From Naegleria lovaniensis (lineage: Eukaryota; Heterolobosea; Eutetramitea; Acrasida; Naegleriidae), in the NCBI RefSeq assembly GCF_003324165.1, contig NW_025407833.1, positions 673,948-737,947 of the forward strand: 64,000 bases of DNA, written 5' to 3'. The notes beneath the pieces were generated by a model, which worked only from the letters and a program-made list of their open reading frames with translations, was not told the origin of the DNA and made no database searches. Below are positions 1-64,000 of the stretch, in pieces. How positions within the stretch are numbered: the first letter of the stretch is position 1; each line of letters opens with the position of its first letter. Both the position numbers and the translations under genes were made by a program.

Positions 1-1
1 C

Positions 2-2119
2 TATCCAACCTCAGCCAACTATCCATCATCATCATTCAATGAAGACGATCGTCATGATGACGACAAGTCCACATTGAATCATTCCGATCGGTCCTCTATC
101 CAACCCTATCGTTCCTCCAATGATGACCATCATCATGATGAAGGACATTCCAACAACAATGAGATTGATTCGGATCAGAATAATAATAACAATAACCCAC
201 CAACAACACCCATGAATCCCATAACCATGATCAAAAAGTTCTTCTCCTCTCTCAATTCTTCCCAATTGAAATGGCTCTTTGGTTTGGGAATGAAACAATG
301 GCCATTATTACTGATCGGAACCATTTCCATGCTCATTAGTACTGGCCTCTCTCTCGTGCTACCACTCTTTTTAACTCAATTGGTTGATGTCATTCCATCG
401 ACCATGAATTCCAATCTGCCAAGTGGTGAAACGAACCATGAAGAAGGTCAGGCTTATTTAAATCGAGCCGCTCTCTATTTGTTGGCCATTGTGTGTGGTA
501 TTGGACTCACCACGGCCATTAAACATTTTTGTTTTAATTTTGCAGGAGAGCGAGTGGTTGCCAAATTAAGGAAAGATTTATTTGAAAATATTATTGTACA
601 AGATGTGAGTTTTTTTGACGTGACCAAGACGGGAGAATTGTTGAATCGATTGAGTTCCGATACAAAATCATTGGAAAATGCAGTGACTTCAAATTTATTC
701 ATCTTTTTGAGAAATACGGTACAGGCCATTGGTGGTGTTGGATTTTTATTTTACACATCGTGGAAATTAACGCTCGTGACCTTGTCCATTGTTCCTCCTC
801 TCATCATTGGAGCTATCATTTATGCCAAAATTGTGAAGAAATTATCACGAAAGGTTCAAGATGCATTGGCCAAGAGTGCCGAAGTAGCAGAAGAGTCGTT
901 TTCCAACTTGAGAACGGTTCGATCCTTTTCAAAAGAATCCTTTCATGTTTCTGAATATAATGTTTCGATTGACAATACGTTAACATTGGCTCGAAAATTG
1001 GCAATTTCAGGAGGAGTGTTCAGTGGAATTATGATGTTTTGCTCGAGCTCAGCAGTCATTCTCGTGCTGTGGTATGGAGGAAGTCTTGTTCTTTCCAAAG
1101 AAATTACTATTGGATTATTGACATCATTTATTGTTTATACGTTTTATGTGGCTTCGAGTTTGGGAGTGGTGAGTTCCATCTTTTTTGATTTAATGAAAGC
1201 AATGGGAGCCACTGCAAGAATTCACGAATTACTTTTACAAAAGCCAACCATTGAGAAACAACGTGTGGTTCATGAGAATGACAAGAAGGATGAACATTCG
1301 CAACAAGAGGGCGATTTTGATGACTCTCCTTTTCATGAAATTGAAGGCCACATTCAATTCCATAATGTGAAATTTTCATATCCTTCTCGACCTACTCAAT
1401 CCGTATTGAAAGGACTCGAAATTGAACTAGTTCCTTCAACAGTGACCGCTCTCGTTGGTAAATCCGGACAAGGTAAAACCACTGTTGCTTCTCTTTTGCA
1501 ACGATTCTATGATCCCAATGATGGACAAATTACTCTCGATGGAATGTCTATTCGTGAGCTCGATACCAATTTTTTGAGAAAACACATTGGAGTGGTACAA
1601 CAAGAACCAACTCTCTTCTCCAACTCGATTCGAGAGAATATTTGTTATGGATGGGAATCTGGAATGTCCAATTCGAATCGAACAGAACCCACGCTTGAGG
1701 AAATTCAAGATGCTGCCATTAAGGCAAATGCTCATGAATTTATTATGGGATTTCCAGAGGGTTATGACACACTCGTAGGAGAACGTGGATTGAAATTGAG
1801 TGGTGGACAAAAACAACGCATAGCCATTGCTAGAGCCATTTTGAAAAATCCAAAGATTTTGATTTTGGATGAAGCGACAGCTTCTCTCGACTCGAATACT
1901 GAATTTTTAGTTCAGGAAGCATTGCAACGATTGATGGAAGGGAGAACTGTATTGGTTATTGCTCATCGTTTGTCTACGATTCGAAATGCTCATCGTGTGT
2001 ATGTCATTAATGATGGACGAGTGGCAGAACAAGGTAATCATGAAGAATTGATGCAATTGGGAGGAATTTATAAACGACTGGTAGAAAAACAATTAATTTC
2101 GGGAGAGATTCAGCAATGA
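2..2119 (+). CDS. ABCB-type ABC half-transporter (5' end outside window)
   Basis: ATP-driven exporter with one transmembrane domain followed by one nucleotide-binding domain, the layout of ABCB half-transporters (TAP/ABCB8/ABCB10 type), which act as dimers. The frame is open to the left window edge, so the start is missing. A hydrophilic Asn/His/Ser-rich leader reaches about position 230, followed by hydrophobic segments to about 1240. NBD motifs are complete: Walker A GKSGQGKTT (1457-1483), Q-loop VVQQEP (about 1595), signature LSGGQKQR (about 1796-1819), Walker B ILILDEATASLD (about 1855-1890) and switch His in AHRLSTI (about 1963). No intron is visible. It converges with the F-box gene, leaving about 200 bp. 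Substrate and membrane cannot be told from the sequence; the family includes mitochondrial, lysosomal and plasma-membrane members. Confidence 0.9.
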   Translation, partial: YPTSANYPSSSFNEDDRHDDDKSTLNHSDRSSIQPYRSSNDDHHHDEGHSNNNEIDSDQNNNNNNPPTTPMNPITMIKKFFSSLNSSQLKWLFGLGMKQWPLLLIGTISMLISTGLSLVLPLFLTQLVDVIPSTMNSNLPSGETNHEEGQAYLNRAALYLLAIVCGIGLTTAIKHFCFNFAGERVVAKLRKDLFENIIVQDVSFFDVTKTGELLNRLSSDTKSLENAVTSNLFIFLRNTVQAIGGVGFLFYTSWKLTLVTLSIVPPLIIGAIIYAKIVKKLSRKVQDALAKSAEVAEESFSNLRTVRSFSKESFHVSEYNVSIDNTLTLARKLAISGGVFSGIMMFCSSSAVILVLWYGGSLVLSKEITIGLLTSFIVYTFYVASSLGVVSSIFFDLMKAMGATARIHELLLQKPTIEKQRVVHENDKKDEHSQQEGDFDDSPFHEIEGHIQFHNVKFSYPSRPTQSVLKGLEIELVPSTVTALVGKSGQGKTTVASLLQRFYDPNDGQITLDGMSIRELDTNFLRKHIGVVQQEPTLFSNSIRENICYGWESGMSNSNRTEPTLEEIQDAAIKANAHEFIMGFPEGYDTLVGERGLKLSGGQKQRIAIARAILKNPKILILDEATASLDSNTEFLVQEALQRLMEGRTVLVIAHRLSTIRNAHRVYVINDGRVAEQGNHEELMQLGGIYKRLVEKQLISGEIQQ

Positions 2120-2321
2120 GATGTGTTCACAAACAAGAATGCAAGAATTCTTCCACATGATCGATTTTCTGGTACAATACATTATGCCCACTTACTGTTC
2201 ATAATATGAATCTTTTGACTCAGCATGACAAATGATATTGCCTCAGGTTGATTCCAGTTGAGTCCATTATATTTAAGGTCTAATGACATGAATATTTTAA
2301 TAATCACAACATACACACGTC

Positions 2322-4403
2322 TTAACCTTCATAAATGATTCTACACACAAAGGCATAAGCAGCCGTGAGAGGAAGTAAACTGCTGAACCATGAATAGCTC
2401 AATAAAAATGGATACAAACCAACCACAATAATATTAATACACAAACAAATGAAAAAGATCAAACCAAATGACATGATGTATCTATCAGAAGAGTATTCAT
2501 TCTTTCTCTCCTTCCAAAGGAATCTGGCTGTGGTCAAAACAAAACCAAACGATACAATGAGTGCTAAAATTCCTGGCCAAAACGTTGCAAAGTAAGTTGG
2601 ATATTCCAATGTAAACCCAATCATGATGACAGCACAAATCATGAACATGTTAAGAGTTGAGAAATACATGCTTGTTGCAAAATGTCGTAATGACTTTTTC
2701 CAAGGTTGATGATTGGACCAATCTTCAATAGTAACAATTCCTACAATGACAATCATTCCAATAAACATTACGAGTATGAAAATATAGGCAGGGATGAGAA
2801 TGATAAACCATGAAATGGTATATTCCCATGCTCGTGTCACAAAATTATAGGTCGCAGGTAAAACAGCCAAATTAAGGAATGATAAAATTGCTGATGATAA
2901 TCCTCCTAGTAAGACCAATAATAAAATTCCACACATCATTAATATTTGAACATCTCGAGCATTGCCGTACATGTAAGCTACGAAAAATATTTGTCCAAAG
3001 CCAAATATAAAGAAAAACCATAGTGGAATGAATGAATATTGATGCCAGTTAGGAATGACATCGGTAGGAATTGCATCCTTGACAGCAACCATGCAAAGGA
3101 ATAGAAATAGGGAAATGTAAACAAGAGTGGCGAATCCAAAAAAGTATCGATATCTCAAACTGTGTGTGTGTGTGTGAATATTAAATAATTATTTTACACG
3201 TGGAACAATTTCACATAAAATTATTGGCAATAATTTTACAACACTCACACAGTTGTAAATATAAAACTCACCTATTCATATTTTCATAATGTTCTTGCAT
3301 TTTAGCTCGAAGATATTCCTTTCGATCTCTTCTCAATTTTGAATCGAGCTTCTTTTTTCCTTGCTCGATGTTGAGAGCTCTCAAAGTGTGATACGAAATA
3401 ATTTTACCATTTTCAATGGTGACATAATCTTCAATTTTCTTTGGACGTGGTGGAGGTGGAATTGGCTTTCCATATCGCTTATTCATTCGACCCACGTCAA
3501 TGGTGTAGACTATTGTTTTTCACAATGAACAAAAAATTGAATGCAATTGAGATAAATTCATGTTTGTTGTAGATTCTTAATGAAATCAACTACTTACAAT
3601 TTCCTTCCTGATCATTAAAATTGTAGAATAATTTCCTCACCGATGGCTCCCACAAGGCATCATGCAATGTTGCATAATACCATGATTGTGACACAAGAGA
3701 GCACCTTGAATTCAAAAATTCATTCATTCAACAATTGTTCACACATGTCATCAATCATCATAATAAATACTTTAAATCTCCAAAAAACAACATGTTTCTC
3801 TCCCGTGACTTACATGGACAAGGAAGAAATATCCAAAAATTTGAAAATTTCAACCAATACTTCTGGCGGTACATTACTGTACGTATATTTCACAATCCAT
3901 CCTTTCATTAACTCATCATGATCCCATGTCGATTGAGAACGTTGTTGATGCACTGGTATTGGAATTGGTACTACTGCATGATTGGTTTCGGATCCATAAT
4001 TCGGAATGTTGTTGTTATTGATGAGTAATGTTGTTGCTTGTGCGGATGAACTCGAATTTGAGTCGACACGATGATCATCGTCATGGAGTTGAATATTGTT
4101 GTTGTTATTACCAATATTGGTTGAACCATGATTCGGAATAGTGTCATTTGGATAAGAAAAAGGCATGGCAGGTTGTACTTTGAGTTCAGGAGGAAGTGGT
4201 TGGTCATCTGCATCCATATTGTGTTTGTATTTGAAATGGATCATCAAAGTTCCAAGTTCATTACGTCAATATACCAAGCCCGATCATATAGTGTACCTAC
4301 CAGTACCTTCATTTCTTGGTTTGGGGTTCATGTCTGTATCGTCGTCGCTGCATGGTGATGAGCTGTCATGATCGGACCATGCCCGGTCATCATCATTCGA
4401 CAT
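2322..4403 (-). CDS. F-box protein with C-terminal multi-span membrane domain (5 exons)
   Basis: I read this as one spliced gene: exons 4403-4301, 4207-3814, 3704-3598, 3509-3272 and 3159-2322. All junctions are GT-AG and phases agree, giving about 559 aa. The start follows a run of A. Exon 1 is Asp/Ser-rich. Exon 2 has a poly-Asn/Ser stretch, then an F-box starting at VPPEVLVEIFKFL and continuing across the intron with CSLVSQSWYYATLHDALW, the classic F-box tail. Exon 4 has PIPPPPRPKK and a basic helix. Exon 5 is almost all membrane helices (about 7-8 segments), loosely resembling TMEM185-like proteins. By family knowledge the F-box would recruit an SCF ubiquitin ligase, here to a membrane; that role is inference. 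Joining of exons 1-2 is the least certain, because two phase-1 donors (GTACTG, GTAGGT) lie close together. Confidence 0.75.
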
Positions 4404-4618
4404 TTTTTTTTTGTGTTGAAAATGGAACAATGAACTATGATCAATTAATTGTTCACTTGTTGTCAGTTCCTGAAACAAAAGAGTGACACAACTTTCCTGA
4501 GCTAGGTGTTGTAATAATAATTGTTTTCAGCTTTTGAATAGAATCGAATGAAATTTAAAATTCAGGACTGTTTGAAACTCTCCTTGTTTGAAATCAAAGA
4601 GCAAAAGATGGATCATTA

Positions 4619-5367
4619 GAGAGCTTATACGGAATAAAATGAGTCTCGTGATTTGGGTGGATGGTCTGAAAATTGAAAATCAAAATTAATTTCATTTCAT
4701 TTTTGTGCGAGCGTTTATAAATTTCTTAAGAAATGAAATGGAAATCGATTTTATTGATACTAGAGAGCTTATGTCACTAAAGAATTTAGTCCAATCACCA
4801 GAATGATAAGCATATACATTAGCAATTGTTTGAGATTCTTCCTTTGTGATTTTCTTTTTCTTCGGAGTGATTTGTGGAGTTTGATTGTTGTTTTTTCTCT
4901 TCTTTGTCTTAGTTGTGGGAGTAGAACTTTGTGTAGATGGTTCTGATTGTGATTGTGATGCTAAGTTGGATACTGATCTTGTGTTGCTTTGTACGGGCTG
5001 ACTTGATGATTGGGAATTCTGTAAAATTTGGCTGTTCGGCTGACTTGATTGAGAACTCTGTTGGTGATTTGACTTTCTTTTGCTCTTTCTTTTTTGGCTT
5101 GAAGGAGGAGAATTTTGGGTAGATGGTTCCGATGTTGATGATGTGAGGTTGGGTCCTGTGTTGCTTTGTACGGGCTGACTTGATGATTGAGTAGGTTGAG
5201 CGAAGCGAGAGAGTGGGCTTGATGCTGTGTCGGAAGTTGCTGGCATGACGAAATATTTTTTTGCTGCGGAATTTTCGATTTCATTTCATTTCTTTAGAAA
5301 CTTATAAACACAAAAAACACATTTCAATTTCATTTCATTTTATTTCTTTCAACGATTATAAGCTCTC
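4619..5367. mobile_element. Putative TA-flanked inverted-repeat element carrying a low-complexity ORF
   Basis: The outer ends read GAGAGCTTATA (4619 on) and its inverse complement TATAAGCTCTC (ending 5367), each abutted by TA. Just inside are longer imperfect inverted arms, about 4691-4745 against 5277-5335, sharing TTATAA and AAGAAATGAAATG blocks. The arms enclose the 184-codon ORF at 4692-5246. A further copy of the AGAGAGCTTAT motif lies at about 4760. This looks like a degenerate DNA-transposon-like unit or captured ORF, but no transposase is recognisable and the outer repeat is only 11 bp, so chance remains possible. Confidence 0.35.
4692..5246 (-). CDS. Ser/Gln/Pro/Asn-rich low-complexity protein, unknown
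   Basis: 184 aa. I do not recognise a family. Most of the protein is Ser, Gln, Pro, Asn and Thr with an internal near-duplication around SSQPVQSNT, then a basic patch (PKKKKITKEE) that could be a nuclear signal, then a more complex tail of about 45 residues beginning NVYAYHSGDW. The ORF sits exactly between imperfect inverted repeats: the stop lies in one arm and the start just inside the other. The start lacks the strong A-run seen in neighbouring genes. It could be a lineage-specific gene, cargo of a transposable element, or a non-genic ORF in repetitive DNA. Confidence 0.4.
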   Translation of the reverse strand: MPATSDTASSPLSRFAQPTQSSSQPVQSNTGPNLTSSTSEPSTQNSPPSSQKRKSKRKSNHQQSSQSSQPNSQILQNSQSSSQPVQSNTRSVSNLASQSQSEPSTQSSTPTTKTKKRKNNNQTPQITPKKKKITKEESQTIANVYAYHSGDWTKFFSDISSLVSIKSISISFLKKFINARTKMK

Positions 5368-5807
5368 TATTGTTGAAAATTTCTTTTGAAATATTGAGTT
5401 CAGGATTGCAAAGCAACTCGTAAAATGGAGAGCTCTTTACCCCTCCGTGGAACGATACCATAGTACCTCGTGGACATCAACAACCTCCTATGGGTTGTTG
5501 TTAACAGGGTGGCCACTTGATCTTTTGCACATTCCTCGTGCAATTTGTAGCAAGAACATTCCTACCGTTCACCAGGTAGGTTCGCGTTACCATCTACCTT
5601 GTAAAGAGCATCTCCACCGAAAGTTGTTGGGATGTGCTCACCAAATACAACAGCCATCAACAATTCTGAGTGGAATTATTATGGTTTTCAAGAACTCTCA
5701 GAGAACTTGAATCAGAATTATGATAGATGTAATGACTCTCCAAACCATCAGTCGCAATTTGAAATTGATTTTCTAGTTCAGTTTTGTAATTTCAACTTAC
5801 AAAAAAA
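5368..5807. other. Intergenic stretch, no supported gene
   Basis: About 440 bp upstream of the small gene at 5808. Short ORFs exist (for example 5447-5710) but show no domain, A-run start context or convincing composition. It presumably holds the promoter of the 5808 gene. Confidence 0.5.
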
Positions 5808-6320
5808 ATGTCCAAATGGGGTTGGTGGGGCATCAATGCTCGCTCAGGTAAAGTTAGAAATCAAACACCTCACGTTCCGAAAACAACATCAACCTCACAT
5901 CGATACAATGGAGGACGGAAAAAGTTTCGAAAAAACAATACATCTTCTAACAATATCGAAAGATTGCAAGTGATAACCGAATGGAATAACAACCTTATGG
6001 CCACTGATCAAAAGATTCATCACTCATCGGTCTTCTTGATTGATGAACGAATACATTCAACCAAAGCTCCCAATTTTCTTTCTAATAGTTATCATAACTA
6101 TAATTCTGTCGAAGGTTATGAACGATTGGAATTTATTGCTTCGAGGCATGAAGAGAGACGAGAACAGAATGTCATGCAACAAGCAGACATGAATCTACGA
6201 GAAGCAAGAAATCATAAAAAGTGGCATCGAAACCACCCAAAAGAAGGTTTTTATCAAATGAGGGAAATCTTTGAATTAACAGACGAGGCTTTTGAAGAAT
6301 GCAACAACGAATGTGAATGA
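5808..6320 (+). CDS. Small hypothetical protein, intact copy of a duplicated family
   Basis: 170 aa, family not recognised. The start follows a run of eight A. The N-terminus is Trp/Gly-rich (MSKWGWWGINARSGKV), followed by TPHVPKTT and SHRYNGGRKKF. The C-terminal half is charged and probably helical (for example YERLEFIASRHEERREQN). A second, damaged copy starts at 6636 and shares the SGKV, TPHVPKT and SHRYNGG blocks as well as a later helical block, which supports this being a real coding sequence. No signal peptide or membrane span is visible. It lies in a gene-poor patch between conserved genes and is likely lineage-specific. Confidence 0.6.
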   Translation: MSKWGWWGINARSGKVRNQTPHVPKTTSTSHRYNGGRKKFRKNNTSSNNIERLQVITEWNNNLMATDQKIHHSSVFLIDERIHSTKAPNFLSNSYHNYNSVEGYERLEFIASRHEERREQNVMQQADMNLREARNHKKWHRNHPKEGFYQMREIFELTDEAFEECNNECE

Positions 6321-6635
6321 TTCATTCCGAGGACACTCATCTTGTAAAGCAAAGTCTGCAAGAGTGCTATAGAAGAGAGCTCTCTCCGCGTTGAGCATTT
6401 TCTAAAAACTGATCATAAGGAACAACCATGTTGTAAGGACACATGCATGATGGCAACTGGGGAGGCGACAGAAATTACACCTTTTCGCCAACCCCCTCTA
6501 TTGCGTTCCATGAAGCAAATTGCTTAACAACCATTACCATAATATGCTCACAACAATCTCAAAACCCCCTCCTATACATATTGTGAATTATTAATAAAAG
6601 GACAAGATCTCACAAAGATCTTTTAAGCTAAAATA
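6321..6635. other. Spacer between the two family copies
   Basis: About 315 bp. It contains no ORF I can support and no recognisable RNA gene. A near-palindromic AAGATCTCACAAAGATCTT-type stretch occurs at about 6605-6623, just before the second copy. Confidence 0.45.
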
Positions 6636-6981
6636 ATGTCCATGTGGTGGCATTTGGATACTCGTTCTGGGAAAGTGAAATATGAAACGCCTCATGTGCC
6701 TAAGACTGCAACTTCTCATCGATACAATGGAGGACAGAAAAAGTTTCGAACATGCAAAGATCAACATTCAAAAGTGGAGCTTATCGATTTGAGAAACAGT
6801 CATGAACAACAAGGATGGCTCAATGCAACACTCGAGTAACAATTCTCGATATGAGCAACAGTTTCCATCAAGATCAGAGTATTATCTTGCCAATTCTTTT
6901 CAAAAATTCAATTCTAATGAAGGTTTAAAACGAATGGAATTTAGGTTAATGAAACAAGGAGACAGACGAGATAAGAGGTAA
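6636..6981 (+). pseudogene. Frameshifted second copy of the 5808 gene
   Basis: The first frame gives 67 aa beginning MSMWWHLDTRSGKV, with TPHVPKTATSHRYNGG, closely matching the start of the 5808 gene, then stops at 6839. Homology continues downstream in a different frame (through about 6981) with a block FNSNEGLKRMEFRLMKQGDR that parallels YNSVEGYERLEFIASRHEER in the intact copy. The switch of frame at about 6815 and an early end relative to the intact copy indicate an indel-inactivated duplicate. An intron explanation is possible, but I see no GT-AG pair that joins the two frames convincingly. Confidence 0.6.
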
Positions 6982-7461
6982 TAAAGTTGCACATGTCACA
7001 CGCTCTAAATCGTTAGTAACAAGTGGAATGAGTGTTGAATTCAATAAAAACACTACTCTTCTTAAAACATGTTGAAGAACAATTTTGTTGTATTTACAAA
7101 TGAATTGCAATGATTTCTCCAACTCAGTTTCCACAAACTTTTAACCTCTCAATTTTGTACGTCTAACGAATTTCGCAGCAGATATCTGCAACAATCTTCT
7201 TCGTCGTAGGCATGCCAACGTAACGATTGGACCACATAAAAAACACAAAAAAAATTGCGTTGTAACGAAAACAAATCATAATTTTTTGCTCTCCACAAAC
7301 ACCGCTCCTACCAACGGCAACAAAGTTTTTTGTTTCATCATCGCGAAATCAGAAACATCTTTTTCGGAGAAGGTATCAACACTCCCAAACCCACAAACAC
7401 CTTTACGGATTGAATTTGTTGTTCCATCTTGTTTGGAATTGCAATTCTGGAAAGATCAGAG
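6982..7461. other. Intergenic stretch upstream of the 7462 gene
   Basis: About 480 bp, AT-rich. No coding region is supported. It presumably carries the promoter and 5' UTR of the 7462 gene. Confidence 0.5.
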
Positions 7462-9222
7462 ATGGTTCATCAGTCTTTTTATGATTATTACTTTAATGCT
7501 CCGAATAGTAGTAGTAGTGCTACTACGACCACGACCACGACGAGTAGTAGCAGCAACAGTAATGGTGGACATCCAACAACAACAACAACAGGATATATTC
7601 TGAATAACAATAATAACATCATGATGAATCAACACAATAACTTGAGTCATTTTCAAAGTAACATGAATGCAGTGGCTGGGAACAGTACGAATATTTCAGA
7701 CCTGTTTAATTTTCAAACACAACAAGCTTCCATGATGAATGGTATGATGTTTCCTCCAACAAGTTTGAATAATACGACAACCAGTACATCTTCACAACAA
7801 ATTTTAACAAGCGAACAAGTCAATCACCAGCATTCACAAAAAACTCCACAACAATTAGAATTGGAACAAATACTCCTAATGTATTTTAACCGTAATCAAC
7901 AACAACAACAACAACATGCTCCAATATTTCAAGATTCACAACAGCAAGCAAGCTCATCAATGAATGATCATGTAACAACAACTGGAGCTCCATCATCTTC
8001 CAAGAAAAAGAAGAAATCAAAAGAATCTGCATCTAAAAAACATATTGTAAGAAACAAAAAAGTGGAATGCTCGTATAACTTGCAATTCCATCATGTCACA
8101 CTCATGGAATCAATTTCATCGTCGGATGCAAATATTGAACGATTAGCAGCTATTACCAAGTCTAACCTCGCATCTACCGATTGGTCACTCTTAGATGATC
8201 CTATTCCCCCAACTTCAGTATTTGCTGTTGAAACTGATGTTGAGAATGAGGCCATTGAAACAGGAATTTTGAAGCACAGAAAAACCATTCGATTCAAGAT
8301 TACTGCAGATTTACAAAATACTCTTTATTATGGACCCAATGATCCACACATGTCCATTTATGCCTATCTCTATGAAACATCAGATCCACCAAAACTCCAC
8401 ATGTACAGCACAGAGAATATGAAAGGAAAGAAGAGTCGAAATATTATCAAGTTTGATGTTTACAAAAAGATTAAGATTGCTTCACTCATCACAAATTTTC
8501 ATTTAGGTTTGGTTATCTTGGAACAACGATCAGCAACTGAAAAAACAGCAACTGTTCACATCTTGAACAGTGTCTTAAAATTTGACAAGATGATGGACAA
8601 TGATAAGAAGCGAAAAGACACAGATGGCAACTCAGAACAGGTAGACGAGGAATCAAATGAAGAGTTAGAAGAAGAGCCCCAGTTTCCCAAGCCTAAAAAG
8701 AAGAAGAACAAATCCAAAAAGTCAAAAGAGACTCAATCTTCTACTGAAGAAATCACAAAGACACCTACTGCTGTTGATTCCTCATCAGCAATACCGTCAG
8801 CAGACATGAACAATACAACTGACGCTACTGATATTTCTAATTCACTGTTAGTTCGAGAGCCACTCCATTCATCCTTACAGAATGAAATTGTGAGCTTTTA
8901 TGAAAATTATGCCACAGTGGTAGATTTATTACAGAACCCGAAAAAGGACGCCATCTTTGGAATACTTGAAAGCATGCTGTTGAGAGCTCGAATTGCAGCA
9001 TCTCCAGAACACTTTTCTTCAGATCCTGTTGAGGTCTCCATTTTAATAGACTTTCTTGCAAAAATTGGACCCAGAATTGTGTCACAATTATCAGACGCCG
9101 ACAATGCAACAAACTCCATGACGACGACGACTACAAAACCAACAGACGACTTTACGAACATTCTCAACACACCATTTAGTCAATCTCAGGGTTTTGATGT
9201 CAAAAGCTATTTTGATTTTTAA
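7462..9222 (+). CDS. Unknown Gln/Asn/Ser/Thr-rich nuclear-type protein
   Basis: 586 aa from the first in-frame ATG (MVHQSFYDYYF). The first 190 residues are poly-Ser, poly-Thr, poly-Asn and poly-Gln tracts. A lysine patch SSKKKKKSKESASKKH, a likely nuclear localisation signal, precedes a compact, probably beta-rich domain of about 190 residues (VECSYNLQFHHVTLMESI through VHILNSVLKF). Then come an acidic stretch, a second basic patch (PKPKKKKNKSKKSKE) and a helical C-terminal region (about residues 480-560). The architecture is typical of a transcription or chromatin factor, but I recognise no family and assign no function. It is a single exon. Confidence 0.75.
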   Translation: MVHQSFYDYYFNAPNSSSSATTTTTTTSSSSNSNGGHPTTTTTGYILNNNNNIMMNQHNNLSHFQSNMNAVAGNSTNISDLFNFQTQQASMMNGMMFPPTSLNNTTTSTSSQQILTSEQVNHQHSQKTPQQLELEQILLMYFNRNQQQQQQHAPIFQDSQQQASSSMNDHVTTTGAPSSSKKKKKSKESASKKHIVRNKKVECSYNLQFHHVTLMESISSSDANIERLAAITKSNLASTDWSLLDDPIPPTSVFAVETDVENEAIETGILKHRKTIRFKITADLQNTLYYGPNDPHMSIYAYLYETSDPPKLHMYSTENMKGKKSRNIIKFDVYKKIKIASLITNFHLGLVILEQRSATEKTATVHILNSVLKFDKMMDNDKKRKDTDGNSEQVDEESNEELEEEPQFPKPKKKKNKSKKSKETQSSTEEITKTPTAVDSSSAIPSADMNNTTDATDISNSLLVREPLHSSLQNEIVSFYENYATVVDLLQNPKKDAIFGILESMLLRARIAASPEHFSSDPVEVSILIDFLAKIGPRIVSQLSDADNATNSMTTTTTKPTDDFTNILNTPFSQSQGFDVKSYFDF

Positions 9223-9568
9223 AGGATTGATGACCATTCGTCCAAGTCACTCTATTACTTCCCTCCCCTACATTATTTATTTTCAACAAATTTTGAAGAT
9301 CCTTTTAATTTGCGGCAACTATAAAGATATTCACTCTTTCATATGTTTTATTGTCCCTTCATTAGAACAACCATATAAAAAGTCACTACAAGGTTAAATT
9401 GTAGTAAAAAACACGTCAAATTCAACCAAATTCCAACCTACTACAACATTCGTTACTCAATTTCTTTCTTCGTCCTTCACATTCCCAATTGTTAAGTTGG
9501 TCCCTTTGAAACTGTTCCTCAAACCTTTAACGGCTGTCACCTTTCATCATAAATTCAACCGAAAAAAA
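9223..9568. other. Intergenic stretch between two same-strand genes
   Basis: About 345 bp holding the 3' end of the 7462 gene and the upstream region of the 9569 gene. No ORF or RNA is supported. Confidence 0.5.
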
Positions 9569-12148
9569 ATGCCGTCTTTCAGTTGGCTCAAAATCAAGAA
9601 CAGCGGGCAAGAGGCTGATTCAGCCATGATCGAAAGCCTTGAAGAAACACCCGTCAGTCAATGGTCCTCCAAACAATTGACTCAATTCTTACGAGATAAT
9701 AAAAAGAAGATTGAATTAGAAAAGAAGGATATTAAAAGTAAGTGGTGTCGTTCTTTTTTTCGAATGATGAAACAATTTCGACGATTTTTTATACACTGTG
9801 TTGTTGTTGTCAATTCATTAATTTATATTTTGTGAATCTCCGTAATGATGACCCATCCTATGATGATCATTGTTATTGTATGGTTATTATTGTTGATGTT
9901 TGAAATATTTCTGACTTTCATGTGTGTATAAATACAATATTCATCATCCATGTGCCATTCATGAACACGATTTTTCAACAAATGTTCTGAACATTATGAA
10001 ACACACAATAATGTCTCGAATCATCATCATTCTCATGAATATATTGCATACGATCCACGTCATCTTCATCATCATCAACCGTTCGAATCGATTCGAATCG
10101 TCATTTGCGCCGCACGTTCCATTTTCGAACCGTCCACCAAACTCTTCTTCATTCACGACACTTATTTTAACTTTTTTCACACTCTTCTTCATTGACACGA
10201 CACACAACAACTTCATGATTGCTACAACAATAACAACAATAACAACTGGCTATTCACATTCTTGACACCGCATTCCTTCTCATTCACCAACTCTTTAGAA
10301 TTACGAACCGAACGATGGAATGGTCTCTCCATGTTAAGTGCCAAAGTTGAAGATTTGGAAAAACTCGGACTTGCCAGTGGTTCCGCACGCGCACTTTATA
10401 CTCTCATTCATGAATTGATTGATACTCAAATTCAAAAGAATATTCTCCCTTCCAAGAATCGAATATCAGTCAATGTCAATTCTGCATCGAGTGACATTTC
10501 AACCAGTGATTCGAACATTGGATCTTCTTCTTCGACCAATAATAATTTCACAGTGATTTCAAATAATAACTCTTCATCGAGTACAAGTGGACAAAATGGT
10601 CAAGTATTACTCATGAATGGAAGTGACATTTCTGGAAAACACAATTCACTCGAAATGTTTGGAACCTCTCCCAATTCCACTATGAAACAACACCAATTGA
10701 ATTATATTCAAACCATTATTCAACAACAACAAGGGAAATTACTGGTTCCTAATTTGAGAGAGGAAGATATTGAACAAACAGGAGGAGGAACTTCAAGTAA
10801 TACTACTACTACTACTACTACTACTACGAATAGTGCTGTCACAACCAATGGTGGCAAGTCATCCTCGTCAAGTAATATTACCAATTTAGCAGCCATTCCA
10901 GCAGAAGATGACATTCGATTGGCACACGATTTAAATAATCCTGGAGAAATTGCACCTCCTCTTGTAGAAGCATCTTCTGGAAGAAAATCAGCAGGTGGTG
11001 GTTTGCAAATTCTCACTATTGCATCTGCTTCGACAAGTAATGCATCGGCTCCAGAATCTGCTGTGAAGGATTGTCCTGCATGGATGGTTGATCAACTCAC
11101 TGCTCAACAAAAACAAGCTTTTGAAAATGCAATTGAAAAGGTTCAAAATTTGAAATATCCCATCAAACCAGAATTGATTGATGTTTTGGCACAAGATTTG
11201 GTCATTGTTGACAGATTTAAATACAAATTCTTGAATCCAGATCGACTGAAACAACGAGGAGATGGAGGCAAACATGGAACCTTTTTGAAAGTCAAGTTGG
11301 TCATTACAGAAATGGACACTGAAGTCTTTCACAGAATTTGTAGACGTTTTGCAAATACCTTCTCATCCACTGTGAAAAATAGCAGATGGGGAATGTTTCA
11401 CACAGCTCTCATTATTGGTCCATGGTATTTGGAGTGGAACGATTCGAGCTTGTCTACCGTACGAAAGAAGAGTAGTAGTAAGGCAGTGTTTGCAGTCGAT
11501 ATTGCTAGAATTGAAGGTCAAAGAGAGGTCAATGAAGCTATTGACTCTGTGGCTCAACTCTGTACAGTATGGAATGGATACAAATTGTATGAAAATGATA
11601 GTTGTAATTGTCAACACTTTGTAATTGACATGTTGGAATATCTCGGATTGGGTGACAATTTTGAAAATATTTTGGAACGATATCCACCTCTAGCAGAATA
11701 CATTACCAAGTTAAAGAAGAAGGGAGTTTGCGATATGGCCTACTATGTCGATGATCGAATTGCAAAAGCTATTAAGGAATCTCCACAAACCAGTCGTGCT
11801 CTGAAAGAATTGGTGAAAAATAAGAAGGTCAAATTTACTTCACACACGTTGTTGGATGAGTTTGTGAGTTTTATCAAACAAAATTTCCCTCTCTTCATGA
11901 CGAATCGTGAACAAGAATATGAATTATTGAAGGCATTCGATCGAGCTTTTTGGTTGAGAAGTCAATCCTCGCAGACAGAGGACGATGAAACTGTACAACC
12001 ATTGATTGATATTCATACCAATGAATGCAAGTGTCCATTCAACAAAAATGGACAACCCATCACCGAGGTGAACAATTCAATTGTTGGAATTGATTACGAT
12101 GTTGGAAATTACACGACGCCATACCCCAAATCTAGCCTGAATGCTTAG
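9569..12148 (+). CDS. SAM domain plus C-terminal papain-like/LRAT-type His-Cys domain protein
   Basis: Two exons, 9569-9737 and 10299-12148, separated by a long 561-bp intron (GTAAGT...TTTAG). The start follows a run of A. The intron splits a SAM domain: VSQWSSKQLTQFLRDNKKK lies before it and MLSAKVEDLEKLGLASGSAR after it. Residues between are Ser/Asn/Thr-rich. The C-terminal domain has WGMFHTALIIGPWYLEW and, about 75 residues on, NDSCNCQHFVIDMLEYLG. This His-then-Cys order is that of permuted papain-like folds (LRAT/PPPDE/NlpC-P60-like), so a thiol hydrolase or acyltransferase is plausible; that is inference from motif order. SAM domains usually mediate oligomerisation. AATAAATAATA after the stop is a candidate polyadenylation signal. 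It converges with the calpain gene 81 bp away. Confidence 0.8.
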
Positions 12149-12229
12149 AAAATTTGTAAATAAATAATACTAGATATATCATGAATTTTTCACAAGGTTT
12201 TTACTTTGGCAATCTAGTGACTAGAGAGT

Positions 12230-13820
12230 TCAATAAAACGAATCATAAACTTGAGAAAATTTGTTGACTTTGACATCTCTCCAATGATGAATGAAATCTT
12301 CAATGCACATCCAAAATACCCCATCATCTTTGAACTCGACACTCAATCTCTTGATGAGTCGTGGGGTCCATTCCGTACTGTGATCCGAATAACGACCATT
12401 CCATTCGAGACTAGAAAAATTTTGCTTGATTTGTTCTGAAAAATTGGACAAGATATAAATCCATAAGCAATGACCTAAATGATTCGAATGAAATCTTACC
12501 TTTTGTAAATTCGCTTCCCATGAAACCCCAAGGATTCATTAATTTGACCAAACGATGTATCTTATCTTCGTCTTCTACTTTAACCAAATCTAAAATGGCG
12601 TATGCTGTTGAAAATTAGTTTCATATCAAAGAGCAATAGAAGTTATACTAAATGTAAAGGTTCAAAATGTAGTACTTACCATGATATTCCTTAATTCCGC
12701 TAACCTTTTCGATTTCCTTGTAATTTTGAGGAGAATAAACAAAGATGACATCGCCTCGTTTGTAGACATCCATTAAGAAGCGCCAAACATCGAGTTGATT
12801 AGAGTTTGGTGTCACGGTCAGACCAGACGCTGGAGGTGCTCCTGTCAAATAGCAGAAAGCAACGTCCGATTGACCTCCATGTCCAATGAGCTTGTAGCTT
12901 CCCATAAACTTGGCAAATGCTTTTTCCAACAGGCTAATCCAAAATTCATTGACAGTTGCAGATCTTGCTCCTAAAACTTTGCCCCATCCACCAAAAGGAA
13001 GACGATCATCAATGGTGACTAAAACTTCTTTTCCGTCTTTCCAAAATCGAACAATTACTTTTCCTTGTTTCGTGTCATACTCTTTGAACATGTCCTTAAT
13101 AATTCGAGGATTTCGGTACGCTAAATTCGAAACTGCTGCCAAAAAATAACAATTTCCTAACACCCCTTGTCGTACATCTTGAATGTCGACTCCTTCAAAG
13201 AACAATTGAGGATCGTCACATAATTCACATGGTCGCAACCAAGCAGAAACTTTTTCATAAAAATCCCAATCAGTATTCATGTCGCTGTCAACAAACATTG
13301 AATTTGAATTGCGTCGTTGGATTCTTTCAGCAAGCTCTTTTGTTGGATTAAATACTCCATTTGAAATGCAATAATAATCCTTCACCAACTTGATGTATTG
13401 CAACAACTTGTCACACTTTTCAATACAGTTAATCACTCCCTGAATTGAAGCATCCAACCGCGGATGAGGAGGTATTTTTTTGCAAACTTCAATGAGTTCT
13501 TGTTTGGTCATGCTCATGAAGTCAGGAATGTTTGGATGACTGTACCATTCCTTCAAAATTTTGTCTTCCTTATCTAACGTTTCACAACATGATGGAAACC
13601 AAGTGTTAAGGCTTGATTCAAAATCCGAGTTGACCTTTTTCACATAGTTCATATAATGATCGACATGTGGAGGCTTTGCCAAAGCTATGGCATTATCCAT
13701 GGCTAATTCCCACTTGAACAATGATTGAAACGTTGATTGGTATTGTGGGGACTTGCCATCAAGATGTCCATATTTTGCTTTAAAATCTCGGATCGTATCC
13801 TTAATGATGTATGACGTCAT
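12230..13820 (-). CDS. Calpain-family cysteine protease
   Basis: Three exons (13820-12680, 12604-12500, 12435-12230; all GT-AG, phases consistent) give 483 aa. The protease core is in the C-terminal half: QGVLGNCYFLAAVSNLA carries the catalytic Cys (calpains usually read GDCW; here GNCY), IGHGGQSDVAFCYLTGAP is the conserved central block, the catalytic His is in EYH|AYAILD across the first intron, and the catalytic Asn is in MNPWG of exon 2. Exon 3 holds EWNGRYSDHS and DDGVFWMCIEDF, the typical end of the CysPc domain. About 200 residues N-terminal to the core are helical and unassigned. No EF-hands or C2-like domain follow, so it is a short, atypical calpain. Family members are Ca-regulated intracellular proteases; Ca dependence is not evident here. 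Confidence 0.9.
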
Positions 13821-14096
13821 TGTTCTTGAAAAAAGCGATATCGATATAACCTCTCTATAAACTTTAGAGTGTTCAACGGTCGTCCTGAATGTTTATACAG
13901 TATTGCACTCTCAACGAACGGCCGTGATGAAACAAATTTACAATTTTTTTTAAGAAGTATGCTTTTGAATTCGTTAATTACAGTTTTTTTAAAAGCGGGG
14001 AAAATGTTCCTCAATGTTCATAGGTCTGTTTTTTATTAATTTCATAAAGTAACTTTGATCAAAATCTAGGAATTGATTTATTCTTTCATAGTACAA

Positions 14097-15067
14097 TTAC
14101 TTGGCAGCCAACTTCTTGGCAATTTGAGCAACATGATTACCTTGGAATTTGGCCATTTCCTTCTCTTGCGATGATGGAAGTCGTTCTCCCATCGATCCGG
14201 CTGAATAAATGTTGAATATCATGATATTGAATTGAAAATTATATCATAAGGAATGATGATAATATATTCATGATAAGGAATATTCTCTCAATATTCAATA
14301 AAAACAAAACATACCAATCGTAGTGGCGCCATAGGGACTTCCTCCCTTCACTTCATCCACACCCGATTGAAGAGTACAACTGTAAGGGAGACCAACATAG
14401 ACAAATCCTAAATGCAACAAGTTTGGAATGGAAGTCAAAATGGTGGTTTCATTACCTCCGTGTTGAGAGTTACTGGAAGAGAAGAAGGAACCAACTTTTC
14501 CAACGAGAGCACCCTTAGCCCAGAGTTGACCACAAGCATCAATGAAGGACTTGAGTTGGCCAGACATGGTTCCGAATCGAGTTGGACTTCCAAAGATGAC
14601 GGCGTCATAGTCTGCGAGTTCACTCACAGTGGCCTTTTGGATTTACATGTTGTCGGTCATCAAGTATTGAAATACAATTTTGTAAAAAAATAGTTAAAAT
14701 TAATATTTAAATTATAATTCAAGTAGCATCACAACTTACGACTGGAATGTGTTCGAAAGCCTTTTGAGCTTGAGTAGCACCCATCTAGTGAACAACAAAA
14801 TTTTCAATAAGGTCCAGAATCAAAGATGACAATGTTGTATCCAAGTTATACAACACGAGTCAAATAAATTTCACAACAAATGATTCTCCCTCTAATCACT
14901 CTTCATACGAAACCTACCTTCTCCAAAATTTCAGCAGGCAATGTTTCTGGAACTCTCTTCACATGCACCTCAGCTCCCTCTACTTGTTTAGCTCCTTCAG
15001 CAATAGCCTCAGCCATTTGCCAAATGTGACCATAAGTACTGTAAAACAAGACGAGAACCTTGACCAT
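14097..15067 (-). CDS. WrbA-type NAD(P)H:quinone oxidoreductase (flavodoxin-like)
   Basis: Four exons (15067-14918, 14784-14740, 14633-14315, 14200-14097) give 205 aa, the normal WrbA/Pst2 length. The family binds FMN and performs two-electron reduction of quinones. The N-terminus [19 protein letters not shown] is the FMN phosphate loop. [20 protein letters not shown] and [16 protein letters not shown] are further flavodoxin-like family blocks, and [12 protein letters not shown] comes together across the last intron. The C-terminus [12 protein letters not shown] is also typical. The 5' UTR contains a (TTG)n repeat on the + strand (CAA on the gene strand) directly upstream of the ATG. The second exon is only 45 nt. 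Confidence 0.92.
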
Positions 15068-15359
15068 TTTGTTGTTGTTGTTGTTGTTGTAGTGTTGAAT
15101 GAAGAAGAACTGTTGTTATTGTTTTTTCAATTGAAATTTGTTCACTCGTCGTCACTTGTGTTCAAGAAAAACACCGTTTTGAATCAAAGGTCGAATAAAT
15201 TTGAAAATACCGCCATGCGAAACAACTCGGTAATTAATGCGCACGAACCTCTCGGGCAATGCTCAATGTCAATGTGTGTCGCACCTATACATCGAGGTCG
15301 CACTCCACATACCACATTGAGTGAATTCGAAGAATTTAGTGTAATAACCACTCCATTCT

Positions 15360-15443
15360 CTAACTTCCATAACGTATCAAAACTGTAAAAGCAGGTCCAT
15401 GAGAGGGTGATGTAAAATGGTCTTTCACTTCAAATCCATGTCT
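15360..15443 (-). pseudogene. Orphaned C-terminal piece of the GNAT domain, cut off by the element
   Basis: On the minus strand, 27 codons beginning RHGFEVKDHF and ending RYGS-stop continue the acetyltransferase domain of the gene at 15834-19063; xxHGFEV is the usual GNAT strand-5 motif. The piece is separated from the rest of its gene by the 418-bp element at 15447-15864. The codon formed at the junction is TAG. ATAG at the junction could also be a splice acceptor that would join this piece back in phase 0. Confidence 0.65.
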
Positions 15444-15446
15444 CTA

Positions 15447-15864
15447 TGGCGGCGCAATTGGTACTAGAAACCTGTCAGATATTCGTCAATCCCACGTCAG
15501 CTGATTTGAGTAAACTCCAAAGGAATCAAAAATAAAATGAGTGAGTCTCTTCCTGATTGGTTTGCAAGGGTTTGAAGAACCGAAGCAACTTGGGTTCTTA
15601 CTGCAACAACAGACAAACTGAAACGAAATATAGAGGCCATAGGACGTTACACCATTATTCGCTTCAGCTGAAGCTTGTAAAACAACAGCGTGCCAACGAA
15701 CAGCTCACGGAAGACAGATCCTTGCTAGCACCCTAAACCAGAACTATTACCAATTCTACTGCATGACATTCAACGAATAAATTTTTTTATGCTTTCATAT
15801 TCATTTTTGACTTGACGAATATCTGACAGGTTTTTAGTGCGCTTCAACGTCGGATGCGCCGCCA
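15447..15864 (+). mobile_element. 418-bp MITE-like element, copy 1
   Basis: Ends are TGGCGGCGCA and its inverse TGCGCCGCCA, flanked by TA on both sides (15445-15446, 15865-15866). Inside, after 11 or about 20 bp of unlike sequence, lies a perfect 22-bp inverted repeat built on AAACCTGTCAGATATTCG. The middle has the 14-bp palindrome GCTTCAGCTGAAGC (15662-15675). No transposase or long ORF is present. It reads as identical, in opposite orientation, to 20589-21006. TA flanks suggest mobilisation in trans by a Tc1/mariner-type transposase (inference). It is inserted in the acetyltransferase domain of the kinase/F-box/GNAT gene, antisense to that gene. Confidence 0.85.
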
Positions 15865-18800
15865 TAAGACACCACACTCAATGCATCTCGTTCTTGGTTA
15901 TATTTCTTGTTCGTTCGGTCTCGATTCTCACTCAATTCCTTAATGACCTTCTCGTGTGTACATGGTTCTTCTTCTTGATGATGATACAAAATGGTAAAGA
16001 TGGGTAACGTGGCTTCATCGCTAGCTCTCAGAATGGGCATTAATACTTCACTTCCGAGACCTTTCTTTCGTTCGAGAGGTGAAACGAGAAGGGCAAGGAG
16101 AGTCCAATGAGGTTTTTCATGGATGGGCATGAGTTGAGAATGAATGTTTTCCATACATTCGGCTGCCTTAATGGATCGATAAATGGATTTAAGACCTCTG
16201 TGTGTAGTGTTTCAATAATAATCATGATTTACAATTGTTTGAAGGTGCATTATTTGCCAATGGTATGCAGTCGTGAGTCGTGTATATGTGTGTGTGTGAT
16301 TGACAAATATAGAGATACAAGATTGACATCATTTCGGTAAAACAAACATACAAGAAAAAATTTGGAAATTAATCTACTTACAAACTTTTGGGTGCCTTGA
16401 CAATACCCAATTTTAACATTCTCCAAAATCCAATTCCTTTTGTATTGTAGGGATCTTGCCAAATCGAAAGTGCTTGAATTTCTTTAGGTTGAGCATCGAC
16501 TGGAAATTTCACATTCACATACACTCGGCCATATTTACATCCATATTTGATGACAAGTTTACAAAGAAATAGAATGGCTTCTTTAGATATTTTCGATTCT
16601 ACATGATCTCTATAATTTTTTCCATCCTTCTCCTCTTCCGAAAATTCCAATGGATGTGAAATGTTAAAAATATATTTCAATAAGGGATGCAATGAGGACA
16701 TGAATGATCGTGACGAAGCATGTGATACGTCGTGACGTGTATGGGGTGGAATTTTTTTCAGATCATGTTTCAAATCTCTTGTGTCTTCTAAGGATGATGA
16801 TTTTTCAGTGATTGTTGTCGTTGCTGTGCTGCTACTACTACTATTACTTTGAGGAGAATCCATGGAAATGGGAGAAGAAGAAACATGCCCTTCAATGTTA
16901 TTCTTCCTCTTTTGAATCAAAGTATTTAGTGGTGGTTGTTGTTGTTGTTGTTGCTGCTCAACTCGAGAATTCATGAAAACTTTGGAATTGTTGTTCTGAT
17001 GATCATTTCGTTGAGATAATTCTTCATCATTAGAAAGACTCGAAAATCCAAACATTAAGGAACGAGCCATAAATAAAGCAGCTTCATCGATTTGTGAAGG
17101 ATGTATTTCACTCACCACGTTCCGTCCTCTCTTATTCATGTCTCGTCTCTTTTTAGGTTTTTGAAATTTCACATAATTGAAAACTTGTTGTTTAAAAATA
17201 TTAATTTCCAAAGAATTGTGGACACTGCTCGAACTTGTAATGCTCAAATTTAAGGCACGAATGGTCGTGTTCATGATACTTGAAGAATTTGTGTTGTGAA
17301 CATTGGAGAGATCGGAATGAGAACTTTTTGCACTTCCTGATCGTTTTCGACGTGATGAGGAGCAAGTTGGAGAGGATGATCCTACTCCTTGAGATTCTTG
17401 TAAGAGTGATTTGGTAATTTCTTTTCCAAGCTTGGTAGATGTAATGAGTAATTTCCACCACTGTCATTGTCGTAGTAGTTGTAGTCGTCATTGTCGTCAG
17501 AAGGTTCACAGGTGGTTGTTATTCATGATGATGAACCATATATTAAATTGTGATTTGAAATTTGTTGACACTTACATGTTGTTCCCATAAATTATAAAAT
17601 TCCATACATGTAAGACCTTTGTATCATATTCATTTCATAGCACAATAATAATCATTCATTTCACACATAGTTGGTTCATAAATAATCATATACTCACCCA
17701 TATGATACATGTCTTCAATATGAAGAAATGCAAAAACTCGTAATTTCAAATCATTGGTCAAGGCCTTAAAATCTTGCAAGACTAGATTAAGTTTTCCATG
17801 ATGCTTACTAGAATGAGCTTTCAATCGATTCAATTTTTTCAAACATTGTTCAGCAGAAGGTCTCTCACGAGTGTCATAACTCACCAATGATTTGGCTAAT
17901 TGAAAGAGATCACGAGAATATCCTAAATCTTCGATACATTGATGTTCCAAGTCCATAAAAAGATTTGGATTTTTTCGAAGTTCCATTGAAAACATGATGG
18001 ACTTGCCAATCATCATTTGAAAAAGAATTCTTTGATTTCCATATATATATATTTGGATGTGTCCACAAGTGCCACTCATACTGTTCCAACTTACACTCCA
18101 TAAGAATACATGTCTGTGAGTTGATCATAGGGCTCCTTATTAAGCATTTCATAACTCATATATTCCAAAGTACCGCATTGAGTCTTGGGAATGGAATGTG
18201 TTGAAATTTCTCGAGAAATTCCAAAATCTCCAATTTTCAACACACCATCCGAAGCAATTAAAATGTTTTGAGGTTTTCTATTGAAGAAAATATGAGACCA
18301 ATATTTTCATTATAAATTCCTTAAACACCTTAAACACTTACAAATCTCGATCTAGTATAATTTCATCATTCACACACACACATATATATACATACATATA
18401 CATTCACACATATATATACACATATATATACACATATACATTCACATACACACACACGCATTATTCAACCATCAGAATTCAAAGAACAACATGTATAAAT
18501 AACAATATTACACCTACGTATAATATTATGTTCATGTAAATATCGTAATCCCTCTGCAATTTGTTCTGCATAATTGACAATAGCCTCTTCTTTCATCTTT
18601 CCTTTCTTAATCGTTGACGTTATCAATTGTTGTAAATCTCCTCCAGGACAATATTCCAAACACAAACACACATAGAGTGTCTCTGCCTTCTTTGAATATT
18701 GATGAAGAAAGACACTCAAATATTTGATAATATTTTTATGAGAGAGATCTCGGAGTTTCTGAGCTTCGTTGAGATGAATATTGGCATCTTCGTAACTTGC

Positions 18801-19063
18801 CCATTCCATACGTTTGATGGCAATTTGTTCTTGTGTTTTTTTATGTTCGGCTAATACGACTTGTCCTGTGTGAACGAACGATGTGAGTGTGTGAAATCCA
18901 AATTCATCATATGAAGAATATATAAATATATAATAGTCATAATATTATTGTTATAAATTATGAATGGGATTAGATTGTTCATTGATGAATTAAGAAGGGT
19001 GTGATGGTATCCGAGAAATGATCAGACATACCTTCGGAACCTCTTCCCAAAATTTTAATGACA
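15834..19063 (-). CDS. NEK-like protein kinase / F-box / GNAT acetyltransferase fusion, 3' end disrupted by element
   Basis: Visible exons: 19063-19032, 18865-18518, 18342-18351 (10 nt), 18277-18095, 18029-17698, 17616-17576, 17460-16382 and 16197-15834; phases all agree, about 795 aa. Kinase: glycine loop GRGSEGQVVLA, ion-pair Lys in IAIKR, EYCPGGDLQQL, HRDLKPQN formed by joining three exons, DFG in KIGDFGIS, and CGTLEYMSYE. F-box: LTNDLKLRVFAFLHIEDMY then LTCMEFYNLWEQHWWKLL across two introns. A Ser/Gln/Asn linker follows, then a GNAT domain with LALLVSPLERKKGLGSEV. The reading frame runs into the 418-bp element and stops at 15834; the domain's last strand is left at 15360-15443. The N-terminal exon before 19063 is unresolved. 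Predicted roles (phosphorylation, ubiquitin-ligase recruitment, acetylation) come from domain families only. Confidence 0.75.
18369..18461. repeat. CA/TA microsatellite in a kinase intron
   Basis: About 90 bp of alternating CACACA and TATATA units with interspersed CATACAT. It lies inside the intron between the second visible kinase exon and the 10-nt microexon. Confidence 0.85.
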
Positions 19064-19256
19064 CTAATTCACAGAAGCGCACATGAAATGACGGAAACAC
19101 AGGATGACTCAATCCGTGACAACTGGTTAGATAATCATGAAACATACTAGTAGTTTTCCATATCTCTGTATTTTTTTTAAACATGTTTTTGATATTGAAG
19201 TTTGACAGTTGTGCCAAATTGATTCCACAACATTTTATTACATCCAAAGATTCAAA

Positions 19257-21067
19257 TTATTTGGAGAGAGCAGAGAGGAATTGTTGGCTTTCCAATCCTT
19301 CAACTTCTCTTGTAATTGGTACATTAGGTAAATATCCTCTCTTTGCAACGTAATTAATGGCTAAAGGCATGGCATTTGTCTTTTCTTGTTTGCTGCTCTT
19401 GTCACCAACCCAAATAAAGACATGAAGACCAGAATCCAAGATAAAGACATCATTTTCGTTCAACAAGGACTTTTGAATTTGATCTCCTTCGCCAACAAGT
19501 GTACACACAATACTACCACTAGCGTCACTCACACGGAATAATCTCTTTTGTTTTGCTTCTTGAGGAATTAAGCTAGCATTGTCTGGAATTGCATTTTGGA
19601 CATCACTTGGAGATCCCTTCAATAAGGAGAAGAATTCTTCCTCTGCCTTCAAATCTCGTTCGTTCTTGGATCCAGCACCAACATGGAATACTTGTGCAGA
19701 ATCGGAACGATCGTCTTGCATGGCTGTCACAACAGTGGCAGTCTTGTACTTTTCCTGAGGAGATGCCTCCTCTCCAACCCAAACGAAAATCTTGTTTCGA
19801 GCGTCAAGAATGAAAGCATCACCCTTGTTGAGGGAGGCACATTTTGGAGAGACTTCATAGACACGAACATTCTTACGTCCCTTCACATGCCACAATGTGA
19901 CGACTCCCTTATCGCTTGCAGTTGATCTTCCCTTTTCAAGCTCACTATCGACGTGTGTGAATCCAGTAGCAGTACCACCATGAACGACACGTAGTCCAGA
20001 ATTCTTATTACAAGTTTGGAAGTAGGAAAGGAAAAGATCGCTTTCAGTTCCTTGTACTTCACGATGTTCCTTTGGAAGAGTGCCGAGCAAATCATCGAGT
20101 TCAACTGTCTTGTATGCTGCAACTCCCATCTGTGTAGGAGTTGAGGAATTCAATTAGCATGAGATGGAGAGATCAATTGCAATGTGTGTGAAAATTGTCA
20201 CATTAAACGTTCATGATGAGATCAAAATTGATAGTATTGTCATGATAAGTGTTTTAGAAATGATCGAGATGCCATCATGAAAATAATTTTGAAATTATTA
20301 AATAATCAAGTGATTGTCATGATCAGCGTTGATGATGACATTATTTCAAAACTTACTTCATCAATACTGGTCAATTTTCCCAACCAAAAGTGAATATCAT
20401 AGGATTTTTTCCCATTCTTATCAATCACAGTATTCAACACAATATAGGAGTCACCATCAAAAAAGTTTCCATATTCATTCTTTGGTACAGGCTTGACCTT
20501 GAATTGTTCAATTCGCCAAATGGACAATCCTGCGTGATCGCCAGCTCCTTTCCATTCATCGGCTGTTCTTGCTGCACGAACACGAGTATGGCGGCGCATC
20601 CGACGTTGAAGCGCACTAAAAACCTGTCAGATATTCGTCAAGTCAAAAATGAATATGAAAGCATAAAAAAATTTATTCGTTGAATGTCATGCAGTAGAAT
20701 TGGTAATAGTTCTGGTTTAGGGTGCTAGCAAGGATCTGTCTTCCGTGAGCTGTTCGTTGGCACGCTGTTGTTTTACAAGCTTCAGCTGAAGCGAATAATG
20801 GTGTAACGTCCTATGGCCTCTATATTTCGTTTCAGTTTGTCTGTTGTTGCAGTAAGAACCCAAGTTGCTTCGGTTCTTCAAACCCTTGCAAACCAATCAG
20901 GAAGAGACTCACTCATTTTATTTTTGATTCCTTTGGAGTTTACTCAAATCAGCTGACGTGGGATTGACGAATATCTGACAGGTTTCTAGTACCAATTGCG
21001 CCGCCATATCCAATGAAGATCCAATGAGAGCACAGTTAGAATCGGCGAGTTTGACTTGTTGAGCCAT
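19257..21067 (-). CDS. Severin-like actin-severing protein, interrupted by a 418-bp element
   Basis: Three gelsolin repeats, the size and layout of severin/fragmin (about 360-390 aa), which cap and sever actin filaments in a Ca-dependent way. Coding pieces: 21067-21007 (MAQQVKLADSNC...), [element], 20586-20357 (TADEWKGAG, LSIWRIEQFKVKPV, IHFWLGKLTSIDE), intron, 20129-19257 (AAYKTVELDDLLG, KGDAFILDARNKIFVWVG, ENDVFILDSGLHVFIWVG). Pieces one and two are separated by the element at 20589-21006. If the element and one flanking TA are removed the frame is perfect (61+230 nt = 97 codons, then exon 3 in phase 0), giving 387 aa. As it stands the frame is broken unless the element is spliced (GTACTAG...CTGACAG keeps frame and adds 17 codons). 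Cofilin and a divergent actin lie nearby. Confidence 0.88.
20589..21006 (-). mobile_element. 418-bp MITE-like element, copy 2
   Basis: Same 418-bp unit as 15447-15864, inverted, with no difference that I could find by eye. TA flanks at 20587-20588 and 21007-21008. Central palindrome GCTTCAGCTGAAGC at 20779-20792. It lies in the coding sequence of the severin gene, in the same orientation as that gene. The flanking host sequence is consistent with simple insertion at one TA. Confidence 0.88.
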
Positions 21068-21483
21068 CATGATGTGAAAATTTTCTTGTTGATGATGTTA
21101 ATGACTGTTGAAATTTTTTGTGGTTTGATGAAAATGTGGATGACATGTTGATGATGATCATCAAGTCTTGAGATGCTTGATGAGAAAGCCCCTCCGATAT
21201 TACCTTTGATCAGGAACGCCCTTTTAGATGAACTTGGGCATTTACATTGGGTTACTGTAAATCCAAAAACCTCACTCGACCTCAAACGATCAAGAAAAAC
21301 TCAACCCTTCATTGAATGTTCCATCCACCCAGAGATACTTTACATTCTTCATCATCAGCATGACCATCATAACTACAACAACCGGAACGATAATTTTGTT
21401 TTTTCTCTCACAAAAATGGTGCAGAGTTGGCGCCGGAGATTTACAACTGGAAGCGGCACCATTAAATGAACCTTAAAAAAAAA
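21068..21483. promoter_or_regulatory. Divergent promoter region, severin / CIPK-like kinase
   Basis: About 415 bp between two head-to-head starts. No ORF with support. It likely holds both promoters; no specific motif is identified. Confidence 0.45.
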
Positions 21484-23148
21484 ATGGTTAAAATCGTGGC
21501 GAACTATGAAATTATGAGAACGTTGGGACAAGGCAAATACTCCAAAGTCAAGTTTGGGAGAGATTTGGAGACGGGAGAAACGTATGCGATTAAGATTATG
21601 AATTTGAGTTATATAAAAAAGGAGCAGATGGAAACGCAGTTGAAACGAGAAATTGCCATCATGAAAATAATGAAACATCCGAACATTGTAAAATTGAAAG
21701 AAGTGCTACAAACGGAGAATAATATGTATGTCATTATGGAGTTAGTAACGGGAGGAGAGCTGTTTGACCGTATTGTTGCTGCGGAGAAGTTTGATGAAAT
21801 TACAGCAAGGCGATATTTCCATCAACTCGTGTCTGCAGTCGAATATTGTCATAATCAGGGAATTGCTCATCGAGATTTGAAACCAGAAAATTTATTGTTG
21901 GATTCGACCGATCGGCTCAAAATTACGGTAAGTTGAGATCACAAGTAGGGCTAACAAAAAACGACTCATCATGCCTGACTTGTACATTTCGTAATTTTTG
22001 ATCCATCTGCATATTTTTGAAATTCACCAATAGGACTTTGGACTTAGTAGTATTGTACCAAACAAACTCGGAAAATCACAACTATTGAAAACAACATGCG
22101 GAACACCAAACTATGTCTCGCCTGAAGTCATCAAAGAAAAGGGTTATGACGGTTTCATTTCAGACATTTGGTCACTTGGAGTGATTCTTTATGTAATGCT
22201 AACTGGAAGTAAGTTGTTATATACCCATGAGGCTGAGATCTTGTTGATCACCAATGAACCTTAATAGGACTACCCTTTGATGACAGGAATATTAATGTAT
22301 TATTTAAAAAAATAGAAAGTGGAAAGGTTGATTATCCCATACATCTTTCAAAAGAAGCAAAACATTTAATCTCAAGCATGTTGCAGGTGAATCCAAAGAA
22401 ACGATATACCATTGCTCAAATCAAGGCATCTAAATGGTTCCAAATGTAAGTATCATCTCATTTGTGTCTGTGATTTGAGTTCCTATTCAACCAACACTGT
22501 CATTTTATTATTCCTAACAGAGGATATAAGGAAGAGTTTGCAGTCATAATGCCACATATTCAATCTAAAATAGAGCTATCTAATTCAGATATAAAAAACG
22601 CCGTAAAAGATAGCTTCTACAAGGAGGTCGATCAACTTCCATCTTCATCCACACCAAAACCACCATCTGAGGTTCGGATGAATGCTTTTGATTTAGCGTC
22701 ACAATTTGTGATGGGATCGATTTCAAAGATGGCTACAGGCCAAGACGCACTGCTAATAAGGAGACAAACGCGGTTGGTTGCCCTAGGAAAAACAGAAGAA
22801 ATTTCTGAAAAAGTATTCCAAATATTGAAAAACGAGCGAGCAAATCCCAAATTCAAGGGAACCACCCTTATCAAATGCTACATGAATATGGCTGACACTG
22901 TAATTACGATGAACGTTGCAATTTTGAAAACTGTTTCCGATTCTTTATTAATTATTGAATTTAGAAGAGGCAAAGGCAATTTTCTTGCCTTTCACCAATT
23001 TTTTAGGCATGTTGCTTCAAAAATGTCTGATTTTGTTGTTTCTGCCAATTCACAAGGTCCTAAATCAAATTCTCCAACTTCGTCGAACGAGCAGCAAACA
23101 CAAAGCTCGTCTACAGAAGTTGTAACCACAGACGCTCCAAAACAATAA
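21484..23148 (+). CDS. CIPK/SnRK3-like Ser/Thr kinase with NAF motif
   Basis: Four exons (21484-21927, 22034-22208, 22268-22445, 22521-23148), GT-AG, 474 aa. Kinase motifs: [12 protein letters not shown], ion-pair Lys in [23 protein letters not shown] formed across intron 1, [11 protein letters not shown] and [15 protein letters not shown]. The C-terminal region has [10 protein letters not shown], the NAF motif by which CIPKs bind calcineurin-B-like Ca sensors, then a region with [18 protein letters not shown] resembling the phosphatase-interaction/KA1-like tail. The start chosen is the ATG after eight A; an upstream in-frame ATG at 21466 adds six residues. CBL-CIPK modules are known from plants and some protists; Ca signalling through a CBL partner is inferred. 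It converges with epsin. Confidence 0.9.
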
Positions 23149-23307
23149 AGATACCACACTAGTTAAAATCCTTCCTTCACACAAGACCTGTGACAATTAG
23201 AGTAAACGTTGTCATCAAAGTTAGTGTAAATAACGTCAAACGTTGTAAATTTCAATCTCACACACCATTCTTTAAAATATTAAGGATCTTTTATTGCAAC
23301 AATTAAT

Positions 23308-24891
23308 TTAGAAGAAGTCAAAACCACCAGCATTGGTATTGGTGTTTGGTCTTGGTTGGTTGTTCATATTCCATTGTGCATTTCCTTGTGGTGGCTGATA
23401 GCCCATTCCTGATGGTGGTTGATTTCTAGGTGGATAACCGCCTCCTCCCATTGGTGGAGTGTTGTTCCAGTTGCCTCCCATTGGAGGGTGACCATAGCCG
23501 CCCATTGGAGGTTGTGTATTACCCCAAGGTTGATTGCTTGGTGGGAAGGATGGTGTATTGAATGATGACGTGTTCATTGTTGGTGGCTTGTTTGGTGGAG
23601 TTGTTGTTCCTTGCAATCTCTTCAACTCCTTGAGAGTCATATTGGTTGTTTGTGGTTGACTATTTTGTTGTTGTTGTTGAGGTTGCTTCTTTCCAGAATC
23701 ATTCAAATCCAAATTGACCAATCCGCTGGAAAGATCAAACAATGTAGAGTCCTTCTTTTCTTGTGTAGAGCCAGTGCCGAAAGAGTCGCTATTTCCGAAT
23801 GCATCATCAAATCCAGAGCTATCAAAGTTAGCTTCAAAATCATTGGTTTGTTGTTGATTTCCTCCGAACGATGGAGCAGTGTTACCACCTCTTGGGTTGA
23901 ATCCTCCACTTGTGTTACCACCTCTTGGATTGAAACCACCACCAGAAGTATTTGCAGTGTTTGCAAATTGTTGTTGTTGTTGTTGTTGGTTGTTAAAACC
24001 AAAGTTGTTGTTGTTTCCAAAACCAGAGTTGTTTCCGAATGCATTGTTTCCGAATCCTGTATTTGTTGGGCCAGTTGGTTGAGTGTCAAAGAAATCAATG
24101 AGAGTATCCTCTTTTTGTTGTTGTGGTTGTTGTTTCACGACTGTTGCTTGTGGTTCGGTTCCTGTGGATGGTCTTCTTGGTCTTGCTCCACTTGTTGTTG
24201 AGGTAGATTTTGGAGGTGGTGAGCTTCTTCTCTCATCATCGTCATCTCTACGATACTCGTCGTCATCCATGCTGGAACGAGAAGTGGATTTCTTTGGAGC
24301 TTCATAGTCGTCATCATCATAGCTAGTGGTTTGTGGTTTCTTCTTCTTCTCTGACGAGGAGGATCCTGAGGAGCGAGCCTTGTATTTGGCTTCAGTTCTG
24401 GAGAAGCCTTCATACTTGCTCTTTTCTTCCTTGGCCTTTTCTCTCTCTTCTTTAATGGCCTCTTCGTTTTTGATGAATTCCAAAAAGTGTTTGGCAGCAT
24501 CTCTAACGTTAACTCCCCAATCCTTTCCTTCATCATCAACATATTTAAAGTTCTTCAAGTGACGAATGAGTGATGTCATATCCCTGGCCTCATCCAAACA
24601 TCTTTCAGAGCCGTGAATGACCAAAAATTCCATGAGTTGAATGCCCTTTTGAACGTGTCTCCAGTCTTTACCAACATCGGCCAATCTGATTCTAATGACA
24701 GACATGATGAGCTTGAAGTCTTCATAGTTGAAGGTGTGATCAGCCACTTCAAGTTTATCGGTTTGCTTGACTCCCCATGGATCGTTGCTTGTACATTCTC
24801 TAACTTTGATCTCCAGTGGGGTCATCTGAAGAACCGTGTTTTTGATTTGTTTAATTTTACTCTTGATATCAAACATACTGATACTACTCAT
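23308..24891 (-). CDS. Epsin (ENTH-domain endocytic adaptor)
   Basis: 527 aa, single exon. Residues about 15-150 form an ENTH domain (VRECTSNDPWGV, NYEDFKLIMSVIRIRL, HVQKGIQLMEFLVIHGSERC, GVNVRDAAKHFLEF), which binds PtdIns(4,5)P2 and bends membranes. The rest is disordered: a basic/acidic segment, then Asn/Gly/Phe/Gln-rich repeats and Pro/Gly-rich repeats. Clathrin-box-like motifs occur as DTLIDFF and LVNLDL, and the C-terminus ends GFDFF. No NPF motif or ubiquitin-interacting motif is obvious. The protein should act at clathrin-coated pits. The start is the first ATG in the frame. Confidence 0.9.
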   Translation of the reverse strand: MSSISMFDIKSKIKQIKNTVLQMTPLEIKVRECTSNDPWGVKQTDKLEVADHTFNYEDFKLIMSVIRIRLADVGKDWRHVQKGIQLMEFLVIHGSERCLDEARDMTSLIRHLKNFKYVDDEGKDWGVNVRDAAKHFLEFIKNEEAIKEEREKAKEEKSKYEGFSRTEAKYKARSSGSSSSEKKKKPQTTSYDDDDYEAPKKSTSRSSMDDDEYRRDDDDERRSSPPPKSTSTTSGARPRRPSTGTEPQATVVKQQPQQQKEDTLIDFFDTQPTGPTNTGFGNNAFGNNSGFGNNNNFGFNNQQQQQQQFANTANTSGGGFNPRGGNTSGGFNPRGGNTAPSFGGNQQQTNDFEANFDSSGFDDAFGNSDSFGTGSTQEKKDSTLFDLSSGLVNLDLNDSGKKQPQQQQQNSQPQTTNMTLKELKRLQGTTTPPNKPPTMNTSSFNTPSFPPSNQPWGNTQPPMGGYGHPPMGGNWNNTPPMGGGGYPPRNQPPSGMGYQPPQGNAQWNMNNQPRPNTNTNAGGFDFF

Positions 24892-25764
24892 TTTCGGTTA
24901 TGGTAATGATTCGAGTGAGGGTGCTAAAAAGCTGTTCAATAATTAGTTGTTCCACAAAACTACGCGTAGTATTCTTATTGTTGTTGTTCTTCAAAATCAC
25001 GCACACAAAAACTCTTGTTGTATCAAAAAAAAGCGAGCGATAGGTGATGATGACGGTACAAAAAACGTTCGCAATAACAGCACACGACGCGAATCAGCAA
25101 AAACGAATTTTTTTTTGTGTTTTAAATTAAAAAAAAATTTATCGTTTGGATTACAAAAAAATTGGGTTTCGGAACTTGGCAATCTGACGCAAATTGTGAG
25201 GTGTCGCATGGTTGTTTTCAAATTGAAGCGAGAGAGGATTGAGGATGGATACAGACATTCCAAGGTATATCATTCAGCACCGATGATACTGTTCCCGAAA
25301 GTGAGGACAACCAGCACGAACATACGAACCTTAATCATCAACAACATGTCTTTTGAAAACCCTTTTCAGCAACTTGTTCAAATAAAGAAAATTCTCTTTA
25401 TTGAAAAGGCCATCCTTCTCTCTCTTGTAATCATGATAAGCATTCCTCTCAATATGAAACCACCATCCTCTTACTGTAACTGCCCTCCACTCACGATGAT
25501 TTGCTTCCTTATCAAGTGTTCAGAATCATGACTGCTTTTCCATGTAACGAACATGAATGATTATTAGAGGCAATGGAAAATTTCATTGTCATGTCTTTCG
25601 CATGCGTTGTGGTTGTTAGGAAAAAATAGGACAAAAAAATTAAGCCAATTGCCTCGCACAGAAATTGATAATCAACACAAAATTGATTGAAAAACAATTT
25701 CATACAACCGTACCCATCATCAAGCCATCAACCATCTGTTATTATTACCATCACTACCATCATC
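24892..25764. promoter_or_regulatory. Divergent intergenic region, epsin / aspartate aminotransferase
   Basis: About 870 bp, AT-rich. It contains a small ORF (ATG at about 25347, about 61 codons, one hydrophobic segment) with no homology I recognise; I do not call it a gene. It likely holds both promoters and the 5' UTR of the aminotransferase. Confidence 0.45.
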
Positions 25765-27045
25765 ATGAAGAACACTTGTCGTTTGATCTTGAGCAAGGCT
25801 ACCAATTGCCATCAAACTCGTTACTTTTCCACCTCCAAAGTTAATGCAGGTATTTGGGCCAACGTTCAATATGCTCCTCTTGATGCCATCAAACAATTGA
25901 CCATTCAATTCAATCAAGACACTGCACCAAACAAGATCTTGCTAGGAGAAGGTGTTTATCGTACCGATGAGGGTAAGCCAAAGACTCTTACTTCCGTCCG
26001 TGAGGCCGAGAAGATCATTTTCGACAAGGCTTTAGATCATGAATATCCACCAGTTACTGGTGTTCCAGAATTCTGTAAGGCCACTCAGAAATTTGCTTTC
26101 GGAGAGAACAAGGACACTATTGCTACAGTGCAAGCCATTTCAGGTACTGGTAGTTTGTGTCTCTCTGCTTGTTTCATCAAAAAGTTCCTTCCAGCAGATA
26201 CCAAAGTGTACTTCCCAAATCCAACATGGGTCAATCACTTTAACATTTTCCGTGCTCAAGGATTCTCCGATGATCGTCTTCCAACCTACCGATATTTTGA
26301 TAAAAAGACCAATGGAATGGATGTTGCTGGATGTTTGGAGGATTTGAAGAATGCTCCAGAGAAATCAGTCATCTTGTTGCATGCTTGTGCTCACAATCCA
26401 ACTGGTGTGGATCCATCCATGGATACTTGGAAGCAAATTTCCGATATTTGTAAGCAAAAGAAGCACTATGTCTTGTTTGACTCTGCTTATCAAGCATTTG
26501 CTTCTGGTGATGCTAACACTGATGCTCAATCATTCCGTTTGTTTGTGAAGGAAGGTCATCAAATCATGCTCTGTCAATCCTATGCCAAGAACTTTGGTTT
26601 GTACGGACAACGTATTGGTGCATTCTCTGTGGTTTGTGAAAATGCTGAGGAAAAGAAGAATGTTGAAAGTCAACTTGGTATTATCATTCGTACTCAATAC
26701 AGTAATCCACCTGTGCATGGTGCTCGATTGGTCACTACTGTTTTGAATAGTCCTCAATTGAAGGCTCAATGGGAGAAGGATGTCAAGGAATTGGCTGACA
26801 GAATTAAAACCATGAGAAGTCGATTGGTTGAGGAATTGAAGGCTGCAGGAAGCACTCGTGACTGGTCTCACATTACCAAGCAAATTGGTATGTTTGCATA
26901 CAGTGGTTTGAACGAGCAACAAGTCAACAGATTGAGAGAGGAATACCACATTTACATGACTAAGGATGGTAGAATCAGTATCTCTGGTTTGAATACTAGC
27001 AATGTTGCCACTGTTGCTAAGGCCATGCATGCAGTCACCAAGTAA
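25765..27045 (+). CDS. GOT2: Aspartate aminotransferase, mitochondrial type
   Basis: PLP enzyme interconverting aspartate + 2-oxoglutarate with oxaloacetate + glutamate (malate-aspartate shuttle, amino-acid metabolism). 426 aa from the first ATG in frame, a single exon. Residues 1-26 (MKNTCRLILSKATNCHQTRY...) look like a mitochondrial presequence. Motifs: GEGVYRTDEGKP, ACAHNPTGVDP, FDSAYQAFASG, SYAKNFGLYGQRIG with the Schiff-base Lys, and the substrate-binding Arg region RISISGLN near the C-terminus. Length and order match class I aminotransferases. Codon use looks more C-ending than in low-complexity neighbours, as in highly expressed genes (visual impression). Confidence 0.95.
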   Translation: MKNTCRLILSKATNCHQTRYFSTSKVNAGIWANVQYAPLDAIKQLTIQFNQDTAPNKILLGEGVYRTDEGKPKTLTSVREAEKIIFDKALDHEYPPVTGVPEFCKATQKFAFGENKDTIATVQAISGTGSLCLSACFIKKFLPADTKVYFPNPTWVNHFNIFRAQGFSDDRLPTYRYFDKKTNGMDVAGCLEDLKNAPEKSVILLHACAHNPTGVDPSMDTWKQISDICKQKKHYVLFDSAYQAFASGDANTDAQSFRLFVKEGHQIMLCQSYAKNFGLYGQRIGAFSVVCENAEEKKNVESQLGIIIRTQYSNPPVHGARLVTTVLNSPQLKAQWEKDVKELADRIKTMRSRLVEELKAAGSTRDWSHITKQIGMFAYSGLNEQQVNRLREEYHIYMTKDGRISISGLNTSNVATVAKAMHAVTK

Positions 27046-27258
27046 TTTGAGTGCGTTGTCGTGACTTTTGTAATACTAAAAACTCTCATTAATTTATTAA
27101 TCACACAAGTGTTGGAGTTTGAAATAACTAGTAAACTATTTTAGGTTCATGGAATGGAATGCTAAATGTTGAACTTTTTTATTTACAGATTTTTGTTTGA
27201 GGGTTAAAATCCCTTAAACGATGTCAAGCAGGAGCCATAATTTTCAATGAGGACTATC

Positions 27259-27717
27259 TTACTTCATAATGGTTAAACATCTTTCAATCAATTGTTGTTC
27301 GTCCAAATCAGCCTTACTCGAGGCATTATGAGTCACGAAAATACCATTCAACTTGTCTTTGACAGTTTTTGTTGAGGCAGCCAATTGGAATTTCTCTCTG
27401 ACAGGTGTGGCAGGAGGACACCAAACTAAAAACACAATTTTGCTTCGAGTGCCTTCACGTGCAGATTCATGTTCTTGACTTTTTGGCATTTCAAACCGTA
27501 AATGATAACAAATGAATCTAGTTTCATTGTTTGGCAGAGAGTTGGTCAAATCTTCCAAAGTTTGGCATTTGGCATTTAGCTCATCGTCGAGTTGGATGTT
27601 ACCTTCTTGATGTTTCTTCATGACAAGGAATTTACAATCTTTGAAATCACCCTTTCCCATTCTCATACTTTGAAATGCTTGGATGGCATTGTCATGGAGG
27701 TTTACTGGAAGCATCAT
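27259..27717 (-). CDS. ADF/cofilin family actin-depolymerising protein
   Basis: 152 aa from the ATG at 27717. One ADF-H domain: an N-terminal amphipathic helix (DNAIQAFQSMRMG), the central strand/helix block SKIVFLVWCPPATPVREKF that forms the G-actin/F-actin contact, and the C-terminal helix after KADLDEQQLIERC. Cofilins sever and depolymerise ADP-actin filaments, working with severin-type proteins such as the one at 19.3-21.1 kb. No Ser-3-type phosphorylation site is evident, since the start reads MMLPVN. The frame extends upstream without another ATG. The next gene to the left converges with it. Confidence 0.88.
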   Translation of the reverse strand: MMLPVNLHDNAIQAFQSMRMGKGDFKDCKFLVMKKHQEGNIQLDDELNAKCQTLEDLTNSLPNNETRFICYHLRFEMPKSQEHESAREGTRSKIVFLVWCPPATPVREKFQLAASTKTVKDKLNGIFVTHNASSKADLDEQQLIERCLTIMK

Positions 27718-28098
27718 TTTCGTATTTGGTTGAATATGTGTTGCAAAACTTGTGGTTTGAATTGTTTTTTTTTGTTGTTGAACCTCCAAGAGCAAACGAG
27801 ATGCAAGTATTTATAGGAACCTATACAGCTTCATCCATGAATCCTATTTTAATTTAGAACTTGATGAAGTGTAACAAGTTTGAAAGATAGGTGTTGTAGT
27901 ATCCAATCCAATGCTTTGAGTTTGAAAGATTGGTGGTAGGAACTTGGAACTTTATTGGAATGACCACACAACATTGAACACCCAATGATGATACCATTTA
28001 CAAAGTACACGCACTGATTTTTATTGTAACTTGCACAAAATACTCAAAATGCCACTTGTCACAACAATGAAACAAACACACCTTCGTTTCACACTCAA
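27718..28098. other. Intergenic stretch, cofilin 5' / divergent actin 3'
   Basis: About 380 bp with the cofilin promoter and the 3' UTR of the actin-like gene. It contains two similar stretches around AGTTTGAAAGAT (about 27878 and 27919). No gene is supported. Confidence 0.45.
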
Positions 28099-29457
28099 TT
28101 AAATCAAAACCTTGTGATGAACAATATCTGCACCATGTTCATAATACTCATCCTTAGTAATACACATATTAAAGAATGAAGACAATGTTGCCATTATACT
28201 TCCACCAATCCATGTCAAATTTTCTCTATTAGGAGTAGCGACCACACGAATATCCATTGAGGATGGAGCCATTTCTGTCATTTCTTTCGTCAATCGATCT
28301 TCCAATCCTTCCATCAACGTACTTCCACCTGTCAATACTGTATTATGATAGAGAGTTTTACGAACGTCAATGGGTGATCTCGAAATGGATTCGAATAACA
28401 CTTCGTGAATTCCTGAAGATTCCATTCCAATGAGTTGAGGATAGAAGAGAACTTCAGGAGCTCGGAATCGTTCTGAATTGACAGTCACGATGGTTCCATC
28501 CGGTAATTCATAGTTTTGATCGAGAGATGAACTTTCATCTGCCTTTTCTAATTCTTCTTGGAAATCTAATGCAACATAACAGTGTTGTTCTTTGAGATTT
28601 CTAATAATTTCGTGTTCGGAAGTGGTGTGAAAATTGTAATCTTTTTCACTTAACATTTTCATTAAATATCCAGTCACGTCACGTCCTGCAATGTTCAATC
28701 TGAGTACAGCATTGAGAAGTACTATAAAAATTCACACACAAAATGATTCATTTTCCAAAAATGTTTTTGTAGATTTACACATGATTTCATGAACCAAGAA
28801 ATTTCATAAAAACAATACCCAAATCATTTCAATGAATAAATTTTCACAAAATCAACATCCAAATGAATATATATATCAAATGATCAAAATAATGAACCAA
28901 TATATAAAAAAATTCACACACCAAAAAGACTTACATTGACCATCATACATGGGCACAACATTGGTAGCACCATCACCCACATCCAAACACACTCCAGTCA
29001 ATCTTCCACTTGCCATCAAACCCAAAGCTCCCTGAATTCCCAAATAAAACGCAGGAACCTCCAATTTCTCCATTAAAATCTCAGTCATCTTTTCACGTTG
29101 TGTTTTTGGAGTCAATGGAGCATCTGTCATCAATAATGGTTGTTCTTCAGGTGCCAATTTCAATTCACTGTAATACGTGTGTGAAATGACAGATTCCCAA
29201 GCATCATAATTTTCAATTAAACCATGTTCCATCGTGTATGAAAGTTGTAAAATACCTCTTTTCGATTGGGCACTTTGTCCGACATAGAATTCTCGATTGA
29301 CAGTTCCAACGAGAACGGAACAATCTTTGGCTTTGCCGATAATGTTGGAGAAACGAGTGGTGGGAGATTCGTAGCCAGCAATACCTGCTTTGATGAAGCC
29401 TGATCCGTTGTCAATGACGACTGAAGGAAGTTGTTGGGATGAGATGGTTGTTGACAT
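28099..29457 (-). CDS. Divergent actin / actin-related protein
   Basis: Two exons, 29457-28935 and 28721-28099, joined in phase 1 across a 213-bp GTAAGT...ATAG intron, giving 381 aa (conventional actin is 375). The start follows a long A-run. Phosphate loops are recognisable but changed: VVIDNGSGFIKAGIAG, LDVGDGATNVVPMYDG, LTGGSTLMEG and WIGGSIMATLSSFF. Many positions nearly invariant in actin differ (for example ESPTTRFSNIIGKAK for the usual P-loop flank, and a C-terminus ending HHKVLI instead of RKCF). It is therefore not the main actin but a fast-evolving actin or orphan Arp. ATP binding is likely retained; polymerisation and partners are unknown. Confidence 0.85.
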
Positions 29458-29697
29458 TTTTTTTTGTTGTTGTTGTTGGATGATGAGTGACAGATGAAGG
29501 ATTTGAAACAAATTGTTTTCATGAATGTATGTATGGGGCATATACTAAGGAATACTCGTTTTCTGAGGTATCAAATTTGTGTCTAATGTTATTACCTTGA
29601 TCAAGAGTATTTTGTGTGAATATTTTGTAAACCTTCTCAATCCAATATTGAAATGATTCAAAAAGTTTTGTCAGAGAGCGAGCGAATTCAAAAAAAA

Positions 29698-31581
29698 ATG
29701 ACGCCAAAGAAAACACAGCCAAAATCATCATCATCGACCATGCCCTTGAAAGAGGCGTTTTCATCATTCATTCTGAAATCTTCAGAAAATTCCAATCATC
29801 ATCGGAGCAGTATGAATAATGGAAGGTCGCCCGAGGAGATACAGAGAAGAGCTTTGGCTCTATCGAGTTTGCTCCGAGAGGAAGAGGAGAATGAAGAAGA
29901 ACATACTCATGGTTCATCATCAAATCATCATGATGATAATCAAGTAGATAATTTAATGGATGAAAATATTATTCGGAATTTGTTGGACAACTTGATGGAA
30001 GATGAGGACGATGATGATGAAGTTCTGAATGATGACTTTTTTGTGGAGGAATCAAGCGATAGTGCAGATGAAGGATTATCGCCTTCTACAGAAGAGAAAC
30101 AGTCAAGATCAAATTCCTATCAAGCACTAGGTGATGCCGATGATGAAGATGCGGATTGGAATGGAGAGAGCACTGATGAGGAAGAGGATTGGCAAGCCTT
30201 TCAAGAAATTTGTTGTCATTCCGATGATGAAGGAGAAGAAGACATGCACGAAAGACCAACTTTGAAATCAACTCAACACAATAGCAATTTTAATAATCAT
30301 GGATATAACGCAACGACAAGTAGTAGCACTGGTTTAAGACATCTAGAAACTAACAAATCTATTGGACCTAGTCCAAAGCCAACATCTTTAGCTTTAAAAG
30401 CAGTTCGACTGAAACATAAATTGTCAATGCTGAAACAAAGACGAAATGGTCGGAATAATTCCACAACTCATAGACATTATCCACAACAAGATCATTCTTC
30501 ACCTATTCACAATTTCAACAATTTTGAAAATAATTATTCATCGACATCAAAATCAACAGAGCTCAATGGTCACTCAACAACTATGGAAAAACCAAAGACA
30601 GAACACAAAACAATTTTGCCACCAGAGAATACTTTTAAAAATTTTGAAATTACTTCTAACAATCATTCCAAATCATCACACCAAAAATCATCCGAGCTTG
30701 AGGCATTACCATCATCCATTTCATCTAAACACCAGCTTTCCAAACAAAGTACTAAAACAATCTCCTCAAGCTCAACCAACGATGACACTAAAAAGAAAAG
30801 CGAACAAAAAGAGACAGAAAATTCATCACAATTCGAGTTCGAAGACCATCACGAGAAATCTTCTCATAGTTCAGAAAAATCTACAAACTCCAAGAAGAAT
30901 CGAATGAGCGATAACACTCTGTCAAAAACAGACGTAACTCAAATTTCACAGAGTACCGTTTCAAGTCAAATATCCTCTTCCTCTTCACAGGATAATACAG
31001 ATTTTTCTCCGAAATTAGCACACCATTATGAGAGCAAGGATGACAAAAACAATGCATCCAAGACAGACCGAGCCGCAAAAACTGACAAGTCTTCCAAAAA
31101 ACCAAAGAAACCCAAAAAGAGTTCCACCTCTGACAAGGACGAGAATGAAGCTTCTGACGAAGAAAAGGCCTATTATGCATGCTTGGAATGTAAAGAATCT
31201 CATCGAAAATGCAGTAGAACATTACCAGCGTGCTCGAGATGCATCAAGAGAGGATTTAAGTGTGAATATCCAGAGCCACCAATTAGCCCTAAAAGAAAAA
31301 CATCGGCCATAACGCCGAAAGACAAAAAAGAAAAGAAACGAAAATCAGAAGAAAAGAATGAGGTGTCATCGCCCACCACCAAAAAGAAATCAAGCTCTAG
31401 CGATACAGAACCATCTCCAAAGAAGAAAAAGACCTCTAAAAAGTCCAGTAAGGAAAAATCATCGTCTACAGACACCTCACGAGCGAATGACTCTGATGAT
31501 GATGTGATATTTGTTAAAGAGGAGATTTCTAAACCTGCAAAACAAAAAACCATCGAGTCGTTTTTCAAGAAAACCAAATAG
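29698..31581 (+). CDS. Zn2Cys6 protein with acidic N-terminus, SUMO-interaction-like motif and C-terminal PIP box
   Basis: 627 aa, single exon, start after nine A. The N-terminal third is very acidic and Ser-rich (poly-Asp/Glu), the middle Ser/Thr/Lys/Asn-rich. At about 31178-31266 lies a Zn2Cys6 binuclear cluster, CLECKESHRKCSRTLPACSR...C, with exact Gal4-type spacing (2-6-6-2-6). Lys/Ser-rich sequence follows, then DDDVIFVKEE, a hydrophobic core beside acids like a SUMO-interacting motif. The last residues include QKTIESFF, an exact PCNA-interacting peptide (Q-x-x-I-x-x-F-F). The combination suggests a DNA-bound protein tied to replication or repair rather than an ordinary activator; that is inference. 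It is head-to-head with the actin-like gene. Confidence 0.82.
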   Translation: MTPKKTQPKSSSSTMPLKEAFSSFILKSSENSNHHRSSMNNGRSPEEIQRRALALSSLLREEEENEEEHTHGSSSNHHDDNQVDNLMDENIIRNLLDNLMEDEDDDDEVLNDDFFVEESSDSADEGLSPSTEEKQSRSNSYQALGDADDEDADWNGESTDEEEDWQAFQEICCHSDDEGEEDMHERPTLKSTQHNSNFNNHGYNATTSSSTGLRHLETNKSIGPSPKPTSLALKAVRLKHKLSMLKQRRNGRNNSTTHRHYPQQDHSSPIHNFNNFENNYSSTSKSTELNGHSTTMEKPKTEHKTILPPENTFKNFEITSNNHSKSSHQKSSELEALPSSISSKHQLSKQSTKTISSSSTNDDTKKKSEQKETENSSQFEFEDHHEKSSHSSEKSTNSKKNRMSDNTLSKTDVTQISQSTVSSQISSSSSQDNTDFSPKLAHHYESKDDKNNASKTDRAAKTDKSSKKPKKPKKSSTSDKDENEASDEEKAYYACLECKESHRKCSRTLPACSRCIKRGFKCEYPEPPISPKRKTSAITPKDKKEKKRKSEEKNEVSSPTTKKKSSSSDTEPSPKKKKTSKKSSKEKSSSTDTSRANDSDDDVIFVKEEISKPAKQKTIESFFKKTK

Positions 31582-31665
31582 AGTTACAATTTTGAATAAA
31601 TAATGATCTGTTGAATTTAATTTTCAATCACGATTTCAAAGAAACTATAATGTTCAAACAAAGTA

Positions 31666-32421
31666 TTACTTTTCCACAATAAAATCAGTATTTCCTTTGG
31701 ATGTGACAATTTTGACAAGTGATCCAGAAGGTGGTCTTTCAGTATAAGAACTTTCCAACCATTTGATGAGCTCACTTGAAACATGGTCAAGCGGAGTCCA
31801 GCTGGAAGTGTCAGCATTTGGCATGGCTTGTCTATTTGCTTCAGTATCTAACATGGATGGAACAATTCCAATGGTTGTCGTATGAGCAGGCAATCCACAT
31901 TGCTCTGGATGAGCCAAACTTCTCACCAAATGATGAACCGAGTTTTTAGCCAATCCATATGCAATAGTATGTGGTGTTGGAGACAGAGCTCCTGCAGCTC
32001 CTGGCAACACCAACAAACCACCATCCTTCAAATGAGCACTTGCAATCAAAGCACTCAATACCGATGATTGAACGCTCACTTTCCACATGGCATCCACCTG
32101 AGATAGCAATTGCTTTTCTTTCAACGATCCCATAACAAATCCACCCGCAACATTCACCACAGCATCCAATTTGTTATTGGCAAGAATTTGTTGTAATTTC
32201 TGAGAAATGACTTGTTCATTCTCGGAACCATCATGAAAGCTTAATGTATTGTTTTTACTGTTTTTATCCAATTGATTGTTCAACACAATGGAATGATCAG
32301 CATCAGAATTTTCCTTCAAATCAATCGAGATGGCCATATAATTTTTCTGTTTGATGGCCCGAATGAGATTCCGACCCAACGAACCGACACCACCAAACAC
32401 AGCAACAACCTTTTGAGACAT
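31666..32421 (-). CDS. QDPR: Dihydropteridine reductase (quinonoid), SDR family
   Basis: 251 aa, single exon, start after a run of A. A short-chain dehydrogenase that regenerates tetrahydrobiopterin from quinonoid dihydrobiopterin with NADH. Motifs: dinucleotide loop FGGVGSLGRNL, NVAGGFVMGSLKEK, DAMWKVSVQSSVLSA, catalytic YGLAK, SSWTPLDHV and RPPSGSLVKIVTSKG, each aligning with animal and Dictyostelium-type QDPR blocks. It suggests pterin-dependent chemistry such as phenylalanine hydroxylation. It is tail-to-tail with the Zn2Cys6 gene (84 bp) and head-to-head with the FkbM gene (166 bp). Confidence 0.93.
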   Translation of the reverse strand: MSQKVVAVFGGVGSLGRNLIRAIKQKNYMAISIDLKENSDADHSIVLNNQLDKNSKNNTLSFHDGSENEQVISQKLQQILANNKLDAVVNVAGGFVMGSLKEKQLLSQVDAMWKVSVQSSVLSALIASAHLKDGGLLVLPGAAGALSPTPHTIAYGLAKNSVHHLVRSLAHPEQCGLPAHTTTIGIVPSMLDTEANRQAMPNADTSSWTPLDHVSSELIKWLESSYTERPPSGSLVKIVTSKGNTDFIVEK

Positions 32422-32587
32422 TTTTTTTGTAAAGTCAAGGCAACAAACTCTTTTAAAAAGGCTACCAAATTATATGAATGGTCTTGAAATCGTAGTGTTC
32501 TTCTTTCCTAGAAGATAGTCTTTCCTTGTATTTCTGCAATGAATACATAGATATAATTACTGATTTTTGTCATCTTTGGGAAAAAAA

Positions 32588-33988
32588 ATGTCTGCAACTG
32601 ATTCATCACAAGCTCCTTCTTCTCTTTCATCTACTTCCAATCATGTAGTCTCATCATCATCCATGAGTGGTTCTGTTCAACATCGTGTAGCTTCTTCTCA
32701 TCCTACCTCGGAAGAAGATCCCATTCAACCTACCCGTTCATCCATGTCATCTTCCGATATAACGGGCGATCACAACAACATTGCTCATCATCATCACGAC
32801 CCAGAACAAACCATACCTATTTTAAATCATCATGATAATCTTTTAAATCCCTCTTCGGGAAAAGCGGTAAAGGCTTTTTCAATGAGTTGGTTAGAACGAA
32901 TTTCAAATTCGTGGTGTTGTCAAATTGTACCGAGAATTGGAAGAAATTTACTGAGGAAGTGCTTTGGAGTGAAATCATTGACCAAAGTTCCGTTTTTGGA
33001 ACGATTTGTATTTCCTTATCAGAAAATAATTGTAATTTCTTTTTTATGTCTATTGAGTTTTTGGATCTTGTATGCAATCATGATGAGTGGAGGACCAAAA
33101 TCACTTTATGCAATTTATAGAAATGATAAAAAGAATTCGAGATTGGTGGGATATGTCGTACAAACAAATACGAACCCATCATTTTATTTGAGAGTTTTGA
33201 ATCCGAATAGAGATGTAGGATTTTCGAAACATTTGGTTGAATATGGAAATTGGGAAACAGCGACTGAAGAATTATTTGGAATGTTGATTGCTAGTTTTAA
33301 AGAAGAGTCAAAAAAAACACGAAAACGATGTCTCGTTGTGGACATTGGAGCGTTTGCAGGATTTTACACAATTCTGCCTGCATTACATGGTTGTCGAGTC
33401 ATTGCATACGAAATTCAGCCACAAATGGCAGGAATTGTAATGAGCTCAGCATCTTTGAATGATATCGACAAATTAGTGACTGTGAAAAATCTAGCTGTGT
33501 GGAAAGAAGCTGGCACCCGAATTGAATACTCGAAGAAATATGTCGCTGACTTGACGAATGTTGTCACTGCACCATTTGACACCGATGAAACTACTCCTGA
33601 CTCTGTGGAGACGATAACTCTTGATGAGGATTACTTCTCAACCGATACACATATTAATTTATTGAAAGTAGACGTTTCGAAAAAAACAGACGATATTTTC
33701 TTGGGAGCTTTAAGAACGCTATCCTACATGATTGACAATATTATTGTAGAGTTAACTGCGGATGATGCACCATCCATTCGTCACATTTTAGACTCCTTCT
33801 TTGATAAGGTGGTGATTTTGGAAGACAGCAAGGGATTGGCAAGCTTCTTTTTCAAGTCCTCAACTCCAAAGATTTTCGTTGGAGAGAAGATATCAGTGGA
33901 TGACATTGTATCACACCTTCGAACGACTGGTAAACGCAATGTTTGGTTTTCAAAGACCTCTAAAACAATTCCATACTATGGAGTGTGA
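32588..33988 (+). CDS. FkbM-family methyltransferase, type II membrane protein
   Basis: 466 aa, single exon, start after eight A. The first 100 residues are Ser/His-rich and cytosolic-looking. One membrane span follows (about residues 145-168, IIVISFLCLLSFWILYAIMM), so the catalytic domain would be lumenal. That domain has an SAM-binding start VVDIGAFAGFYTILPALHG, then VIAYEIQPQMAGIV and NLAVWKEAGTRIEYS, the order seen in FkbM O-methyltransferases. The usual second motif (K-x-D-V-E-G) reads LLKVDVSKKTDD, so a conserved acidic/Gly pair is altered. Likely substrate is a sugar or lipid-linked glycan in the Golgi (inference). Confidence 0.8.
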   Translation: MSATDSSQAPSSLSSTSNHVVSSSSMSGSVQHRVASSHPTSEEDPIQPTRSSMSSSDITGDHNNIAHHHHDPEQTIPILNHHDNLLNPSSGKAVKAFSMSWLERISNSWCCQIVPRIGRNLLRKCFGVKSLTKVPFLERFVFPYQKIIVISFLCLLSFWILYAIMMSGGPKSLYAIYRNDKKNSRLVGYVVQTNTNPSFYLRVLNPNRDVGFSKHLVEYGNWETATEELFGMLIASFKEESKKTRKRCLVVDIGAFAGFYTILPALHGCRVIAYEIQPQMAGIVMSSASLNDIDKLVTVKNLAVWKEAGTRIEYSKKYVADLTNVVTAPFDTDETTPDSVETITLDEDYFSTDTHINLLKVDVSKKTDDIFLGALRTLSYMIDNIIVELTADDAPSIRHILDSFFDKVVILEDSKGLASFFFKSSTPKIFVGEKISVDDIVSHLRTTGKRNVWFSKTSKTIPYYGV

Positions 33989-34081
33989 TGAAATAAATTA
34001 TTTGATATAAAATTCTTATGCATTGAACATTATGTGTACAAAACAACCATAAATTGTTGATGGACTAAATTACACAACTTT

Positions 34082-36811
34082 TCAATTGGAATATTTCAAA
34101 TGCCTTTCAACCATATTTAACAATTCAGCAATGTCTTCTTTCTGAGGGTTAATAAATAAATTTCCACATGATCTCATATGGCTACCTTCTCGAGTTGAGC
34201 TGGTAAGGTGCGTCATGAATTTCTTGTAGTCCTCTTTCAAGCTTGAGGGTAGTGAAGAGCTTAAATTCAAAATCAAATCCCTCACACATATCAATGTTAT
34301 GGAGATGTATAATGGAGAAACTACAAAACAAGTTTCCATGATTGCTTTCAAGTGGAACACCAAGTTATGATTCAATTGTTCTGAAAAATCTTGCTTAGAT
34401 TGAGGAGAAAAGCCTGTCAATATCATTCTTGTTTTCAAATACTGAATAAAAAATTGCCAAAATAAAATATCAGGAGAGTTGGTTGAGATTATTTGTTGAT
34501 TCAGTTGTGATAGGAAAGACCAACATTCCATGGATGATCTGGGAATCAAACAATCCATGTCCATTAATGTCTGACGTATTGTCTTGCAAGCAGTCATCAT
34601 GTTGGTGTCCAAAGTTGTAGATACTGGCGTAATGGTGAGTTGTGAGAAAGCGTCATTATTTTTCACCAATCGCTCGAATTCTCCCAAAAATAAATATGGA
34701 TAAGAGCTTGTGTAACGAAATATGACAGTTAATTGCAGTGCCTTCAATACCAGTCGTTTAAAGTAGATTGAATTCACATCATTGGTCATTATTGGCTGTA
34801 CTTGGTCGATTGGTATCAACAATTTCTGTAGTTCTTGTTGAATATCGGCACACAATGAATGTTTACAAAATAGTAAATATTGTTTGGAGATCATGTTCAA
34901 GAATTCGGAGTTTGGGCTATTTGAGAGTTGATGTGATTGTGTTGTTTGGATAGCAATATCATTTTGCAACTTATCAAGAGCACACCGTGAGAGTGTGACA
35001 CTCATTTCGTTACTTCCGTCTAATACTTGGTTGATAAATGCAGCCCACATGAAGCATGATGCTTTTTCTATATTCCCCATCTGTGTTGAGTCTAGAAATT
35101 TGAAAAGCTCTTTTTTACATTGTTTGATACTCTTTTCACTCTCAGAAAGTAATATTGATCTATTGTCATCATAAATGGATAATTTAAATAAGCAGTGATA
35201 TTTTAAGAAGAGTGCTTCGAAAGCACTGTAAATACTTTGATAGAATGTATCGCTCATCACTCGTTGCTGAATCCATAGTAAAAGTTTCTCCTTGACAAAC
35301 ATTTTTAACATTTCTCGATGATTATTATCCAAACAATCAACGATGAAATTAATGAAATCCTCTCTGAAGAAGAGTTGCATTGAATAATCTAAACTTGGTT
35401 CAATTTGATACATACTACTCGCACTGCTGGATGTGTCAAAATTATGCGAGAGTGAAACATTAATCATTTGCAAAAGATAATTCCTTCGATCAATTTCTTT
35501 TCGTCCCAATAGTGCATCTTCAAACGTGCTTAGAGGAGACACGTCTACCTGTGGATAATTTGTTGTTGGAGGCTTCAATACTTCACGAGTTGGGGAGTTT
35601 GTTTCATTTTGAGAATTGTCATTGGGAAGCTTCCTCTTTTTAGGTTCGTTAATTTTTCGTTGTGAGGGTGTTTGTTTCAGTGTGGGTGACGGGGAGACAC
35701 TGATAAGGGTTTCATCACTTTCTGTTCGTAACTTTGGACCTCGTTTCTGTGAGGTAGGTGGATGTGGTCACACATGTCATTCATGCAAACATTGGAATAT
35801 CAGAAAAGGCAGTTTGATGAAATAAAACACTCACCTTAGGTTCTGAAAATACACATTCATGCTGTAGACCTCTTCTCTTACATTCTCCACATGGATGTAA
35901 TTTGTCTGTAAATTTTATATTGACATAGATCCATGATGACAAAATTGTGAACATTGTACAAAATAAGCAAAATACATACCACACTTTCTGTGGCTCTTTC
36001 TACAGTGAGTACACGACATTCTCGGTTGTGAAGGATCTACTGAAAGTGACATGGAAGCAACAGCTCCATTAAAATCATTGCCATGATTGACCTCAATCGT
36101 TGTTGCAAGGTTTTGTTGTTTTTGCTGCAAATGCACTCCATGATTCGAATACTGACTTGCCGCTGTTGCACCACTCCTCATCATGATTGGAGGAAGAATG
36201 GTCGCTTCACCTTCACTCACAGCCATGGAGTGAGCTTGTGGATGATTCACCAAGTTACTGGTCATGATGGGAATGCTACCTCGCTGATGTTGTTGAATAT
36301 GGTGATGATGATCCAAATGGTTCAAATTGCTCGGACTATGACCACTCTCATGATTACTTGCTGGATAAGAACTAGTAGTCGTATTGTTGTTGGTGTTGTT
36401 GTTGTGGTTGTGGTTGCCTGTGGTTCGTGTCAAGGTATTTTGAGCAATAAATCCAGGCTTGAACCCAGCAAGTGGTACGATGGGAGGATGATTGGAATTC
36501 CAACTCGTTTCCTTGCTGTTGTTCATGATACTCCGAGTGGTACCACTCGTATGATGATGATTCGTTGTTGTTGTTGTTGTTGATGATACATCATTTGAAT
36601 CGGTTGAAGATCTTGTGAGTTGTTTTTGACTTGTTTCATCATCATGGGATGGTTTGGACGGTAAAGGAAGAGGAAGGCGGTTCAAAGAAGAAACGGAAGA
36701 AGCTGCTCTTTGTTGTGGCTGTTCAAAGGATGATGAAGCTAATGGCAAAAGTATTGGAGGAGAGGAGGATGAAATTTTCTTGTCTTCCGATGATGAAGAT
36801 AAAAAGCTCAT
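34082..36811 (-). CDS. Zn2Cys6 (Gal4-type) transcription factor
   Basis: Three exons (36811-35981 with phase-1 donor at about 35980, 35905-35835, 35746-34082) give about 855 aa. Exon 1 is Ser/Asn/His/Thr-rich. The Zn2Cys6 cluster is split by intron 1: CTHCRKSHRKC on one side and HPCGECKRRGLQHEC on the other. Exon 3 starts with a basic stretch (KKRKLPND, nuclear signal) and continues as about 480 residues of mostly helical sequence, the position of the fungal regulatory middle region, though I cannot confirm homology. The function is probably DNA binding at CGG-type sites, as in fungi. The start is the first ATG in frame. Confidence 0.82.
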
Positions 36812-37713
36812 GGAATTTGTGGAGAGAGGTAATATGAGATGGGATGATGGGAATGAGGAGGATATGTAGAGGCACCAATGATGATTCAATTCGATTCGAA
36901 AGAAATCACACAACTTGCTTATGGATGGGGATTTGATGTTTGGAGGCTCGGATGATTTTTTATAGTGACATTTCTCCGCAAAAGCCCACCACAGAATTTC
37001 GAAGGTTGTTGGACACGAGTGAAGACCAGTGAGACTTTCAAAGGAACAATTTTATTACAATATAATTCATGAATGGAAAGGAGGTTGTTTGTTTGGCACC
37101 GTTGAAAATTTGGCATCATACTCAGTCTCGTTGAGTCGGGGTCCAAAAACAAGGACATTAGTCTGAACACCCCGTTTATGGATCGATAAAGGTTGAGACA
37201 GAGAAGATGCTTGAGAAGCACTGCTAACAATTCAAACAGAAGATTTCGAGTGGATCGAGGTAAAGATCCGTTTTTTTCGCACGATTGGAAAGTGTGGAAA
37301 AGAAGGCAGCAGAAACTCCAAATTCATTGTCATCTTCATCCAGTGTAGAATCATCTTGACCACCTTGCAAAAATTGTCTCGAATCGTCGTTGATTATTTT
37401 CAATAATTGGGAGCGAATTCAATGGAGTGAGCGAGTTAAACCAATACTCTGTGGTAAGTTGAAATGCTGGACCCAGTAACGTTGTGCTGCCTTAATGTTG
37501 GTGAATAAATCAACCCCTACATTTTGGATCCGTTGCACCATTGGTAAGAATTATGTACAACACACAAAACCCACTCGCACTCGAAACACACACTTCAAAA
37601 AGGTTCAGCAACTCTTTTTTGATTGAATTTGAGAGTCAAGTTTCTAAGGTTTTGCCATTTCATACAACGACTCTCTCAGGTTGGCTTAAAGATCAAAAAA
37701 AAAACTCTCGAAC
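36812..37713. promoter_or_regulatory. Divergent intergenic region, Zn2Cys6 factor / P-loop protein
   Basis: About 900 bp. Scattered short ORFs (for example 36919-37230 minus) have no domain, start context or composition to support them. I see no tRNA or other RNA. This is one of the longest gene-free stretches in the window and lies upstream of both flanking genes. Confidence 0.4.
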
Positions 37714-40700
37714 ATGAAAAGAACAAGTGTCAATCGCATGTTGCAAGGATTAAATTCCCATAGCAACACAACATCGAGCATCATCAACAGTAATCATGTT
37801 TTTAATTCTTCTTCATCAATGAAGGCAAACACCATATTTTTAAATTCAATGATGAAACATGTTCCTAACAATAACAAATTGTTGAATTATCCGAATTATC
37901 CGAATTATCCAACAACAGCAACAGAAGCATTTGGTCAAATACGTTCCTACACCACCACAAATTGGTCTATTGAAAAAGAAGCGTCAACAAATGATAGTGG
38001 AGGTAACACTTCAACACCTTCGTTCTGCCAACCAGTCAGTTTGAAGGATTACGATGCCCATGATGTAGCATCAGTATTGACTTCTCCTAAATCTTGGGGT
38101 GGTGCTGGTTTGTCAGTTGATGCTGTGAAGCCTTTGTATGAGAATAATTTTGATGGCTCATCTCTCCGCAACATTGTTGAGAATATCAAGTTGGACGGTG
38201 TAAAGTATGCCATTGATCGACTTCAAAGCACTTATAACAAGAATAACATTCCTCAACTCTCCGACACTTGTCAAAGTATTGTACATTGGGTCAATGATAA
38301 AATTCTCCCAAAACCACAGAAATTTCTGAACGAAATACACCAAGCACATCTTGAAAATGCTACAGATTTCGAAAAGTTTTATTCTGAAGCACGGAACGAA
38401 TTAGCAAGCAATCACCCTGACAAGGTGTTGAAACCTGAAGATTTTGATGATTTTGAGCAGAATTTATTTGCAAAAACTACTATTAGAGCTTATAATTCTA
38501 AATTTGGCTATCCAAACTTTGGTAAACAATATCGGTCTATTGAATTGCCTGTAACTTTAATAGGTGCTTCACTTGCCAAACATGAACTGCCATATTTTAC
38601 TCAATTTCAGTACACTATGGCACAAGATGGTGAATTATTGAAAAGAGTAGCTCCTAGGAGCAAACGCAGCGCAATAATGTTTATGGGTCCATCTGGTGCT
38701 GGTAAGACATCAGCTTGCGTGCGTTTGTTATGTCATAATCCTGGAATGGTTTTAACATGTACTTTATCAAACGAGGTATCCAGTGGATTGACAACGGATT
38801 CTTTGATGAAGCAAGCATTTGGCCACTTAAACGGCCGAAATATTTTTGAACTTTTTGGCCAAGTAGACCAAGTAGTGCTAATGGTATTCATATGTAGATT
38901 GATTTATATTTTAAAGCTAATTGATGATGCAAAACAAAATCCAACTGTATTTGAAAATTTTGTTCAGAGAGATAGGGATGGAAATATTGTTACAGGTGGA
39001 ATACTTCCATATCTCGCATATAAGCAATCAAATGGCAATACTGATACCAGTTTTAATGCTTTGAGGTATGCACAGCTATATGTTTATACTTCTCCCGACG
39101 ATTTGAAGGCATTTGTTGCAACTTTGGTGAACAAGATAATTCATTCACTTAATGACAATTCCGCTCTATTTGGAATAGTCAAGAAAATTGAAAAATTTAT
39201 AGTTGTTATTGATGACGCTAAACTTTATGCAAGGTTTGTATTGATTAATAATGTTCTTACTTGATTCATATTATTTTACTAGCGAAAACTTACTCCATTG
39301 CACTAACCTTTCAGAGTTAACAAGTCTGAACGGTGAGAAGAGAGGACTTTTAGCCAGGTTTGCACAAGTAATTGCTAGCATTGAACAATTTCATTTATCT
39401 ATATTTTCTGGAACTAATTTTTCTGTTAATGTAGAAAGTATTATACAATCAACTCTTGGTAAAACTAAAGCAAAAATTGATACGGTTAAAATATATGACT
39501 TTGGCTTGGTTTCACGAGATGATATCATTTCATTTTTAGAAAAACATATCAAAATACCAAAAAACGAGAAGAAAGAGATTTTATTTTATTTTCATGAACA
39601 AGGATACAAGTATTTTAGAAGAAGATTGATCACATTGGCATTAGAAAAATTTTCTACCAACAACAGCTTGATAGATGCTATTAAATCTTCCGTAAAAGAT
39701 TTTGTATTGGGAGTAGAAAAGCTGGCACATTATCTTATCTATACCTCAATGAACACTCAATTAATCAATGCACAACAAGGTATTCAAGCCATTGTTAAAT
39801 ATGTTGCTCATTATCATTTACCATTTTTAGGTTCTGAGTTTATGGTGCACAAAGAGGTTGCTAATGAATTACTATATTTGGGATTTTCTGGTCCAGAAAG
39901 CTCTGAAAATGATCAGACCAATGTTGTGTTTTCTGCAAAGGATTTTATTGGGTATGAATCTGGATTAGCAATTCTAAAGAAGATATTAGGCATTGAAGAT
40001 AAATCAGAATTGATGAAAAAGATTATTCAAGAAAGAATCAAATTACTCCTGAAATCTTCAGACCACAACATCAATTTGGAATCCATTGTTATGCTTAGAC
40101 TCATAGAGTTAAATGGTACACAGCTCTCTGAAATTGGTTGTTTCAAATCATTAATCACCACCAATCCAAATTTGAAAGATCATGTTTTCAAGTGCAAACA
40201 TTATCTAGACGCAAATGGATATGTAGAGTACTGTATTTCAAAACGTGTTATAGCACCAAACAAGAAGAAAATTAACGGAGAAATGTTGTTCTGGACACAC
40301 TTTGCCGAGAAGAAGTGGGATTTATTAGATGGAGTTTTTATTGCTGTATCGAATGAACACCATAACACTGTGTTTGGTGTTAACAGAGTGAACGGATCTA
40401 CAGATATGATCATTCCAATGGGTTTCCAGTGTAGAGTGCAATCTGGAACTAAACTTGACCCACATTTATATTTTAGTTCCACTATCCCTGAACTATTTTA
40501 TCTCGATAATTATGGAAAATTGAAATCTGATACTCTTTACAATTTAAACAGTAATCATATTGAAGAAACCAAGATTAATGATGAAAATTGTTTCGTTGTA
40601 CAGGACAATTCAAATAAGATAATAGATGATGCGAATGGACAAGGCATGAAAGTTCGTTCAAAGGCAAAATGGTATAATGACATAAGAAATGCTGTTTTAC

Positions 40701-40939
40701 AAGTATTTAAATCGTCAACTATGATGCATGTGTGTGTTGGACTTGATATAACTGAAACATTCTCAACAGAGGTTGTAGAGAAGTACCAGAAAAACTATTT
40801 GTGCTCCTTTATTGACATGAGCAACTATGACTTACTCTTCGACAAAGAATGGGAGACATATTTAAAGAACTTGTTGACCACAACCACAAAACCAGCACTC
40901 GTCTCCCCTGAACTTGAAAGAACTACTTTGGACAAATAA
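37714..40939 (+). CDS. Large P-loop NTPase-like protein of unknown family
   Basis: Two exons, 37714-39233 and 39283-40939, joined over a 49-bp intron (GTTTGT...ACTAG, phase 2), give 1058 aa. The N-terminus is Asn/Ser-rich with basic residues and few acids, compatible with a mitochondrial presequence (low confidence). A region with LTSPKSWGGAGLSVDAV and NNFDGSSLRNIVE resembles a SAM-like helical bundle. A clear Walker A is IMFMGPSGAGKTSACVRLL (about 38674-38730) and a candidate Walker B is KFIVVIDDAK just before the intron. The C-terminal 550 residues match nothing I know. It has fewer poly-Asn/Gln tracts and apparently more TTA/ATA codons than its neighbours, so foreign origin or effector-like (CRN-type) ancestry could be tested. 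Confidence 0.75.
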
Positions 40940-41286
40940 TAACTTTCAGTTGTTACGATCTTTAATATCAATAGAATCCTCCCTAAGGACTCGAATCAAT
41001 CCAACATTTTCAATTGCTGTTGTTCACTTTCAAACTTTCCACTTGTTGCATTTTATTGAATAATAAACGAGGGAACCACTATAAAATTTATGGTAAACCT
41101 GGCGCTCATGTAGGGGTTAGTCGGATTAATCCAACTCAAGCTTGACGAACAAATTCGATCAAGAGATCATGTACTGACAAAATGTTCTTCCTTACCTCAA
41201 ATGCATTAGGGATCTGCGAAAAGGCACAAAAGACAGCTTCATTGTAATGAGAACTCGAGAGATTTTTGTAAAAAAAATGTTGCACC
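40940..41286. other. Intergenic stretch with a short uORF at its end
   Basis: About 345 bp between two same-strand genes. Near its right end an ATG follows seven A (41277) and encodes a five-codon uORF whose stop (41292-41294) overlaps the main ATG at 41287 by a few bases. No other feature is supported. Confidence 0.5.
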
Positions 41287-42645
41287 ATGAATGAGGAGGA
41301 AATTGTTCATGCATTAAATACAAATGTTCGGAATGCAATGGTGATGATGAAAAATTCTTCTTCACGTACATTCGACGAGTTTGAAGAGGATTTTAACATC
41401 ATCAAGAAGGAATTATTGCACAATAAGAGAAGTATTCAAAATTCTGGTTCACATTCAACCTCTCAAATACCAGAGAAGAATGATATTGGATATTTAAATC
41501 ATTGGAAAAAGAAAGGATATTTATTCTATGATTATTTATGGAACAAGGTTTTGGATCGGAGAGAGAAAATCATGAATCATCAAGATAGAATTGCCAAACA
41601 AGAATACTCTCCAAACACATGGGCGATTCCCGATGAGAAATTTGAATTACATATAGACAAGAAACAAAGTTTAAACAAGGATCGTCCATCTCTATTCACC
41701 AATCAAGAAGGTGGCTCCTCCGACATGATGCATTCAGAACACGTTGATGAGCCTCTTGTGGAGAATCGAGACATTTTGAAAAAGTATGGACTCTCTACTC
41801 GTTCCTCTTCTCGTGGAAGAAGAAATAGAGGCTCTTCTTCAGACACAATGAAACATCATGCCGCAGCATTGACACTTTCTCAAACACACAATTTTAGGTC
41901 CATGTACATGCCTCGAAATTTAAACCCTGTGGACTTTAATAATGGTGATGTGGAATTGTTTAATACTCTCAAAAATTTATTGTCTCATCAATCGATTCAG
42001 AGAGAAGAGTTGATACGACAAGAATTGAGTTTAATGTTACAAGAAGATGATTATTTTGTTGAAAAGATTTTTGAACGATACACGTCTCTTCAAAACACAA
42101 TGACACTCGAGCAATATGTGGATACTGTAATGGACATGCTGTATCAGCAGGGTCTCAAACGAAGAAATGCCCAAAATACTTCAATCCAATTACTTCAGGG
42201 ACATTCATTGAATGAAGGCCTAGATATTCCATCATTACCAGATAATCGATTGACACATGCAAGAAAATCATTACATCAAGTCATTCCCAATGCAGATGCC
42301 AACAAACATTTGGCGTATCAAATTCAGAGACAATATGAGTTTTCGAAACAAGTAGCGAGTGTGTTCAATAATCGTGCCGATCGAAAATTATTTCAAGACA
42401 ATCCTATGGGCTTGCCATGGTTGGACCCTTCCACTGAAATGTATCATCCCTTTGCTTTTGATCAAGTTGTTTTTGAACCCATGTTGAAACAATCGACAGC
42501 ACGGAAGGAATTGAAAAAGAAGGACAAGACGCAACCAGCATTCGCACAGCAGAAGGAGACAATTCCATTACTTCCAAAAAGAAAAAGGCGTGAAAAAACA
42601 GGTTTCATGTCAAATTCATTGTTCTCGAATATGGGATTTATGTGA
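41287..42645 (+). CDS. Hypothetical protein, charged, unknown family
   Basis: 452 aa, single exon. Charged and mostly helical, with a Ser/Arg-rich linker (STRSSSRGRRNRGSSS) around residue 180, a helical middle (EELIRQELSLMLQEDDYF, FERYTSLQNTMTLEQYV) and a basic C-terminus with LLPKRKRREKTG, a likely nuclear signal. I recognise no family. The main ATG is preceded by an overlapping out-of-frame uORF at 41277 that has the better A-run context, which may lower translation. It is tail-to-tail with the coiled-coil gene (79 bp). Confidence 0.72.
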   Translation: MNEEEIVHALNTNVRNAMVMMKNSSSRTFDEFEEDFNIIKKELLHNKRSIQNSGSHSTSQIPEKNDIGYLNHWKKKGYLFYDYLWNKVLDRREKIMNHQDRIAKQEYSPNTWAIPDEKFELHIDKKQSLNKDRPSLFTNQEGGSSDMMHSEHVDEPLVENRDILKKYGLSTRSSSRGRRNRGSSSDTMKHHAAALTLSQTHNFRSMYMPRNLNPVDFNNGDVELFNTLKNLLSHQSIQREELIRQELSLMLQEDDYFVEKIFERYTSLQNTMTLEQYVDTVMDMLYQQGLKRRNAQNTSIQLLQGHSLNEGLDIPSLPDNRLTHARKSLHQVIPNADANKHLAYQIQRQYEFSKQVASVFNNRADRKLFQDNPMGLPWLDPSTEMYHPFAFDQVVFEPMLKQSTARKELKKKDKTQPAFAQQKETIPLLPKRKRREKTGFMSNSLFSNMGFM

Positions 42646-42724
42646 TTGATCCTTCCATTTGCATAGAATGTTTTTTGAGAAGAGTGTCGACACAATTTGG
42701 CTATGTGACAAAAAAACTCTCGTT

Positions 42725-44641
42725 TTAATTGGATTGAGCTGCAATACTGATGAATTCCTGAATTCCTTGCATGATTTCAGTTCGTTCACTTTCGCTCGAG
42801 CATTCAAATGTTTCTACCACTGCATTTGGTGTATTCTTTGAGGGACTAGCTGTTGCATTCGAAAAGAAATAGATGGAAAACCGTTTGGAATCATGAACAT
42901 CAGGTACAATATCTGTGATGGATGTGAGAGGATGTGATTGGACCATATTTGAATGAATTGCATTATTCAAGTCGAGATTATCGTCTTTTCCTGATCTCAA
43001 TTTAATGTCTACCCACAGTAAACCGTTCTTTGGATTCTTGTGTAAAATGATTGCTGCATCGTGTTTGGTGGAAGAACCAAGTCCAAATTTGCTTGCCAAT
43101 CCTCCATGTGAAATACGTTTACATTTGAATTTTCGAATTTGTAATCGTACAGAATTCAACTGTTCTTTCAATTCCATGCACTTTTCTGTTAGGCGTCGTA
43201 AATCCAAATCCTTTCTTTCAATTTCATTCTTGAGAGATGTGGCTGTTTCTTCCAAATTTTTGTAATTTTCTAAAAATTCGTCCTTCCACCGTTGGTGTTC
43301 TGTCCTCTCCATGGTTAATTGCTGCTGTAAAAAATCATTATCGTTTAGTGCTTTCATGCTCAATTGTTCTTTTTCAAATAATTCTGATTTTAAGGTATTG
43401 ATCGTTTCTTGATGTTTTGAAAGTGTCACCTCAACACTTCGATACTTGCTTTGAATTTCTTGAAGCATTTGCTTTTGAACATGTTCTTGTGATTGTAAAT
43501 CACTAATTTGTTTCTCTCTCTTTTTTAAATCATTTTGTGTTTTTCTGTAGAGTTCTCTCCAGTGTTTCATTTCTTGAATTGCATCGAGTTTACTTTCATT
43601 GTTGATCTTGGAGGGAGAATCTGTGACGCCAAACTCATTTTTGTTTTCCGAATTGGAGGACGCATTATTGGTCGTATCAGCAGCATCCGACGAAAGATTC
43701 CTTCTCTTTGTAAACAGGAAACCTTGACGTTTTTTGCTCTCCCCATTGGTGTTATTGTTGTTAGAGGAAGTGTTGGAGTTTGATTGATTGTTGGCCTGTG
43801 AAGACGGTGTGACAGAATTCGAGGTACTAGCACCGTTGCTCCCACCAAATTTTTGTATCTCATAAATTTCTTCTTTCAGCTTGACATTCTCAGTGGTGAG
43901 AACAAGTAGAGCAGAGTCCTTCTCGAATAATTGTTTTTGAAGCACTTCCATCTTTTTTGTGAATTTATACAGATCATGAACTGTTTTGAGTCGTTGATTG
44001 CGTTCAATGAGAAAACCTTTTCGGAATGTTTCATACTTTTCCTTTGTTTCTTCTATTTGTTGTCTCAGAAATTCCAAATCATTTTCTGGATACGATGTCT
44101 TGTTAGCAGTAGAGGAATTTGTTGGTGAGTTTGAAGATGAATTTGGTGATGCTTGGCTGAAAAATAAATTAGATGGTGGTCTTTGGTTATTGTTGCTATT
44201 GTTGGATTTCAATAATATTGCTTGTTGTTGAGTGTTGTTATTTGTTGTCGATGATTTTGAAGTGGATTCAATAAACCCGAAATTCATACTGGGCTGGGTG
44301 AAGGAAGATCCGTGAGAGGGCGGAGAGGAAGAAGTGGTCGAGGATGTTGATGATCGTGATGAATTTTGATGATATACGTGTGAACCACCATGATCATGAT
44401 GATCCATGATCGTGCTAGTAGTCGTTGATGATGATCCTCCCAACAAGGGTTGCTGAGCCACCGTATGCAACGGCAACGACAAGCCTTGAAATCCCGATGA
44501 TTTAAATCCCATTGAAAAACTCGAGGTTGCAGCTGCAGCAAAATTCAGTGCAGATGGATTTGATTGAGTGGTGTTTGTCGATGAAGGAGGTTGTGGTGGT
44601 TTGGTTGGAGAGCCTCTCGCTGATGAAAGAAAGGTGGACAT
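42725..44641 (-). CDS. Coiled-coil protein with C-terminal PH-like region
   Basis: 638 aa from the ATG after a run of A (MSTFLSSARGSPTKPP); an upstream in-frame ATG at 44716 would add 25 basic residues. The N-terminal 200 residues are Ser/Asn/Thr/Gln-rich. Two coiled-coil blocks follow, about residues 185-265 (FLRQQIEETKEKYETFRKGF, LQKQLFEKDSALLVLT) and 350-500 (heptad-rich Glu/Lys/Leu), separated by a Ser/Asn linker. The last 130 residues, with AAIILHKNPKNGLLWVDIKL and KRFSIYFFSNATASP, resemble a PH/IRS-like beta fold (tentative). Probably a cytoskeletal or trafficking scaffold; no family identified. Confidence 0.75.
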   Translation of the reverse strand: MSTFLSSARGSPTKPPQPPSSTNTTQSNPSALNFAAAATSSFSMGFKSSGFQGLSLPLHTVAQQPLLGGSSSTTTSTIMDHHDHGGSHVYHQNSSRSSTSSTTSSSPPSHGSSFTQPSMNFGFIESTSKSSTTNNNTQQQAILLKSNNSNNNQRPPSNLFFSQASPNSSSNSPTNSSTANKTSYPENDLEFLRQQIEETKEKYETFRKGFLIERNQRLKTVHDLYKFTKKMEVLQKQLFEKDSALLVLTTENVKLKEEIYEIQKFGGSNGASTSNSVTPSSQANNQSNSNTSSNNNNTNGESKKRQGFLFTKRRNLSSDAADTTNNASSNSENKNEFGVTDSPSKINNESKLDAIQEMKHWRELYRKTQNDLKKREKQISDLQSQEHVQKQMLQEIQSKYRSVEVTLSKHQETINTLKSELFEKEQLSMKALNDNDFLQQQLTMERTEHQRWKDEFLENYKNLEETATSLKNEIERKDLDLRRLTEKCMELKEQLNSVRLQIRKFKCKRISHGGLASKFGLGSSTKHDAAIILHKNPKNGLLWVDIKLRSGKDDNLDLNNAIHSNMVQSHPLTSITDIVPDVHDSKRFSIYFFSNATASPSKNTPNAVVETFECSSESERTEIMQGIQEFISIAAQSN

Positions 44642-44764
44642 TTTTTTTAAGGCTTTTTTTTTCATCCGTCGCAATGATTTTGATTTTGTCAAGGGTTCAA
44701 TTCTTTGGAGAGTCATTTGTAATTTGTTGACAATTTCGAAGAAAAGAACAATTATTCATGATTA

Positions 44765-45210
44765 GGGATTAGGATTTTCGGTATAATCTCGGAATATACC
44801 CTGTTAAATTGGCTCAGAATATACCGAGATAATACCCAGAATATACCAGAAAATACCAAGGATATACCGGTATATCCCTGAAAAAATACAGTTTTTCGAA
44901 TAAATTCAAATTTTGTTGAAACTTTTCGTTTTTTATTGCTGTCATAAATTGTTCGTCTAGCTTTGAAAATTTTCGAAATTTCCTTTGCCTTTGAGCTTAT
45001 TCAAAAAGAAGTAGTCCAACTCTCCTTCTAGTACTTAGTAAGAGCAGCAGATTCTTTGAAGAACTGTTCATTAAATTTCGAATATTTTAGATAGTTTTCG
45101 AATTTTTTTATTTTTGAAAATACCTCAAAATACAATTAAAATGCCAAGATATACCTGGATATTCTGGTATTTTCTGGGTATTTTTTAAAAATACCGAAAT
45201 TCCTAATCCC
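44765..45210. mobile_element. 446-bp MITE-like element with 20-bp terminal inverted repeats
   Basis: Left end GGGATTAGGATTTTCGGTAT, right end its inverse complement with one mismatch (19/20), flanked by TA on each side (44763-44764 and 45211-45212). The interior has many short ATACC/GGTAT units in both orientations near both ends, able to fold into hairpins, and no ORF. It is unrelated in sequence to the 418-bp element but shares TA flanks. It lies between the divergently arranged 42725 and 45224 genes, ending 13 bp before the latter's start codon, so it contributes that gene's promoter region. Confidence 0.72.
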
Positions 45211-45223
45211 TATTATAAAAAAA

Positions 45224-46027
45224 ATGTTTAAATGGACGTTCGTGGCAGTGTTGTTAGCATTAATTGGAGTCGTGGTGGCCTTGTTCACGTCCAAAGTACC
45301 ACTTTCTTCGCAAACGTTTTCAGCTCGATTTGAATATTCAAGTGCTCGGGATGCTTTTGAAGTATTGAAGAAAACGACGGTCATGTTTAAATTGCAACCT
45401 TTTGTGTGAGTGTCATTGAAGAGTGTGTGGAGAGCATTGACGGAGTGTGTGTGTGAAAATTAATATTTTGTTTAATAATCATGAAAATTATATGAATTTA
45501 AAATATTATTCATTATTGACCAATAATCATTAATATTTTAACACTTGATTCCATATGGATCAATTACCTTGAATTTAACTCGTTATTTTGTGATTCATTT
45601 AAATGGTTCAAAATACCTTAACCGTATATTTTGTGATTCTTATGAATTTCACAGTGATAAGATTAATATTGTATTTGTGAATGACACTCATAGAACCATT
45701 GACTTTTCAGAGAAAATTCCCATCCTCGGAAATTCGACCTACATACGTACAGTGACAATGCGAGCTGAGCAGCAATTTGACTCGTCTCGAAATGAGATTA
45801 TTTCACAAGTACCATTTCCATTGAGATTGGGTCAAATAATTGCAAACTTGACATTTGTAGAGACTAATGATGCGTCTGTTGATACTTCAATGAAAAAAAC
45901 CATTGCTTGTATGGAGGTTGTGGATGGTGCAACGTGGTGGATCTTTAAATCATTTGTGGAAAGTTCTGTGAAAGAAGCCCATACAAAACTTGTGTCAGAT
46001 ATTGCCCAATATTTCAATCAGAGGTAG
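45224..46027 (+). CDS. Membrane-anchored hypothetical protein, splice structure uncertain
   Basis: Exon 1 (45224-45405) follows seven A and encodes a signal-anchor (WTFVAVLLALIGVVVALF) and about 40 further residues, ending at a GTGAGT donor. Downstream coding sequence runs to 46027 (for example INIVFVNDTHRTIDF, PFPLRLGQIIANLTFVET). The only AG acceptor giving the right frame is CACAG at 45654, so exon 2 would start at 45655, total about 184 aa. However, plausible coding sequence (with LNLTRYFVIHLNGSKYL) lies upstream of it from 45542 with no AG before it, so either an extra region is non-coding or the acceptor is unusual. A type II membrane or secreted protein with N-glycosylation sites; family unknown. 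Confidence 0.6.
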
Positions 46028-46149
46028 TGAATAACTTGTGGAGCATGCCAAGTTGCAAGATGTCAGACAGATTTTAAATACAACTTGATACTCAATAAAT
46101 AGTGTTGTTTATTGAACTTGATTCTCAGAGAGTTCAATATGAAGATTCA

Positions 46150-48168
46150 TTATTGTTGTTGTGGCTTGTAACCAAATGCACCCAACGACTTTAACAACAT
46201 TTGCACACTCGCAACATTGGGCACCACACAACCACAAATCATGTCTTGGTGAATTTTAGATTCAGCGGTTCTTTCTTGTGCGTATCCAAGCCACTTCTTT
46301 GGATCGACCTTACACTCTTGACATGCTAAAATAATGTCTTCACGAGTGGCCTTCACTGTCTCCAAAACAATTCCCCACGGAGTGATGTTCTTCTCCAAAG
46401 TGAGCTTCTTAAACACTGGAACATCATCAGGTTCCTCTTTTCCAGCCATTTGAGCCCAACGCATTTGATCAGCAGCTGTCAACTTCATACATTTCATAAT
46501 GAGAGGAGCTTCTTGACCCAGAGACTTGGAGATGGCTCTAATAAAACGAATGGCATTGTTCCATGCTCCACTGGCTTGGTTCCATCCTGAAGTATTAATC
46601 TTGGTTGTTCCTCTACGTGGAACCATCATGTCTTTCTTGGTGCACTTATCGACTCCCTTTAACCACTGAGATTCCAAGAATTTGGCAATTGGAATTTGAA
46701 TGGAGAGGAATTGAGCTAAAAGCTCAGACTTGGTGTCAGCATTCATACGATTCATAACGTCCTCTACGGGATAGACAGAACCAACAATTTCCCACTTGGT
46801 TTGTTCTTCTCTTCCACGCATGAGTGTCAACAAGTAGGACAATAATTCATCTAAACCACCTTGCATTTGTGACTCAATGGTGAATGCCTTTCTCACACTG
46901 AATTCGCTGATAGCCATACAACCAAACAAGACAGTTAAAATGTCAAATTTAGAGTCATCAGACACCAAAGCCTTAATGTCATCCTCAAAGAGGTAAAATT
47001 CTGGTGTGAAGGTTTGTGTGATCAGTCCACTCTTATCAATTCGAGCACACAATCCAGTGACGTAGGGATCAAAGAATCTGTTGAGTCGTCCTCTCAATTT
47101 TCCTGCAACCAACAAGGCTCTATTATACTTTCTAAAATGGTGTAAGGATTTGTGGAGTTTTTCTTTTCTTTCCGTATGATTGAGTCCCTTATAGACAGCG
47201 GTGAGAGTGTTTTGTTTTTTTGGTCCATAACAATAATTGTCAGTATTACCGCTCTTCTTGCCAGATCGCTTACGTTCACGGTACGAGACCACAGAGTGTT
47301 CATTCACACCACACAGCGACTCCAATCGATTTAACAAGATGTAATAATCGGAGAGTGATTTGAGATCGACCTTTTCATCCAATGCAGGTGTTCCAGCCTC
47401 TGTCAAAATCTTGTTCACAACTTCAAGTTTCACCTTTGGGAAGCCAATCAAAGGTTTAAACGAGTCTGACATCCAGGAAGCAACCATTTGAGGTTCCTTT
47501 TGTTCATCACTCTGTAAGAAATCTTCAAGTTTTCCATTGCAATACGTTCTCCATACAAGTGCACGTTTCAATTTCTGAATGAGCATGCTCTTGGCAAAAA
47601 CCAAGGATTCATAATCATCGTTTTTCAATTCTTGCATCTTTTGTTCGACATAGCCTAACCATTGATATAAAAAGTATGCGGCATTTTGAGGAGTGTAACG
47701 TCCTTGAACAATCATTGCTGGAATGTACTTGTAATTGGCCTCCGGAACATCAGACGCGAGTTTGGAAAGGTTTTTGGCATTCTCTTGTTCAACATAATCA
47801 ATTAATTGAATAAAATCCATCTTATTGATCTTGTTTTGTAATTCCTTGATCTCGTCAGTGAATTGGTCGGCCTTGGACACAAATGTCCAAACATTGTCAG
47901 CACCCAATTGATCGGGTGCATAATTGAAAAGGGCCTCTGCATGGTAATACGATGGGTAGTTCATATATGCATGCATATAATCCTGAGGGTGTTGTTTAAT
48001 GTACTCAGCACTTTGAAGCAAGTAACAAGACGAAGTAGATTGCATCACTTTTTTCCAATATTGTTTACATTCATTGACCTTTTCGATGGGCAAGAGAGGT
48101 GATGAAACAATGTGGTATTCTCTCTCGTCGTGATGATCATTATGGGAAGGTTGTGCGTGTTGACTCAT
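46150..48168 (-). CDS. Hypothetical protein, about 672 aa, helical
   Basis: Start at the ATG after seven A; the frame extends upstream to 48261 without better context. Mostly alpha-helical, rich in Lys/Glu/Leu with conserved-looking Trp and Tyr (YFLYQWLGYVEQKMQEL, TSGWNQASGAWNNAIRFI). It lacks the long poly-Asn/Gln tracts of neighbours and has many C-ending codons, like the aminotransferase, suggesting high expression (visual impression). No membrane span, signal peptide or known motif. I do not recognise a family and assign no function. Confidence 0.75.
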   Translation of the reverse strand: MSQHAQPSHNDHHDEREYHIVSSPLLPIEKVNECKQYWKKVMQSTSSCYLLQSAEYIKQHPQDYMHAYMNYPSYYHAEALFNYAPDQLGADNVWTFVSKADQFTDEIKELQNKINKMDFIQLIDYVEQENAKNLSKLASDVPEANYKYIPAMIVQGRYTPQNAAYFLYQWLGYVEQKMQELKNDDYESLVFAKSMLIQKLKRALVWRTYCNGKLEDFLQSDEQKEPQMVASWMSDSFKPLIGFPKVKLEVVNKILTEAGTPALDEKVDLKSLSDYYILLNRLESLCGVNEHSVVSYRERKRSGKKSGNTDNYCYGPKKQNTLTAVYKGLNHTERKEKLHKSLHHFRKYNRALLVAGKLRGRLNRFFDPYVTGLCARIDKSGLITQTFTPEFYLFEDDIKALVSDDSKFDILTVLFGCMAISEFSVRKAFTIESQMQGGLDELLSYLLTLMRGREEQTKWEIVGSVYPVEDVMNRMNADTKSELLAQFLSIQIPIAKFLESQWLKGVDKCTKKDMMVPRRGTTKINTSGWNQASGAWNNAIRFIRAISKSLGQEAPLIMKCMKLTAADQMRWAQMAGKEEPDDVPVFKKLTLEKNITPWGIVLETVKATREDIILACQECKVDPKKWLGYAQERTAESKIHQDMICGCVVPNVASVQMLLKSLGAFGYKPQQQ

Positions 48169-48364
48169 TTTTTTTGTGGATGAACTGAATGGCGAAGGAG
48201 TGTTATTAATACGCTGTGTGCAAATTTGAAAAACTTGGTTATTAATTTTTGAAAGTGGCATTTAAATGTGATTGTTTCAACATTTCATGATTCAACACCT
48301 GCCATATTTTGAAAATTGCAGGTCGATTGTGGCACATGGTCTGTGTTGTGTCTCAACGATGTCA

Positions 48365-51300
48365 TCATTGCATCTTCTTGAGTGGTTCTTCCAGTTTGAA
48401 TCTTTCTCGTGTTTGTAAATAATTCTTCCAAATTTTGACCAAACTATTGGAATCAATGATGCGACGAGGTGATTGGAAAATCTCTCGTGAATGACTGCAT
48501 TGCTCTTCTACCATTTTGAAAATGGGTGTCTTGTTTTCGAGAGGGAATTTTTCACATTGTTGAGCCACAAATTTGTTCTGAAATGAGGATGAATCAAATG
48601 TATGGTGTTGTGAAGTATTCAACAAGTCATGGTTGATTGATGATGAAGATGCTCTTTGTTCCATTTCATGACCAAGTTCTTGATAAAATTGATCGTAAAG
48701 AAGAGTGATGCCTTCCCAATCTTGTTTCACTTGAAAATAGAGAGAGGAGAAGGCCTTAATCTTTTCATTGAAGGTTTCTCTCTTGAAAATTAGCTCTTCA
48801 ATGGTGAGAGGTCTCGTCCTCGAAGAATGAGAAATTTTCAATTCATGATCGAGGTCATCTATTGGTTCAGGTGGAATAAAGGATGACGGTACACTTTTTC
48901 CAAGCATTGAAATTGCCATTTCGATGAGTAATAGTTCATTATTCTGACTTGATAAATTACCATTCCATCGATTAAACGATTTTGTGGATGCGTTGGGCAA
49001 TACGGATTGAAATTCTCCTTCGTGACTCATTTGTTGATTAGGATCTATTTGAAATGCATCAGTATTCTCTTGAATGTTCACAGAAATGTTCCAAATGCTC
49101 AGTTGATTGAGATTGTAGTAAAATGTCGACTCAATCTTAAATCGATGCTTTTCATAACGCGTTTGATTTGGAGTATTCTCATTGAATGGAATCGTTGCCC
49201 TGTCCACCAAACAAACATAACCACTGAAACGAAGAGGATCCAACTGATTCGACTTGTAATAGAGTAATTTCAGCAGAAGGAGTAAATTCTTATCTTTTTC
49301 TGACATTTTCACATGAATAGGATTCTTATACAAAAGATCTTGTTCAAGTTGATGCGCTTGATGTTGTAGCTCCGTAAGATCCTCCTCTTGATGAATGTGG
49401 TCAAAAACATGCTCATACGCGAAAAGGTCTTCTTCTTCTTCGAGAGTTTCCACATTTCGAACTCCAATGAGAATTACTGATTCCTCATCGGGTAATAATT
49501 GCAACATGAAATTCTTTTTGGTGTAACTGAAATGTTGTGTGTTAATATCTGTCTCCAGCATGGACTTGGTTTTGTTGCTTGCGAGTAAAATTTTCCAAAT
49601 TTTGTGTTCCCAACTTGTATGTTCATTCACAGCACGGTCATGATGACAAGATACCACATTATAGTACCGTTCTTCTTCCTCTTCCTTGTAAGATATTCTC
49701 CACTTGTTGTTGTAAAAATACAAGACTACTAGTTTGCCTGTGAGTTTTTTGTAAACCTTTCGAATGTGTGAAATGTTGGAAAATATACCACTCGACGTGC
49801 TAGACGTGCTAGTGTCCTTATTCCTTGTTGCTTTCTTACGAGCCGTTGAAGTGGAAGAGCCTGTCATTGTCTTGTTTTTGGTTGTGGCATTCAACACTCG
49901 AAATTCATCGAAAAATCTCAAAAAAGGAAATGCAACGATTGAAAATCTTTGCATCACAGTATTCCACTCGACAATCATTCCATTTGATTCTCTCAATGCT
50001 TTACAATTCATACTCTCTTCCATTCGTTCTAGTTCCTTATTTTGAGTAATTTTGAATAGGACACTAAAATTATTCTTTGTCCCTTCTTCCTTAGGTTGTA
50101 ACAAGTGATGGATTCTATTGAGATAATTTTCCAAACAAGTCGTCGAATAACGTGTCATTTCTGTCTTGGTTAAACCTTCAAGTAATTGTTGGATGAGAGG
50201 CTGACATGTCAAACCCTCTTCTACGCTTAATTCCTTGCCGTTGTGTACGAACAAAATGGGAATGACATCCATTCCAAGATTTAGAGACAAGTATTGCAGT
50301 CCATATTGTTCCATGATTTGTAAAAGTAAGGATCTATTTGTGGTTGAGGAAGGTGTTTCTACTGATTGGTTCGTCAAAAATGTCGTTTGGGAATTCTCCT
50401 GACGTTCCACTTGCAATGCCAATTGCAATCCTTCATCAATGAAAGCTTGAACTTGTTGAGCTAATGCATTTCTATTCTCTTTATAGAGAGGATCGAAAAG
50501 ACGAGTCCAGTACGTCCAAGATGATGAATGGTTTGAATTATTATTGACACTCTCATGTTGTTGAGAAAAGACTCTTTGTTTCAAATCATTACACACACTC
50601 CAGTCATTGAGAGTCAATGAAGAAATCATTTGCTGTGCCAATACATAGTATCGAATTCCATGAATCAAATTCTTTTTTCCTTTTTCAATATCAAAATCAT
50701 CATTGTTGCGACTATTGCCTGCAGTGACACCTGGCATCATGAAATGTCTTCTTGCTTTTGAATAACACCAAACATCAGCTTCTCGAGTCATCATTCTTCT
50801 CAAAAGTCTTCGATGAAAGTGAAAATTTCGAAACCAAAACGTTCGAAACCATTTCATTGTGTTTTCTTCTCGCAAAATATAAGTGTCATGATCGAGAAAC
50901 AAGTATTGACAACAAATTCCCTTGTGTTGTCTCAAACAGTGCATAAATAAATTAGTGGACATGACATGAGCTTCTATTTGAACTTTTTGTGGAATCTTTT
51001 TCAATAATGGTTTGGAAGAATTCTCACGATCCATCTCGTGGTCATTGTAAAATCCAAAAAGTGAAAAATGTAAAGTCACATCTTGTTCCATATAAACATC
51101 ACGATTGACCGAGTCTTGCATCATTTGATAATTCGGATGACATAAATCTTCCAATCCAGTATGGTAAAATTCATCTCGAACACATAATAGATCAATGTCG
51201 TTATGTTTTTGAGGATTCATTCGAAATTGAATCAATTGATTTTCGTGTGGACAAGTATTGCTATTATTTTCATTCGTGTATTGATTTAATTGGTCTTGAT

Positions 51301-51490
51301 CGTTTAATAAAGTAATTCGATTTTCATAAACACTCGATCCATAAAAATACAATCCTCGAATCCGATCATCCTTCCGAAATGGATCATTATTTAATCCTTT
51401 CGAAAAACCTGCATGTATCGATTTTAATAATTCTATCAATTCTTCCACACGAATATAAACCAAAACTTCTTCCTCATTCTGATTCGACAT
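48365..51490 (-). CDS. Large hypothetical protein with possible nucleotidyltransferase-like N-terminus
   Basis: 1041 aa, single exon, start after a run of A. Near the N-terminus, GLYFYGSSVYENRI followed about 55 residues later by HNDIDLLCVRD resembles the G-S...D-x-D signature of the nucleotidyltransferase fold (DNA polymerase beta-like superfamily); the spacing is longer than usual, so this is tentative. The middle holds a cysteine/histidine scatter and charged helices; a Thr/Ser/Lys linker (TSTARKKATRNKDTSTSS) sits near residue 555. The C-terminal third is acidic and helical with no motif I recognise. It lies head-to-tail with the 46150 gene. Confidence 0.72.
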   Translation of the reverse strand: MSNQNEEEVLVYIRVEELIELLKSIHAGFSKGLNNDPFRKDDRIRGLYFYGSSVYENRITLLNDQDQLNQYTNENNSNTCPHENQLIQFRMNPQKHNDIDLLCVRDEFYHTGLEDLCHPNYQMMQDSVNRDVYMEQDVTLHFSLFGFYNDHEMDRENSSKPLLKKIPQKVQIEAHVMSTNLFMHCLRQHKGICCQYLFLDHDTYILREENTMKWFRTFWFRNFHFHRRLLRRMMTREADVWCYSKARRHFMMPGVTAGNSRNNDDFDIEKGKKNLIHGIRYYVLAQQMISSLTLNDWSVCNDLKQRVFSQQHESVNNNSNHSSSWTYWTRLFDPLYKENRNALAQQVQAFIDEGLQLALQVERQENSQTTFLTNQSVETPSSTTNRSLLLQIMEQYGLQYLSLNLGMDVIPILFVHNGKELSVEEGLTCQPLIQQLLEGLTKTEMTRYSTTCLENYLNRIHHLLQPKEEGTKNNFSVLFKITQNKELERMEESMNCKALRESNGMIVEWNTVMQRFSIVAFPFLRFFDEFRVLNATTKNKTMTGSSTSTARKKATRNKDTSTSSTSSGIFSNISHIRKVYKKLTGKLVVLYFYNNKWRISYKEEEEERYYNVVSCHHDRAVNEHTSWEHKIWKILLASNKTKSMLETDINTQHFSYTKKNFMLQLLPDEESVILIGVRNVETLEEEEDLFAYEHVFDHIHQEEDLTELQHQAHQLEQDLLYKNPIHVKMSEKDKNLLLLLKLLYYKSNQLDPLRFSGYVCLVDRATIPFNENTPNQTRYEKHRFKIESTFYYNLNQLSIWNISVNIQENTDAFQIDPNQQMSHEGEFQSVLPNASTKSFNRWNGNLSSQNNELLLIEMAISMLGKSVPSSFIPPEPIDDLDHELKISHSSRTRPLTIEELIFKRETFNEKIKAFSSLYFQVKQDWEGITLLYDQFYQELGHEMEQRASSSSINHDLLNTSQHHTFDSSSFQNKFVAQQCEKFPLENKTPIFKMVEEQCSHSREIFQSPRRIIDSNSLVKIWKNYLQTRERFKLEEPLKKMQ

Positions 51491-51741
51491 TTTTTTTGTG
51501 AATTTTCTTCTAATCCGAATGCAAATTCGAAATGTATTGTGAAAATTATGATGTCATGATCACATGATCAAATCTCACTAATTTTATTGACAACACTGTT
51601 TCAGAAAGTTCTTGGAAAACAATGAACAAAACAAGTACTTGTCCAAACCATGATGAAAATTGTCTCGTGTGTGAAACGCTAACGATGAAAGGCTCCACTC
51701 TCCTTGTATATATATATTATTCACTCACTCGTCCATGAGAA

Positions 51742-53646
51742 TTAATTCTTCAACAATTCATCGTCATCATCTGGAACATAGGTCTTGGTCAATCGTTTCA
51801 CTTCACTCAAATAATTTTCCTTTGGTTCAAATCGACTCTCTCCATAACACAAAATATTCAAAAAATCCACAACGTTACTGAAATAATTAAAAAGTTCCAC
51901 AACAAATCGACGTGGATTGAATGAATTATCCATCACTTTTTGCATAAATGTTGGAAATACAGTTGTAATGTTTTGATGTCCACTAATGAGACCAGACATT
52001 CCAGGAACAAAGTATGGAACCACAACTGGATCATGAGCCACTTCGAAATCCATAGGTGTCCAAATGACAAAGAGTGGTATATTCATGGACATGACTTCTT
52101 CCAAGGCCACACCTTGTGTCTCTGTTCGAGCGCACACAATGGCAAATCGAATCTTTTCTTTCAACAATGAAAGGAAATAATTTTCACTGTAACGTTTGTT
52201 GTAATCCACAATGTGAAAAGTGGCATCCTTAAAATCGGGATAACCATTCAACAATGTTTTGAATGTGGTTAAAAGTTCTTCTTGCTTGTAGTAGCAATTC
52301 TTATCATAGAAGAGAATGTCTCTCTTGTCAAAAACGTTGACCTTTTCACTGGGTGACCAAATTTTGGTGTTAATTGGAGTGGGATGAACGAGAATTTTGA
52401 CCTTTCCGCCAATTTTAGGACCATAATCGACATCTTTGACCCATTGAGAAGCAGCTAAATGTGTCACTCGATCTCCGAGCAGTGAGTAATGATCTCGCAC
52501 TAAATCATGAGCAATGACTGGTCCAATAAATACTTTCGTTTGAGGTGCAACCTTTCCATTTCGAATTCCGAGGACCAACTTTTTAATAAACTCTCTGTAG
52601 CGGTGAGGATTATAAGAATAGACAATGTCAGCGTCCAATAAATTTGGATCATTGATGTCATCGGTGAAGATGAAATCTTTTTTCAACAATTTTAAAGCAC
52701 CAATTTGATAAGCTCCAACTTTTCTTGGACCTCCTTGGTGAAACGTATGCCAATGTTCACCAAATAAAACTAGCTTCTTGTTCCAACAAGTTTCACCAAC
52801 AATTTGGCGAGCGACTTTTGACAAGGTTTCTGAATAGTCATTGTCCCAAATGGATACAATATCTAATTCTCTTTTCACTGGATGTACTTTTTTCAATAAA
52901 AAGTAAGCTTCATGTTTTGGAATGATTTCATTCTTGTAAAATTGATAATTTTCAACAAACTTGTCAGCTGGAATGACAGGAGAATCAAATGGATTTTCTG
53001 TAAATTGAGTACTTGATTTCGAAGGACCTGCCCAAACTCTTTCATAATCAAAATATTCCACAATTTGTTTTTGTAAAATATTATGAATTTTTTCAAGCTC
53101 TGACAAGTGGCGTGAAAAGTGTACTCGATCTTGTCCATTAATTGTTTTCAACAAACTCCTTCTCTTTCTCACCAACTGAATGGCACTTGTTGAGAAAATA
53201 CTCAATTGCTCATCATAGGGTTTCACATACTTGTTCACACCATTTTCATCAATATTAATCATGGGACGATACAAGACATCGAGATCCTTTGTCAATGTAT
53301 CAACTTGTTCGTCGAGTGGTAAATAAAAATCTCCTCTCTTTGGTAAGAATTTCACAAAATAGATAAAACTGGAAACAATCGTCATGATCACGAGAGTAAT
53401 GGTAGTAAATTTCACACGTTTCCAATGACTTGATTGTAAAACGGAAGAAGAATTCATGGTGGGTGAAGAGGTCGAGTGTGGCTGTTTTTGGAAATTTCGA
53501 AACGTGGTTGTGTTCGAATGGGTCGTGATTGGAGAGCAGTCATCATCGGTGCTGTCCTCGTGATGATGATGATGATTGGAATAGTTAGGAGAGGAGGACG
53601 AAGTGGAAGTAGAATGACGATGATTCATCATGGTGCTGTTCGACAT
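51742..53646 (-). CDS. GT-B-type glycosyltransferase-like protein, tandem paralogue 1
   Basis: 634 aa, single exon. The N-terminal 75 residues are Ser/Thr/His-rich, then one membrane span (ITLVIMTIVSSFIYFVKFL), so a type II Golgi/ER topology. The lumenal part has FHQGGPRKVGAYQIGALKLL (a Gly-rich N-domain loop), DIVYSYNPHRYREF, VFIGPVIAHDLV and near the C-terminus TETQGVALEEVMSMNIPLFV, a good match to the E-x7-E motif of GT4-like GT-B enzymes. The next gene (54187-56106) shares these blocks in order. Donor sugar and acceptor are unknown; a role in surface or secreted glycan synthesis is inferred. Confidence 0.8.
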   Translation of the reverse strand: MSNSTMMNHRHSTSTSSSSPNYSNHHHHHEDSTDDDCSPITTHSNTTTFRNFQKQPHSTSSPTMNSSSVLQSSHWKRVKFTTITLVIMTIVSSFIYFVKFLPKRGDFYLPLDEQVDTLTKDLDVLYRPMINIDENGVNKYVKPYDEQLSIFSTSAIQLVRKRRSLLKTINGQDRVHFSRHLSELEKIHNILQKQIVEYFDYERVWAGPSKSSTQFTENPFDSPVIPADKFVENYQFYKNEIIPKHEAYFLLKKVHPVKRELDIVSIWDNDYSETLSKVARQIVGETCWNKKLVLFGEHWHTFHQGGPRKVGAYQIGALKLLKKDFIFTDDINDPNLLDADIVYSYNPHRYREFIKKLVLGIRNGKVAPQTKVFIGPVIAHDLVRDHYSLLGDRVTHLAASQWVKDVDYGPKIGGKVKILVHPTPINTKIWSPSEKVNVFDKRDILFYDKNCYYKQEELLTTFKTLLNGYPDFKDATFHIVDYNKRYSENYFLSLLKEKIRFAIVCARTETQGVALEEVMSMNIPLFVIWTPMDFEVAHDPVVVPYFVPGMSGLISGHQNITTVFPTFMQKVMDNSFNPRRFVVELFNYFSNVVDFLNILCYGESRFEPKENYLSEVKRLTKTYVPDDDDELLKN

Positions 53647-54186
53647 GAAATTTTACGTGTCGGCACAGAGAACAAGTTTGAGAAAAAGATTTCGTCGTGA
53701 TGGAGTGAATGTACACACGTCGTCGAGTGAAATTTATGTGTGTTCAAAAGAAGATGACAAAATAAGAGAATCCGTATATGGCGGATCGAGTAATTGTGTT
53801 GTTATTGATGATGATGATGATGATGACTGTGTTTCAATGAATTTGTCTTTAGTAATCGGCAACAATATGGAAAATATAGCCCTGTTCAAACACTTGATGT
53901 TGTGGTTCTCAACAACCAATAATGAACTTGAGTGAACGGTGATGTGGTTTCACAAGTTGCGGATTTTTTTGAGACAACACACACTGCTTGACATTTGGCT
54001 GATGGTTTCATCTTCCGTCGTTGACAGAATTGGCAGCACCGCAGTCCTTCTGGTTGGCATTAAAATATAAATTAATGGGTGTCAAATTTTGCATTTGGGA
54101 AGGGCGAATGTCATCTTCATCAATTTCTTTGAAACATTTCGAATGAAATATATGCATTTCCTTGGTCGGAAACAACAATTACTACC
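53647..54186. other. Spacer between the two glycosyltransferase paralogues
   Basis: About 540 bp with a GAT trinucleotide repeat near 53806-53825. A short + strand ORF crosses it but has no support. It holds the promoter of paralogue 1 and the 3' end of paralogue 2. Confidence 0.5.
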
Positions 54187-56106
54187 TCATGTTTCTCCCA
54201 CCCTCTGCATTTCCATGTTGTTAAAATCGTGTTGAATATTTCTTACCATATTTAAATAATTTGAAAAGGTTTCAAATCGTGTGGTCTGTGAGTTCATGGA
54301 TGCTGCATCAGGTTGGGAATTTCTACTACATGTGATTTTTAAAAATTCAACAGCAAGATCAAAATAATTGAACCAATCGACCATGACTTTTCGAGGTTGA
54401 AACATGTGTCTCACCAATTTTGGAATAAATAAGTGTTGGAGCATGTGTGAAAATTTTGACAAGTCTGTACAAATCATTCCAGTGACACCTTCGACAAAAT
54501 AAGGCACTGAAATGGGTGCTGGTTTGGGTTCTTCTTCATTCTTCTTATTAGTGTCTTGATCGTGTTGAGAATTCGAAGGAGAATTGGAATCGAATACCAA
54601 TTTGTTTGGTTTCCATAACACCAATAAAGGAATATTCATGGACATGATTTCTTGTAAGGCAATACCTTGAGTTTCTGAGGCAGTACACACCACAGCAAAT
54701 CGAATTTTGTTTCGAAGCAAATTCCAAAAGTATTCCTCAGAATATTTGTGTTCATAGGAAATTTCATAAATGTCTGGTGCTGTGAAAAGGTCATGCTTGT
54801 CATTCATTAAGGAAAATTCTGTTTTCAATAGGGAAGAAGAATTTCTTAAGGATTGTTTCAGGAGGGATCTTACATGATTCGTATCGAATGGACAATTTTT
54901 CAAGTACAAGAGGACATCTTTTTTCAATGGAAACAATGCACCAAGTTGAGGAGTTGTGGCAGCATTTTTCAAACGTGTGTCTCGAGGTGGAGCAAAGTTA
55001 GGTGACCATAATTTCGTATTGATTGCTGTCGGGAGAACCTCAATTCGAGTCGAGTTGGGTAATTGAGGTCCATACCATTCACTTTTGACCCAATGAGAGG
55101 CGGTAATAAAAGTCAAACGATTACCCAATTTGCTATATTGATTTTGAACAATATCCAAAGCCACCACAGGTCCAACGATCATGTGAAGATTTGGATTAGC
55201 TTTTTTTTTCTCAAGAGCTTGCAGAATTTTGGGAACAATTTCAGCATTCTTGTATGGATTGTACGAATAAATGACATCTGCTTGCAACAATTCTGGATCT
55301 GATATGTTGTAAATAAATTTGAAAGGCTTTCGAATGAATTTGAGAGCTGACATGAGTGTCACACCAACTTTTTGAGGACCTCCCGAATGAAATATTTGCC
55401 ACATTGGTGAAAAGAACACCAATTTCGAATTCCAACACGAGTCTCCAACCATTTTCCTGGCTTTGTTTTCCAAAATTGTTGAATAATCATTGTCCCAGAA
55501 GGAATTTATATCTTTGTGTCGTAAAATGTATGAATGATGAGGGTGGTTGTCGTTGGCATGATGATTCATCGTTGTTGTCGAAAGAATTGTTTTCACTTGC
55601 TCATAATTTTTCACAAGATAATTCGTAGGAATGACTAATGAACGGAATGGAGTGTCTGCTACTTTTTTGACACAACTTGATATTCTTTGTTCTCCAATTT
55701 CTTGGTCATTGATTGTTGAGTGTTCATTACTTTTCCAAATTCTTCCAATTTCGAAATAATTTAACATTTCATCTCGTGTAATGTCCTCATGCTGCTTGTT
55801 GTTCATAAATTGTTTCACACTCTCGTCCACATTTACAAATGATTGAAATAGAACAGGGAGGCCATTGGAGAGCTCTGTCAATTCGTCATCGGAAGGCAAC
55901 GCTGACATTTGAAAATCATTTTCAGTAACATTCAATGGCATCATGCAATTGGTTGTTCCGAAATTCTGAAATTCTCTCTTCAATGTTGGAAAAGAATGAT
56001 TCAAAGATGAAAATAATCTCTTTTGATGAAATAAAAAGAATGACACTGCAAGAGATGTCATCAACAAACCAAGTCCTAACAACTTGACTTTGTTGTTCGT
56101 TTTCAT
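54187..56106 (-). CDS. GT-B-type glycosyltransferase-like protein, tandem paralogue 2
   Basis: 639 aa, single exon, start after four A. A short basic N-terminus (MKTNNKVK) precedes a membrane span (LLGLGLLMTSLAVSFFLF): type II. Shared with paralogue 1: SFWDNDYSTILENKARKMVG, FHSGGPQKVGVTLMSALKFI, DVIYSYNPYKNAEIV, HMIVGPVVALDIVQ, ITASHWVK and ASETQGIALQEIMSMNIPLL (E-x7-E motif). A charged insertion (HDQDTNKKNEEEPKPAP) sits just after the E-x7-E block. Overall similarity is moderate, so the duplication is old. Function as for paralogue 1. Confidence 0.8.
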   Translation of the reverse strand: MKTNNKVKLLGLGLLMTSLAVSFFLFHQKRLFSSLNHSFPTLKREFQNFGTTNCMMPLNVTENDFQMSALPSDDELTELSNGLPVLFQSFVNVDESVKQFMNNKQHEDITRDEMLNYFEIGRIWKSNEHSTINDQEIGEQRISSCVKKVADTPFRSLVIPTNYLVKNYEQVKTILSTTTMNHHANDNHPHHSYILRHKDINSFWDNDYSTILENKARKMVGDSCWNSKLVFFSPMWQIFHSGGPQKVGVTLMSALKFIRKPFKFIYNISDPELLQADVIYSYNPYKNAEIVPKILQALEKKKANPNLHMIVGPVVALDIVQNQYSKLGNRLTFITASHWVKSEWYGPQLPNSTRIEVLPTAINTKLWSPNFAPPRDTRLKNAATTPQLGALFPLKKDVLLYLKNCPFDTNHVRSLLKQSLRNSSSLLKTEFSLMNDKHDLFTAPDIYEISYEHKYSEEYFWNLLRNKIRFAVVCTASETQGIALQEIMSMNIPLLVLWKPNKLVFDSNSPSNSQHDQDTNKKNEEEPKPAPISVPYFVEGVTGMICTDLSKFSHMLQHLFIPKLVRHMFQPRKVMVDWFNYFDLAVEFLKITCSRNSQPDAASMNSQTTRFETFSNYLNMVRNIQHDFNNMEMQRVGET

Positions 56107-56587
56107 TTTTCTTCAGAAATTATTAGAACCTGCGAGGTCTTGCTCTTTGAAAAAGCAATACTGACCATCTGGTGGTGAACTTTGAATGACATCTCATATT
56201 CAATACATACAGAAACTGAATGGTCATCCTAATTCTCGCTGGGTTTGAATATCTTGTTGTTGAATTCAGCAGGACTTAAAGGGAGAATTGGAAAATAAAT
56301 TCATCAAAAAAAAAAGCCGCTGCCCAAAGTCGACTTGTTGGGACATTTTAAAAAATTTGATCCACAACAACAAACATCAATACCACGTGGTTTTTTTCGT
56401 CTTTGTCGGGCTTCATTTTTCATCTCTTCATTAGAATCAACGGACTCTAGAGTTCTTGTTGTACAAATTATTATTCTAGATTTTGTTGTTGCGGACGGAC
56501 CGGTCATATTATTTTGTACAAATACATCATCGGTTTTCATCAAATACAAATCATTAATTTATATTGACAATATCCTTCATAGAGAAA
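56107..56587. promoter_or_regulatory. Divergent region, glycosyltransferase 2 / ABCD transporter
   Basis: About 480 bp between head-to-head genes. Short ORFs on both strands lack support. Presumed promoters. Confidence 0.45.
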
Positions 56588-58986
56588 ATGGTAACTTTGC
56601 ACAGCAAACCAACTCTAACGGAAGCTCTCAAGGATACCATGTTCGGTATCACTGAATTATTCCAAGCCATCAGCGGCAAGCATTTGAATGCTAGGAACAT
56701 CAAGTATGCATCAATTAGCAGCATTTTGGGTATTGCTGGTCTTATTGGTTTGGCAAAATATTGGAAGTTTAAGAGAAATCTCAACAAGCAAATAGATAAG
56801 GACTCGAAAGGAAGAAAATCAATCAAGGCCAATATTGACATGCAATTCTTGAATAGATTGAAATTGCTCATTTCCATTGTCGTTCCTTCAATCAAGTAAG
56901 TGTCAACGTTAATCATACAAACATGGAGTGATATTCATATAACAATATTTCCACTAATTGGATCAACCAATGAAATGAATTGTAAACTGCCATACATTTT
57001 GCATCATTGTCGCGCAACCAATTTTAAAATGCATGACTACTGCTGATCGCCAATGATTCATTACTCATCGTTAACAACACTGACAGGTCAAAGGAATTCT
57101 TACAATTAATTGCAGTGACCGTTGTAGTCATTATGAGAACATTTGTGAGTAACTGGTTGAGTAGCTTATCAGGTGAATTGTCGGGTGCTCTCATGAATTT
57201 TGATTTCAGAAGTTTCATGGCCATTCTGGGTTACACTTCATTGTTGTCTTTTACCTCTGCATTGTTGGCTCCAAGTTTAAAGTTCCTCATTAACAAACTT
57301 CAGTTGGAATGGAGAATTTCTCTCACCAAATATATTCACAGCAAATATTTGAGAAATATGATGTATTACAAGACTGCAAACTTGAATACTGGACTCAATG
57401 ATCCGTAAGTATTTTGAAATATTGACTTCGAGTTTCAAAATTATCTCGTCATCTCTTTTACTCATAGTGACCAAACCATCACACAAGATGTTGACAAATT
57501 CTGTGAAGGTATTTGTGGCTTGTATGCCAACTTGGTAAAACCAATTGCTGACGTCATTGTGTACACTTATCAATTTGTGAATATTGTTGGTGTTGGTGGA
57601 CCTTTGGTAGTTTTGGGATACATGACCTTCTCATTTATTGCAATGGCTATTTTGAGACCACCATTTGGTACACTTACCTCAAAATTGCAAGACTTGGAAA
57701 GTAAATTCAGACATACTCACTACAGAACAGCCACTAATGGTGAGTCCATTGCATTCTATGCTGGTGACCAATTGGAAAGAAATGTTTCAGATGAGGCGTT
57801 CTGGAATTTGTTCAACCACAAGCGTTTGCTCATTAGAGCCAAATGGTTGTTCGGATTCTTTAATGACTTCTTTGTTTTCAACTTCCCACAAGCAGTGAGT
57901 TGGCTCATTGCCATGTATCCTGTATTCTTTGGAATGTTAAAGAGTGCTGATCAAACTGAATTGGCCAGAGTATTGAGATATTTGGCCGCAGTCGTGTCAC
58001 ACGAATTCACAGCTGTTGGTGAAATTATTCACTTGCACACACGTTTGTCAGAAACATCAGGTTACGCCGCCAACATTTGTCACTTGTTAGAAACAATTGA
58101 CAGCATTGAAAAAGTCGATAAGGAAAAGAAGATTAACACTATGGTTGCGGGCGAGACTATCAAATTTGATAAGGTTCACTTATCGACCCCAGATGGACAT
58201 ACCTTGGTGAAGAATCTTTCATTTGAGGTGTTAAAGACCACACCTGAGAAACGAAACAATGTCCTCATTACTGGTCCAAACGGTACTGGTAAGGTAAGTA
58301 GATTGATTTGTAAATCGTACTGTAATTTGATTCATATTTTTTAATTGTTTTCTGGTGATACTCGCACATTCATGTGGGTGAAATGATGTAATTGGTGAAT
58401 GCTCCTTTTCGCTTGTATGACATTCTGTAACACCCAATAGAGCTCTATTTTCAGAGTCTTGGCCGGATTGTGGTATGCCGACTCGGGTAAAATCCAAAAA
58501 CCAGGTGGTGCCGAGAGTACCAAAACCTCAGATATTTATTACATTCCTCAAAAACCATACAATATTTATGGTACTTTGAGAGAACAAATTATCTATCCAG
58601 ATGATCCAAACAGTGAAAAATCTAAACAATTCACAAATGATCAATTGAAAGACTTCCTTCGTAGAGTTAGAATTGCCTATATTGCCGACAGAGAAGGATG
58701 GGACAAGGAAAAGAACTGGGATGATATTCTTTCATTGGGAGAGCAACAAAGATTGGCTGTGGCTCGATTGTTGTATCATAAGCCTGCGTATGCAATTTTG
58801 GACGAGTGTACTTCTGCCGTCTCTACCGATGTTGAATCACACTTGTACTCTGAATGTCAAAAGGAAAACATTACTTGTGTCACTATTTCACTTCGTCCAG
58901 CTTTGATTCCTCACCACGACTGGGAGCTTTCTCTCGAAGATGAAGAACCAAAACTCCGTCCAATTCATCATCACCATCAACACTAA
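56588..58986 (+). CDS. Peroxisomal ABCD-type ABC half-transporter
   Basis: Four exons (56588-56895, 57087-57404, 57468-58293, 58441-58986), all GT-AG with matching phases, give 665 aa. ABCD proteins import very-long-chain or branched fatty acyl-CoA into peroxisomes. The transmembrane domain has the ABCD-typical block NPDQTITQDVDKFC in the NPDQ region and FRHTHYRTATNGESIAFY (the EAA-like loop). NBD: Walker A GPNGTGK|SS formed at the last junction, Q-loop YYIPQKPYNIYGTLREQIIY, signature LSLGEQQRLAVARLLYHKP and Walker B AILDECTSAVS. The signature LSLGEQQR rather than LSGGQ is characteristic of ABCD. The His-rich C-terminus is short. Confidence 0.94.
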
Positions 58987-59113
58987 TTCATGTACTCATC
59001 TTCAACAATCACATGTGAATATCACCATGCACCAATAAATATTCATGCAAGACAAGTCTTATTTATTTGAAATTATACTGTGTGAATTATTTCATTCCGA
59101 ATTCCAAAAAAAA

Positions 59114-61084
59114 ATGATTGACCACTTGTTACTAGGTGTGGATGTTTCAACTGCACTCACTGTGATTATCATTGGTTTAATAGTCATGACCATCATCTTC
59201 TTTTTAAAAACGAAACGGAAAAATCCCTCTATGGTTTCATCAAAAACCAATCATCATGGCAAAATAATGTTATTAAAAACTCCACCCATCATTTCCTCCA
59301 AAATTCCGTTTCTTGGATGTGCTCTGGATTACCTCCAAGATCCCATTTCATTTCTGGATCGTGTACAGTACGAGCAATCACATGTTCATCGTGAAGGTCT
59401 CTTCACACTCAAGCTTGCAAACAAGTACATTACCATGATTTCATCGATGGAGGCTATTCCAAACTTTCCTCAATTCTTTTACAACACCTCCGAAGAAGAT
59501 ATTAGTTTTTACAATGTCTTTAACGACTTTTTTCAAACCATTCTTCCATTTAACGTTATTGAAATGGAAACTTTTTCTGGAAAATCCATGAAGAAATTGA
59601 AAATGATGCAACACAAAATTATTCCCAAGTTGGAAGATTATGTAGAAATTATTTCTTTTCAATTACAACGATTTTTCAATGTAGAGAATTTATCAAAAAA
59701 GAAGGACATTCAATGGGTCCATGAGCAATCACATCATCGATCTTTCCAATTCGATCCCATGCAATTATTTACTGAGCTAGTGCTGCTTATTAATGCGTCA
59801 TCCATTGTAGCCAAAGAATTGGGAACTATTGAAGAATTTCGTGAAAGACTCTTGCAACTATTTCCCAAAATGAATGATGGTCTCGAGGGAATTGCTCTCT
59901 CTCTTCCATCTGCATTTCAAGTACTATTTCCCAACGTGAGAGCAGGACGAAAGGCATTTCTTGACTTTACAACATTAATTCGTGATATTTTAATTGCACG
60001 AGATGATCAAGAAGAACAACAAAAGAATCACCAACGAGAGCAACACACAGAGGAAATTGATGATGGAGAGGAGAATTCCAATGAGAGGTTGGACGTTTTG
60101 AAAATTCTTTCAACAGAATTAAGAGCGTGCTCACAAGTCTCAACGAATGGCCAAACACCCTCCTGGAATGAAATCTTCCAAAAGCATTCCGAGAGCTTTC
60201 AATCCATGTGTGCCAAGCTCTTCGTGATGATTTATGCTGGATCCACCGTTTGTAAATCATCGGCCTATACTCTTCTCTCTGTATTGAACCATGAACACTG
60301 TCATGTGAAATACATGAACGAGATTCACCACATTTACACGAAAATATCGAGCACAAGCACTGACTGTGTTGCATTCGATCTTCCATCAAGTTTTTTCAAT
60401 AAGGAATTTGTATTGCATTATGCACGTCAGGCTGAATATGCTGAAAGTTGTGTGAAAGAAACACTTCGAAGATTTACAGGTCCACTCGTATTGAGAAAGG
60501 TCATGAAACCTCTCACTCTCCAATCACACTTGATCAAGAAGCAATCACAACCACATACAACCAAGAATGAGGACGACTCTGATCTGACAGAATGCTACTA
60601 TCAACTTCCAATGGGAGCCAATCATTTTCTCGCTCTCTCACCTTATCATTATCATCATTGCAGCAAGATATTTCCAAATCCATACGAGTTCATTCCAGAA
60701 CGATTCATGACAAGTAGTTCTGCTGCTGCTGATATGAAAAGTGGAGAAAAACAAGAGACTTTTAGAGAAGAGAGTATACCAACACTACATTCTTTCAATC
60801 AGGGATTTCATGCCTTCTCTGCAGGTAAACATGTGTGTCTTGGAGCTAAAATTGCAACCATTCAGAGTAAATGTATTGTGGGATGTATGTTGAGCTTATT
60901 TGGAGGTTCAAGAAGAGGATTCTCGTCGAATGAGGGGTCAAGTGAGCATGTACGTCAATCCATCCCTCCTCTTCGATTGGCCACACCATTGGAAGAGCCA
61001 GATTATTCAGTGATTGGAATTGCAAAACCAAAAAAGCCATGCTATGTGAAATGTTATGTATGTGGAACCAGGAATGATTCATGA
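59114..61084 (+). CDS. Cytochrome P450
   Basis: 656 aa, single exon, start after nine A. An N-terminal anchor (LTVIIIGLIVMTIIFFL) targets the ER. Heme-monooxygenase motifs: ExxR in CVKETLRRF, PYEFIPERFM (PERF), and the heme-Cys loop FHAFSAGKHVCLGAKIA. The I-helix region reads MIYAGSTVCKSSAYTLL, without the usual A/G-G-x-D/E-T acid-Thr pair, so oxygen activation may differ, as in some isomerase-type or CYP7/8/51-like P450s. The protein is about 150 residues longer than usual because of polar insertions (for example around DDQEEQQKNHQREQ and SQPHTTKNEDDS). Likely sterol or lipid substrate (inference). Confidence 0.9.
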   Translation: MIDHLLLGVDVSTALTVIIIGLIVMTIIFFLKTKRKNPSMVSSKTNHHGKIMLLKTPPIISSKIPFLGCALDYLQDPISFLDRVQYEQSHVHREGLFTLKLANKYITMISSMEAIPNFPQFFYNTSEEDISFYNVFNDFFQTILPFNVIEMETFSGKSMKKLKMMQHKIIPKLEDYVEIISFQLQRFFNVENLSKKKDIQWVHEQSHHRSFQFDPMQLFTELVLLINASSIVAKELGTIEEFRERLLQLFPKMNDGLEGIALSLPSAFQVLFPNVRAGRKAFLDFTTLIRDILIARDDQEEQQKNHQREQHTEEIDDGEENSNERLDVLKILSTELRACSQVSTNGQTPSWNEIFQKHSESFQSMCAKLFVMIYAGSTVCKSSAYTLLSVLNHEHCHVKYMNEIHHIYTKISSTSTDCVAFDLPSSFFNKEFVLHYARQAEYAESCVKETLRRFTGPLVLRKVMKPLTLQSHLIKKQSQPHTTKNEDDSDLTECYYQLPMGANHFLALSPYHYHHCSKIFPNPYEFIPERFMTSSSAAADMKSGEKQETFREESIPTLHSFNQGFHAFSAGKHVCLGAKIATIQSKCIVGCMLSLFGGSRRGFSSNEGSSEHVRQSIPPLRLATPLEEPDYSVIGIAKPKKPCYVKCYVCGTRNDS

Positions 61085-61226
61085 AGCAAACATGCCCCTC
61101 AAGAAGTGTTGCTAAAGTTCTATTTTTGCATTAAGGGACCAAGATTGATCAATTTCGAATTGGACACGAGTGAAATCTAGAAAATCGTCGATTCAGAAAT
61201 TGATGTTGAAATTCTGAAAAAAAATA

Positions 61227-63050
61227 ATGCTGCAACAACACCACGCCAAGCATCCTGTCGATGCCTCTGGAGGATCGGTCATCGGTATCTCAAACAACAC
61301 GAATATAAATAGCATGAATCATGATCATAACAATATGGACAAGTCATTCTCAACAACTACTGAAAACACAACACAATTATATTCAGCACCATCATCATCA
61401 TCATTGGGATCCAACTACTCTCAGTTGAAATGTGGTGTGTTGAAGGCTTCTCGTTTAGTAACAGATGAAGATGATGCAACAACCTCCGATTATTATACAA
61501 CCTATTACAATAACTCGGCATTATTGGGTGAAGCTCAAACTGTTACAAGGAAAGTCTTTACAAAAAACATTGTTCTTGCATTGGGAAGAAATGAAACCAA
61601 TAATCTTGGCTTTACTTCGCAAAATGCACATGCCATTTCGTATCCAAAATATTTAAATCCAATTTTACGATCGTGTGGTGTCAAGGAAGGTTATGAACGT
61701 GTGGAATCCATTCACACACTAAGTAACGATGAACGAGGATACACGGTCTTTTTGACCAATTTCCGAAAACATTTTTATGTTTGTGGAGGAGAAATGAAAT
61801 CCAAGCAAAAGAAACAAAAGAAAAAGTCAAATGACAAGAAGAAACAACACCAACAAGAAGAATTATTTCCGCCACTCTTGAATCCAACTGCAGTTCCATT
61901 TCTATGGAAAGATGAAGATGATTGCATTCAACAAGTGGCTCTAGGTAATCGACACTTCTTTGTGCTGACTAAAAAGAGGCTCTATGGCATGGGTTCGAAT
62001 ATGAAATATCAACTCGGGCTTCCAAAAAAGAAATTCACAGAACAATTAGTTCGAGTGAATGTGAACAATGGAGATATTGTCGAGAATGTCGTGTGTGGAG
62101 TGAATTGCTCATTCTTTATTACCAATCTTGGAAAGATTTTTTGCTGTGGTGACAATGACTATGTAAGTGTTGTGGAATTATGAATAATTCGATGAATGAC
62201 CACCCTATCAACAATAATGTTTCATTATGTTGTAATTCTTTGCGTCATATGTGCACACACATTACAGGGCAAGCTTGGAGTCTACAAGGATGAAGTGTAT
62301 GTTCCATGGCAATTACCTCTCACTGGAGTCAAGAGTGTGCATTGCGGTGGCTCTCATACCATTTTCAAAAAGAAGGATGGTACCATGTATGCTGCAGGAA
62401 ACAATTTACTTGGGCAATGTGGTATTGGTAGCACAGAGCTGGTTCCAGGGCTGTCACGAATTCCAACCTTCACAGATTGTGAAATTGTTTCTATCAAGTG
62501 TGGTGAAAATTTCACCATGTTTTTAACCCTTTCTGGACATGTATATATTTGTGGATATTTTGGATTTTCCACAAGCTCTAGCGTGGTGAATACTGATGAA
62601 TTTACCTATACCTCACCAACGAGAATTACATTTTTTGATTCATTGAATACTTTTGTCACTTCTATTGAGTGTGGCTCAGATTTTGCGTATTTTGTGACTC
62701 ATCGTGGGGATATCTACGGTGCTGGTAGCAATTATTATGGAGTTCTGGGAGATTTTTCTTTGACAAGTTCCATGAGTGATGACGATGAAGGTGCCAATTC
62801 TGAAGATGAAGAAGAAGAATCATTTTTTGATATCCACCATGGTCATTCTGACAGCATACAAGTCATTACTCGACTTGCATGCTTTGATAAATATCGTTCC
62901 ATTGCCACAAAAGGATGGAAAGTATGCTCCTCTGCATGGAGTGATAATGCCTTCTTCATTCGAGAAGTGAATAAGGAAATTGAACGATTATTGACAGAGT
63001 TAATTTCAAATACTCAATTCTCTGACATTACCTTAATAACAACCAACTAG
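61227..63050 (+). CDS. RCC1-repeat protein with a truncated BTB-like end
   Basis: Two exons, 61227-62162 and 62268-63050, phase 0, 572 aa. An Asn/Ser/Thr-rich N-terminus precedes RCC1-like blades: NIVLALGRNETNNLGF, RLYGMGSNMKYQLGL, GKIFCCGDNDYGKLG (formed across the intron), GTMYAAGNNLLGQCG, HVYICGYFG and DIYGAGSNYYGVLG, so most of a seven-bladed propeller. A Lys-rich insertion (KKQKKKSNDKKKQHQQ) and an acidic insertion (SDDDEGANSEDEEEES) interrupt it. The last residues, LISNTQFSDITLITTN, look like the opening of a BTB domain, but the frame stops at once. RCC1-BTB proteins act as ubiquitin-ligase adaptors or GTPase regulators; this one may have lost its BTB. Confidence 0.85.
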
Positions 63051-63078
63051 TAATTATTTTTCAAAAATTTCAAAAAAA

Positions 63079-63393
63079 ATGTCATCATCGCTATCCCGAG
63101 ACACTGTTTTGAAAACTTATCGCAATATTTATCGTATTTTGAGAACGACAAGAGAATTAACAGGCAGTACGGAATCATTGAAATATTTTCAAACACAATT
63201 TAGAGAGAATAAAACGAATACGGAAATGTATAGAAAGGCTCAACTCTATGAACAATATATTACATCATTAAAAGAGTATTCGGATTTGATACAAATGTAC
63301 AAGGTCGGAAAATATGAACCAACTTTACATGATTTATTGAAAAATTCAGCAGCCATGGCTGGTGTTTCTCTCACTCCGAAGGATAATAATTGA
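63079..63393 (+). CDS. LYR-motif-like small mitochondrial protein
   Basis: 104 aa, start after seven A, 28 bp after the RCC1 gene stop. An N-terminal helix with VLKTYRNIYRILR, an L/T-Y-R variant of the LYR motif, then FRENKTNTEM, similar to the FRENK block of LYRM4/ISD11-like proteins, then a helix (YEQYITSLKEYSDLIQMY). LYR proteins bind acyl-carrier protein and assist Fe-S cluster or respiratory-complex assembly in mitochondria. Which LYRM subfamily it belongs to cannot be decided by eye. AATAATATTAAT sequence follows the stop. Confidence 0.75.
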   Translation: MSSSLSRDTVLKTYRNIYRILRTTRELTGSTESLKYFQTQFRENKTNTEMYRKAQLYEQYITSLKEYSDLIQMYKVGKYEPTLHDLLKNSAAMAGVSLTPKDNN

Positions 63394-63932
63394 TGTGATT
63401 GGATGACCTTTTAAATAACTTGTTACTTTGTTAGAAATTCTATTAAATAATATTAATTTCAAGAAAACCTCATAATACTGCTTTGATATTCGGAGGACAT
63501 GTTTTTGATGTTGAACGATGAGACACCATTTGTTCTTCTTGAGGGTTTACCTTCATCGTCTCAAATTGCACTGCTGTAGCAAGTGAAAGGTTTGGATGTC
63601 TTAGATGATTTCTTTCACATCATGGTTTCTAGAGATCTTGTCATTGTACAATATTGCGAAGAGTTAAGGACTCAAAGATGTATCTTTGTCACTTCCATAT
63701 CCCTCGTGACGGTAATGGAGTAAGAAACATTTTGATTAAGAATTACTTCAGTCATTTATTACATTGGTACGTTGAAGAGACCTCAAGTTGTTGAAATGTT
63801 TTGTCGTATTGTTAGCCAATATTCAAAACACCATCTAATCAGACCATTGCTCTTTATTTGAAATCGACAAACAACCAGACATTGGTGCCACTACGAGGCT
63901 CTGGCTGCGGATTTGTCAGGGCCATCCTTTAC
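63394..63932. other. Gene-free stretch with possible decayed coding sequence
   Basis: About 540 bp. From 63508 a frame reads 71 codons with a single in-frame TAG (63577-63579) before TAA at 63721. Another open piece in a different frame (about 63770-63850) reads TLKRPQVVEMFCRIVSQYSK. The composition is protein-like but I recognise nothing, so I list it only as a possible relic. Confidence 0.3.
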
Positions 63933-64000
63933 TTATTTAAATGTGTTTAAAAGTGTTTGAATCATTTCCTTAACCTCCTTCTTCATTTCCTGAACTTCCT
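63933..64000 (-). CDS. C-terminal end of a gene continuing beyond the right edge
   Basis: On the minus strand the frame entering from the right edge reads EVQEMKKEVKEMIQTLLNTF, lysine, stop: a Glu/Lys/Met-rich amphipathic helix, probably the end of a coiled coil. Only 22 codons are visible, so identity and reality are uncertain. Confidence 0.4.
   Translation of the reverse strand, partial: EVQEMKKEVKEMIQTLLNTFK

Follow-up and report, generated by a model that had tools for sequence, protein, structure and literature searches.

The CMCT (CACTA-Mirage-Chapaev-Transib) clade of DNA transposons has CACTA/EnSpm, Mirage, Chapaev, Transib/RAG1, Plavaka, and ESTA as members, and its transposases are characterized by C(2)C and H(3-4)H motifs located between D2 and E (PMC12730594). 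The 5'-CA..TG-3' ends of the clade are said there to hold "in most cases", PlavakaA having TGT..ACA instead. The ESTA elements of rust fungi, which were recognised through their similarity to RAG1, have a TA target duplication and the C(2)C and H(3-4)H motifs between D2 and E; the families described are those of Pucciniales that carry TET/JBP, while ESTA elements without TET/JBP are listed too in the supplement (PMC12730594). Plavaka A, a fungal member of the clade, has 2-bp duplications and ends of the TG..CA kind, 5'-TGT..ACA-3' (PMC12730594). For mouse RAG1, the residues of the corresponding pattern are given as D600, D708, C727, C730, H937, H942, and E962 (PMC4914335).

Concerning Naegleria lovaniensis, DNA transposons are put at 1.25% in the genome paper, the accessible text of which does not name any family (PMC6125883). 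Among the matches listed for Naegleria transposons and transposases, the titles and abstract openings hold no description of the elements considered here, and the combination of Naegleria with the full name of MITEs gave no match in the literature. The present analysis describes a complete, apparently intact pair of an autonomous element and a MITE in this deep-branching eukaryote, a host for which we know of few genetic tools. We consider it probable that the pair represents a recently, perhaps still, active TA-targeting family of the CMCT type, in which the MITE is moved in trans by a 688-aa transposase.

Anatomy of the MITE in the window

The window is a stretch of 64,000 nucleotides (NW_025407833.1, positions 673,948 to 737,947). 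As claimed in the preliminary description, it contains two copies of a 418-bp element, at 15447-15864 (+) and 20589-21006 (-), which are identical, have opposite orientations, and are flanked by TA on both sides. In an inverted-repeat search of an 8.5-kb region, the arms 15445-15866 and 20587-21008, which are 422 nt long including the TAs, were found to be 100% complementary, while the arms of the next longest inverted pair listed there measure 40 nt and match at 70%. The features of the two copies are the following.

15447..15864, + strand: MITE copy 1, 418 bp, with the same sequence as 14 other genome copies
20589..21006, - strand: MITE copy 2, 418 bp, in the opposite orientation to copy 1
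15445..15446, unstranded: TA target duplication to the left of copy 1, from the sequence
15865..15866, unstranded: TA target duplication to the right of copy 1, from the sequence
20587..20588, unstranded: TA target duplication beside copy 2, from the sequence
21007..21008, unstranded: TA target duplication beside copy 2, from the sequence
15447..15456, + strand: perfect 10-bp terminal inverted repeat (TIR) TGGCGGCGCA, left end of copy 1
15855..15864, - strand: 10-bp TIR at the right end of copy 1
15463..15489, + strand: 27-bp subterminal inverted repeat, left side of copy 1, 6 bp inside the TIR
15812..15838, - strand: 27-bp subterminal inverted repeat, right side of copy 1, 16 bp inside the TIR
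20964..20990, - strand: 27-bp subterminal inverted repeat, copy 2, element-left side
20615..20641, + strand: 27-bp subterminal inverted repeat, copy 2, element-right side
15537..15575, + strand: 13-codon remnant, stop included, of the beginning of the transposase frame, read by eye
15661..15674, unstranded: 14-bp palindrome, inside former coding sequence

The 27-bp subterminal repeat has one mismatch, and its inner 22 bp correspond to the perfect repeat that had been noted before. The left 27-bp repeat is a candidate binding site of the transposase. The right repeat lies 10 bp deeper in the element than the left one, which is about one helical turn, so that the two candidate binding sites would be exposed on the same face of the DNA. 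The central 14-bp palindrome is also present as described, but it was dropped as a functional feature and is probably incidental, because the 2.2-kb element discussed below carries a non-palindromic version at the same codons.

Copies in the genome and their target sites

The search of the 30.69-Mb assembly (97 contigs) with copy 1 showed that the MITE is not confined to the two copies of the window: at least 29 full-length MITEs were found, and all genome copy counts given here are lower bounds. Fifteen of the 29 are identical, five belong to a second type and are identical to each other, and two identical copies form a third type. Another copy has 2 substitutions and lacks 30 bp through a deletion; the remaining six, 377-413 bp long, differ from the main type by small deletions alone. 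The length is thus exactly 418 bp in 22 of the 29, and six of the other seven are those with small deletions, which resemble base-calling errors. The 29 copies have the characteristics of MITEs, being short, homogeneous in length, present in many copies, and without coding capacity, and having both TIRs and a fixed target duplication in common with the autonomous partner. In addition, a 131-bp fragment of the MITE is located at C60:8167-8297.

All 29 MITEs and all four full-length 2,231-bp relatives have TA on both sides (33 of 33 sites), with the common layout TA-TGGCGG...CCGCCA-TA; in the MITE at L028, deletions fall within one TIR. The 12-mer TATGGCGGCGCA has exactly 66 matches in the genome, all of which are ends of the MITEs, of their long relatives, or of the truncated element in C47. 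Allowing 1 mismatch adds 6 matches, none of them at the described copies, and the reversed 12-mer, used as a control, had 0 exact matches and 4 when 1 mismatch was tolerated.

The reading of the window pair as a segmental duplication or an assembly artefact is already refuted by the flanks. Such an event did take place elsewhere, as another pair (L001/L008) has 1,500 bp of flank in common on both sides and is a duplication, but the window copies share no flank beyond the TA, and the 33 sites display 32 distinct flank pairs. At these 32 distinct sites, the base preceding the TA is weakly biased to T and the one following it, still more weakly, to A, which allows no preference beyond TA to be claimed. 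Seven of the 32 sites lie in spanning open frames of at least 200 codons, a smaller share than the 61% of 1,500 random TA sites, this background being taken from one 64-kb window only.

Host genes at the window sites

The two copies of the window had both been placed in coding exons. The coding sequences next to them are the following.

20309..20587, - strand: coding sequence of the gelsolin/severin type, downstream of copy 2 (PF00626 in Pfam with E 1e-5, above the cut-off)
21009..21070, - strand: start of the gelsolin/severin reading frame, upstream of copy 2, with the ATG at 21070 (by eye)
15867..16211, - strand: coding sequence, possibly of an acetyltransferase (GNAT), that ends in copy 1 (PF00583, E 0.055, below the cut-off)

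For copy 2 the assignment holds. When the site is emptied to a single TA, an open frame of 30+93 codons with the gelsolin repeat runs through it, and the element splits a gelsolin/severin-type coding exon about 20 codons past the ATG. The coding context of copy 1 is equivocal, the GNAT match having an E-value of only 0.055 and the single-TA junction reading TAG in the possible GNAT frame (by eye).

It could be proposed that the MITE is an intron carrier of the introner type, such that splicing inside the element restores the host frame. By eye, a GT is present at position 15 of the element and an AG precedes its last 35 bases, and a splice between them would leave 51 nt including the TA, in frame in the severin gene. 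However, chance alone would be expected to provide some GT..AG pair that restores a frame, we identified just one clear coding exon with a forward insertion, and the element is reversed in 7 of the 10 sites with spanning frames of at least 150 codons, which makes this proposal very improbable.

The autonomous partner

It had been predicted that an autonomous relative with the same ends should exist elsewhere in the genome, and four 2,231-bp elements with the ends of the MITE were indeed located (C39, C28, C25, and C14). The C39 and C28 elements are identical, while C25 differs by 1 base and C14 by 5. Four of these six changes are silent and two alter the protein; the single change in C25 is silent and both altering changes are in C14. 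Each element has one intact intronless frame, which in C39 comprises 688 codons counted from its first ATG, and the proposed search for a transposase gene bearing the same termini thereby ended in four near-identical copies of an intact 688-aa frame.

The outer 59 and 65 bp of the MITE, including the TIR and the subterminal repeats, are identical to those of the 2,231-bp element, whereas the overall identity, these ends included, is 78% over positions 1-246 and 89-90% over positions 247-418. Only the start and the end of the transposase gene are retained in the MITE, and residues 1-40 of the 688-aa protein match it at 15537..15575 in the genome search. Because the two have diverged outside the identical ends, the MITE must stem from a diverged cousin and did not arise simply by deletion within the 2.2-kb element now present.

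In an alternative scenario, a diverged and now lost autonomous cousin moved the MITE and the present 688-aa element does not. The limited identity of the MITE to the present element is in line with such a scenario, and the searches of the assembly turned up no intact cousin. On the other hand, the perfect conservation of the outer 59 and 65 bp with all their repeats, and the occurrence of mutually identical copies of both the MITE and the element, which fits a shared mobilisation, argue for mobilisation by the 688-aa transposase, and we regard the lost cousin as a rather unlikely source of the activity.

A fifth autonomous copy, which lacks the 5' end, is found at C47:198245-200673 (L035), a few bases from a complete MITE. 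This arrangement is possibly the product of an adjacent deletion during transposition.

Mechanism and recent mobility

The family most likely moves by cut-and-paste. The 688-aa transposase, presumably of the DDE type, would probably bind the 27-bp subterminal repeats, cut beside TGGCGGCGCA, and join the ends of the element to a TA dinucleotide, which would become duplicated in the process. The same enzyme of the 2,231-bp element would also act on the MITE in trans, as we infer because the two have the same ends and the copies of both lack mutations.

The identity of the two window copies had been taken as a sign of recent activity, and the genome bears this out, since the 15 identical MITEs sit at 14 distinct flank pairs. 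The six length variants (L023, L024, L025, L027, L028, and L029) are also informative in this respect. In the pairwise alignment with the main type, they have neither substitutions nor insertions; each carries 5-30 small deletions, and 90 of the 96 deletions touch a homopolymer run (lenient rule). On the one side tested, the flank is open for 323, 499, and 500 codons beside L023, L025, and L028, respectively, and the other three deletion-rich loci have no such long flanking frame. Errors at the rate seen in the insert would break these flanking frames, clearly so for L028, and the error is thus apparently confined to the insert. The homopolymer content of the flanks of the six is 0.387-0.587, as compared to 0.330-0.610 in the clean loci, and that of the inserts is 0.403-0.470, as compared to 0.483 in the clean main type, which is expected from the deletions. 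The deletion noise resembles long-read error that was left uncorrected in the insert alone, as though few reads contained the insert, and the six MITEs may be polymorphic insertions that are present in part of the chromosomes or cells. Such possibly polymorphic insertions would make present-day activity directly testable.

The suggestion of local mobilisation, made on the basis of the two hits within 5 kb, receives modest support from the clustering of copies. Two pairs lie no more than 5.2 kb apart, against 0.20 expected (P 0.015); at a limit of 20 kb there are 4 pairs against 0.75 expected (P 0.007), and at 55 kb 5 pairs against 1.99 expected (P 0.04), where the distances were chosen after the data had been seen and contig ends were ignored. 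These values refer to 34 places, one of the duplicated pair being omitted and the 131-bp fragment and the truncated copy being counted.

In C45 (156920-157475, 171750-172338, and 235612-235748), 138 bp of host flank occur together with the MITE at two inverted sites 15 kb apart. As this close pair has the 138 bp of flank in common, not every pair represents an independent hop; the shared flank points to gene conversion or flank capture. A third C45 paralogue without the MITE is 98% identical over 401 bp to the joined flanks of L006 and has 7 extra bases at the junction, and it therefore supports insertion without being a clean empty site.

Active-site motifs and classification

The library searches used here miss the 688-aa transposase. 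Against Pfam it gave noise only, at E up to 10, and against PDB sequences no match beyond chance, while pattern scans of viral contigs and prokaryote genomes, whose reach is limited to close relatives, gave no relatives. The protein does display the motif order D-C(2)C-H-H(4)H-E, made up of D353, C369-C372, H461, H606-H611, and E631. This fingerprint was fixed after the proteins had been seen and leaves out the first D. When the protein was shuffled 20,000 times, it turned up twice, and none of the 22 open frames of at least 300 aa in the window contains it; it is also absent from the genome's one clear PF02992 protein (786 aa). D353 and E631 fit as the second D and the E. For the first D three residues qualify (249, 270, and 289), and we prefer D270 by its motif.

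The partner had been expected to be Tc1/mariner-like, and this part of the prediction fails. MITEs of the Tc1/mariner kind resemble the present one in their TA duplication and short TIRs, and the TA is found here at every one of the 33 sites examined. In Tc1/mariner transposases, D2 and the following D/E are 34-39 residues apart. The proposed D2-E distance of the 688-aa protein is 278 residues, with the C(2)C/H(4)H insert in between, and it is this protein, without a Pfam match, that is encoded between ends identical to those of the MITE. Furthermore, TA duplications are found also in CMCT (ESTA) and PHIS (PHISTA) elements, and every exact TATGGCGGCGCA match belongs to the copies described above. 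An assignment of the MITE to Tc1/mariner is therefore hardly tenable, and the motifs argue for a placement of the 688-aa transposase with the CMCT clade.

The closest parallels lie within this clade. The TA duplication falls in the CMCT range of 2 to 5 bp, while the ends are TGG..CCA instead of the 5'-CA..TG-3' of most lineages. ESTA agrees in having the TA duplication and the same motifs between D2 and E, but the families described carry TET/JBP, whereas one gene only is present in the Naegleria element, the two being compared by description only. Plavaka A is akin to it in the 2-bp duplication and the TG..CA type of ends and differs in the exact ends, again by description only. With regard to Transib/RAG1, in the 688-aa protein the distances from H to H (5, that is, H-4-H) and from the first H to the catalytic E (25) are the same as those calculated from the RAG1 residues quoted above. 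The other distances differ, D1-D2 being 83 (if D270) versus 108 in RAG1, D2-C 16 versus 19, and the C-H insert 237 versus 210. Transib target duplications are 5 bp long. By its spacing, the active-site pattern of the 688-aa protein thus resembles that of RAG1, the enzyme that rearranges antibody genes, and if the core is RAG1-like, the clade that gave rise to V(D)J recombination would gain a Discoba branch, one that follows another target rule (TA) and has other ends.

CACTA/EnSpm elements (PF02992, tnp2) have a similar motif order, and the 1043-aa sister family described below has CAC..GTG ends; the 688-aa element differs by its TA duplication, its TGG..CCA ends, and the lack of a PF02992 match. 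No direct homology of the 688-aa protein to a member of the clade was detected; a possible connection proceeds by a chain through the 1043-aa and the 942-aa proteins to PF02992 at E 0.0079. For the first link, BLASTP of the single pair gives E 1e-5 and the genome search E 0.053, and single-sequence hhalign gives a weak C-terminal match with a probability of 5.7%. The score of the 688-aa protein against a profile of the three sister families is 9.8 bits, narrowly above the highest value among 2,000 shuffles (8.1). The 1043-aa family matches the 942-aa family at 9.4e-16, and the 942-aa protein matches PF02992 (CACTA tnp2) below the curated cut-off. The MAFFT alignment of the four proteins misaligned the 688-aa core, and motif spacing was therefore used instead. 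In all four, a D is followed after 16-17 residues by C(2)C, then by an LH motif and H(4)H, with the E located 25 residues past the first H; an upstream D is present in each of them. Through the sister families, the 688-aa protein is weakly linked to the CACTA transposases.

A different interpretation is that the 688-aa protein is the DDE transposase of a separate, unnamed superfamily and that its C/H pattern is convergent or misread. The lack of any profile match, the TGG..CCA ends, and the thin sequence link to the sister families would be accounted for in this way. Against it stand the agreement of the four families in motif order and in the 25-residue H-to-E spacing and the fact that one of the four reaches PF02992, if weakly. 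We judge this interpretation to be unlikely, although less so than the other alternatives considered, and prefer to regard the 2,231-bp partner as a new lineage that probably works as the CMCT transposons do and appears, by motif, to lie near them, that is, as a family of a known kind of element. A stronger version, in which the 688-aa enzyme founds a TA-specific lineage of superfamily level within the RAG1/Transib/CACTA clade in Discoba and is transposing now, with at least six MITE insertions partly present, can be put forward only tentatively, the balance being somewhat against it.

Sister transposase families in the genome

The 1043-aa intronless frame is located at L062:2627-5758 (-), and 8 more copies are found in C18, C2, C11, C13 (twice), C31, C40, and C59. 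The nine copies are near-identical, with further relatives read as 952 and 942 aa, and the protein has no Pfam match over the cut-off. Judged by eye, both copies whose two ends were inspected have CAC..GTG; one of them shows a 3-bp AGA duplication, and the other is not clean. The 1043-aa family is a second recently active DNA transposon family of this genome. The related frames of 952 and 942 aa, at L070:408-3266 (-) and L071:224-3052 (-), have the same motif order and are of low copy number. The 786-aa PF02992 (CACTA) protein is encoded at L067:499-2859 (-) and also in C36 and C25, and the C3 copy lies about 1.2 kb from a MITE.

Finally, repeated stretches whose similarity to the 1043-aa family (64-86% identity, with stops) is confined to its N-terminal coding part are found at C4:494687, C5:163758, C9:302718, C31:355792, C2:563762, and others. 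They possibly have the same architecture as the 418-bp MITE.
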